From Candidatus Omnitrophota bacterium (GTDB taxonomy: Bacteria; Omnitrophota; Gorgyraeia; Gygaellales; Profunditerraquicolaceae), in NCBI GenBank assembly GCA_028718225.1, contig JAQUMI010000007.1:1-45801 (forward strand): a stretch of 45,801 nt of DNA, written 5' to 3'. A program made the position numbers and the translations under genes. The notes under the pieces were generated by a model. It was given only the letters and a program-made list of their open reading frames with translations, ran no database searches and was not told where the DNA came from. How positions within the stretch are numbered: the first letter of the stretch is position 1; the number at the start of each line of letters is the position of its first letter. Of this stretch, positions 1 to 45,801 are shown piece after piece.

Positions 1-358
1 AAGCCAGGTTAGCGCCGGCATAATTTTTCTTACGGATAATCCCCAGGCAGTCAATGTGCCCCAGGACAAAATGCCCGGATATCCTGTCCCCCATTTTCAG
101 GCTGCGCTCAAGGTTGACTTTATCGCCAACTCTGATATTGCCCAGGTTAGTTACTTTTAAAGTTTGAGGCATAACCTCAAAAGCAAAATAATCTTTTTTT
201 ATTTCTACTGCCGTCAGGCATACCCCGTTTACGGCTAGACTGTCTCCTTTTCTTACATCAGTTAGGGTCCTTTCGGAGCTGATTTCAATAAGGCGGATAT
301 TAGCGCGCTGCGAAATTCTTTTTACCACCCCCAGCTCTTCCACGATACCCGTAAACAT
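1..358 (-). CDS. ribE: Riboflavin synthase alpha chain, 3' end beyond window
   Basis: Manual translation from ATG at 358: MFTGIVEELGVVKRISQRANIRLIEISSERTLTDVRKGDSLAVNGVCLTAVE...; runs off the left edge, downstream of ribD. Confidence 0.93.
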   Translation of the reverse strand, partial: MFTGIVEELGVVKRISQRANIRLIEISSERTLTDVRKGDSLAVNGVCLTAVEIKKDYFAFEVMPQTLKVTNLGNIRVGDKVNLERSLKMGDRISGHFVLGHIDCLGIIRKKNYAGANLA

Positions 359-359
359 A

Positions 360-1451
360 TTATTTTATATACCCCTCGATCAGAAAATCTTCCCCGAACC
401 GTCTTAAGGACATATTCTTCAACTTCGCTGCCCGCTCAATCCGCGCTATACCCTGGCCCATTACCGAGCTGATGGCCTCTTTTCCGCCGATAATCTTAGG
501 GCTGATAAAAAACATTATTTTATCTACCAGACCTTCGTCAAATAACGAACCAATGAGCATTCCGCCGCCTTCGACAAGGATACTGGTAATGCCCATGCCG
601 GCCAGCTTCTTCATTAAATCTTTCAGGTTAATCTGGCCAGCCTTCTCCTTGATTTCCAGGATCTTGGCCTTATGGGCCAGGATCACCCGGTTCTCGGTTT
701 CCTGGCCCAAACGCGTAGCCAGGGTGGCGATAACCACCGGGCTTGATCCGGAGAATATACTCGCCTTTCCCGGAGTGCTTAACTGGCTATCCACAACAAT
801 TTTAACCGGATGCCTTTTGGAAAACCAGACATCCAGCTTAGGATTATCCCGTAAGACAGTATTTACTCCGACCATAATCGCGTCAAAATCAGCGCGCAGC
901 CGGTGCGCAAAACCCCGGGATTTATCCGAAGTTATCCATTTAGAATCGCCGGTCCTGGTGGCGATCCGGCCGTCCAGCGATTCGGCTACTTTAACCGTGA
1001 TAAAAGGTGTTTTACGGGTAATATATTTTATAAAGGCTTCATTTAACCGCCTTAATTTATCTTCTAAAAAACCTACCTTAACTTTTATTTTATTCTGCTT
1101 AAGTATCTCAATACCCTTTCCATTGTTTAAGGGATTAGGATCAACCATGCCCACAATAACTTCTTTGACTCCGCTTTTGATAACCCTGGCCACGCAAGGA
1201 GGGGTGCGGCCGAAATGGCAACAGGGCTCTAAGGTGACATAGAGAGTTGCGCCTTCCGCCAAATCCTGGGCTTCATCCAGGGCAATAACCTCAGCGTGGC
1301 TAAGTCCGGCCTGCCCATGGAAACCCCTGCCGACAATCCGGTTGTTTTTTACCACCAAAGCCCCGACCAGGGGGTTAGGCGAAGTCTTACCTTTGCCTTT
1401 TAGGGCTAGTTTCAGCGCCAGGTTCATATAATATTCGCGGGTCTTTTTCAT
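360..1451 (-). CDS. ribD: Bifunctional diaminohydroxyphosphoribosylaminopyrimidine deaminase / 5-amino-6-(5-phosphoribosylamino)uracil reductase
   Basis: HAEVIAL and LEPCCHFGRTPPC deaminase motifs plus RibD reductase domain; rib operon context. Confidence 0.96.
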   Translation of the reverse strand: MKKTREYYMNLALKLALKGKGKTSPNPLVGALVVKNNRIVGRGFHGQAGLSHAEVIALDEAQDLAEGATLYVTLEPCCHFGRTPPCVARVIKSGVKEVIVGMVDPNPLNNGKGIEILKQNKIKVKVGFLEDKLRRLNEAFIKYITRKTPFITVKVAESLDGRIATRTGDSKWITSDKSRGFAHRLRADFDAIMVGVNTVLRDNPKLDVWFSKRHPVKIVVDSQLSTPGKASIFSGSSPVVIATLATRLGQETENRVILAHKAKILEIKEKAGQINLKDLMKKLAGMGITSILVEGGGMLIGSLFDEGLVDKIMFFISPKIIGGKEAISSVMGQGIARIERAAKLKNMSLRRFGEDFLIEGYIK

Positions 1452-2272
1452 CTTAAATTTTCTTTCGCCTCTTTTAACTTTTCAACTAACGCGTAAGGCA
1501 CTTTGATTGAGCCGATACGCACCTCGGGCTTAGCCTTACCGTGGCAGTCTGAGCCCCCGGTAACCAATAAATTATTCTGCCGGGCCAGCTCCAGATAAAA
1601 GTTAACCGCACCCTGTGAATGCTCCGGGTAATAAACCTCCAGGCCCATAAGCCCTAACTTTACAAACTCTAAAATCAATTCGTCATTATTCAAAGCATAG
1701 GGATGCGCTAAAACCGGGACACCTCCGGCCTGCTTAATAAATGCTATGGCCTCTTGAGGGGTAAAACGGAATCCCAAAACATAAGCCGGGCCATTATCTC
1801 CGATATATTTCTGGAATACCTCGTAGATTGACCTGACCAACCCTCCCTTAACCAATGCCCGGGCAATATGCAGTCTGCCTACCGTACCGCTGCCTGCCAG
1901 ATCAAATACGCTTTGCGGGTCTAAAGGCAAACCCAAGGCATTTAATTTAGCGACCATTTTATAGACACGCTCAATGCGATTATTTTTTAAGGACACTGTC
2001 TTCTCTAGGAAAGCTTTATCCTGATGATCAACCAAATAACCCAGGATATGGACTTCCTGGTTTTTATACTCCGCGCTGATTTCTACTCCGGATAAAACCT
2101 CCAGACCGCTCTCTCCGGCTGCGGCTATTGTAGGGGCAAGGCCAGCTACGGTATCGTGGTCAACTACGGCGATAGCCGACAATCCGCTTTTTAAGCTTTG
2201 GCTGATTAATTCTTCAGGGGTATAAGTACCGTCTGAGAATACGGTATGCAGGTGTAAATCCGCGAATTTCAT
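1448..2272 (-). CDS. PHP-domain metal-dependent phosphoesterase (TrpH/RNase AM-like)
   Basis: DLHLHTVFSDGTYTPEEL, DHDT, HPYAL and GGSDCHG PHP motifs. Confidence 0.88.
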   Translation of the reverse strand: MKFADLHLHTVFSDGTYTPEELISQSLKSGLSAIAVVDHDTVAGLAPTIAAAGESGLEVLSGVEISAEYKNQEVHILGYLVDHQDKAFLEKTVSLKNNRIERVYKMVAKLNALGLPLDPQSVFDLAGSGTVGRLHIARALVKGGLVRSIYEVFQKYIGDNGPAYVLGFRFTPQEAIAFIKQAGGVPVLAHPYALNNDELILEFVKLGLMGLEVYYPEHSQGAVNFYLELARQNNLLVTGGSDCHGKAKPEVRIGSIKVPYALVEKLKEAKENLR

Positions 2273-2685
2273 TTATTTTTTTCGAGTTTTACCTTATCCA
2301 ATATGGCATTGACAAATTTCCCCGATTCAATACCGGAAAACTTTTTAGCCAGTTCTACTGCCTCGTTGATGGAAACTTTCGGCGGGATATCCTCGCGGTA
2401 TAAGAGTTCAAAGCACCCCAGGCGCATAATATTCCTGTCCACCACAGCCATCCGCTTAAGCTGCCAGTTAGCCGCATATTTAACTATCTTTTTATCTATT
2501 TCTTCCAGGTTTTGGACTACCCCCCTGACCAACTCCGAAGAAAATTCTTTCAAAACAGCGTCAATTTCTTCGTCTTTACGGTTAGACCAAAAATTTTCTA
2601 ACGCGTTTTTAGGCACATCACTGGTAATGTCCAATTGATAGAGGACCTGCAGGGCGTATTCGCGGGCAAGCGTTCGTTTACGCAT
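2269..2685 (-). CDS. nusB: Transcription antitermination factor NusB
   Basis: RTLAREYALQVLYQLD and FVNAILDKV motifs; between ribH and ribD. Confidence 0.95.
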   Translation of the reverse strand: MRKRTLAREYALQVLYQLDITSDVPKNALENFWSNRKDEEIDAVLKEFSSELVRGVVQNLEEIDKKIVKYAANWQLKRMAVVDRNIMRLGCFELLYREDIPPKVSINEAVELAKKFSGIESGKFVNAILDKVKLEKNK

Positions 2686-2686
2686 C

Positions 2687-3154
2687 TTATTTTATTTTCT
2701 CCAAGATATTAACCATTTCTATCGCCGATAAAGCGGCAGCGCTTCCCTTATTCCCGTCCTTGGTGCCGGAACGCTCTACTGCCTGTTCAATCGTGTCGGC
2801 AGTAATAATCCCGAAGATAGCCGGGACACCGGTGCTTTCCGAAACCCTGGCTATACCCTTGGCTACTTCCGAAGCGATATAATCAAAATGCGGGGTTGCT
2901 CCGCGGATAACTGTACCCAGGCAGATTACGGCATCATAGTCTTTGGTTTTGGCTGATTTTTGCGCAACCGCAGGTATCTCAAATGCCCCGGGGACCCAGG
3001 TTACGGTCAAATCATCGCCACTTGCTCCGTGCCTGACCAGAGTATCTATGCATCCGGAGACTAATTCCTTAGTCATAAAATCATTAAAACGCGAAGCCAC
3101 GATACTGAACTTTTTTCCTTTTGCGATTAAATTGCCCTCAATCACCTTTACCAT
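2687..3154 (-). CDS. ribH: 6,7-dimethyl-8-ribityllumazine synthase
   Basis: [39 protein letters not shown] motifs. Confidence 0.97.
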
Positions 3155-3186
3155 TTTTCCTCCTTTTTAATTTTGTTAACGTAAAA

Positions 3187-3208
3187 AATGGGGACGGTTC
3201 TATTTTTC
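3187..3208. repeat. AAAATGGGGACGGTTCTATTTTT-type short sequence between ribBA and ribH, possible dispersed repeat
   Basis: Only one copy seen in this window; identification as a repeat rests on general recollection of similar intergenic sequences in related MAGs. Confidence 0.35.
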
Positions 3209-4420
3209 TTAATCTATATTCAAATTATGACCGAGCTTTTCCTTTTTGGTCTTTAGATAACGGTAATTAGACGGATTTGGCTCAATTTCCAAAGACAGCC
3301 GCTCAACCACCGCTAGGCCATAACCTTCCAAGCCGACAATCTTGCGCGGATTATTGGTCAGCAGCCTGATATTTTTAACCCCTAAATCCACCAGTATCTG
3401 GGCGCCGATGCCGTAATCGCGCAAGTCCGCCTTATGGCCCAGGGCTTCATTAGCCTCCACCGTATCCAATCCTTTATCCTGCAAGCCGTAGGCCTTGATC
3501 TTCTCTACCAGGCCGATGCCCCGGCCCTCCTGGTTCATATAAAGGATAACGCCCTGGCCCTGCCTACCGACAATCTCCATGCTCCTGTTCAATTGCCGGC
3601 CGCAATCGCAGCGTAGCGAGTTAAAAACATCTCCGGTTAAACATTCGGAATGCACGCGCACTAAAACCGGCTCATCCTTCCACTCTCCCATAATAAGAGC
3701 GGTATGCACTTTATTATTAGTCAGGTCGCGATAGAGCATAAGTTTATACTCTCCGAATTCCGTAGGCAGCCTGGTTTCGGCTACTTTTTCAATCAATTTC
3801 TCCGAACGCCGGCGGTATTCAATAAGGTCGGCCATGGAACAGATTTTTAATTTATGCTGCCGGGAAAATTCCAATAACTGCGGAAGGCGCGACATGCTGC
3901 CGTCATCATTCATGATCTCGCAGATTACTCCTGCCGGGCACAACGAACCCAAGCGCATAAGGTCCACGGTTGCCTCAGTATGGCCTGCGCGCACCAATAC
4001 TCCTCCGGCCATGGCCCTTAACGGAAAAATATGCCCTGGCCGGACGAGATCTTCAGAATTAGACTGCGGGTCAATTAAAACTTCTATTGTGCGCGAACGG
4101 TCATACGCGGATATACCCGTAGTTATACCCTTAGCCGCATCCACAGACATCATCCAGGCAGTGGCGAAAGGGTCTTCCCGCCCAAAAGCCGCCCTATCTT
4201 TTAACATCGGCCCTAAATTTAAAACTTTAAGCCTCTCTTCTTCCATCGGCACACAGATAAGCCCGCGGCCGAACTTAGCCATGAAGTTTATATGCTCCGG
4301 CTTGACAAAAGATGCCGCCATAACCAGATCGCCTTCGTTCTCGCGGTCTGCGTCATCAACCACGATAACCATTTGGCCGTTTTTTAAATCTTCCAGGATT
4401 TCCGGTATAGTATTAAACAT
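3209..4420 (-). CDS. ribBA: Bifunctional 3,4-dihydroxy-2-butanone-4-phosphate synthase / GTP cyclohydrolase II
   Basis: DDADRENEGDLVMAA, RAGHTEATVDL; VRVHSECLTGDVFNSLRCDCGRQL, NQEGRGIGL. Confidence 0.97.
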   Translation of the reverse strand: MFNTIPEILEDLKNGQMVIVVDDADRENEGDLVMAASFVKPEHINFMAKFGRGLICVPMEEERLKVLNLGPMLKDRAAFGREDPFATAWMMSVDAAKGITTGISAYDRSRTIEVLIDPQSNSEDLVRPGHIFPLRAMAGGVLVRAGHTEATVDLMRLGSLCPAGVICEIMNDDGSMSRLPQLLEFSRQHKLKICSMADLIEYRRRSEKLIEKVAETRLPTEFGEYKLMLYRDLTNNKVHTALIMGEWKDEPVLVRVHSECLTGDVFNSLRCDCGRQLNRSMEIVGRQGQGVILYMNQEGRGIGLVEKIKAYGLQDKGLDTVEANEALGHKADLRDYGIGAQILVDLGVKNIRLLTNNPRKIVGLEGYGLAVVERLSLEIEPNPSNYRYLKTKKEKLGHNLNID

Positions 4421-4437
4421 AGACTATCTCTCCCCAT

Positions 4438-4463
4438 AAAAAAACCCGAAGATGATCCTCGGG
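4438..4463 (-). terminator. Intrinsic terminator of the FMN riboswitch
   Basis: Minus-strand CCCGAGG-ATCAT-CTTCGGG stem-loop (one G.U pair) followed by 7 T, between the riboswitch and the ribBA start codon. Confidence 0.85.
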
Positions 4464-4474
4464 CATAAGAATTA

Positions 4475-4613
4475 TTAATCTCCTTCCATCTAGACTTTAC
4501 AATCGGCTCTGGAATTCCTGCCTGACGGCAGGCAGGTTACCAAATCATGCTTCCCTTCGGAAGCTCGCGGGCTTAACCGCCGGTCGGGAATTACACCCTG
4601 CCCTGAAGATTAA
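4475..4613 (-). ncRNA. FMN riboswitch (RFN element) upstream of ribBA
   Basis: Reverse complement contains AGGGCAGGGTGTAATTCCCGACCGGCGGTTAAGCCCGCGAG...GGTAACC...CCAGAGCCGATTGTAAAGTCTAGATGGAAGGAGAT; P1 TTAATCTTC/GGAGATTAA. Confidence 0.96.
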
Positions 4614-4624
4614 TCTAGTAATGA

Positions 4625-4652
4625 ATTATAACACAATTTCTTGCCTTGTCAA
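4625..4652 (-). promoter_or_regulatory. Sigma70-type promoter for the rib operon
   Basis: Minus strand TTGACA (4652-4647), 16-bp spacer, TATAAT (4630-4625), just upstream of the riboswitch. Confidence 0.85.
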
Positions 4653-4673
4653 TAGCCATAAAAGAGTTATAAT
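4646..4673 (+). promoter_or_regulatory. Sigma70-type promoter for pncC
   Basis: Plus strand TTGTCA (4646-4651), 16-bp spacer, TATAAT (4668-4673). Confidence 0.7.
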
Positions 4674-4685
4674 ATGCCTATAATT

Positions 4686-5156
4686 ATGCAAAACCTTATA
4701 AAACAGGTACATCTACTCCTGGTAAAAAGCGGTAAGACTGTTGCCACCGCCGAATCCTGCACCGCGGGCCTACTTTCCTCAGTACTTACGCTCCTTCCGG
4801 ATAGCTCCCGGTATTTTATTCTGGGGATAACAACCTATAGTAATGAGTCTAAAAAAAGTATCCTAGGGATTCCGGCTGCAGTAATCCGTAAAAAAGGCGC
4901 GGTTTCTTTAGCAACCGCACTCCTTATGGCGCAAAATGTCCGAAAACTCGCCAAAACTGACCTGGGGGTCAGTATAACCGGTATTGCCGGCCCGGCCGGT
5001 GCAACGCCCCCAAAGCCCCTCGGCACGGTCTTTATCGCCCTCTCCTCTAAAAATAAAAACTTCTGCAAGAAATTTGTTTTTAAGGGAAACCGCAATAGTA
5101 TAAGAAAACAGGCATCCTTAAAGGCATTACAATTATTGAAAAATTTTATAAATTAA
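4686..5156 (+). CDS. pncC: CinA C-terminal-type nicotinamide-nucleotide amidase (likely start is the second Met of the track ORF)
   Basis: MQNLIKQVHLLLVKSGKTVATAESCTAGLLSS...GITTYSN...GIAGPAGATPPKPLGTVFIAL; -10 box abuts the first ATG at 4674. Confidence 0.92.
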   Translation: MQNLIKQVHLLLVKSGKTVATAESCTAGLLSSVLTLLPDSSRYFILGITTYSNESKKSILGIPAAVIRKKGAVSLATALLMAQNVRKLAKTDLGVSITGIAGPAGATPPKPLGTVFIALSSKNKNFCKKFVFKGNRNSIRKQASLKALQLLKNFIN

Positions 5157-5192
5157 TTTGGCCTTAGCGGATGGGTTGACTTAGTTTTGAAT

Positions 5193-5765
5193 ATGCGCAC
5201 ATTTATTGCAGTTGAATTACCGCAGGAAGTTAAAAATAAACTCGCCGGATTGCAGGAGCTGCTTAAGCAGTCCGGGGCGGATGTAAAATGGATTAAGCCG
5301 GAGAATATTCATCTGACCCTGAAATTCTTAGGCGAGATCGATGAAGACAAATCCGCTCAGGTTATCCGGGCCATCGAAGATACTGCCAGAAAATCGAAGC
5401 AGTTCCGGATAAATCTTGGCTCTCTCGGCGCGTTCCCAAAAATAGAACTCCCCCGGGCCCTCTGGGCGGGAGTTGATAAGGGCAATAAAGAAATAACGGA
5501 GCTGGCCAAAGAATTAGAAGAAAAGATCGAAAAGCTGGGGATACCCCGAGAAGAAAGACGCTTTTCTTCGCATATTACTATCGGCAGAGTAAAAAGTCCG
5601 CTCCATAAGGATAAACTGGCTAAAGTTTTAAAAGAGCTGGAGGATTACTTTTCAGGAAAGAATATTGAATTTACTGCAGCAAAGATCACTTTATTTAAGA
5701 GCACCCTCGGCCCGGGCGGGCCTGTCTACGCAGCGCTAAAAGAAGTAAAACTCACTACTACCTGA
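5193..5765 (+). CDS. thpR: RNA 2',3'-cyclic phosphodiesterase / 2'-5' RNA ligase family
   Basis: MRTFIAVELP and the two HxTx motifs HLTLKFLG and HITIGRV; ATG at 5193 preferred over TTG at 5187. Confidence 0.93.
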   Translation: MRTFIAVELPQEVKNKLAGLQELLKQSGADVKWIKPENIHLTLKFLGEIDEDKSAQVIRAIEDTARKSKQFRINLGSLGAFPKIELPRALWAGVDKGNKEITELAKELEEKIEKLGIPREERRFSSHITIGRVKSPLHKDKLAKVLKELEDYFSGKNIEFTAAKITLFKSTLGPGGPVYAALKEVKLTTT

Positions 5766-6187
5766 AGAATAAGATTAGTATAGAGCCCGGCAATAATATC
5801 ATCGCTCATTACGCCTAAGCCCCCTTTTAATTTTTCAAACGAGCTTATCGGGTAGGGCTTAAGCGTATCCAGTATGCGGAAAATAACGAAAGCGATGACC
5901 ACTAGTCTTATATCATAAGGAAGAAATAAGAGGCTCACAAGCATACCGCCTACTTCATCTATAACAATGCAAGGCGGGTCATGCCTGCGCAGTAATTTTT
6001 CCGCTCTCCCGCTAACCAGAAAACCTAAAGCTAACAGGATTAGCGCGGTTATAAAATAAACCGAGGGATTGTTTTTGACCAGGAAAAAGAGGAATACCGC
6101 AGCGACGCTTCCGGCTGTTCCGGGAATAAAGGGGAAATAACCGACATAGAAAAAAGTACTTATAGTCTTGATTAAGAATTTAAACAC
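5726..6187 (-). CDS. pgpA: Phosphatidylglycerophosphatase A
   Basis: GTAGSVAA, CIVIDEVGGMLV, RILDTLKPYPI, GLGVMSDDIIAGLY motifs; adjacent to pgsA. Confidence 0.93.
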   Translation of the reverse strand: MFKFLIKTISTFFYVGYFPFIPGTAGSVAAVFLFFLVKNNPSVYFITALILLALGFLVSGRAEKLLRRHDPPCIVIDEVGGMLVSLLFLPYDIRLVVIAFVIFRILDTLKPYPISSFEKLKGGLGVMSDDIIAGLYTNLILQVVVSFTSFSAA

Positions 6188-6189
6188 CC

Positions 6190-6768
6190 TTATAACCTGG
6201 TAATAATTTTACGGTTCTCCCACAGGTAAGATAAGCCGGAGTAAAGGGTAAGCCCGACCGTAAGAAGCATCATAATATTTATGCTTTTACGGAAAAAATC
6301 CTCCCAGACCGGATTCCAGCTGGAAAAGGTCATCACCGATTCCTTGACTACGATAAAACCCAGGATATAAAATATCACGGCCATCTGGGAAGCGGTCTTA
6401 TGCTTACCGGCCCTGGCCGCAGAAAGTACCTTACCTTTATTTAAGGCAAAGAGGCGTAAAGAAGTAATCAGTATTTCGCGCGAGACGATAATCACGAACA
6501 TCCAGGCCTCAATCAACTGCAACTGTAAAAATGCGGCAAACGCAGCCAAAACCAGGATCTTATCGGCAATCGGGTCCATTAACCGGCCGAAATCCGTAAC
6601 CATGTTCCTTCTGTGCGCGATCATCCCGTCAAAAAGGTCCGAAAGGGCAGCCAGGCTGAAAATTATTAAAGCCGCGATCTTGGCCCACAGACCCTGCCAA
6701 GATAAAACAACCATAAAAACAAAAGTCAGAAGGATCCTGAGCATCGTCAATCTATTCGCAAGATTCAT
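6190..6768 (-). CDS. pgsA: CDP-diacylglycerol--glycerol-3-phosphate 3-phosphatidyltransferase
   Basis: NLANRLTMLRILL; DLFDGMIAHRRNMVTDFGRLMDPIADK, the CDP-alcohol phosphatidyltransferase signature. Confidence 0.94.
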   Translation of the reverse strand: MNLANRLTMLRILLTFVFMVVLSWQGLWAKIAALIIFSLAALSDLFDGMIAHRRNMVTDFGRLMDPIADKILVLAAFAAFLQLQLIEAWMFVIIVSREILITSLRLFALNKGKVLSAARAGKHKTASQMAVIFYILGFIVVKESVMTFSSWNPVWEDFFRKSINIMMLLTVGLTLYSGLSYLWENRKIITRL

Positions 6769-8015
6769 TATTCTACCTCCCCGACAAGGTCATATTCCAA
6801 GGTATCCTTGATCCTAACCCTTACAAAATCGCCCGGATGCAGTTTCTTCTTCGATCTGATATAAACTAAACCGTCAACTTCCGGAGCATCATATTGCGTA
6901 CGGCCCAGGTAAGAACCGTCCTCTTCTTCATCAACTAAAACCATAAGGCTTTTCCCCAAAAATTTACTGTTGATCTGGCGCGATACCTCCTGCTGGACAG
7001 ACATAACCGCAGCTAAACGTTCTGACTTTAATCTGTCAGGGACCTGGCCTTTGAAATTATAAGCCCTTGTCCCTTCTTCGCGGGAATAAGTAAACGCCCC
7101 TAATCTTTCAAACCTGGCATCCTTAATAAAATCCAGCAGTTCTTTAAACTCCTTCCTGGTCTCTCCCGGAAAACCCACGATAACCGAAGTGCGCAGCGCT
7201 ACCCCGGGGATTATTTTCCTTATCTTCTCAACGGCCCTGACAATACCCTGGCCGTTTATCCCCCTGTTCATTAATTTTAAGATGCGGCTGTTAATATGCT
7301 GTACGGGCAGGTCGATATATTTACAAATTTTTGGCTCATCCCTGATTACCGCCAGCAGTTTGTCATTTATCCGCCCGGGATTTAGATAAAGCAGGCGGAT
7401 CCAATTGATCTCTTTAGCCAGCCTGGTTATCCGCAGCAGTAAATCAGCCAGGCCGTCTTTCCTTCTTAAATCCAGGCCATATCCGGTTATATCCTGGCCG
7501 ATGATATTAAGTTCGCTCAAGCCCTCTTGGCGATTAAATCTTTTCACTTGTTCCAGTATAGAACTTGCCCCCAGGCTGAGGAATTTTCCTTTAATCTTGG
7601 GGATGATGCAAAAACTGCAATTGTTAACACAACCCTCGCATATTTTTAAATAAGCGTAATGCCTGGGGGTCAGGGGAAATCTTTTTGAGTTATGGTTTAA
7701 GGATAGCCTGCCGATAAAAGCATCCACCTCGGGCAGCTCTTTCCTTAAAGAATCTTTATAGCGGCCAGGCAGGCAGCCGTAAACGAGAATTTTTTTAAGC
7801 TTGCCTTCTTTTTTAAGCTCGATTAAATCCAGAATTGTTTCAACGGATTCCTTTTTAGCTTCATCAATGAAGGCACAGGTATTTACCAGCCCGACGTCCG
7901 CCTTATTTATATCAACGACAGGATACCCTTTTAAATTAAGCCGGCCTAATAAATTTTCGGAGTCTACCAGGTTTCTCGGGCAACCCAGGCTCAATATCCC
8001 GATTTTAGCCTTCAT
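6768..8015 (-). CDS. rimO: Ribosomal protein S12 methylthiotransferase
   Basis: GCPRNLVDSE, NTCAFI, radical SAM CVNNCSFCIIP, C-terminal TRAM-like domain. Confidence 0.94.
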   Translation of the reverse strand: MKAKIGILSLGCPRNLVDSENLLGRLNLKGYPVVDINKADVGLVNTCAFIDEAKKESVETILDLIELKKEGKLKKILVYGCLPGRYKDSLRKELPEVDAFIGRLSLNHNSKRFPLTPRHYAYLKICEGCVNNCSFCIIPKIKGKFLSLGASSILEQVKRFNRQEGLSELNIIGQDITGYGLDLRRKDGLADLLLRITRLAKEINWIRLLYLNPGRINDKLLAVIRDEPKICKYIDLPVQHINSRILKLMNRGINGQGIVRAVEKIRKIIPGVALRTSVIVGFPGETRKEFKELLDFIKDARFERLGAFTYSREEGTRAYNFKGQVPDRLKSERLAAVMSVQQEVSRQINSKFLGKSLMVLVDEEEDGSYLGRTQYDAPEVDGLVYIRSKKKLHPGDFVRVRIKDTLEYDLVGEVE

Positions 8016-8788
8016 CTGGGGATCCTCAAGCCGTCTTTTTCGGTGATGACTATATTTTTAAGCTGCTGGCCCCGGCGGCCTAACTTAGTGAAACGCTGGC
8101 CATTTACGATTAAGTCCACGGCCCCGGCGTTACTCAAAGAAAGTTCTATTTTTTCTTTGGCCTTCCAGCTATCCGACCGGCCTTTTTCTAAAACCCGGTG
8201 CATCACTACCCGACCGTCGACCTTAACCAAAACCAGGCAATTCTCTTTCGCGCTGATTACCAGGCTCACCCCTTCGCTAATTTTCCCGGAGGCCTTTATT
8301 TTTTCGGCAACCTTAAATTTCGCAACCGGCGCCTGGGCCCTGATTTTGGGCTTTGTTTGCGGTCTTGAAAAAATAAATTTTCCTGCCTTAAAAAAGACTG
8401 CGCCTAGGGCGATGACGGCTAATGCCAAAATAATTATATTCTTTATTCTTTTATGCGACCCTAAAGAATCCCACTTAAGGGTCGCGTTTTCCAGGAATGC
8501 GGGAGGCTTTAAGGTCTTTTTCTCTTCTTGCGGGGAAACAAAGGTCGAAGATACCGGAGCTCCTTCCTGATGATCAGGATTGCACTCCTTGGGGTCTAAA
8601 CCTAAAAAATTACAATAAATCTTCAGGAATCCTTTTAAATATACCGGGCTCAAATTAGTCAGGCTATCGCCTTCTATGGCCTTGAGGATATTCAGATGGA
8701 TCTTGGTTTTTTTTCTGACGTCTTCCAGGCTCAGGCCTTTTTCCTGGCGGATCTTCTTTAGCCTTGTGCCTAGCGGTTCTCTGTTCAT
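8012..8788 (-). CDS. RodZ-like protein (XRE HTH + TM + DUF4115-like)
   Basis: GTRLKKIRQEKGLSLEDVRKKTKIHLNILKAIE, central hydrophobic segment, C-terminal beta-rich domain; between ftsK and rimO. Confidence 0.85.
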   Translation of the reverse strand: MNREPLGTRLKKIRQEKGLSLEDVRKKTKIHLNILKAIEGDSLTNLSPVYLKGFLKIYCNFLGLDPKECNPDHQEGAPVSSTFVSPQEEKKTLKPPAFLENATLKWDSLGSHKRIKNIIILALAVIALGAVFFKAGKFIFSRPQTKPKIRAQAPVAKFKVAEKIKASGKISEGVSLVISAKENCLVLVKVDGRVVMHRVLEKGRSDSWKAKEKIELSLSNAGAVDLIVNGQRFTKLGRRGQQLKNIVITEKDGLRIPR

Positions 8789-10956
8789 GTTTGCTTATCC
8801 TCAAAACCCTCTACCACGGCATCTTTAAGCCAGGCCTCGCGGTCAACCAATATCCTGCGCGGCTTGCTGCCTTCATACGGACCGACTAACCCCTCCTGCT
8901 CCATCATGTCAATGATCCGGGCAGCGCGGGTATAGCCCAGGCGCATTCTTCTTTGCAATATTGAAACCGACGCCTGATTGCTCTCCATAATAATTTTTAC
9001 TGCTTCATCATAAAGCTCGTCCTTTTCGCCGTTGGCCAGGCCAGTCTTCTGCTGCTCCTTGACAATATCTTCGTTATAGACCGGCTCAGCCTGGCCTTTA
9101 ATAAAGGTTACCACTTTTTCAATTTCTTTATCGCTGACCAGGGCTCCCTGGATACGCGTGGGCTTCTCATCTCCCGGGTTAAGGAAAAGCATATCGCCCC
9201 TGCCCAGCAGTTTATCCGCGCCGTTCATATCCAGGACAGTGCGTGAATCTACTTTAGAAGCGACTTTAAACGATAAACGCGCCGGAAGGTTTGCTTTTAT
9301 AACACCGGTAATCACGTTTACCGAAGGCCGCTGCGTAGCCAGTATCAGATGTATTCCTACTGCCCGGGCTAACTGGGCCAGGCGCTGCACGGCAGTTTCA
9401 ATCTGATCAGGCATAACCACCATTAAATCCGCAAATTCATCCACTACGACTACGATATAAGGCAGTTTTTTCTCTTTCTCGTTATAGCTTTCAATATTGC
9501 GGCTGCCTGCTTTCGCCAGAAGCCGGTAACGTTCTTCCATTTCATTGACTACCCAATTAAGCGCTGCGGCTGCTTTTTTGGCCTCGGTGACTAACGGGCA
9601 TAAAAGATGCGGCAGGCCGTTAAAAGGCATCAGTTCCACCATTTTCGGGTCAATCATCACAAATTTCAAATCCGCAGGGGAATTCCGGTAAAGAAGCGAT
9701 AAAATCAAAGCATTAATGCAGACTGTTTTGCCTGAACCGGTGGTCCCCGCAATCAACAGGTGCGGCATATTTTCTAACCTGGCGACAATAGTTTTTCCGG
9801 CAATATCCTTGCCTAAAGCCAGAGCTAAGCTGGACTTTGCTTTCTGAAAGGGCTCTGATGCGAGCATTTCCTGCAAGTAAACCAGGCTGCTTTGCGTATT
9901 AGGAACCTCGATACCCACCCTGTCTTTACCGGGAATGGGCGCGATAATCCTCACTGACTGCGCTTTCATGCTTAAGGCGATATCATCGCCCAAAGATTCA
10001 ATCCGGCTTACCTTTACTCCCGGAGCAGGCTCAAGCTCATAGCGCGTAATCACCGGCCCGCGCTCGATATCGGTGACTTTGACCGAAATACCGAAATCTT
10101 CCAACGTTTCTTCCAGGATGCGGGCGCTGGCTTCCAGGTCTCCCTTAATCTGGCGCGCCTCTAAAGGCGGCGGAGAATCAAGTAGATCTAATGCCGGCAG
10201 ATGGTAATCGCCGATTTTTAGTTCCTGAGGTCTTATCTTTAATTCCGGGCTAGGCGCGGGTTTGGTCTTGATCTGGATCTTGGGCCTGGAAACCAGGGAT
10301 TCGGCCGCGTCAATTATCCTGGGCTTGGATAAGGCCGGCTTTGGCTCCGGGGTTAAAACCGGCTTAATCTTAACGAAAGTAGCGGATTTTCCTTTTTTCT
10401 CACGCTTGAAAATTCCGGTAAAAAATATTTTCGCCTTACTTAAAAGATTGGCAAATAAAGAAGCCAGCAGGATCTCGGTAACCAAAGCCAGGGATAATAA
10501 AATAAAGGTAATAAAAATGATAAAACCGCCCAAGCGGCTAAAATAGGCGGTAATGAATTTGGGGAGCAGGGAACCGAATAAACCGGAGTAGTAGAATCTG
10601 AACGATTCATTGTCCAGATTAAACATGCCGATCAGGGAACTGACGGAAATCAATAATACAAGCATACCCAATATCCTGGGGATGCTTAAATAAGGCTTCT
10701 CCTGACGAAAAAACTTTACGCCCAATAAAATAATTAATAAAGGAAGGACAAAACTCGTGGGCCTGCCGAATAAAAATATGATTATCTCGCCTAAGTAGGC
10801 ACCGAATATACCTAAAAGATTTTTGGGAGGAAAATTTGGGTGCGAGGTGTAAAACGGCAGGTCAAGGCGTTCAAATCTTACCAGGCTGGCTAAAACCATC
10901 AGCCCCAGCGCAACCAGTATAACGCCTTTTACTTCATTGAGTCTTCTTTCTCTCAC
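8785..10956 (-). CDS. ftsK: DNA translocase FtsK/SpoIIIE
   Basis: N-terminal TM segments, HLLIAGTTGSGKTVCIN Walker A, VVVDEFADLM Walker B, C-terminal gamma winged-helix domain. Confidence 0.97.
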   Translation of the reverse strand: MRERRLNEVKGVILVALGLMVLASLVRFERLDLPFYTSHPNFPPKNLLGIFGAYLGEIIIFLFGRPTSFVLPLLIILLGVKFFRQEKPYLSIPRILGMLVLLISVSSLIGMFNLDNESFRFYYSGLFGSLLPKFITAYFSRLGGFIIFITFILLSLALVTEILLASLFANLLSKAKIFFTGIFKREKKGKSATFVKIKPVLTPEPKPALSKPRIIDAAESLVSRPKIQIKTKPAPSPELKIRPQELKIGDYHLPALDLLDSPPPLEARQIKGDLEASARILEETLEDFGISVKVTDIERGPVITRYELEPAPGVKVSRIESLGDDIALSMKAQSVRIIAPIPGKDRVGIEVPNTQSSLVYLQEMLASEPFQKAKSSLALALGKDIAGKTIVARLENMPHLLIAGTTGSGKTVCINALILSLLYRNSPADLKFVMIDPKMVELMPFNGLPHLLCPLVTEAKKAAAALNWVVNEMEERYRLLAKAGSRNIESYNEKEKKLPYIVVVVDEFADLMVVMPDQIETAVQRLAQLARAVGIHLILATQRPSVNVITGVIKANLPARLSFKVASKVDSRTVLDMNGADKLLGRGDMLFLNPGDEKPTRIQGALVSDKEIEKVVTFIKGQAEPVYNEDIVKEQQKTGLANGEKDELYDEAVKIIMESNQASVSILQRRMRLGYTRAARIIDMMEQEGLVGPYEGSKPRRILVDREAWLKDAVVEGFEDKQT

Positions 10957-10974
10957 TTTTACTTGCTGCTATCC

Positions 10975-13050
10975 TCACGCTTCAGCTTGTTTCTTGCTCA
11001 GGTTAATCCTGCCTAATTCATCTATACCGATAACCTTGACTTTGATTTCATCTCCGATTTTAACTACTTCTTCCACACTCTTAACGAATTTATCGGCAAG
11101 CTCTGAAACATGCACTAGGCCTTCTTTACGCGGGGCGATCTCACAGAAAGCGCCGAAGGCCATAATACGCTTTACTTTACCTATATATACGCGGCCGACT
11201 TCAACATCATCGGTAATCGCCTTAATCATCTTGATTGCTGCTTCGGATTTGGCGGCATCGGTTGAGCCGACCAAAACAGTCCCGTCATCTTCAATATCGA
11301 CGCTTGCGCCGGTAGAGGCAATGATCGCTTTTATGTTTTTTCCGCCCGGGCCGATTAATTCGCCGATCTTTTCAGTATTAATCTTGATCACATCAATCCG
11401 CGGAGCGTAAATAGACATCTCTTCTCGCGGAGCAGCCAAGGCCGCGCTCATCTTATCCAGAATGAATAATCTTCCTTCATTGGCTTGAGCCAGGCATTTC
11501 TCAAGCAAGGGCAGGTCAATTCCGTCAACCTTTAAATCTAACTGCACCGCGGTAACGCCTTTTCTTGTGCCGGCTACCTTAAAATCCATATCGCCGAAAT
11601 GATCTTCCAATCCGGCAATATCCGTCAGGACCAACGCCTTAGCCCCTTCTTTAATCAAACCCAGGGCAATTCCGGCAACCGTATCCTTAATCGGGACTCC
11701 CGCATCCATTAATGATAAAGAAGATGCGCAGACCGTAGCCATGCTTGACGAACCGTTGGATTCCAGAATTTCAGAAACTACTCTTATTGTATAAGGGAAT
11801 TTTTCTTTTGAAGGCATAACCGCTAAAAGCGATTTTTCCGCCAATGCCCCATGGCCGATTTCGCGCCTGCCTGGCCCGCGCACCGGGCCGGTCTCCCCTA
11901 CGCTAAAAGGAGGAAAGGTATAATGCAGCATAAAAGACTTGGACTTTTCACCTTCCAAGGCCTCGATCATCTGCTCATCTTCGCCTGTGCCTAAAGTTGT
12001 AACCGCTAAACTCTGGGTTTGGCCGCGGGTAAATAAGGCTGAACCGTGAGTCCTGGGGAGTACTGATACGTCACAGGTGATCGGACGGATCTCTTTAAGC
12101 GCCCTTCCGTCAACCCGCACATTTTCCGTAACGATCTTATTCCTTACCTGCTTTTTTTCAACTTCGGTAAGTGCCATCTTGATATCTTCGGCAACAAAAC
12201 CTTCCTGCATTAATTTCTCTTCCAGTTCTTTAGCCAATAGATGCACTGCTTCTTCGCGCTCTTCTTTTTTGCCTAATTTATAGACTTCATTTAATTTAAC
12301 GCTGGCTAACTCTTCTACTTTAGCCATCAGTTCCGGCACTATCTTCTTAAATTCGATTTTTGCCTTGGGCTTGCCGAATTTAGCGATAAAATCCTCCTGC
12401 ATCCGGATAAGCTCTTTTAAATGCGCGTGGCCGAATTTAACCGCCTCAAGGTAGTCGCTTTCCGAAACTTCTTTGGCCTTGGATTCGAGCATTACCACGC
12501 CCTTGCTGTTAGCGGCTATGACTACCTCCAGATCCGAACTCTCCCATTCCGCATACGTAGGATTAATGATTAATTCGTTATTGACCCTGGCTACACGGCA
12601 GCAAACCAGCGGGCCGTTAAAGGGAATATCGGAAATACCTAAGGCGATAGATGCGCCGTTAACAGCCAAAACATCCGGGTCATTTTCGCCGTCGCTAGAA
12701 AGAACGATCGCCATAACCTGCACATCATTCAAAAAACCATCCGGAAAAAGAGGCCTGATCGGCCGGTCAATAAGGCGGGCAGTGAGAATCTCGCTCTCCG
12801 AAGGCCTTCCTTCCCTTTTAAAGAACCCTCCGGGGATACGTCCGGCGGCGTAAGTCTTTTCCTGGTATTCTACGGTTAACGGGAAGAAGTCCCTTCCCTC
12901 TTTAACTTCGCGGGACATACAAGCAGTCACCAGCACCACGGTTCCGCCGTAGCTAATCGTTACCGAACCATTGGCCTGCTTGGCGATTTTGCCTGTCCCC
13001 AGGATTAAATCATTCCTGCCGAATTTTAATTTTAAGGTATTATCTTGCAT
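10975..13050 (-). CDS. pnp: Polyribonucleotide nucleotidyltransferase
   Basis: Duplicated RNase PH domains (GGFFKREGRPSE, RGQTQSLAV), KH (IGPGGKNIKAI) and S1 domains; downstream of rpsO. Confidence 0.97.
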   Translation of the reverse strand: MQDNTLKLKFGRNDLILGTGKIAKQANGSVTISYGGTVVLVTACMSREVKEGRDFFPLTVEYQEKTYAAGRIPGGFFKREGRPSESEILTARLIDRPIRPLFPDGFLNDVQVMAIVLSSDGENDPDVLAVNGASIALGISDIPFNGPLVCCRVARVNNELIINPTYAEWESSDLEVVIAANSKGVVMLESKAKEVSESDYLEAVKFGHAHLKELIRMQEDFIAKFGKPKAKIEFKKIVPELMAKVEELASVKLNEVYKLGKKEEREEAVHLLAKELEEKLMQEGFVAEDIKMALTEVEKKQVRNKIVTENVRVDGRALKEIRPITCDVSVLPRTHGSALFTRGQTQSLAVTTLGTGEDEQMIEALEGEKSKSFMLHYTFPPFSVGETGPVRGPGRREIGHGALAEKSLLAVMPSKEKFPYTIRVVSEILESNGSSSMATVCASSLSLMDAGVPIKDTVAGIALGLIKEGAKALVLTDIAGLEDHFGDMDFKVAGTRKGVTAVQLDLKVDGIDLPLLEKCLAQANEGRLFILDKMSAALAAPREEMSIYAPRIDVIKINTEKIGELIGPGGKNIKAIIASTGASVDIEDDGTVLVGSTDAAKSEAAIKMIKAITDDVEVGRVYIGKVKRIMAFGAFCEIAPRKEGLVHVSELADKFVKSVEEVVKIGDEIKVKVIGIDELGRINLSKKQAEA

Positions 13051-13079
13051 AGTATTATTTTATGGGATGAAACCCTGAT

Positions 13080-13349
13080 TTATTTTCTCAAAGAAAGTTT
13101 TCCCAAGATCTCCACATACTTCTTGGTATCTTTTTTCTTGAGATAGTTGAGGAGCCTGCGGCGTGTACCTACAAGCGTAAGCAACCCGCGGCGAGAATGA
13201 AAATCTTTTTTATGGAGCTTAAAATGCTCCCCCAATAGATTAATCCTCTCGGTTAAAACCGCAATCTGAACCTCAGCTGAGCCGGTATCTCTGGCATTTA
13301 CCTTGAATTCATCAATAATCTTTGCTTTCTTCTCTTTAAGCAAAACCAA
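13080..13349 (-). CDS. rpsO: 30S ribosomal protein S15 (TTG start)
   Basis: [19 protein letters not shown]...[39 protein letters not shown] 10 nt before TTG. Confidence 0.96.
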
Positions 13350-13381
13350 GCTGAAATCACCTCCTTTAATTTTAGATATAT

Positions 13382-13410
13382 ATTATACGGTATTTTGCCT
13401 TTTAAGTCAA
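13382..13410 (-). promoter_or_regulatory. Sigma70-type promoter for rpsO-pnp
   Basis: TTGACT (13410-13405), 17-bp spacer, TATAAT (13387-13382). Confidence 0.85.
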
Positions 13411-13548
13411 TGTATTCGCTTCTTTATTTTTAGTAAGCGCGTCTTTGATCTTATTCAGCTTGTTCAATACAAGTACGGTAAAAATTACAAACCAGATAGT
13501 CAGCCCCAGCGAAATAAGCGCACTGATTAAAGTAACTGCGTTTTCCAT
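13402..13548 (-). CDS. 48-aa single-TM small protein
   Basis: MENAVTLISALISLGLTIWFVIFTVLVLNKLNKIKDALTKNKEANTLT*; SD GGAGGG upstream; below the ORF-track length cutoff. Confidence 0.65.
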   Translation of the reverse strand: MENAVTLISALISLGLTIWFVIFTVLVLNKLNKIKDALTKNKEANTLT

Positions 13549-13618
13549 ACGTATCCCTCCTTATCTTTAGAACTATTTTTTATATTAGCACAATAGTCTA
13601 AATCAGACAATAAGTTTA

Positions 13619-13777
13619 TTATTTGTCCCCGGCCTCTGCTACAAATTTTTTGATCTCGTCAAAATTCTCCAGAATAAGGCGCGCCTTGCTCAAGCCGAAC
13701 GAAAAAGGATACTGGTCATTTTCGTCCCTTTTTATAATCAAAACGGGCTTGCCCTTGAATTCGCTTCTTTCCACCAT
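13619..13777 (-). CDS. 52-aa conserved-looking small protein, possibly PC4/p15-like
   Basis: MVERSEFKGKPVLIIKRDENDQYPFSFGLSKARLILENFDEIKKFVAEAGDK*; AGGAG upstream; PC4-like resemblance is by eye only. Confidence 0.6.
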   Translation of the reverse strand: MVERSEFKGKPVLIIKRDENDQYPFSFGLSKARLILENFDEIKKFVAEAGDK

Positions 13778-13800
13778 TTTACTGCTCCTTTCGCTTTTGT

Positions 13801-14157
13801 TTACCTGCTCTTGCCGCGCACCGGTATACCTTTAGCTCTTAACGCATCGGTTTTTTCTTTCGAACACTTCATGCATAAAAATACCGGCCGGGAAGCGCTC
13901 TTATCGTAATTTACGGTCTTAACCAGGCGCCACAAATGCGAGGTTGCCCCGCACTTATCACATTTCCCTTCTTTGATATGCCATACCTCTATGGCCTTAG
14001 AGGTAAAAATGAACCTATCCACCCAGAAGAATATCGCTCCGCCGATTAAATTTGCGATTATTGTGGCCTGAAGGCTTGCGCCAAGCTGCTTAACTACAAT
14101 CCAAAGAATCGGAGTGCTTAACTGCCAACGTATAAGGTAAAGAATAAATCTTTTCAT
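13801..14157 (-). CDS. Small membrane protein with C-terminal zinc-ribbon-like CxxC...CxxC
   Basis: Two hydrophobic segments followed by CDKCGATSHLWRLV...FLCMKCSKEK. Confidence 0.7.
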   Translation of the reverse strand: MKRFILYLIRWQLSTPILWIVVKQLGASLQATIIANLIGGAIFFWVDRFIFTSKAIEVWHIKEGKCDKCGATSHLWRLVKTVNYDKSASRPVFLCMKCSKEKTDALRAKGIPVRGKSR

Positions 14158-14209
14158 AAGATTTTTTATTGTACTGCTAAAAATGGTTTAATACAATGAG
14201 AATTATTGC

Positions 14210-17119
14210 TTAGCGGATCTGGGCAGACGGGCAGATTTGGCTATAAGCGCAATAAGTACAGGCCATATACGCGGGCGTCGCCTCAAAATCCTGCTTGCGG
14301 ATACCTGCGCTGGCTTCCCTGATCTTTTTCCTTACCGTATCCAGATCTTCATCCTTGATTTTATGACTCCCGATAAGCCCTGATTCCAGGAAATAAAGCT
14401 CTACCCTGGCGGGCAATTTTCCGAAAATATTTTGATAGGCCAAGGCATAGAGGGCAAGCTGGAGGCTCTCGCTGACCTTTTTATCGGCGACTTTTTGTGC
14501 CTTGACTTCCGAAGTCTTAAAATCAATGATTACCGCTTCAGCGCCAATTTCATCTACGCGGTCAAACCTCCCGGTAATCTTGTTGCCGTCGAACATGAAT
14601 GAAAAATCTTCTTCGATGAATTTCGGCTGTGTAGAACTATTCTCTTCCGTATGGAAAAACCGGCTTAACGCCTCCAGACCGACCTTAAAACGCTCCTCCT
14701 GGTGGGCCTTGTCCAAAAACCCCTGCGGGTCAAAACTGCCCCTGAAAACATCCAAGAGCTCTCCTAACCCCATTCTCTTGCCGGCCAGGCGGTACTGATA
14801 ATACTTGGTTACTGCCTCGTGCATTGCCCGTCCGTAAATAACCGTGTGATGCTCCATGATCGGCACGCGCAGGATATTTACATACTTATACTTAAGGGGA
14901 CAGGTCAGATAATCATCAATTTTATAATAAGTTAAATGCACGGGGGCATCCGTGTCGATTTTCCTGATCACCGGCTTAATGGAATCTTTCTTCGGGGCAA
15001 AGCGCTGGATTGCCTCTAAGCTGCTGGCCTTTTTCTTCTCTTTTTCTTTACTCTCTGTTCCCAAGGCCTCAAAAACAAACTGGCTTACCCGGCGCAGGCG
15101 CTTGCCGCCGTAATCTTCGGCGCTGGTCAAATATAATTCTTCCTTAGCCCGGGTCAAACCGACATAAAATAACCTACGCTCTTCCTGAATATGGAAATCT
15201 CCCGTCGGTAAGACTTCCTTAATCAGGGGATCAGGCAGTTCAATCGCCTGGGAACGGCGCGGCCAGGGAAAACGGCCCTGGACCAGGCTGACTAAAAACA
15301 CCACCCGGAATTCCAGGCCTTTGGCCTTGTGGATAGTCAGGATATTGACTGCGTCGGTATCCAGGTCTGCTTCGGCTGTCGGCGGGTCATCCCCGGCTTC
15401 AATAAGAAGGTTGAGGTAGTTTACAAAACTGATTACCCGGTCCTCCTTGGCTACAAGTTCGAAATCGCGCACATTATTAAAGAATTTAGCAATATTCTGG
15501 ATCTTGGTTTCATTTTCCAGGTTTTGGGTCGAGGTTAATTTTTTCAAATAACCCGTATCGGTTAGAAATGCGTAAAGCAACCTGCCGGTTGTCTCTTCGC
15601 GGGAGATTGTCAGGAATTTTTCCAGGTCGGCCAGGATTTTTTCGATTTTTTTGCGGCTATCTTCCCCTATCGCTTTTAACTCTTCTATTTGGCCTAATTC
15701 CGTAAAAACCGCATAAAGGGTTTTATTCCTGCGCCGGGCATAATGGCTGCAGGAGTTAAGATCAACCAGGTCTAATCCGTAAATTTCAGAACTGACCAGA
15801 TAATGCAAGCTCAGGGAATCGGATAAATTCGCGGCAACCCTTAAGAAATTGATACATAGTTTTACCTCTTCTCTGGAGTAAAGCCCCTGGTTTCCGCTGA
15901 ATTGCCAGGGAATATCCTCCAAATTCAACGCCTGGATAAAAGGTTCGGCATCGGAATTAGAACGCACCAGGATCGCAAAATCATTATATTTGAAATTACC
16001 GGATTTAACTTTGTCTTTAATGATCTTAACTACGTTATCCGCTTCGGTAGAAACAGTATCAAAATGCAGATGCTCCGGGCCTTGGCCTTTTTTTGAAACC
16101 CCGACTAGATGCTTGTTTATATTTGCCTTAACTTCAAAACGTTCGGGATTATTATTCTGGATTAATTGATAAGCGGCATCCAGGATCGGCTGCGTAGAGC
16201 GGTAATTCTGGATCAGGCTGATTTTCTTGGCTTCCGGAAACTCCTCGATAAAATTCAAGACATTGCTGTAAGCTGCCCCGCGCCAACGGTAGATACACTG
16301 GTCATCGTCAGCGACGACATTGATATTCTTAAAACCGGCGGATAGTAAACTGACAATCTGGAACTGGGTAAAGTTAGTATCCTGGAATTCATCCACCAGG
16401 ATATATTTAAACTGCTGCCGGTATTTCTTCAGGATGGCCGGATGTCCGCGCAAAAGGTTCAGGGCCAGATAAAACTGGTTACCGAAATCCAGCAGGCCTT
16501 CTTTAGCCAATAATTCCTGGTATTTAGCATAGGCATAGGCAACTTCCAGCTGCTGGATAGCTTCTTCCTGAAGGGCCAAATCAAGCGGGTTTTCTTTAGC
16601 TTTTAGAGTTAAGCCTTGAGCGAATTTTATATATTCCTCAGGCGAAATGTCTTCATCCTTGGCCCGGCTAAAAAGCTGGATGAGGGCTTCAATAAAACGC
16701 GTAGGGTCAGCCAGCGGACGGAAATAATCCAGGTTAAACTGAAAAATATGCTCGCGAAAGAATACCGCGGCTTCGCTCTGGGTCAAGACCTTGAAATCCG
16801 GATTTAAACCGGCAAGGAGAGCGTTCTCGCGCAGGAGCTTATCGCCAAAAGCGTGAAATGTAGAAATCCAGATATCCGTATATCCGTAAGGGACTAATTC
16901 ATCCACCCGCTCCTGCATCTGGCGGCTGGCCTTATCCGTAAAGGTAAGCGCTAGGATTTCATCGGTCTTACCTAGGCCCTGGGACAATAACCAGGCAATC
17001 CTGCGCGTAATCACCGTAGTTTTGCCTGTGCCTGCGCCGGCGATAATCAAAAGCGGCCCTTCTTTATGCGTAACCGCCTCTTGCTGCTCCTTATTCAACC
17101 CTTCCAAAATATTATTCAT
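14210..17119 (-). CDS. UvrD/PcrA-type SF1 helicase fused to PD-(D/E)XK nuclease with Fe-S-type cysteines (AddA/AddB-like)
   Basis: LIIAGAGTGKTTVITRRI, VDEFQDTN, QNYRSTQ; C-terminal GRFDRVDEIGAEAVIIDFKTSE nuclease motif; DDYLTCPLKYKY plus CTYCAYSQIC cysteine quartet. Confidence 0.92.
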   Translation of the reverse strand: MNNILEGLNKEQQEAVTHKEGPLLIIAGAGTGKTTVITRRIAWLLSQGLGKTDEILALTFTDKASRQMQERVDELVPYGYTDIWISTFHAFGDKLLRENALLAGLNPDFKVLTQSEAAVFFREHIFQFNLDYFRPLADPTRFIEALIQLFSRAKDEDISPEEYIKFAQGLTLKAKENPLDLALQEEAIQQLEVAYAYAKYQELLAKEGLLDFGNQFYLALNLLRGHPAILKKYRQQFKYILVDEFQDTNFTQFQIVSLLSAGFKNINVVADDDQCIYRWRGAAYSNVLNFIEEFPEAKKISLIQNYRSTQPILDAAYQLIQNNNPERFEVKANINKHLVGVSKKGQGPEHLHFDTVSTEADNVVKIIKDKVKSGNFKYNDFAILVRSNSDAEPFIQALNLEDIPWQFSGNQGLYSREEVKLCINFLRVAANLSDSLSLHYLVSSEIYGLDLVDLNSCSHYARRRNKTLYAVFTELGQIEELKAIGEDSRKKIEKILADLEKFLTISREETTGRLLYAFLTDTGYLKKLTSTQNLENETKIQNIAKFFNNVRDFELVAKEDRVISFVNYLNLLIEAGDDPPTAEADLDTDAVNILTIHKAKGLEFRVVFLVSLVQGRFPWPRRSQAIELPDPLIKEVLPTGDFHIQEERRLFYVGLTRAKEELYLTSAEDYGGKRLRRVSQFVFEALGTESKEKEKKKASSLEAIQRFAPKKDSIKPVIRKIDTDAPVHLTYYKIDDYLTCPLKYKYVNILRVPIMEHHTVIYGRAMHEAVTKYYQYRLAGKRMGLGELLDVFRGSFDPQGFLDKAHQEERFKVGLEALSRFFHTEENSSTQPKFIEEDFSFMFDGNKITGRFDRVDEIGAEAVIIDFKTSEVKAQKVADKKVSESLQLALYALAYQNIFGKLPARVELYFLESGLIGSHKIKDEDLDTVRKKIREASAGIRKQDFEATPAYMACTYCAYSQICPSAQIR

Positions 17120-17149
17120 AATTTATAACCTTACGCGGGGCCTGTTGTG

Positions 17150-17232
17150 GCGGGTCCTGCCACTGAAGTCTCCCCATTCCTGCGGGCAGGTATGTCCTCG
17201 GAACGGGGATGCCCCTCTTCAGTGTCACCCGC
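17150..17232. repeat. Long imperfect inverted repeat between the helicase and pilin genes
   Basis: GCGGGT/ACCCGC, CACTGAAG/CTTCAGTG, CCCCATTCC/GGAACGGGG arms nested over 83 bp. Confidence 0.8.
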
Positions 17233-17302
17233 AAATACATTAACAAGCCACCCGCCAAGAGACAACAATACATTATGCTTATAAATGACGTCGTTTCTTA
17301 GA

Positions 17303-17716
17303 CTACGGCGTACATGTTTGCAATGTTTTCCCGCTTATGTACAATTGATAGAAACAAGAGGGAGCCCTATCTGTAAAGTAAACCCAACAGCCATCACCGG
17401 GGCTTGAGCCGCCTCCTACACCGTTCTGGTGATAGTAACTCCGTGTTGCAGTGCTAGGGTTACTTACATTCATAATAGTCTCACCATCAATAGTCACTAC
17501 AATGGGCCAGACATTATTTACAGGATAAGTTCCATAAGCCGCATAATAACCCAATAATGCTTGCCTTATAACATCTAGAGTGCCATATGCTTGTGATTTT
17601 TGTGCTTTGGCTACATTAGCAAAATAGCGGGGTATAGCGACCAAGGCGAGGATAGCGACAATTACTACAACAATAATAAGCTCAATTAAGGTGAAGGCTT
17701 TTTTTCTTTGGTCCAT
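17303..17716 (-). CDS. Type IV pilin / pseudopilin-like protein
   Basis: MDQRKKA|FTLIELIIVVVIVAILALVAIPRYF prepilin signal (Ala rather than Gly at -1). Confidence 0.92.
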   Translation of the reverse strand: MDQRKKAFTLIELIIVVVIVAILALVAIPRYFANVAKAQKSQAYGTLDVIRQALLGYYAAYGTYPVNNVWPIVVTIDGETIMNVSNPSTATRSYYHQNGVGGGSSPGDGCWVYFTDRAPSCFYQLYISGKTLQTCTP

Positions 17717-17765
17717 TGTTTTTATATTAACACGAACTAATAGGAATTACAACGGAGGATTACTT

Positions 17766-17921
17766 TTAGCGGATGGGTTGGCTTGTTCCGGAGTAGGACG
17801 TACGCAGGCTGAAGCGGGCACGGTTCCGCCACGTTTTGTGGCAGAGAGCGAAGCCGAGTAGCCGAGCGTGATTTTCCACGCTGGGGAAAATCACGCGTTC
17901 CTGCGAGGAACAAGACAAGCC
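17766..17921. repeat. Multi-hairpin intergenic element
   Basis: Outer GGCTTGT (17780-17786)/ACAAGCC (17915-17921); GCCAC-GTTTT-GTGGC (17828-17842); perfect 12-bp stem GCGTGATTTTCC/GGAAAATCACGC (17866-17896); GTTCC-TGCGA-GGAAC (17897-17911). Confidence 0.7.
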
Positions 17922-17941
17922 AGACGCTAGTTTATTTTACC

Positions 17942-17969
17942 TTGACAATGCCGCTTTTTCAAGTATACT
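17942..17969 (+). promoter_or_regulatory. Sigma70-type promoter for rpmB
   Basis: TTGACA (17942-17947), 16-bp spacer, TATACT (17964-17969); AAGGAG SD at 17986-17991. Confidence 0.85.
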
Positions 17970-18000
17970 AATTTACCTAATAAACAAGGAGTAGTAAATC

Positions 18001-18228
18001 ATGCTTAAAAAATGTGCTATCTGCGGAAAAGGCGAACTTAAAGGTAAAATTGTCACGCGCAAAGGACAATATAAGGCTAAAGGCGGCACAGGCTCTAAGA
18101 TCAGCCGCTGGACCATGCGTAAATTTCTTCCTAATTTGCAAAAGATGCGTATTATCCTTGACGGGCACCCTAAACGGGTCTATGTCTGCGCCAAGTGTAT
18201 TAAAAAAGGCAGCCTCAGGAAAGCTTAA
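18001..18228 (+). CDS. rpmB: 50S ribosomal protein L28, zinc-binding type
   Basis: MLKKCAICGKGELKGKIVTRKGQYKAKGGTGSKISRWTMRKFLPNLQKMRI...YVCAKCIKKG. Confidence 0.92.
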   Translation: MLKKCAICGKGELKGKIVTRKGQYKAKGGTGSKISRWTMRKFLPNLQKMRIILDGHPKRVYVCAKCIKKGSLRKA

Positions 18229-18238
18229 GAACTTTTCC

Positions 18239-19957
18239 CTACCTGAAGAATATATCCCTGGCCTCTAAAATTATCGAAGAATCATCCCGCCAATTGTCCA
18301 TGCGCGGGGTATAAACTATATCCAGGGATTTTGCCTCCAATAGGCTGGCTAACAGGCCAGCCATCCCAAAACCGATTACCTGAAAAGTAACTTTTCCATC
18401 GGTAACCCAGAATTTTAAAGTCTGGCGGCCCAGGCTTTGCGGCTCTCCTTTTAACCTAAGCCCCCGGGTATAAAAAAGAGGTTCGGGATTAGCCGTGCCA
18501 AAAGGCTCTAATCTTTCCAGTTCCTCAACCACCCCTTCAGTCAAACTCCCCAAATCCAGTTCAACATCTATATCTAAACTCGGCAGGAGGTCTTCCAGGG
18601 ACAATTTATCCCGGGCCAGCTGGTTTATACTTTTTCTAAAATCGTCAATGCTCTCGCGGGTAATCGTAAGCCCGACAGCGTGGGCATGCCCGCCAAAAGT
18701 ACGCAGAAACTGGCGGCATTCCCCGAGCGCATGGGAGAGGTGAAAGTTTTTTATGGAGCGGCCTGACCCCTTGCCCATCTTCTCGTCCAGCGAAATTACG
18801 ATCGCCGGGCGGTAAAATCTATCGGCGAGCTTTGCCGCCACTATTCCCAGGACCCCCTGGTGCCAATCGTCTTTGGCCACTACAATAACCTTATGTTCTT
18901 TAAAATTGACTTCCCTGTTGATAATATCTTCAGCCTCCTCCATAATCTTACCCTCTATCTTCTGGCGGGCACGGTTATGCTGCTCAAGGGCCTTGCTTAG
19001 GTCTCGGGCTTTTTGAATATCCGGACTCATCAACAAATTGAAGGAAGTCTCCGCTGAATCCATGCGGCCTGAAGCGTTCAGGCGGGGAGCAAGAATAAAG
19101 CTTATGGAAGTAGTATTAAACTTTTTATTTTTTATCCCGGCTTCTTCAATCAACGCCCTTAAGCCCGGCCTCTTGGTTGCCGAGAGCCTGCTTAGTCCCT
19201 CTTTGACAATCACGCGGTTTTCTCCTGTTAAAGGCACGACATCCGCAACAGTACCCAGGGCGACTAAATCCAGTTCATCCGCTAATTTAGCATTGCTTAA
19301 GGCCTGGCAGAGTTTATAGGCTACGCCTACGCCGGCCAGTTCCCGGTATTTATAACCACACCCTTCTACCTTGGGATTAATTATGCTGACACAAGCAGGC
19401 AGGGTATTTCCTTGCGGCTCATGATGGTCGGTAATAATGGTATCGATATTATTCTTTTTTAATTCTTCGACCTCCCGCTGGTTAGCTATGCCGCAGTCAA
19501 CGGTAATCAGGAGCTTTACCTTCTTTTCTTTGGCGATCTGCAGGATATTTTTGGTTAAACCGTACCCCTCTTTTATCCTGTGCGGCATATAATGCAAAGC
19601 AGCTACCCCCATCCTGCGCAGGCTCTCTTTAAGCAGGGCCACGCTGGTTATTCCATCCACATCATAATCGCCGAAAATCAGGGTTTTTTCTTTTTTATTC
19701 TTTGCTTCTTTAATGCGTTCTACCGCTTTAGGCATCTGCCGGAAAGAAAAAGGGTCAAGCATATGCTCTAACCTAACATTTAAAAATTCCTCCGCCTGGC
19801 CTGCGCTGGTGATACCGCGGTTGGCTAAGATTTGAGCCAGAATTTTGGAGATTTTTAATTCTTTGCTTAAGGAATCCTGAAGGCGGGTATGAGTGAAAGC
19901 AATTCTTAGAATCTTATGCCTAGCCATAAGCTTACATCTTCTCAGGCCGGGAAACAC
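18239..19957 (-). CDS. recJ: Single-stranded-DNA-specific exonuclease RecJ
   Basis: FGDYDVDGITSVALL, ITVDCGIAN, ITDHHEPQ, GSGRSIKNFHL, GGHAHAVGLT. Confidence 0.96.
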   Translation of the reverse strand: MFPGLRRCKLMARHKILRIAFTHTRLQDSLSKELKISKILAQILANRGITSAGQAEEFLNVRLEHMLDPFSFRQMPKAVERIKEAKNKKEKTLIFGDYDVDGITSVALLKESLRRMGVAALHYMPHRIKEGYGLTKNILQIAKEKKVKLLITVDCGIANQREVEELKKNNIDTIITDHHEPQGNTLPACVSIINPKVEGCGYKYRELAGVGVAYKLCQALSNAKLADELDLVALGTVADVVPLTGENRVIVKEGLSRLSATKRPGLRALIEEAGIKNKKFNTTSISFILAPRLNASGRMDSAETSFNLLMSPDIQKARDLSKALEQHNRARQKIEGKIMEEAEDIINREVNFKEHKVIVVAKDDWHQGVLGIVAAKLADRFYRPAIVISLDEKMGKGSGRSIKNFHLSHALGECRQFLRTFGGHAHAVGLTITRESIDDFRKSINQLARDKLSLEDLLPSLDIDVELDLGSLTEGVVEELERLEPFGTANPEPLFYTRGLRLKGEPQSLGRQTLKFWVTDGKVTFQVIGFGMAGLLASLLEAKSLDIVYTPRMDNWRDDSSIILEARDIFFR

Positions 19958-21569
19958 CTAATAATTCCAGGCCCGTAGCGATAACTATCCTTGCCCCTTC
20001 GATAAGGCCAAGCCTGGCTTGGGTCAGCTCCGGGTTATCGCTTAAAACGCGGTGCAAATCATAGAATTTATGGAAAGCTTCGGAAAGCTCCTGCAGGTAG
20101 ACGGTAAGCATATAGGAATCCTGGGTTTTCAGGCAGATATTCAGGATATAGGAAAACTGCAATATTTTTTTGACCAGGCCCAACTCCTCTTTTTCTTTAA
20201 GCAGCGCAAGGTCGACTTCCTTGTTTAATTTGACTCCTCCGTTACGCAATATGCTGGAAATCCGGGCATGCGCATATTGCACATAATAAACCGGGTTTTC
20301 CGAGGTCTGTTTCTTGGCTACTTCCAAGTCAAAATCCAGATGGCTGGTAGTCCGGCGCATAAGAAAAAAGAACCGGGCAGCGTCCCGGCCTACTTCATCC
20401 AGGACTTCCCTTAAGGTTATATATTCACCTCTGCGGGTAGACATCTGCACAGGCTTACCGTTCCTGAAGATGGTAGCTAATTGCACAATGACTACTGATA
20501 GAGAATCCGGGTCCCGGCCGAATGCCGCCACCGAAGCCTTAAGCCTGTTGATATAGCCATGGTGGTCCGGCCCCCAAAGATTAATCAACCACTCAAAACC
20601 GCGTTTATATTTATCATTGTGGTAGGCGATATCCGGGGCTAAATAAGTATAGGAACCATCGCTCTTGATAACTACCCTGTCTTTATCATCTCCGAAAGAG
20701 GTGGATTTAAACCAAAGGGCACCCTCACTTTCATAAAGGAAGCCCTTTTTCTTTAAAAAATCAAAGGCCTTCTGGATCTTAGTGCTCTTTTCCAGCTCCT
20801 TCTGCGAATACCAGCAGTCAAATTTTACCCCGAAATCATCCAGTTCTTTTCGGATTATATCCAGGATATAGTTTGCCGCAAAATCGCCGAGACTTTGAGG
20901 ATTTATTTTTTGCTTAGCGGCTTCTTTGGCTACCTCGTAAATATACTCGCCTTGATAGTGGTCCTCGGGAAACTCTGTCTTCTCTCCGGCAAGTTCTTGC
21001 ATCCTTAAAGCCACGGATTTAGCGAGGATGCTTATCTGGTTACCCACATCATTAAGATAATATTCCCTTTTTACTGCGAACCCCAGGAATCCTAAAATAT
21101 TAGCCAGGGAATCTCCCACGGCTGCCTGGCGGGCATGGGCAACGGACAAAGAACCCGTAGGGTTAGCGCTGACAAACTCAACCAATACGCGCTTCTGCTT
21201 TCCAAGGTCGATCCGTAAGGCTTCCTTCCCCCGGCTTAAAATCTCCCGCAGCTTGCCGTAATGGTATTCGGCATTAAGATAAAAGTTGATAAAACCCGGC
21301 CCTTCGGTTTTAATTTCTGCGATAGATTCTTTTAAAGCGGTTTTTTGCGCTTGTCCATAGAAAGCCTTGATTAAAATCTCGGCTACTTCCCGGGGGGGTT
21401 TATGCAGCGGTTTACTCAGGCGCAAGGCAATGTTTGTGGAAAAATCGCCAAAACGCGCCTCCGCGGGGATATCCAGGTATAAATCTTCGCTAGGGCCCTG
21501 GCCTAAACCCGTATCTTTCAACGCCGTTTTGATTAATCCAATTATCTGGTCCTGGATATTCTCTTTCAT
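19932..21569 (-). CDS. argS: Arginyl-tRNA synthetase
   Basis: VEFVSANPTGSLSVAHARQAAVGDSLA, WGPDHHGYINRLKA, KPVQMSTRRGEYITL, YVQYAHARI. Confidence 0.97.
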   Translation of the reverse strand: MKENIQDQIIGLIKTALKDTGLGQGPSEDLYLDIPAEARFGDFSTNIALRLSKPLHKPPREVAEILIKAFYGQAQKTALKESIAEIKTEGPGFINFYLNAEYHYGKLREILSRGKEALRIDLGKQKRVLVEFVSANPTGSLSVAHARQAAVGDSLANILGFLGFAVKREYYLNDVGNQISILAKSVALRMQELAGEKTEFPEDHYQGEYIYEVAKEAAKQKINPQSLGDFAANYILDIIRKELDDFGVKFDCWYSQKELEKSTKIQKAFDFLKKKGFLYESEGALWFKSTSFGDDKDRVVIKSDGSYTYLAPDIAYHNDKYKRGFEWLINLWGPDHHGYINRLKASVAAFGRDPDSLSVVIVQLATIFRNGKPVQMSTRRGEYITLREVLDEVGRDAARFFFLMRRTTSHLDFDLEVAKKQTSENPVYYVQYAHARISSILRNGGVKLNKEVDLALLKEKEELGLVKKILQFSYILNICLKTQDSYMLTVYLQELSEAFHKFYDLHRVLSDNPELTQARLGLIEGARIVIATGLELLGVSRPEKM

Positions 21570-21577
21570 GTAAGCTT

Positions 21578-21931
21578 TTAGGATTTACGCGGGAGGGATA
21601 CCTTCTTCGCATCAGACCAAAGGCGCTCTAAACCATAGAACTCGCGCATCGGCTTATAAAATACATGCGCTATGACCGATACAAAATCCAAAACCACCCA
21701 GCCGGATTCGTCAGTAGGAGAAACTTTGGAGAGCGGTTTTAAATTATCTTTCGCTAAATCCTCTACTATGCCCTGGGCAACGGCATTGGTGTGGCGTAAA
21801 GAAGTCCCCTGGCATAAAATAAAATAATCGCAGAAGGAAGCAACCTTGCGCATATCCAAGATTACCACCTTCTGCGCTTTTTTTGACTTAGCTGCTACTG
21901 CGATACGTTGAGCTAACTTTTTTGTATCTAT
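21578..21931 (-). CDS. rsfS: Ribosome silencing factor RsfS (start at ATA 21931 proposed; track uses GTG 21868)
   Basis: ASFCDYFILCQGTSLRHTNAVAQ...; conserved-looking N-terminus IDTKKLAQRIAVAAKSKKAQK extends in frame upstream of GTG 21868. Confidence 0.88.
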   Translation of the reverse strand: MDTKKLAQRIAVAAKSKKAQKVVILDMRKVASFCDYFILCQGTSLRHTNAVAQGIVEDLAKDNLKPLSKVSPTDESGWVVLDFVSVIAHVFYKPMREFYGLERLWSDAKKVSLPRKS

Positions 21932-21960
21932 TGCCTCTAACCTCTTTTTATCCGATAAAT

Positions 21961-22107
21961 TTATTTGCCTAAGATTTTATACATGCCTGTGCCACAAGAA
22001 GAACACTTACCCTTCATTGCCTGGCGGCCGTTCTTCATTGTTACCTTTTGCTCATCTTTCATCTCTTTTTTATCTTTGCACTTTACGCAATAACCTTTTT
22101 CAGCCAT
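21961..22107 (-). CDS. 48-aa DUF5679-like zinc-ribbon protein
   Basis: MAEKGYCVKCKDKKEMKDEQKVTMKNGRQAMKGKCSSCGTGMYKILGK*; SD AGGAGG. Confidence 0.85.
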   Translation of the reverse strand: MAEKGYCVKCKDKKEMKDEQKVTMKNGRQAMKGKCSSCGTGMYKILGK

Positions 22108-22142
22108 TTGCTTCCTCCTTGTTTGAGTTAACTTCTATTTGT

Positions 22143-22171
22143 ATTATACCGCCTTACGCTTCAAAGGTCAA
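22143..22171 (-). promoter_or_regulatory. Sigma70-type promoter for DUF5679-rsfS-argS-recJ
   Basis: TTGACC (22171-22166), 17-bp spacer, TATAAT (22148-22143). Confidence 0.8.
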
Positions 22172-22174
22172 TTT

Positions 22175-23185
22175 TTATTTGTGGAATCCTGCGGAATCAT
22201 GCTTCTCTTCTATTTCACCGACAATCTCTTCCGTCAGGTCTTCCAGGGTAATCAATCCAAGCGTCTTCTGGTTGCTATCGATAACAATAGCGATCTGGAT
22301 TTTATCCGTCTGAAATTTTCTCAAAAGCTCATTTACCCGCATACTCTCCAGCACATAATAAGCTTTATGTACCAGGTCTTGTAAAAGAAACAGGCCCTTA
22401 TCCCTTAGTATGTAAAGCAGGTCGCGGGCGTAAATAATCCCCAGAACATTATCTCTATCCCCGCTATAGACCGGCAAACGTGCATGCCCTTCTTCCACAA
22501 ATATGTTTAACAGCTCTTCGGGGGTAGTGTTAACATTAACCGCTACCATTTTATCCCTAGGCACCATGACATCGCTTACTCTGGTATCCCCGAATTCAAA
22601 GATACGGTGGAGCATCTGCCTTTCTTCGTCGCTTAAGACCCCTTCGTCTTTACCCACTTCTATCATCAAGCGCAGTTCCTCTTCAGTAATAAGAGGAGAT
22701 CTTTTAGTCGGGCCTATTTTAAAAATCCGGAGAATAAAATTACTTATACTGACAAAGAAAATAATAACGGGATTCAGCGCCTTGATAAATGCCTCCATCA
22801 GGGGGGCGGTAATCAGGGCTGACTTTTCCGTATGTTTTGCAGCCAGCATTTTAGGGGTTATATCACAGACGATAAGTACAAAGAGGGTAGTAGTAAAAGT
22901 AGCTATAGTAGCACCCAGGCCGGAGCCGAATAATGGCACGAATAACACGGTCACAATAGCGGACATGGCAATATTTACAAAATCATTACCGACCAGGATT
23001 GCGGCGATGAATTTATCCAGCCTGGTAACCAGGTTTTGGATGCTTTGAGCCCGCTTTATGCCTTTAGAGACCATATGGCGCAGCCGGATCTTGCTTAAGG
23101 CAATTACTGCGGTTTCAGCGACCGCAAAGAAAAAAGACAGAATTGCTAAAATAGTAAATAGAAGTATCAAAATAAAGGTCGTCAT
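22175..23185 (-). CDS. CNNM/hemolysin-like membrane protein with CBS domains
   Basis: N-terminal DUF21 transmembrane region, SDVMVPRDKMVAV, LGLITLEDLTEEIVGEIEEKHD; no C-terminal CorC_HlyC domain. Confidence 0.9.
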   Translation of the reverse strand: MTTFILILLFTILAILSFFFAVAETAVIALSKIRLRHMVSKGIKRAQSIQNLVTRLDKFIAAILVGNDFVNIAMSAIVTVLFVPLFGSGLGATIATFTTTLFVLIVCDITPKMLAAKHTEKSALITAPLMEAFIKALNPVIIFFVSISNFILRIFKIGPTKRSPLITEEELRLMIEVGKDEGVLSDEERQMLHRIFEFGDTRVSDVMVPRDKMVAVNVNTTPEELLNIFVEEGHARLPVYSGDRDNVLGIIYARDLLYILRDKGLFLLQDLVHKAYYVLESMRVNELLRKFQTDKIQIAIVIDSNQKTLGLITLEDLTEEIVGEIEEKHDSAGFHK

Positions 23186-23188
23186 AGT

Positions 23189-24466
23189 TTATCCTATATA
23201 TAATACTTTGCGTATTTTATCTTCCGTTCCTTTTAGCGGGCCGATAAGGCTTAAATTAATATTCGCGTCCCGGAATATTTTACGCGCAACCGCGCGGATA
23301 GCGCTCTTTTCCACCCGGTTGACCTCGGCAATAATCTTATCCAAAGAAAAAGTCTTATCCGACATAAGGGTACTCTCACCGATCCAAAGCATATGGTCTA
23401 GAGTATCCTCCAGCGCCAGTTTTAGCTGTCCCGTGTAGAATTCTTTTGCCCGCTTGAACTCGCCGTCGCTGATTAATTCCTCACTGGATTTCCTTAATTC
23501 CCCCAAAATCAGCTTAATAGCCTCGGGTACTTTTTTATTATGGATCCCGGCGTGCACAACAAAGGCGCCGGTATCCTGGAAACGTTTTACCGCTGCCCCT
23601 ATTTCATAGGCCAGTCCGCGCTTCTCCCTTAGCTCGTTAAAAAGGCGGCTGGACATATTCGCGCCTAATACAATATGCAACATACCTAAAGCGTGCTTTA
23701 AAGGGTGCTCGCGCTTGAAGCTCCGAAAGCCCAGGGCCATATGGGTCTGCTCTGTATCTTTGTTCAAAACTGTCAATGCCGGCGCGCCCTGCTTTTCTTT
23801 TGCCGCGGGAAATACGTTCAACTTGGTGTGCTGGAATCCGGAAAATGCTCTTGCTACAACCTGCTCCAGCTTATCAGTATCCAGATTGCCGCAGGCGCTC
23901 ACTACGATATTGGAGGCAGTGTAATATTTACGCTTAAAATCTAAAAGCTTTTTACGGTTAACGCTCTTTACAGACCCAACAGTGCCTATTATCGGCTCAC
24001 CCAAAGGCTGCCCGGGCCAGAGCAAGTTATCCAGGAGCTCATAGACATAACTTTGCGGAAGGTCCCTGTACATCTTTAGCTCTTCCAGGATTACTGTCTT
24101 TTCTTTCTCGATCTCCTTAGGCGGCAATGTCGGGTTAACTACCATCTCCGTTAATACCTTTAAACCGGTGTTAAAATGGCTGGCCGGCACTTTCACCAGA
24201 TAACAAGTGCATTCTTCAGAGGTAAAACCGTTCAGCGAACCTCCTATGCCTTCAATAGATTCTTTGAGCCTGCGGCAGGAATAATTCTTAGTACCCTTAA
24301 ACAAAAGATGCTCTAAGAAATGCGCTATGCCCTTATTTCCGGAATGCTCAAATCTGCCCCCGACTTTTATCCATATGCCTAATGCCGCTGACTGGCGCTG
24401 TGGCATCTCGTGCGTGACGATCTTTAATCCGTTAGTTAATATTCTTCTACGGTAGATACCCTTCAT
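23189..24466 (-). CDS. M16 family zinc peptidase
   Basis: HFLEHLLFKGT (HxxEH) plus the M16 C-terminal domain. Confidence 0.94.
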   Translation of the reverse strand: MKGIYRRRILTNGLKIVTHEMPQRQSAALGIWIKVGGRFEHSGNKGIAHFLEHLLFKGTKNYSCRRLKESIEGIGGSLNGFTSEECTCYLVKVPASHFNTGLKVLTEMVVNPTLPPKEIEKEKTVILEELKMYRDLPQSYVYELLDNLLWPGQPLGEPIIGTVGSVKSVNRKKLLDFKRKYYTASNIVVSACGNLDTDKLEQVVARAFSGFQHTKLNVFPAAKEKQGAPALTVLNKDTEQTHMALGFRSFKREHPLKHALGMLHIVLGANMSSRLFNELREKRGLAYEIGAAVKRFQDTGAFVVHAGIHNKKVPEAIKLILGELRKSSEELISDGEFKRAKEFYTGQLKLALEDTLDHMLWIGESTLMSDKTFSLDKIIAEVNRVEKSAIRAVARKIFRDANINLSLIGPLKGTEDKIRKVLYIG

Positions 24467-25248
24467 TTGTTCAGTTTGGCGACAAAATCGCTCACCCTCT
24501 TTACCAGATCCGGCGAACCTGCATTTTCTTTTATCTTTTTAACGATAGCGCTCCCGATGATTACGCCGTCGGCGATCTTTTTAACCTCCCTGGCCTGAAA
24601 AGGGGTGGATACGCCAAAACCCACGCAGACCGGCTTGCGGGCGTATCTTTTAATCAATCTTACATTCTTGCGGATATCTTCGGGAAGTTTGCTGCGCGCC
24701 CCGGTTACGCCGGTCAGCGAAACATAGTAAATGAATCCCTGCGAAATCCCGGAAATTAATTTTATCCTTTTTTTGCTGCTGGTCGGTGAAAGAAAACAAA
24801 TCGTAGCCAGGCCCCGGCTTTTGGCTGCTTTCATAAACCCCTTGCCCTCTTCGGGCGGAAGATCGGGTATAATCACTCCGTCTACTCCGGATTTCTTCGC
24901 CTCCAGGATGAATTTATCATCCGGAAAACAGAACACGGGATTATAGTAAGTCATCAGGCAAATAGGCATCTCTGTCTTTTTACGCGCTTTTTTAACCAGA
25001 TTCAATATATCAACAAGATGCGTGTTTTTCCTGAGCGCCTCCTGGGACGCTGCCTGGATTACCGGGCCGTCAGCCATAGGATCAGAAAAAGGCACACCCA
25101 ACTCTAAAATATCCACGCCTATTTTATCCAGCGCGTAGATAAGCTTTTCGGTTACCGGCAGGCCAGGAAAACCCGCGGTAATAAAAGCAATAAACGCTTT
25201 TTTCCCGGCTTTCTTTAAATCTTTAAATTTTTTATCGATACGGTTCAT
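24463..25248 (-). CDS. trpA: Tryptophan synthase alpha chain
   Basis: [48 protein letters not shown] at 25248 overlaps the trpB stop (ATGA), so the track's 19-aa N-terminal extension is spurious. Confidence 0.96.
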
Positions 25249-26435
25249 ATTTTCTGGTTTTGCGTAACTATGCCCAGGTCTTTGTCTCCCCTGCCGGATA
25301 GACAAACCACAACCAGAGACCTCTTATTAATTTTTTTAGCCAACTTCTTCAAATAAGCAATGGCATGAGCTGACTCCAGGGCCGGGATTATGCCTTCTAA
25401 CCCGGTAAGCAGGTTAAATCCTTCCAGCGCCTCTCTGTCGTTGACCGCGACATATTGGCAGCGGCCGATCTTCTTATAATAGGAGTGTTCCGGGCCTACG
25501 CCCGGATAATCCAGGCCCGCAGAAATAGAATGCGTAAGGTTGACCTGGCCGAACTTATCCTCTAAAAGCCCTGACTTTGAGCCATGCAGGACGCCGATAT
25601 CTCCCTTAACCAGGGTAGCTGCGTGTTTACCCGTAGATAAGCCCCGGCCGCCTGCTTCCACGCCGATAAATTTTACTTTCTTATCATTAACAAAAGGAAA
25701 AAACAGCCCCAAAGCATTACTTCCGCCCCCGACACAAGCCAGCAGGTAATCCGGCAGCCTGTTTTCTTTTTTACGCAGCTGCGCCCGGGCCTCTCTGCCG
25801 ATTACCGACTGAAAATCCCTTACCAGCATAGGATAAGGGTGCGGTCCGGCAACACTGCCGATAATATAATGCGTATCGCGCACATGGGTCACCCAGTCGC
25901 GCAAAGCCTCGGTCATCGCGTCCTTTAAAGTCCGGGAGCCGCTTTTGACCGGGATTACTCCGGCCCCTAATAAACGCATGCGCAGGACATTCGGCTTTTG
26001 GCGCTCCATGTCTTCCTGGCCCATATAAATATCACACTTTAAACCAAAAAGCGCGGCGACCGTAGCACAGGCTACTCCGTGCTGTCCGGCTCCGGTCTCA
26101 GCAATTACCCGCGGCTTTTTCATCCGCAAACAGAGTAAGGCCTGGCCTAAAGTATTATTGATTTTGTGCGCGCCGGTATGTAAAAGGTCTTCCCGTTTAA
26201 GGTATATTTTATTCAGGTCAAAATAGCGGCTTAACTTTTCGGCCAGATACAGCGGCGTGGGGCGTCCGGCATATTCCTTTAAGTAATAATCCAACTCGGC
26301 TTTAAATTTCCGGTCAACTCTGGCCTTGGCATATTCCCTGGTTAATTCATCCAGGGCAAAGATAAGTGTCTCCGGCACAAACTTTCCGCCGAATTCCCCG
26401 AAATGCCCGAATTTATCCGGTAATCTTTTTTTCAT
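25245..26435 (-). CDS. trpB: Tryptophan synthase beta chain
   Basis: [52 protein letters not shown]. Confidence 0.97.
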
Positions 26436-27043
26436 TTTAACGCCTCAATGAATCTTCTAACCTTCTTATGGTCCTTCTTGCCCGGCCGGGATTCCACCGA
26501 ACTGGAAACATCCACCCAATCCGGATGCAGCTTTTTTAGCGCGCTTTTTACGTTCCGGCTGTTCAGGCCGCCGGATAAAAAAACCTGACCACTTATTTTA
26601 TCTATATTCTTTAATAAATTCCAGTTAAACTTTTTTCCTGTCCCGCCGGCCTGGTTTTTAGAAAAAGTGTCGAAGAGATACCCGTAAACCTTATATTTTT
26701 TTATCCCGGCTAAATCTATTTCTTTGCCTACCCTAAAAGCCTTAACTACCTTATAACCCTTGAATTTTCCGCAATAGCCGCAAGATTCATTACCGTGGAA
26801 TTGCAGGATATCCAGATTACACAATTTAGCGATCTTCTTGACCTTGTTTTCCGGCGCGTTGACAAAAACTCCGGCTCTTAAAATATTTTTAGGAAGTATG
26901 CGCGATATATTCCTGGCCTTAAGCGGCTCTAGGCAACGCGGGCTATTTTTATAAAACACAAAACCGATAGCATCGGCTCCGTTAAAGAGAGCTGCCAGCG
27001 CATCTTCTAAATTAGTTATTCCGCATATCTTAACTTTAATCAT
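26432..27043 (-). CDS. trpF: Phosphoribosylanthranilate isomerase
   Basis: [50 protein letters not shown]. Confidence 0.95.
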
Positions 27044-27060
27044 ACAATCAGTTCAAGCCC

Positions 27061-27101
27061 TAAGCGAGGGGCGATGCTAAAGAGAGGCATCCCCGCGCTT
27101 A
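27061..27101. repeat. Hairpin in the trpC-trpF junction
   Basis: TAAGCG-A-GGGG-C-GATGC ... GCATC-CCC-G-CGCTTA imperfect stem overlapping the trpC stop codon; no U-tract. Confidence 0.7.
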
Positions 27102-27890
27102 CCACCCCATCAGCTCTTCAACCTTTTGGGCAATATTCTCCGCCCGCATAAAGGCTGTGCCGATTAAAACGGCATTGACTCCCAGGATTTTCAAAAACAA
27201 GACATCCTGGTAAGTCTTAATCCCGCTTTCTACCACTACCACTTTATCCTTAGGAATAAGCGTAAATAACTTCTCGGTAGTCTTAAAGTCAACCTCCAGG
27301 GTATGTAAATTTCGGTTATTGATGCCGATAAGCGGTACATTCTTTAATTTTAAAACCTTTTTTAATTCTTTTTCGCTGTGCACCTCAACCAGGCAGTCCA
27401 TCCCTATATCTGCGGCTATTGCGATAAATTGGGCAAGTTCATCCTGCGTGAGTAAATCCGCAATAAGCAGTATCGCGTCGGCTCCGTAAAAGCGCGATTC
27501 ATAGACCTGATACGGCTCAAGGATAAAATCTTTTCTTAATACCGGGACAGTGATGAGGTTTTTTATTTCATTGATATAAGCAATATTCCCCAGGAAATAA
27601 TCCTCTTCGGTTAAGACCGATAGCGCCTGCACCCCTACAGCCTCATAAGCCGTGGCAATCTCGGAATGATTAAAATCCTGACGGATAATTCCTTCGGAAG
27701 GCGAGGCCTTCTTTATCTCCGCGATTAAAGAAATCTGGCGCGGCTTATTAATCGCTTCCAAAAACGGCCGTACGGGATTAAGGGATTGAACTTTAACTTT
27801 TAATTCTTCTTCGGGAAGAGTTTGTTTTGCTTGAGCTATCTTCTCTTTTTTCTTCAAAATGATCTCTTTTAAGATATCGGATTTAGCCAT
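27099..27890 (-). CDS. trpC: Indole-3-glycerol phosphate synthase
   Basis: AEIKKASPSEGIIR, VLRKDFILEPYQVYESR, GINNRNLHTLEVD, VVESGI. Confidence 0.96.
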   Translation of the reverse strand: MAKSDILKEIILKKKEKIAQAKQTLPEEELKVKVQSLNPVRPFLEAINKPRQISLIAEIKKASPSEGIIRQDFNHSEIATAYEAVGVQALSVLTEEDYFLGNIAYINEIKNLITVPVLRKDFILEPYQVYESRFYGADAILLIADLLTQDELAQFIAIAADIGMDCLVEVHSEKELKKVLKLKNVPLIGINNRNLHTLEVDFKTTEKLFTLIPKDKVVVVESGIKTYQDVLFLKILGVNAVLIGTAFMRAENIAQKVEELMGW

Positions 27891-28900
27891 TATTGCGAAT
27901 ACTCCTTTAATAATTCTAATTTTCGGAAAGCCGCTTTACTATCTATTGATTGGATCGCTAACTCAATGCCTTCCTTAATGGAAGCGGCCTTGTCCGCAGC
28001 GTAGATGGCGCATCCGGCATTTAGTAAAACGATATCCCGTTTAAAACCGGGCTCGCCCTTTAAGACCTCCCGGACGATGCGCACATTATCCGACAGCCCC
28101 CCCCCGGAAAGATCCTCTATACGGCTGCGCTTAAACCCGAAATCATCCGGAGCAATCTGGTAATCGCTGAATTTGCCGTGATTAACTTCGGAGACAATAG
28201 TCTTATCCGTAGTAGTTACTTCATCTAAACCATCCTGGCCGTGCACCACCAGGACATGCTTAGTACCTAAATTATATAAAACCCGGGCTAAAACAGGCGG
28301 CCAGTGCCTGCTGTAAACTCCGATGAGCTGATTAGTTACCCGGGCAGGATTGATCAACGGCCCTAATAAGTTGAACATAGTTTTACGGGCGATCTGCCTG
28401 CGTGCAGGCATAACTTGTTGCATCGCCGGATGCAGGGCCGGCGCAAATAAAAAAGCGATCCCGATCTCTTCCAGGCATTTCTTGATTTTTGCTCTATCCA
28501 TATTTATATTTACGCCCAGGGCCTCCAGGATATCCGCGCTTCCGCAGGTGCTGGAAACAGAGCGGTTGCCATGCTTAGCTACGACTACACCCGCTCCGCT
28601 GGCGACAAAAGCAGCAATGGTGGAAATATTAAAGGTACCTAATTTATCCCCGCCGGTCCCGCAGGTATCCAGCATATTCGGCTTATCGACAATGATCGGT
28701 TCGACATATTTAAGCATTACCTCTACCGCCGCGGTAAGCTCTTCAGCCGTCTCTCCTTTAGCATTCAGAAAAGTCAAAAATTCAATTATATCCGCGGTAT
28801 CGTTAACCCCGCCTAGAATATCCTGCATTACTGCCTGCATTTCGCGGGAGTTGAGGTCATTCTTTGCGGCGAGCTTTTCAATCGCTTCTTTGATGGTCAT
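27890..28900 (-). CDS. trpD: Anthranilate phosphoribosyltransferase
   Basis: [48 protein letters not shown]. Confidence 0.97.
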
Positions 28901-29460
28901 AATTTAATAAAATTCGCTAACAGGTCCATCCCCTGCCTGGTAAGGATAGATTCCGGGTGAAACTGCACTCCCCAGAGAGGATATTTCTTGTGTCTTAAGC
29001 CCATAATTTCTTTTTCTTTGGTCCAGGCGGTTATCTCTAAGGCCTCCGGCAGACTTTTTCTCTCCACCAGTAAAGAATGATAGCGCGTAGCCTCAAAAGG
29101 ATTCGGCAGGCCCTTAAATATATCCTTTTTATTGTGGTAAATCCAGGACGTCTTACCGTGCATAAGCCTCTTGGCGCCGATGACCCTGCCTCCATATACA
29201 TAGCCGATGGCCTGATGGCCAAGGCAGACTCCTAAAATAGGGATCTCTCCGCTAAATTCTTTAATTACCGCGCAGGAAATCCCTGCGTCTTCCGGCCGGC
29301 CCGGCCCGGGCGAAATAACGATTTTTTCAGGGGCCAAACTCTTTATTCCGCTTAAAGTAATCTTATCATTGCGAAAAACTTTTACTTCCTTGCGCAACGA
29401 GCCCAAATATTGCACCAGGTTATAGGTAAATGAATCGTAATTATCAATCATCAAAATCAT
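28897..29460 (-). CDS. trpG: Anthranilate/para-aminobenzoate synthase component II, glutamine amidotransferase
   Basis: [48 protein letters not shown]. Confidence 0.95.
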
Positions 29461-30719
29461 TCTTTTTCTCTCCAGATTTTTGCGCCTAATTTTTCCAGTT
29501 TTTCTTCCAGATCCTGGTAGCCGCGCTCAAGATGATATATCCTGGAAATGGATGTTTTCCCGCGGGCGGATAAGCCGGCAAGGACTAAACAGGCAGAGGC
29601 GCGTAAATCCGACGCCATTACCGGAGCCCCGGAAAGTTCCTTAACCCCCTCCACGATAGCATGCGGCCCTTCCCTCTGGATATGCGCGCCCATACGGTTA
29701 AGCTCGGCAACATGCATAAACCTGTCCGGATAAATCTTTTCGGTAATAACGCTTATGCCGGGCGTAACGCTCATCAGCGCCATCATCTGCGCCTGCATAT
29801 CCGTGGGAAACCCCGGATAAGGAAGAGTAGTAATATTCACGGCAGTAAGCGGCTTCTTATAGCGTAAGTGTATGGAATTTTCCGTTTTTACCATAGACGC
29901 TCCCGCTTCCTCCAGCTTGTCAATAAGCGCGCCCAGGTGTTTATAAAAAATGTTTTTAATCAGTATATCGCCGCGGGTAATCAAGGCGGCCAGCATTATT
30001 GTCCCGGCCTCAATCCTGTCCGGTATAATTGTATGCGTTGCGCCATGCAGATACCTTACCCCCTCTATTTCAATTACCGGCGTGCCCTGGCCTTTAATTT
30101 TAGCGCCCATTTTAATCAAAAATTCCGCCAGGTCCACTACCTCCGGCTCACAGGCAGCGGATTCAATTATAGTCTTACCGTTAGCTAAAACCGCGGCCAT
30201 CATTACATTATCCGTAGCCAAAACCGAGGAGCCGTAAACTCCGCCTAAATATACATGATTACCCTTTAATTTTTCGGCCTTGGCGATAACATAACCTGAT
30301 TCGATAGTGATATCCGTGCCCAGCGCCCTTATCCCCTTTAAATGCAGATCTACCGGCCGCACGCCGATTATGCAGCCTCCGGGAAGAGAGACTTTAGCTT
30401 TCTTAAGCTTGCCTAAAAGAGGCCCCAGGACGCAGAAAGAAGCGCGCATGGTCGAGACCAGCTTATAATCCGCAACGTGGCTTATCTTCTTAAGGCTGCT
30501 TACCGAAACCGTCCCGTTCTCCAATTCCGCGTCCTTACCTAACGAACGCAATATCTTGATCATTGTATTGGTATCACGCAGATCCGGCACGCCCTTAATT
30601 ATGCAGGCGTCATCAGTAAGCAGGGTCGCCGCCAGGATAGGTAAAACCGCGTTCTTTGCTCCGGAAACCGTAAGTTCGCCTTTTAATTTTACTCCCCCTT
30701 CGATAATTAATTTATCCAT
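29457..30719 (-). CDS. murA: UDP-N-acetylglucosamine 1-carboxyvinyltransferase
   Basis: [55 protein letters not shown]. Confidence 0.97.
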
Positions 30720-30720
30720 C

Positions 30721-31497
30721 TTAATCTGCCTTTCTTGCAGCTACCACTCTATCCAGGTTATTATAATCTTTAATGATTCCGGCTATTTCAAACCTTCCCG
30801 AGCCTAGAAATATTTTTTCTAGGCCGGGCTTTTGCCCAAAACCAATTTCCAGGAGCAGCCAACCGCCACTTTTTAAATAATCCGGCGCTTCCCGGATTAT
30901 CCGGCGGTAAAAATCCAGGCCGTCAGCTCCGCCATCCAAAGCTAAAGCAGGCTCATAGCTTAATTCCGGCTGTAATTTTCCGATTTCCGCGCTCATTATA
31001 TAAGGCGGATTGCTGACAATCATAGCGTATTCCTTATATTCCAAAGCGCTGAATAAATCGCTCCGGATAAGATTAATCTCTACGCCATGGGCCGAGGCGT
31101 TTTCTCCGGCTGTTTCTAAAGCCCGAACTGATATATCGCTGGCATCAATTTCTAAATTTGTTGAATGCTTAGCTAAAGATACGGCGATACATCCCGAACC
31201 CGTGCCCAGGTCCAGGATCCTGCCGGATTTTTCCTGCCGGGCATATCCCAGCGCTGTTGCAACAAGGATTTCTGTTTCCGGCCGCGGGATAAGCACAGCC
31301 TCATTGACCTCAAACTCCAGCCCCATAAATTCTGTCCTACCCAGGATATACTGGATCGGCTCGGCCTTAATCCTTCTCTTGAAAGCCGAAGAGATAAAAT
31401 TGGCTTCCTCCCGGTTTAAACGCCTATCCTTATTCAGGCCTAAAGATATCCGGTCACAACCCAAAGCCCGGGTAAACAATAACTCTGTTTCGTTCAT
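30721..31497 (-). CDS. prmC: Peptide chain release factor N5-glutamine methyltransferase
   Basis: RPETEILV, LDLGTGSGCIAVSLA, VSNPPYI; follows prfA. Confidence 0.95.
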   Translation of the reverse strand: MNETELLFTRALGCDRISLGLNKDRRLNREEANFISSAFKRRIKAEPIQYILGRTEFMGLEFEVNEAVLIPRPETEILVATALGYARQEKSGRILDLGTGSGCIAVSLAKHSTNLEIDASDISVRALETAGENASAHGVEINLIRSDLFSALEYKEYAMIVSNPPYIMSAEIGKLQPELSYEPALALDGGADGLDFYRRIIREAPDYLKSGGWLLLEIGFGQKPGLEKIFLGSGRFEIAGIIKDYNNLDRVVAARKAD

Positions 31498-32558
31498 CGG
31501 TTTTTCTGCTTCTCTTCCCGCTCTGCCTTAATCAGGGCAGCGGATATTTCGTCAAATTCGCCTTCCAGCACAGATTCCAACTGGTGCGTGGTGAAATTTA
31601 TACGATGGTCGGTAACCCGCCGGTCCGGGAAATTATAAGTACGTATCTTCTCGCTGCGGTCGCCGGAGCCAATCTGGGATTTTCTTTCCTGCGAGATTTT
31701 TTTCGAATCCGCTTCTTTTTTAGCATCCAGAAGTTTGGCCCGCAAGACCCGCATTGCCTTATTCTTATTTTTCAACTGAGAACGCTCATCCTGGCAGGCA
31801 ACTACCACCCCGCTAGGAATATGCGTGATGCGCACTGCCGAATCCGTCTTTTGCATATGCTGGCCGCCGGGACCGCTTGAACGGTAGGTATCAATCCTTA
31901 AATCAGCGGGCTCAACCACGAAATCCACCTCCTCGGGCTCGACCAAAACCGCGACGGTCGCGGTGGAAGTATGAATCCTGCCCTGGGCCTCAGTCGTAGG
32001 CACGCGCTGCACACGATGCACCCCGCTCTCAAACTTCAACCGGCTATAGGCATCTTTTCCTTTTACGCTAAAAGACACTTCCTTCAGACCTCCGGATTCA
32101 TTATTGGTTGCCGACATTAATTCTACTCTCCAGCCTTTGTTAGCCGCATATTTTGTATACATCCGGTAAAGGTCGGCGGCAAATAAACCCGCTTCATCTC
32201 CGCCGGTGCCCTGGCGGATCTCCACGATGATATCGCTTCCGGCATACGGGTCTTTTTCCGTAAAGGCCGCTTTTATTTTTTCTTCTATCTCCCGGAGTTT
32301 CGCCTTAAGCTCTTGCAGCTCTTTCTGAACCAGCTCCAAAAATTCTTGATCGTGTTTCTCTCCAAGAACAAGTTCTAATTCCCGGATCTCTTTGGCCACC
32401 TGCTTATGTTCGCGAAACAAGGCAACCGGCTCCTTTAAACCGGAAAGCTCCTTAGCCAGCTTATTCGAGCCCTGGCGGTCGCTAAGCACCTCCGGAGAAG
32501 ATAACAGTTTCTCCAGTTCCTCATAACGCGATTCTAATTTCTGCAGGTGTTCAAACAT
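31494..32558 (-). CDS. prfA: Peptide chain release factor 1
   Basis: RVQRVPTTEAQGRIHTSTATVAVL, SGPGGQHMQKTDSAVRITHIPSG. Confidence 0.97.
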   Translation of the reverse strand: MFEHLQKLESRYEELEKLLSSPEVLSDRQGSNKLAKELSGLKEPVALFREHKQVAKEIRELELVLGEKHDQEFLELVQKELQELKAKLREIEEKIKAAFTEKDPYAGSDIIVEIRQGTGGDEAGLFAADLYRMYTKYAANKGWRVELMSATNNESGGLKEVSFSVKGKDAYSRLKFESGVHRVQRVPTTEAQGRIHTSTATVAVLVEPEEVDFVVEPADLRIDTYRSSGPGGQHMQKTDSAVRITHIPSGVVVACQDERSQLKNKNKAMRVLRAKLLDAKKEADSKKISQERKSQIGSGDRSEKIRTYNFPDRRVTDHRINFTTHQLESVLEGEFDEISAALIKAEREEKQKNR

Positions 32559-32758
32559 TATTTTTTACCGTACTTTTTGATAAATTTATCCACGCGCCCG
32601 GCCGAATCCACGAATTTCTGTTTTCCGGTGAAAAACGGGTGGCATTTTGAACAGATCTCTACCCTGATGGAAGGCTTGGTTGAACGCGTATGCACAGTCT
32701 CCCCGCAGGCGCAGATAATCGTAGCATCTTTGTAGTTGGGATGGATCTTGTCTTTCAT
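32558..32758 (-). CDS. rpmE: 50S ribosomal protein L31, zinc-binding type
   Basis: [59 protein letters not shown]. Confidence 0.96.
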
Positions 32759-32778
32759 TTTTTTCTTCCTTTCTTTTT

Positions 32779-34035
32779 TTATTGGTTCATACTATTTAAA
32801 AACTCTTCGTTATTCTTGGTTTTGCCTAATTTTTCGATTAAGAGCTCCATGGCCTCAACGTTATTTAACTCATTGAGGACCTTCCTTAAGATCCAGGTCT
32901 TCTGCAAGACATCGGGCTTAACCAGAAGCTCCTCGTGGCGCGTATTGGAACGCTTGATATCGATTGCCGGGTAAATCCTGCGCTGGAAGAGGTTCCGGTC
33001 AAGCTGGGTTTCCATATTACCCGTGCCCTTAAACTCTTCGAAGATGACTTCATCCATCCGGCTTCCCGTATCCACCAGGGCCGTCGCAATGATCGTCAGG
33101 CTTCCGCCTTCCTCAACCGCCCGAGCCGCCCCAAAAAACCTCTTGGGCTTCTGCAGGGCATTGGAATCAATCCCGCCGGAAAGTACCTTGCCGCTATGCG
33201 GGATAACCGAATTATAGGCGCGGGCCAAGCGCGTAATGCTATCCAGTAATACCACCACGTCGCGCTTATGCTCGACTAATCTCTTAGCTTTTTCCAAAAC
33301 AATCTCGGCTACCTGAATATGCCTCTCCGGAGGCTCATCAAACGTGGAAGAGATGACTTCTCCCTTTACATGCCTCTGCATATCTGTAACCTCTTCCGGG
33401 CGCTCGTCAATCAAAAGGACAATCAGAATGGCATCCGGGTTATTGGTAGTTATGGCATTACCCAGCTTTTGCAGCAGCACGGTCTTGCCGCTATAGGGCT
33501 GGGCAACAATCAAGCCGCGCTGCCCCTTGCCGATAGGAGCAAGCAGGTTCATTATGCGCATGGATATCTCGTCAGGCTTGGTTTCCAGGTTAAACGCCTG
33601 CTGCGGATAAACCGGGGTAAGGTTATCAAAAAGGACTTTTTCCTTTACTTCTTCGGGGTTTTCGAAGTTCACCGCTTCCACCTTAAGCAGGGCAAAATAT
33701 TTTTCGCCTTCCTTGGGCGGGCGAATCTGTCCGGAAACCGTATCTCCTGTCCTTAAATCAAACTTTCTGATCTGCGACGGAGATATGTAGATGTCATCCG
33801 GGCAAGGAAGGTAATTGTAATTCGGGCTTCTTAAAAACCCGAAGCCTTCCGGTAATATTTCCAAAACCCCCTCCCCGAACATCAGGCCTTCCTTTTCCGC
33901 CTGCGCCTGCAGGATCTTAAAAATCAAATCCTGCTTTTTCAGGCCGCTGGTACCGTTGGCATTAAGTTCTTTGGCCAGCTTATTGAGTTCGGTGATCTTC
34001 ATATCTTTTAAATTTTTTATATCTAATTTTTCCAC
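32779..34035 (-). CDS. rho: Transcription termination factor Rho
   Basis: [59 protein letters not shown]. Confidence 0.97.
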
Positions 34036-34634
34036 AACTTCCTCCTTATTTGCGCTACTTGTTTGCGTGTATTCGTCAATGAACCGCTGTTATTTATGAT
34101 AAAATCCGCGAGGCGCTCCCTGGCCTGCTGCGAAATCTGAGATTTTATTCTTTTCAGGATATCTGCCCGCTTTAAAGATGTTTTCTTAATCAGGCGGCTA
34201 AACTGCTTATCCCTATCGGTCTTTACCACAATCAGGCAGTCTAGGGTACTTTTAAGGTTCGCCTCTAACAGCAAAGGCGCATCCAGAATGATCACTCCTT
34301 TCTCTATGCTGTTAATTTTTGCTTTTATAATACGGATTACTTCCGGGTGAATAATGGCATTTAACCGCTTCAGGTATTTTTTGTTATTGAAAACAACCCC
34401 GGCAAGCCTGCGGCGGTCGATCTCCTTATTTTTTCCTAATATGCCCGGGCCAAAACTGTAAACTACTTTTTCATAAACTTTACTCCCGCGCCGCAGAAAA
34501 GCGTGCGCTATTCTGTCGGCATCAATGACTTTCGCTCCGGAAGAAGCAAAAATACCCGCCACGGTACTCTTGCCGCTGCCAAAACTACCGGTAAGCCCGA
34601 CGATAATTTTCTTATTTTTTCTTAGCCTTGGCAT
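34023..34634 (-). CDS. coaE: Dephospho-CoA kinase
   Basis: [40 protein letters not shown]. Confidence 0.95.
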
Positions 34635-36000
34635 ACAATTCCAGGTATTTTACGGCAGAGGCGTCCCAGGAAAAATTGCCCTTCAGGGCGTTCTTGACCA
34701 ACGCATCCCATTTTGTTTTGGCCTTGAACGCAGAGAGCGCCTTCTTTATCGTCTTGACCAGGTCTGCCCTAGAATAGCGGGCAAAGACAAAACCGTTCTC
34801 TGGATTCACCGTATCAGCTAAGCCTCCTGTCTTAAAGACTAACGGGATAGTGCCGTACCTTAAACTGATTAGCTGGCCCAGCCCGCAGGGCTCATACCTT
34901 GAAGGCATAAGGAATATATCGCTGCCGGCATAGATCTTGTGCGCCAGAGGGTCATCAAACTTCAAGTTCAAAGATATGACTTTAGGGTATTTAGCAGCCA
35001 TCTCCTGCAGGACTTGGTGGTATTTTAAATCCCCGGTTCCCAGAATAACCAGCTGGACATCCAGCTTGCAAATCTCGTCAATCCCTTCGGCGAGTATGTC
35101 CCAACCTTTTTGCTCGGCCAATCTTGAGACGATTCCGATTAAAGGCACGCCTTTCTTTAAGGGCAGCTTGCAAAGCGCTTGCAGGTCTTTTTTGTCTTGG
35201 GCTTTACCGGACAAGTCAGTAATTGAAAAATTCCGGGCGACGAACTTATCGTTTTGAGGATTCCAGATACCATAATCTAAACCGTTTAATATGCCAAAAA
35301 CCGAATCCTTGCGTTTATTCAATACCCCTTCCAGCCCGAAACCGAATTCTTCGGTCTGGATCTCCCTGGCGTAAGTAGGGCTGACCGTATTAATAATATC
35401 CGCAAAAAGAATGCCCCCCTTAAGGATATTTATCTTACCGTAAAATTCCAACCCCTCCATATTAAACAAACTCCGGTCAAGGCCAAGCTTGGGGAATTCC
35501 TCTCCGGGGAAAAGCCCCTGATAACCGATATTATGGATAGTCAGGGCCGTGCGGGTATTTTTATAAAAAGGGTCCCGGGAATAAACTGTCTTTAAAAAAA
35601 CCGGAATCAGGGACGACTGCCAGTCATGGCAGTGGATAATATCCGGCTTAAAACCAATTTCTTCCAATAAATCCAGAGACTTTCTGCAATAAAAGGAAAA
35701 CCGGTCCAGGTTATCCGGATAGTCGCCGTTTTTATCCCCGTACAGGCCATCGCGGTTGAAATATTCTTCGTTTTCAATAAAATAAACTTGGATATTTTTT
35801 CCGGCTAGCCCGGTTAAAACACCGCTATTTAATTTCCTAAGTTTGAACTTAGCTGTATCTACCGCCTTGTACCCCGGCATAATTATGCTTACTTCCTGGC
35901 CTTCTTTTTCTAAGGCCAACGGCAATGCTCCCGCTACATCCGCTAATCCTCCGGTCTTAGCGAAAGGGACTACCTCTGATGAGCACACCGCTATTTTCAT
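34612..36000 (-). CDS. glgA: Glycogen (starch) synthase
   Basis: SSEVVPFAKTGGLADVAGALPLAL, HCHDWQSSLIPVFLK, GILNGLDYGIWNP, MPSRYEPCGLGQL. Confidence 0.96.
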   Translation of the reverse strand: MKIAVCSSEVVPFAKTGGLADVAGALPLALEKEGQEVSIIMPGYKAVDTAKFKLRKLNSGVLTGLAGKNIQVYFIENEEYFNRDGLYGDKNGDYPDNLDRFSFYCRKSLDLLEEIGFKPDIIHCHDWQSSLIPVFLKTVYSRDPFYKNTRTALTIHNIGYQGLFPGEEFPKLGLDRSLFNMEGLEFYGKINILKGGILFADIINTVSPTYAREIQTEEFGFGLEGVLNKRKDSVFGILNGLDYGIWNPQNDKFVARNFSITDLSGKAQDKKDLQALCKLPLKKGVPLIGIVSRLAEQKGWDILAEGIDEICKLDVQLVILGTGDLKYHQVLQEMAAKYPKVISLNLKFDDPLAHKIYAGSDIFLMPSRYEPCGLGQLISLRYGTIPLVFKTGGLADTVNPENGFVFARYSRADLVKTIKKALSAFKAKTKWDALVKNALKGNFSWDASAVKYLELYAKAKKK

Positions 36001-38537
36001 TTTACCTCCTCCATCTCTAGCCAGTTATGACCTTTTTTTATATCAACCCTGACCGGTACGTTAAGCTTCAAAACATTCTCCATCCTGTCCCGCGCCAAGG
36101 CTATCAAATCCTGCAATTCATCCTTAGGCAGATCAAAGAGCAATTCATCGTGGATCTGTAAAACCATCCTGGATTTTAATTCTTTCTTCTTGATCTCTTT
36201 ATCTATGCTGATCATAGCCAGCTTAATCAAATCCGCAGCTGAACCCTGAATAGGAGTATTCACTGCCTGCCTTTCGGCAAATTGCCTTACTCCCTGATTT
36301 TTACTGTTAATCTCCGGCAGATACCGCCTCCGGCCCAATATCGTGGTAACGAAACCTTCTTTTTGCGCGAGCTTAATCTGTTTTTCAATATATTCTTTTA
36401 CACCCGAATAGCGGGCAAAATATGCGTCGATAAAACTTTGTGCCTCGTCAAACCCTACGTTTAAATCACGGGCCAGGCCGTAAGAGCTTAAGCCATAAAC
36501 AATCCCAAAGTTAACTCTTTTAGCCCTGTCGCGCATTTCAGCGCTTACTTCTTTCTCTTCTACGCCGTAAATCAGAGCCGCGGTGGCTTTGTGTATATCC
36601 ATCCCCTTCTTAAAAGCGGTAGACAAATACTCATCCCCGCTTAAATGCGCTAAGATCCTTAAATCTATCTGCGAATAATCCCCGGAAAGAAGATAATTAT
36701 CTTTGCTCCCGGCGATAATTGCCTTACGGATTTTAGCGCCTAGATCCGTCTTGATAGGTATATTCTGCAGGTTAGGATTGCTCGAACTAAGCCGTCCGGT
36801 CTCCGTCCCTGTCTGGTTAAAAGAAGTATGCAACCTGGCGCTATCCTTATCCGCCAACTGGGGCAATACATCGATATAGGTAGTTTTTAGTTTAGTCAAC
36901 TGGCGGTATTCCAGTAAAGATGCCGGAAGCTCATGCTTATCCGCCAATTTCTTAAGGACTTCTTCATCTGTTGAAGCGCCGGTCTTGGTCTTCTTGACTA
37001 CCGGAAGCTTAAGCTGTTCAAATAAGACTACCCGTAATTGTTTAGGCGAATTTATATTAAATTCTGAGCCGCTAAGCTTATAAATATCCTCCACCAGACT
37101 GGCCAACCTTTTGCCTAACTCCTGCGAAAGCGACTTGAGTAATTTTAAATCTATCTTTACTCCGCAGCCTTCCATTGCCGAAAGCACATCCACCAGGGGC
37201 ATCTCGGTATCATAAAAAAGCCCCTCCAGCCTTTTCTTCTTCAACTCTTCGCTCAGCCTGGCTTTCAGGTCCTTGATAATATTTAAAGCCTCCCGGCCCG
37301 CCGGTAATTTGCCGTAAGGAAACTTATCCAGATAATCCAAGGCCACATTTTCCAAAGCATAGCTGCCTTTAGAAGGGTTTAAAAGATACGCGGCGATCAT
37401 CGTGTCAAAAAATAATCCTTCCAGAACAAAATTCTCTTTAGCTAAAGAAGTCTTGATTTTCTTCAGGTCATGACTTATTTTATTTATTTTAGGATTAACC
37501 AGAATATCCCGGAAACCGGGATTATCCTTGGCTAAACGCAGGAATTTTCCCCCACGGCTAAAAACCAAACTGTCCGCGTTTTCACCCCACAAGAATAATT
37601 CTCCGCCTGATTCCATGAGCCCCTTTAAATCTTTTTCATCCCAGGATTCTGCGGCTGCTTCCGGAACAGGCCGGCTCTCCAAATTTAATCCTTTTAAGAA
37701 TTTATTGAATTCCAGGTGTTTGAATAACCTGGCCAGCTCTTCCTGGTTAGCCTGCCCGACTTTAAGTTCTGCCAGGTTAAAACCTATCTCCATATCCTGC
37801 GTTAACTCTACCAGCTCCTTATTTAATCTTGCCTGCTTAATATTCTCTTCTAATGACCCTCTTATCTTTTCCTTTTTTACCTTATCCAGGCTAGAGAGCA
37901 GTTTTTCTAACGAACCAAATTCCTTAACCAGTCCGACTGCGGTCTTTTCGCCTATTCCGGGTATGCCGGGTATATTATCCGCCGTATCGCCCATCAGGCT
38001 GATCACATCAGCGACCTGCTGCGGCCTTACCCCGAAACGTTCAAGGACTGCCTGCTCATCATACACTATGCCGGTATCTTTATGGGGGCTATAGACTTCA
38101 ATATCCTTATTCACCAATTGCAATATATCCTTATCCGAACTGATAATCAGCGTAGAAATGCCTTGAGCCTGGGCAGCCCTGGCTAAAGTTGCGATTATAT
38201 CATCCGCCTCAAAGCCGGCCTTCTCTAAAATTTTAATTCCATAATTGGAAACTATTTTTTTAATCAAGGGCACCTGCGAAACCAAGTCATCCGGCATAGG
38301 CGGACGCTGTATTTTATATTCCGCGAATTTCTTAGCCCTGAAGGTATCCCGGGAGACATCGAAACAAACCGCCAGGTAACCGGGCTTATTGTCTTTCAGC
38401 ACCTTGTTCAATAAATTCAGGAATCCGTATATAGCGCCGGTCGGCTGGCCAAAAGAGGTGGCTAAGCCTCTTACCGCGTAAAATGCGCGATAGCAAAAAG
38501 CTGTCGCATCTATCAGGTATAACCGTTTTTTATCCAT
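35997..38537 (-). CDS. polA: DNA polymerase I
   Basis: N-terminal 5' nuclease (FEADDIIATLA, GDTADNIPGIPGIGEKTA), degenerate 3'-5' exo region, polymerase motifs SGDYSQIDLRILAHLSGD, KRVNFGIVYGLSSYGLA, QIHDELLF. Confidence 0.97.
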   Translation of the reverse strand: MDKKRLYLIDATAFCYRAFYAVRGLATSFGQPTGAIYGFLNLLNKVLKDNKPGYLAVCFDVSRDTFRAKKFAEYKIQRPPMPDDLVSQVPLIKKIVSNYGIKILEKAGFEADDIIATLARAAQAQGISTLIISSDKDILQLVNKDIEVYSPHKDTGIVYDEQAVLERFGVRPQQVADVISLMGDTADNIPGIPGIGEKTAVGLVKEFGSLEKLLSSLDKVKKEKIRGSLEENIKQARLNKELVELTQDMEIGFNLAELKVGQANQEELARLFKHLEFNKFLKGLNLESRPVPEAAAESWDEKDLKGLMESGGELFLWGENADSLVFSRGGKFLRLAKDNPGFRDILVNPKINKISHDLKKIKTSLAKENFVLEGLFFDTMIAAYLLNPSKGSYALENVALDYLDKFPYGKLPAGREALNIIKDLKARLSEELKKKRLEGLFYDTEMPLVDVLSAMEGCGVKIDLKLLKSLSQELGKRLASLVEDIYKLSGSEFNINSPKQLRVVLFEQLKLPVVKKTKTGASTDEEVLKKLADKHELPASLLEYRQLTKLKTTYIDVLPQLADKDSARLHTSFNQTGTETGRLSSSNPNLQNIPIKTDLGAKIRKAIIAGSKDNYLLSGDYSQIDLRILAHLSGDEYLSTAFKKGMDIHKATAALIYGVEEKEVSAEMRDRAKRVNFGIVYGLSSYGLARDLNVGFDEAQSFIDAYFARYSGVKEYIEKQIKLAQKEGFVTTILGRRRYLPEINSKNQGVRQFAERQAVNTPIQGSAADLIKLAMISIDKEIKKKELKSRMVLQIHDELLFDLPKDELQDLIALARDRMENVLKLNVPVRVDIKKGHNWLEMEEVK

Positions 38538-38590
38538 TAATAAGACATTTGGAGTTCAATTTTGGTAGGAGAGCTAAAATTTGTGGTTTT

Positions 38591-39313
38591 CTATGTACCC
38601 TTCTTCTTAGAATTCAGCTTGCGAGCATCCTCCAGGGCCTTCTGCATTTCTTTAGAATAGCTTTTTTCAAAGCTCTCAAGCTTTGTATTTTGAGGTTTTT
38701 TAACGGCGGCTTGCTTACTGCTCTGACCTAAGGTGGTTTTTTCAGCGATAACGTCTTGCATTAAAGTATTGATATCTTTCTCCTGAACCGGGATAGCGCT
38801 CTTCCCGAATAAAATAAGGTTTATATCTTTCAGGCGTTTTTCGGCCTTCCACGTCCAAAGGTCATTCGGATCTCCTAATTCCACCCGCTTCTTCCAGAAA
38901 TAAGCGGCTTTTTGCAGATCGCGCTTGTCTTCATAAAGAAGGGCCAGGTTGCTATACGCACTTTCATAAGAAGGATCCATCTTTATGGCCCGAAGATAAC
39001 TTTCCTCTGCCCGTTTAAGATCTCCCTGGGATTCATAAATAACGCCTAAATCATTATGCACAACCGCATATTCGGGGTCAATCCCCGCGGCTTTCTGGTA
39101 TAACTTTAACGCGGTATCCAGATCGCCCAGATTCTGGGATTTTAAACCTTCGTTACGATAGAGCTGGGCCTGCTTCTGGAGGCTGGTCAGCTCCTCCTTT
39201 TTTTTCTTAATAACCTTATCCGCAGCCAGCAGATGCGCGGCAAATACGAACAGAAAACAATTAACTATTAAGGTTATTCTCTTTAAATTTTTTTTGAGGG
39301 TTTTGCTTGGCAT
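38591..39313 (-). CDS. TPR-repeat protein with N-terminal signal/anchor
   Basis: Hydrophobic N-terminus; tandem TPRs (AVVHNDLGVIYESQGDLKRAEESYLRAIKMDPSYESAYSNLALLYEDKRD). Confidence 0.85.
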   Translation of the reverse strand: MPSKTLKKNLKRITLIVNCFLFVFAAHLLAADKVIKKKKEELTSLQKQAQLYRNEGLKSQNLGDLDTALKLYQKAAGIDPEYAVVHNDLGVIYESQGDLKRAEESYLRAIKMDPSYESAYSNLALLYEDKRDLQKAAYFWKKRVELGDPNDLWTWKAEKRLKDINLILFGKSAIPVQEKDINTLMQDVIAEKTTLGQSSKQAAVKKPQNTKLESFEKSYSKEMQKALEDARKLNSKKKGT

Positions 39314-39322
39314 GTATCAATT

Positions 39323-39352
39323 ATTATATATGTTAAATAGGGCCGTAGTCAA
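39323..39352 (-). promoter_or_regulatory. Sigma70-type promoter upstream of the TPR gene
   Basis: TTGACT (39352-39347), 18-bp spacer, TATAAT (39328-39323), 9 nt before ATG. Confidence 0.75.
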
Positions 39353-39360
39353 GAAAAAAA

Positions 39361-41919
39361 TTACATCAACGGCTCTAAGGAACCAACCGGATGTTTAACT
39401 TTTTCCAGGTAAGCCGCTAGCTCATCAGAGGTCGTGGCAACTGTTTCATCCGCAATCTTTTCCAGTAAATCCGGCTCGCCGATTTCTTCGCAGCGTTTCC
39501 TTAATTTATCTCCCAAAAGCTCTTTAAGCTCTTTAGGCATCCAAACCAGGCGCTTCAAGCCTCCTTCAGCCAGAATAAACTTCTTGCTTATTATATAGAG
39601 CTTGCCTACTCCCAGGAACCCCGGAGTCTGGACCCCTCCTCCGACTGAACCGGCTAAAGTAGTAAAGCTCATGCCGGAAGGAGTCAGGCCGGAAAAATCC
39701 CGGTGCACGATCATTACCCCGTTTACTTCCGGGATAATCGCCAGGATGCACTCAAAACACCCGCAGGAAGACTGCGGAGAATCCATTAAAGAATACATGC
39801 TTACCTTATCAATGCTTTTATTGGATTTCTGTTTCACGAATTCATTTACGTTTTCCCATTGCCCCAGCCTAGCATCCAGCGTATTTCCTTTGACTATAGG
39901 CTGGTTAGGGCCGGTGGGAGTAATTTCAAAAGAAGCCTTCGCATCCAACCACGAATAAGCCCCGCAGAGCCCTAAGCGTTCGGGGGTAACAATACAAACA
40001 TGATTGGGAGCAAATGACTGGCACAATAAACAGGAATAATAAATATCTACGCTTTCATCGGTCATCCCGCTTATGCGTTCATCGCGCTCGTCAAAAACTT
40101 TTTTTGCGGGAACAAGAAGCCTTTCTACGTCTTCCTGTTTTGTATAGAGGTTAATTTGAATTTTATCGACAATGGCGCTGTATTCCTGATGCAGCATCGC
40201 GTGCAGGATAACGCCGATATGCTTTAACCTAAAACCCTTAGCGAAAGCATCTTTACTGATCCTGATCCAATCCATATCGCGCTGGCCTACGTGCATTAAA
40301 CCCATCGCGTAATTAACAAAACGGTGGATCTGCCTCTCCAGGATCGGCTCAAAATCCTTCTGCATTTTACGGCCATAAACGCTGACGATAATAGCTAAAG
40401 GCAGGGATTTAACTCCCGGGGGTAAGTTATCAATATCCGGCCCGGCTATCTCTACCTTACCGTCTTCAACTTCATTTTCTTCTTTTGCGCTTAAGAATTC
40501 AAAGGCCAGGCTGGCCTTGGCGCCGAATTCCACGTGCAGCTGTTCTTTTCTGACCCGCTCTCCTTCAAAGGCAGCGGCATAAGGCACCGGTACAGCGACC
40601 TCGGCCATTTTCACCTTTATCCCGCGGGTAAGCAGGCATTGAGAAGGAAGTTTTTTATAATCCTTCTCTGTAACTAACGCCTCAAATAAAGTCGTATCAA
40701 TCTTGCCTAACTGCGGGACTTCCAGGTCGGTAATAATCGGTAAGCCAAAGGTTAGGACCCCTAAACCTGTCGCGACAATCACCTCATCGACATGCCCTAA
40801 GAGTAAAACAAACGCGGGCACGCGGTTACGGATATAATCCGCGATCCCCGTCCATTCCCCCGGTTTAAATCCCCCGTAAATTAAGGGTGCGCGCACGGCA
40901 AAGTTTACCGCATAAATCGCCGAAAGATAATCCTCGCCTAAAGGGACGATGTAATTATCCAAACCTATCTCTATTCCCTTACTCTCTAATTGTTTCTGCA
41001 GGGTATTGCCTTGAATATTACCGGCTAATAAACTGACAATACTCTTGGATTGGAAATTACGGATTAATTCCACGGCTGCGTCTTCATCTTTTGCCGGGCC
41101 CAGAATTACGGCGATACCGGCTATCCTGCCGTCAACCAGCTGCAGGCCCAGGGAGCGTAATATTTTGTCAGGGATAAAACCGATGCCGGCCTTAGGGTGT
41201 TCTTTGTTCATTACGGCTAATCCGGCCAGGATCTCTTCAGAGAGGAGCGTGGCGACGCCCTTATTTAAAATGCCCCCCAGATAGGGGATAGCCAATCCTG
41301 TTTTAGTAGCCTTGCCTTGATTTAAACCCTCGATCTCACCCATCGCTAAGGATAAATCGTTCAGGCTCTTTACTTCCAGGTTAAGCAGGGCATTAATCAA
41401 AGGAAAATAATAATTAGTTTCCGGAAACTCTATTTTTTCATCTTTTCCTTTTTCCGCTATGCGCCTATCCAGCGAAGCCCGGGTAAGATTTATTACCGCC
41501 TCGCTGCCCTTGGTCCCTAACTGGATGAGTAAATCCGCCATGTTTTCTCCTTTATTATTGGCATTACTATCTGGTATTTTCTGGTCAACAAATAAGACTA
41601 AGCATACACCGATGGCTAAACCGCTCTTGAACTTGACTGCCTCGGCCTTGCCTTCTCCGACAATTTCCTGGATCGGGCTGTTGATTACCTGGATACCGTC
41701 AGGAAGCCCGCCTTCAAACTTATCCTCCCTGACGACTTTCACCCCGACTTTATATTTTTCATGGATGGACTTGGCCAGATTAAGCGCAACTTCGCCCGGG
41801 CCGTCAATACAAACAGTATCGTTGATAAAATAATCGTCTAGTTTCTTAAAATCATCCTCGGAACTTAAAAATAAAACGCTTTTTTTCTTGGCTCCGGGTA
41901 TATGGGGTAAAGTTGGCAT
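39361..41919 (-). CDS. acsB: CO-methylating acetyl-CoA synthase (ACS beta subunit) with 126-aa N-terminal Rossmann-like extension
   Basis: A-cluster motifs YSCLLCQSFAPNHVCIVTPERLGLCGA and SPQSSCGCFECI; DWIRISKDAFAKGFRLKHIGVIL; ATG overlaps the metF stop (TAATG); internal in-frame ATG at 41541 with AAAGGAG SD. Confidence 0.96.
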   Translation of the reverse strand: MPTLPHIPGAKKKSVLFLSSEDDFKKLDDYFINDTVCIDGPGEVALNLAKSIHEKYKVGVKVVREDKFEGGLPDGIQVINSPIQEIVGEGKAEAVKFKSGLAIGVCLVLFVDQKIPDSNANNKGENMADLLIQLGTKGSEAVINLTRASLDRRIAEKGKDEKIEFPETNYYFPLINALLNLEVKSLNDLSLAMGEIEGLNQGKATKTGLAIPYLGGILNKGVATLLSEEILAGLAVMNKEHPKAGIGFIPDKILRSLGLQLVDGRIAGIAVILGPAKDEDAAVELIRNFQSKSIVSLLAGNIQGNTLQKQLESKGIEIGLDNYIVPLGEDYLSAIYAVNFAVRAPLIYGGFKPGEWTGIADYIRNRVPAFVLLLGHVDEVIVATGLGVLTFGLPIITDLEVPQLGKIDTTLFEALVTEKDYKKLPSQCLLTRGIKVKMAEVAVPVPYAAAFEGERVRKEQLHVEFGAKASLAFEFLSAKEENEVEDGKVEIAGPDIDNLPPGVKSLPLAIIVSVYGRKMQKDFEPILERQIHRFVNYAMGLMHVGQRDMDWIRISKDAFAKGFRLKHIGVILHAMLHQEYSAIVDKIQINLYTKQEDVERLLVPAKKVFDERDERISGMTDESVDIYYSCLLCQSFAPNHVCIVTPERLGLCGAYSWLDAKASFEITPTGPNQPIVKGNTLDARLGQWENVNEFVKQKSNKSIDKVSMYSLMDSPQSSCGCFECILAIIPEVNGVMIVHRDFSGLTPSGMSFTTLAGSVGGGVQTPGFLGVGKLYIISKKFILAEGGLKRLVWMPKELKELLGDKLRKRCEEIGEPDLLEKIADETVATTSDELAAYLEKVKHPVGSLEPLM

Positions 41920-42788
41920 TATAATCCAGATGCATCCAGGACCGCGGGCACTACCTTATCCCAGCCGATAGGCATAATATGGACTCCGTCGCAGGCCGGC
42001 CTTAATTTCTTAATCAGGCGCGAGGAGATCTCTACGGACTGAGCGGTTTTATCCTTAGCCTCTTCCATTTCTTTGATTAAATCGTCCGGGACCGATACTC
42101 CGGCGACATTCTTATTCATATAACGGGCCATACCGGCTGATTTTAGTAAGACGATCCCGGCCAGGATCTTGGTTTTTAAATGTTTGGTTTTATCCAGAAA
42201 GTTTTCAAATACTTTTAGGTCATAGACTGCCTGGGTCTGGAAAAATTCCGCTCCGGCAGCAATCTTTTTCTCCATTTTCATGATCTGGGGCTCTAAGGGG
42301 TCTGCCCCGGGGTTAACCACAGCGCCCATACAGAATTTCGGCGCTGCGCCAATTAATTTATTCCCCTGCATATCGCTTCCTTCCCGAAGCTTCTGGACTA
42401 CCTGCAACAGCTGCACTGAATCCAGGTCAAAAACAGGCTTAGCTTCCGGATGGTCGCCTAAAGCCGGATGGTCGCCGGTTAAAAGTAAAAGATTCTCAAT
42501 ACCTAATGCCCCGGCGGATAAAATATCCGATTGCAGGGCCAGGCGGTTCCGGTCGCGGCAGGTTAATTGATAGATCGGCTCAAAGCCCTTTTGTTTAAGC
42601 AGAAAACAGACTGCCAGAGAACCCAGGCGCATGACTGAACTCTGCAAATCCGTGACATTAATCGCATCAACCCTGGTGCGGATTAATTCCGCGTCTTCCA
42701 GGAGCTGCTTGGTGTCAATGCCCTTGGGCGGCCCGATTTCCGAGGTCACCACGAACTTGCCCGATTGTAATTTTTCTCTGAAAGTCAT
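41919..42788 (-). CDS. metF: 5,10-methylenetetrahydrofolate reductase
   Basis: SEIGPPKGIDTKQLLEDAELIRTRVDAINVTDL, QLTCRDRNRLALQSDILSA, LLLTGDHP, FFQTQAVYD. Confidence 0.93.
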   Translation of the reverse strand: MTFREKLQSGKFVVTSEIGPPKGIDTKQLLEDAELIRTRVDAINVTDLQSSVMRLGSLAVCFLLKQKGFEPIYQLTCRDRNRLALQSDILSAGALGIENLLLLTGDHPALGDHPEAKPVFDLDSVQLLQVVQKLREGSDMQGNKLIGAAPKFCMGAVVNPGADPLEPQIMKMEKKIAAGAEFFQTQAVYDLKVFENFLDKTKHLKTKILAGIVLLKSAGMARYMNKNVAGVSVPDDLIKEMEEAKDKTAQSVEISSRLIKKLRPACDGVHIMPIGWDKVVPAVLDASGL

Positions 42789-42815
42789 CTTTACCGACGG
42801 AATCCTTCCTTACCT

Positions 42816-43466
42816 TTATGCGGCTGGCGCTGCCTCAAGGGAACCTGACCTCTCCACGAGAAAACGGTAGACGAAAACCTCTGCCATAATCGTTATCGGA
42901 AAAGCCGCGAATAAACCGACCAGCAAAGCCAAAAGGCCCAACAGAAATATACCGGTTAATAGAATACCCAGTAAAAAGAGGTTCCAGCCATTGCCTCTGG
43001 TCACGGCAAAGCTCTTCCTTAGCGCCTTTATGGGCCCCAGCTTCTTATCTACTATCAAATAACCGAAAAACTGGCACCTTACCCAGATAATAATGCCCGG
43101 GACAATCAATAACAAAAGACCGACACATACGGCTAAACCATAGAGCAGCGAAGCAAATAAATATTTTAAGAAAACTCCCCGGACTGCAAAAAGGACGCTA
43201 AGCCTGGGGCTATCCGTATTATCATATAATTTTAAACTGATCTTAATCAAACCTATCGCAATTATAGTGCTCGCGATGAAAGAAATTATACTAAAGGCAG
43301 CTGAAACCAAAGGCAACTTCTCTCCATACAAGTTGGATAATGCATTAGGGATAGCCTGCACCAGGCTGACTATTATCAGTAAAGCGCAGAAGAACCAGAA
43401 ATACTTTTTCGTCGCTTCCCAGCCAAAAACTATTGCCTTGCCCTTAGAGAATTTTTCCACTGGCAC
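42816..43466 (-). CDS. Multi-pass membrane protein of unknown function (GPDPase membrane-domain/DUF975-like by eye)
   Basis: At least five hydrophobic segments; VPGIIIWVRCQFFGYLIVDKKLGPIKALRKSFAVTRGNGWNLFLLGILL. Confidence 0.75.
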   Translation of the reverse strand: MPVEKFSKGKAIVFGWEATKKYFWFFCALLIIVSLVQAIPNALSNLYGEKLPLVSAAFSIISFIASTIIAIGLIKISLKLYDNTDSPRLSVLFAVRGVFLKYLFASLLYGLAVCVGLLLLIVPGIIIWVRCQFFGYLIVDKKLGPIKALRKSFAVTRGNGWNLFLLGILLTGIFLLGLLALLVGLFAAFPITIMAEVFVYRFLVERSGSLEAAPAA

Positions 43467-43482
43467 TGCCCTCCTTACCTGA

Positions 43483-44328
43483 TTAAAGCTGCTGCAGTTT
43501 TGCGGATTCGACGAGGTTACGCATGAGCATGGTTACGGTTAACGGCCCGACCCCTCCCGGCACAGGCGTAATAAAGCCTGCGCGTTTTTGGGCTTCCTCA
43601 AATTCCACATCCCCGACAATCTTATCGGCGAGGCGGTTTATTCCCACGTCGATGACTACCGCACCTTCTTTGATCCAATCCCCTTTGATTAACCCGGCTT
43701 TTCCGACTGCGACAATTAGGACTTCGGCCCGGCGGACATGTTCTTCCAACTTTCCGGCCTGGCTTGTGCCGATATGCGCTATTGTAACTGTCGCAAATTT
43801 ATCCAGTAATAAAAGCGCTAAGGGCTTACCCACGATTTCGCTATGGCCAACAATGACAACTTCTTTGCCGTATAAATCCATGCCGCTGGAATTAATCAGT
43901 TCCATAGCGCTGGCAGCGGTGCAGGGAATGAGCCTGGCCTGGCCGAACAAAATCTTCCCTATATTCTGCGGGTGCATACCCTCAATATCCTTTTCCGGGC
44001 TGATATAGGCGCTTATTTTTTTATAATCTATCGCTGCGGGAAGCGGCATCTGGATAATAATGCCATTGACCGATTTATCGGAATTTAATTTGCGGATAAA
44101 ATCAACCAGGGCCTCTTCGGTAGTATCCTGGGTTAAGGTTTGCAGGCGGTATTCGATCCCTAAATTTTCGGCGGCTTTACTTTGCGATTTAACATAACTG
44201 GCTGCGCCGGCATTCTCACCGACCATAATGCTGGCTAAAACCGGCTTAGCCCGCAAAGAGGCAACCTGTTTCTTTATCTCTTCCTTGATATTCTCCGCCA
44301 GCGGTTTACCCTCTAATAATTTTGCCAA
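43483..44328 (-). CDS. folD: Methylenetetrahydrofolate dehydrogenase (FolD family), cyclohydrolase lysine replaced by Gln
   Basis: ASYVKSQSKAAENLGI, GIIIQMPLPAAID, SPEKDIEGMHPQNIGK, TPVPGGVGPLTVTMLM. Confidence 0.95.
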   Translation of the reverse strand: MAKLLEGKPLAENIKEEIKKQVASLRAKPVLASIMVGENAGAASYVKSQSKAAENLGIEYRLQTLTQDTTEEALVDFIRKLNSDKSVNGIIIQMPLPAAIDYKKISAYISPEKDIEGMHPQNIGKILFGQARLIPCTAASAMELINSSGMDLYGKEVVIVGHSEIVGKPLALLLLDKFATVTIAHIGTSQAGKLEEHVRRAEVLIVAVGKAGLIKGDWIKEGAVVIDVGINRLADKIVGDVEFEEAQKRAGFITPVPGGVGPLTVTMLMRNLVESAKLQQL

Positions 44329-44866
44329 CTTTCTCCTCCGTATTTTCCCTGGTCTTGCGGATCATTCTACCTTTTTGCAGTAATTCTTTTGTTATCGTCC
44401 GGGTCAATTTTTTGTCATTGATGGCCTTTAAATTTATCTCCACGTTAAAATACGCCGAGGCAAAACTGGACTCTAAAAGGACGGCGGCCACGGCTACATC
44501 GCTGATTAAATTGATATTGCCTTTTTTGAGCAGCGGTTCACACAGTTTAATTCCTTCGGCGCAGAGCCGGGCAACCATAAACGGGGTATTCAGGCTGTCC
44601 CGCGCCTCCTTGCTCCGGTAGGCAATAACATCCAGGTCGGTTAACCTCAGGAATTCCTGCCTTAAGGCTTCGGATTTGTCCAGGATGACCTTAAGCCCCT
44701 TTTCATATTTTGCGTATTTAGGCTTGCCTAAAGTAAAATTAACCACCATACTGATTAAGGCTGCGGCCATTGCCGCATTAAATGCCGCCGCTGAGCCGCC
44801 TCCCGGAGCAGGAAGCCTAGCTGCCAGATCATCCAGGTATTTTTTAAGCGATTCGTCTTTATACAT
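44306..44866 (-). CDS. fchA: Methenyltetrahydrofolate cyclohydrolase / formiminotransferase-cyclodeaminase family
   Basis: RLPAPGGGSAAAFNAAMAAALISMVVNFTLGKPKY; FTCD C-terminal family; overlaps folD. Confidence 0.9.
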   Translation of the reverse strand: MYKDESLKKYLDDLAARLPAPGGGSAAAFNAAMAAALISMVVNFTLGKPKYAKYEKGLKVILDKSEALRQEFLRLTDLDVIAYRSKEARDSLNTPFMVARLCAEGIKLCEPLLKKGNINLISDVAVAAVLLESSFASAYFNVEINLKAINDKKLTRTITKELLQKGRMIRKTRENTEEKVGKIIRG

Positions 44867-44867
44867 C

Positions 44868-45248
44868 TTAATAAGTAAACCTCCCGTTCAATTCAAACGC
44901 GTTTTTAATCAGGGTTACTTTTTCTTCCGGGCCGCAGCTATCCAGCGAGACCACGTCAAACCTTGCGCTTTTACCTAATAAATTATTTTCTTTTAAAAAA
45001 CTTAAGGCTGCCTTGGCCAGCTGGCCCTGCTTTTTCCCGGATACAGCTTCCGATCCTTTGCCGAATTTATCGGACAAACGGCATTTTACCTCTACAAAAC
45101 AAACCGTATCCCTGTCCCTGGCGATAATATCTACTTCGCCTAATTTGGATCTATAATTCCGCCGGAGAATTTGATAACCGCTGGCCTTAAGGAATTCTGC
45201 CGCTTTGGCCTCCGCCTGAATCCCTAAATTTAAATTATATTTAGGCAC
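44868..45248 (-). CDS. UPF0102 family endonuclease-like protein YraN
   Basis: QAEAKAAEFLKASGYQILRRNYRSKLGEVDIIARDRDTVCFVEVKCR; adjacent to rnhB. Confidence 0.95.
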   Translation of the reverse strand: MPKYNLNLGIQAEAKAAEFLKASGYQILRRNYRSKLGEVDIIARDRDTVCFVEVKCRLSDKFGKGSEAVSGKKQGQLAKAALSFLKENNLLGKSARFDVVSLDSCGPEEKVTLIKNAFELNGRFTY

Positions 45249-45801
45249 AGTGAAAACTCTTCCGGTGGATCTGCGACGGCCCTATCCGGTTAAGGATTTC
45301 CCGATGGCTTTCTGTAGGATAACCCTTATGCCGGCTAAAGCCGTACTCCGGATAAATTGCGTCATATTCACGCATAATCCGGTCGCGGGTAACCTTGGCT
45401 AATATGGAGGCAGCGGCTATGCTCTTGGATTTACCGTCACCTCGGACAATATCAGTGCAGGGCCAATTTAATTCCAGGGACATCTTCCCGTCAACAATTA
45501 CGTGAATATTTAAAGAATTAAGGCCGGCTATCTTTTTAGTCAAAGAAATAACCGCTTGGCGCATCGCCAGCCGCGTAGCTTGTAAAATATTGATGCGGTC
45601 AATCATCTTTTCGCTGACTACGCTTATGCCGAATATGGATTTTCTGGTAATTTCTTCAAAAGCCTTCTGGCGGTGATGAAGGCTCAATTTTTTGGAATCG
45701 TCAATGCGGTTTTTAAAAATCGTTGTCTTAAGCGCGACTGCCGCTGCCACAACCGGACCGGCCAGAGGCCCGCGCCCGGCTTCATCCACGCCGATAATCA
45801 A
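45241..45801 (-). CDS. rnhB: Ribonuclease HII, 5' end may extend beyond window
   Basis: IIGVDEAGRGPLAGPVVAAAV, SKKLS, SIAAASILAKVTRD. Confidence 0.96.
   Translation of the reverse strand: MIIGVDEAGRGPLAGPVVAAAVALKTTIFKNRIDDSKKLSLHHRQKAFEEITRKSIFGISVVSEKMIDRINILQATRLAMRQAVISLTKKIAGLNSLNIHVIVDGKMSLELNWPCTDIVRGDGKSKSIAAASILAKVTRDRIMREYDAIYPEYGFSRHKGYPTESHREILNRIGPSQIHRKSFHCA

Follow-up and report, generated by a model that had tools for sequence, protein, structure and literature searches.

CO dehydrogenase (CODH) and acetyl-CoA synthase (ACS) are usually regarded as one machine. Solved bacterial AcsB proteins (1ru3, 7zkj, 1oao, 6ytt) consist of domains in the order A1-A2-A3, of which A1 (residues 2–315 in cryo-EM work) is the CODH-binding domain (PMC12289521, PMC11474084), and truncation work shows that the N-terminal domain of ACS matters for C-C cleavage (PMC12289521). 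In the methanogenic CODH/ACS (9c0s; PMC11474084), the A1 module has been replaced in evolution and a CODH domain stands in its place. An ACS without CODH has been described for Candidatus Velamenicoccus archaeovorus and other Omnitrophota, interpreted there as users of CO and formate (PMC10066038), and for Dehalococcoides, for which acetyl-CoA cleavage by the CODH-less ACS is reported (Zhuang 2014, via PMC6113397). As far as the accessible parts of these accounts go, they contain no fusion, no pseudo-oxidoreductase and no difference in A1. Finally, in CODH-CooF-FNOR clusters the FAD-dependent NAD(P) oxidoreductase FNOR (COG1251; PMC6344411), which has a fold homologous to that of the domain described below, occupies the same place before acsB.

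The window, the whole stretch of 45,801 nucleotides analysed here, is contig C7 of a 1.04-Mb metagenome-assembled genome (MAG) of Candidatus Omnitrophota (G000) that is 83% complete, and the genomes compared with it are MAGs throughout. On its minus strand an ORF of 852 codons without internal stop (41919..39361), as had been described in an earlier note on this DNA, is predicted to encode an acetyl-CoA synthase of 852 aa, and the following features were assigned:

39361..41919, minus strand: fused acsB, 852 codons plus stop
41542..41919, minus strand: N-terminal extension, residues 1–126, with a pseudo-oxidoreductase NAD-domain fold (about 1–113) and a flexible linker (about 114–126)
41917..41921, minus strand: TAATG, overlap of the metF stop with the start of the long form, ahead of which there is only a 3-nt Shine-Dalgarno (SD) match
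41547..41553, minus strand: AAAGGAG, SD of the once-separate acsB start
41539..41541, minus strand: internal ATG (Met127), where the AcsB core begins; possible second start
40594..41541, minus strand: AcsB A1 domain of the CODH-less type, core residues about 1–316
39364..40593, minus strand: AcsB A2 and A3, core residues about 317–726, the catalytic part common to CODH-bearing and CODH-less relatives
41919..42788, minus strand: metF, methylenetetrahydrofolate reductase, a neighbour kept in all cassette types

Residues 137–852 match NF040764 (NCBIfam) with 970.7 bits, the curated cut-off being 800, and the cysteines expected to bind the A-cluster are invariant in the family alignment and line up with those of solved ACS. 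The match to the solved bacterial proteins is near full length, with the same domain order, cysteines and gating helix, but the window protein has an extra N-terminal domain of 126 aa and a divergent A1, and its genome lacks a detected CODH. The N-domain chain 9fu4 scores 125 bits to the window AcsB versus 167 bits to that of a CODH-bearing relative, and for the C-part chain 3git the scores are 540 and 560 bits, respectively. Whereas the methanogenic ACS lacks A1, in the window an A1 of another type stays and CODH is gone. The Ni-CODH partner of the bifunctional CODH/ACS complex was not found in G000, and none over the family cut-off was found in the fused genomes.

As judged from comparison of the sequences, the fusion is genuine, conserved and under purifying selection, which agrees with one of the readings given in the earlier note. 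A short in-frame fusion with a domain of about 115–150 residues occurs in 32 of the Omnitrophota genomes examined, distributed over several genera of one family and G106 of another family, and this recurrence in 32 separate assemblies excludes an assembly artefact or a frameshift or indel error, which had been considered as a cause. Values of dN/dS for the extension are mostly 0.05–0.28, as in the core or a little higher. The named matches to the extension comprise 31 loci, each from a Candidatus Omnitrophota MAG, and none of those named lies outside this group. A description of the fusion did not turn up in the open-access literature searched.

Pfam and NCBIfam profiles gave no match to the extension alone. 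In a Foldseek comparison its AlphaFold2 model (pLDDT 84.5) was matched, with probability 1.0 and a TMq of up to 0.73, to the NAD domain of pyridine nucleotide-disulfide oxidoreductases, so that the structure prediction recovers the NAD(H)-binding-domain likeness proposed before as far as the predicted fold is concerned, but not the binding motif, as GxGxxG is not conserved among the 32 short-fused proteins. A GxGxx[GAS] motif is present in 14 of 15 long FNORs, in 3/35 separate forms, in 0/4 long-fused forms and in 5/32 short-fused forms. FNOR420, the oxidoreductase of CODH-bearing relatives, which have the gene order metF-CODH-CooF-FNOR420-acsB, retains the NAD motif GGGLIG and the FAD motif AGD and has a Rubredoxin_C domain, whereas the fused domain amounts to no more than an NAD domain without motifs. 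The GGGLIG-type motif is mostly gone from the forms of about 300 aa described below and from the fused forms, AGD is changed to CGS or similar in most of the separate ORFs of about 300 aa, and the FAD domain with AGD is absent from the short-fused form. With GxGxxG, the FAD lobes and the FAD-binding Asp gone, redox activity of the extension is unlikely; because the window sequence has a loose GxGxxA of its own at the dinucleotide loop (GPGEVA), its extension may nevertheless bind a nucleotide weakly.

In unfused relatives metF and acsB are separated by a Pyr_redox_2 ORF of about 290–300 aa, whose end typically extends some 16 nt into acsB. A separate oxidoreductase ORF between these genes, for which a search had been suggested, thus exists, and in these relatives acsB starts at the place matching the internal ATG, behind a homologous rather than an unrelated ORF. 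The clustered stops (TAG TAA .. TAA TAA) seen earlier in another frame are present in the window but are probably not an old terminator, since the unfused upstream ORF typically ends inside acsB. The extension aligns with the middle of the ORF of about 290–300 aa, its NAD domain, and homology traces its first 113 residues or so back to the NAD domain of a FAD/NAD-oxidoreductase homologue encoded beside metF. In four genomes (G289, G386, G171, G174) the whole ORF of about 300 aa is fused to AcsB, and separate ORF, whole-ORF fusion and domain-only fusion could possibly be intermediates. In G163 (L029) this ORF is broken into overlapping ORFs of 162 and 117 aa by an apparent frameshift.

A simple in-place truncation of FNOR420 as the origin is weakened by two sets of loci. 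In G376 (L066) a metF-adjacent pseudo-oxidoreductase of about 305 aa and a complete CODH-CooF-FNOR420-acsB set occur in one locus, and in G149 (L059), G127 (L109) and G404 (L085) metF is followed by a pseudo-oxidoreductase of about 300 aa with no adjoining acsB. In family searches of the latter three genomes acsB was not found, and the CFeSP family was not found or gave a weak match only. Because of these genomes, the ORF of about 300 aa looks like a paralogue with a role tied to metF, suggesting that its product works with MetF independently of ACS; its persistence without ACS speaks for some role near metF. The fused extensions group as a single clade (100/100) in the tree of NAD domains, yet the fused-gene rows are scattered in the AcsB trees, and the fused end has therefore probably been moved by recombination too.

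Confirmed in the sequence were both the in-frame SD (41553-41547) ahead of the internal ATG with which the AcsB core begins, the frame being open between them, and the TAATG overlap of the long start with the metF stop. A 6-nt SD match precedes 2/450 (0.4%) of the other in-frame ATGs of fused genes, so the SD in the window is not a matter of chance. Unfused acsB genes begin at the equivalent position, in almost every case behind an SD, and only part of the fused genes keep it (the junction ATG is present in 18/32, 12 of those with an SD of at least 5 nt, and missing in 14/32). The internal SD-ATG is on these grounds identified as the former acsB start. In the window lineage it may still be functional and yield a core-only isoform, whereas in fused genes without the junction ATG only the fusion is predicted to be made from that place. 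The two isoforms suggested in the earlier note are therefore possible for the window, which has kept both SD and ATG, but do not hold as a general rule.

The earlier note had missed that the ACS is of a CODH-less kind and that A1 differs with the upstream cassette. When the window AcsB is compared in 20-codon bins with that of G102, a CODH-bearing member of the same genus (g1), identity is mostly 5–60% up to core residue 320 or so and mostly 75–100% beyond, and metF is well conserved along its whole length. The break near core residue 320 is found in the other CODH-plus/CODH-minus pairs compared as well and coincides with the A1/A2 boundary. In quick LG+G4 trees of the AcsB halves, with groups named after the data had been seen, CODH-linked rows form one clade for A1 (support 100, starred) and constraining genus g1 together costs 555 lnL, whereas in the C-part tree the CODH-linked rows are scattered, constraining them together costs 234 lnL (p 2e-6), and genus g1 groups (support 94, not starred). 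A single vertical history of the whole acsB was rejected in view of this strong conflict. With 20 further loci of the class added, the A1 tree is still split by CODH status with three exceptions, namely CODH-minus G262 and G367, which group with the CODH-linked rows, and CODH-bearing G160, whose second acsB (L148) has an A1 that lies on the CODH-less side on a long branch, so that the coupling of A1 to CODH, as read from this tree, is strong but not absolute. Phylogenetic placement shows the window A1 to be of the CODH-less type, going with the upstream segment. The conflicting trees and the shared sharp breakpoint strongly indicate that A1 and the upstream genes were swapped as a cassette with CODH-CooF-FNOR-A1, the break lying at the A1/A2 boundary, and recombination with metF and the 3' part of acsB as flanks is the simplest reading. 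As the gating helix is conserved in both types, an A1 of the CODH-less kind can still be expected to function with the A-cluster. The same ACS core behind a CODH-linked or a CODH-free front module, even within a genus, constitutes a natural experiment on A1 and on how ACS works without CODH.

CODH was scored by TIGR01702 matches over the family cut-off, and gene absences rest on family searches. Such matches were found in none of the 32 short-fused, the 4 long-fused and the 33 separate-ORF genomes, but 13/14 of the order's FNOR420 genomes have one; in the remaining genome, G306, the contig starts at CooF. The association of CODH with the cassette gives a Fisher p of 3e-14, which is overstated because the genomes are related. 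The same contrast is nevertheless seen inside genus g1, where CODH is present in G102 and none was detected in G000, G173, G310, G104 and G216. Taken alone, the absence from G000 could be due to incompleteness (83%); many fused genomes are at least 90% complete, and the window lineage appears to have lost CODH. Nearly all of the genomes have CFeSP, which in G000 is accompanied by a RACo-type activase, a CbiA-type ATPase and a pterin-binding methyltransferase, so that the window genome, with ACS and CFeSP but no detected CODH, matches the CODH-less ACS pattern. Formyl-THF synthetase was not found by family search in the window's genus, save one spurious weak match, a difference from the Velamenicoccus and Dehalococcoides type, and formate could consequently not feed the methyl branch there. 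By analogy, acetyl-CoA cleavage as in Dehalococcoides would fit better than formate use. Across the order formyl-THF synthetase is patchy, being present in most CODH-bearing genomes and not found in most of genus g5.

The explanation that we favour, and consider probable, is that the window encodes a CODH-less ACS with a non-catalytic pseudo-oxidoreductase docking or scaffold domain and an exchanged A1 cassette. The NAD domain of a metF-neighbour oxidoreductase homologue has lost its cofactor signatures and been retained fused to AcsB, while A1 and the upstream genes would have been exchanged against CODH-CooF-FNOR-A1. Most likely the extension has taken over the binding function of the protein encoded next to metF, its partner being MetF or another methyl-branch protein; MetF is the leading candidate, since the parent ORF adjoins metF even in genomes in which no acsB was found. 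The extension would tether this partner to ACS via the flexible linker or cover the A1 face bared by the loss of CODH. As CODH is absent and formyl-THF synthetase was not found, this ACS would mainly cleave acetyl-CoA to supply methyl-THF or use external CO, and the internal start retained in the window lineage may in addition give rise to a core-only isoform.

The main rival to a docking domain is that the extension is simply a cap which, in the place of CODH, covers the A1 face and the mouth of the CO tunnel and retains or excludes CO, with no partner protein. The direct fusion to A1, its restriction to genomes lacking CODH matches above the cut-off and an A1 itself of the CODH-less type would suit a cap, but the full-length AcsB model, of moderate quality (pLDDT 76, pTM 0.55), predicts a low-confidence linker without evident packing, and the parent ORF is retained next to metF in genomes in which the search gave no acsB, so that we regard a mere cap as unlikely. 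One gene might also give two products, a regulatory or minor long form coupled from metF and the core from the internal SD-ATG. This division of labour, which is compatible with the docking domain, is a serious possibility that falls somewhat short of even: the window and several genera have retained the 6-nt SD and the long start of the window has the weaker SD match, but in the 14 genes that have lost the junction ATG the fusion alone suffices.

The NAD-domain fold, the oxidoreductase descent and the loose GxGxxA of the window might be taken to mean that the extension still binds NAD(P)H and passes electrons to ACS, to CFeSP activation or to MetF; this is very improbable, as the dinucleotide motif is not conserved, the fused form has no FAD domain or other cofactor site, and the best-conserved residues of the extension (83–110) lie away from the glycine loop. 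Hardly credible is a functionless, in-frame relic of a decayed upstream gene. Such decay might leave an oxidoreductase domain that is truncated and motif-less, as here, and the descent from an upstream oxidoreductase proposed in the earlier note holds, but debris was rejected because the extension is under purifying selection, is conserved in 32 genomes and has lost the internal start behind it in 14 of them.

The gene is also an example of a redox enzyme that has been stripped of its cofactor sites and survives as part of a fusion protein. More tentatively, A1 of Omnitrophota ACS may belong to an exchangeable cassette, with CODH-CooF-FNOR and a CODH-fitting A1 alternating with a catalytically dead, sometimes fused oxidoreductase and a CODH-free A1; the latter would make of the common ACS core a stand-alone enzyme, physically linked to MetF, that cleaves acetyl-CoA to provide one-carbon units. 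The two arrangements offer a way to test if an ACS without CODH works in reverse for this purpose.

Two further observations concern the surroundings of the gene. Between folD and metF, the window encodes a DUF975 membrane protein (42816-43466), in lieu of which several relatives have a hydrophobic ORF of about 109 aa at this place. On the other side, the order acsB - TPR protein - polA - glgA (window 34612-39313) recurs in many genomes of the order.
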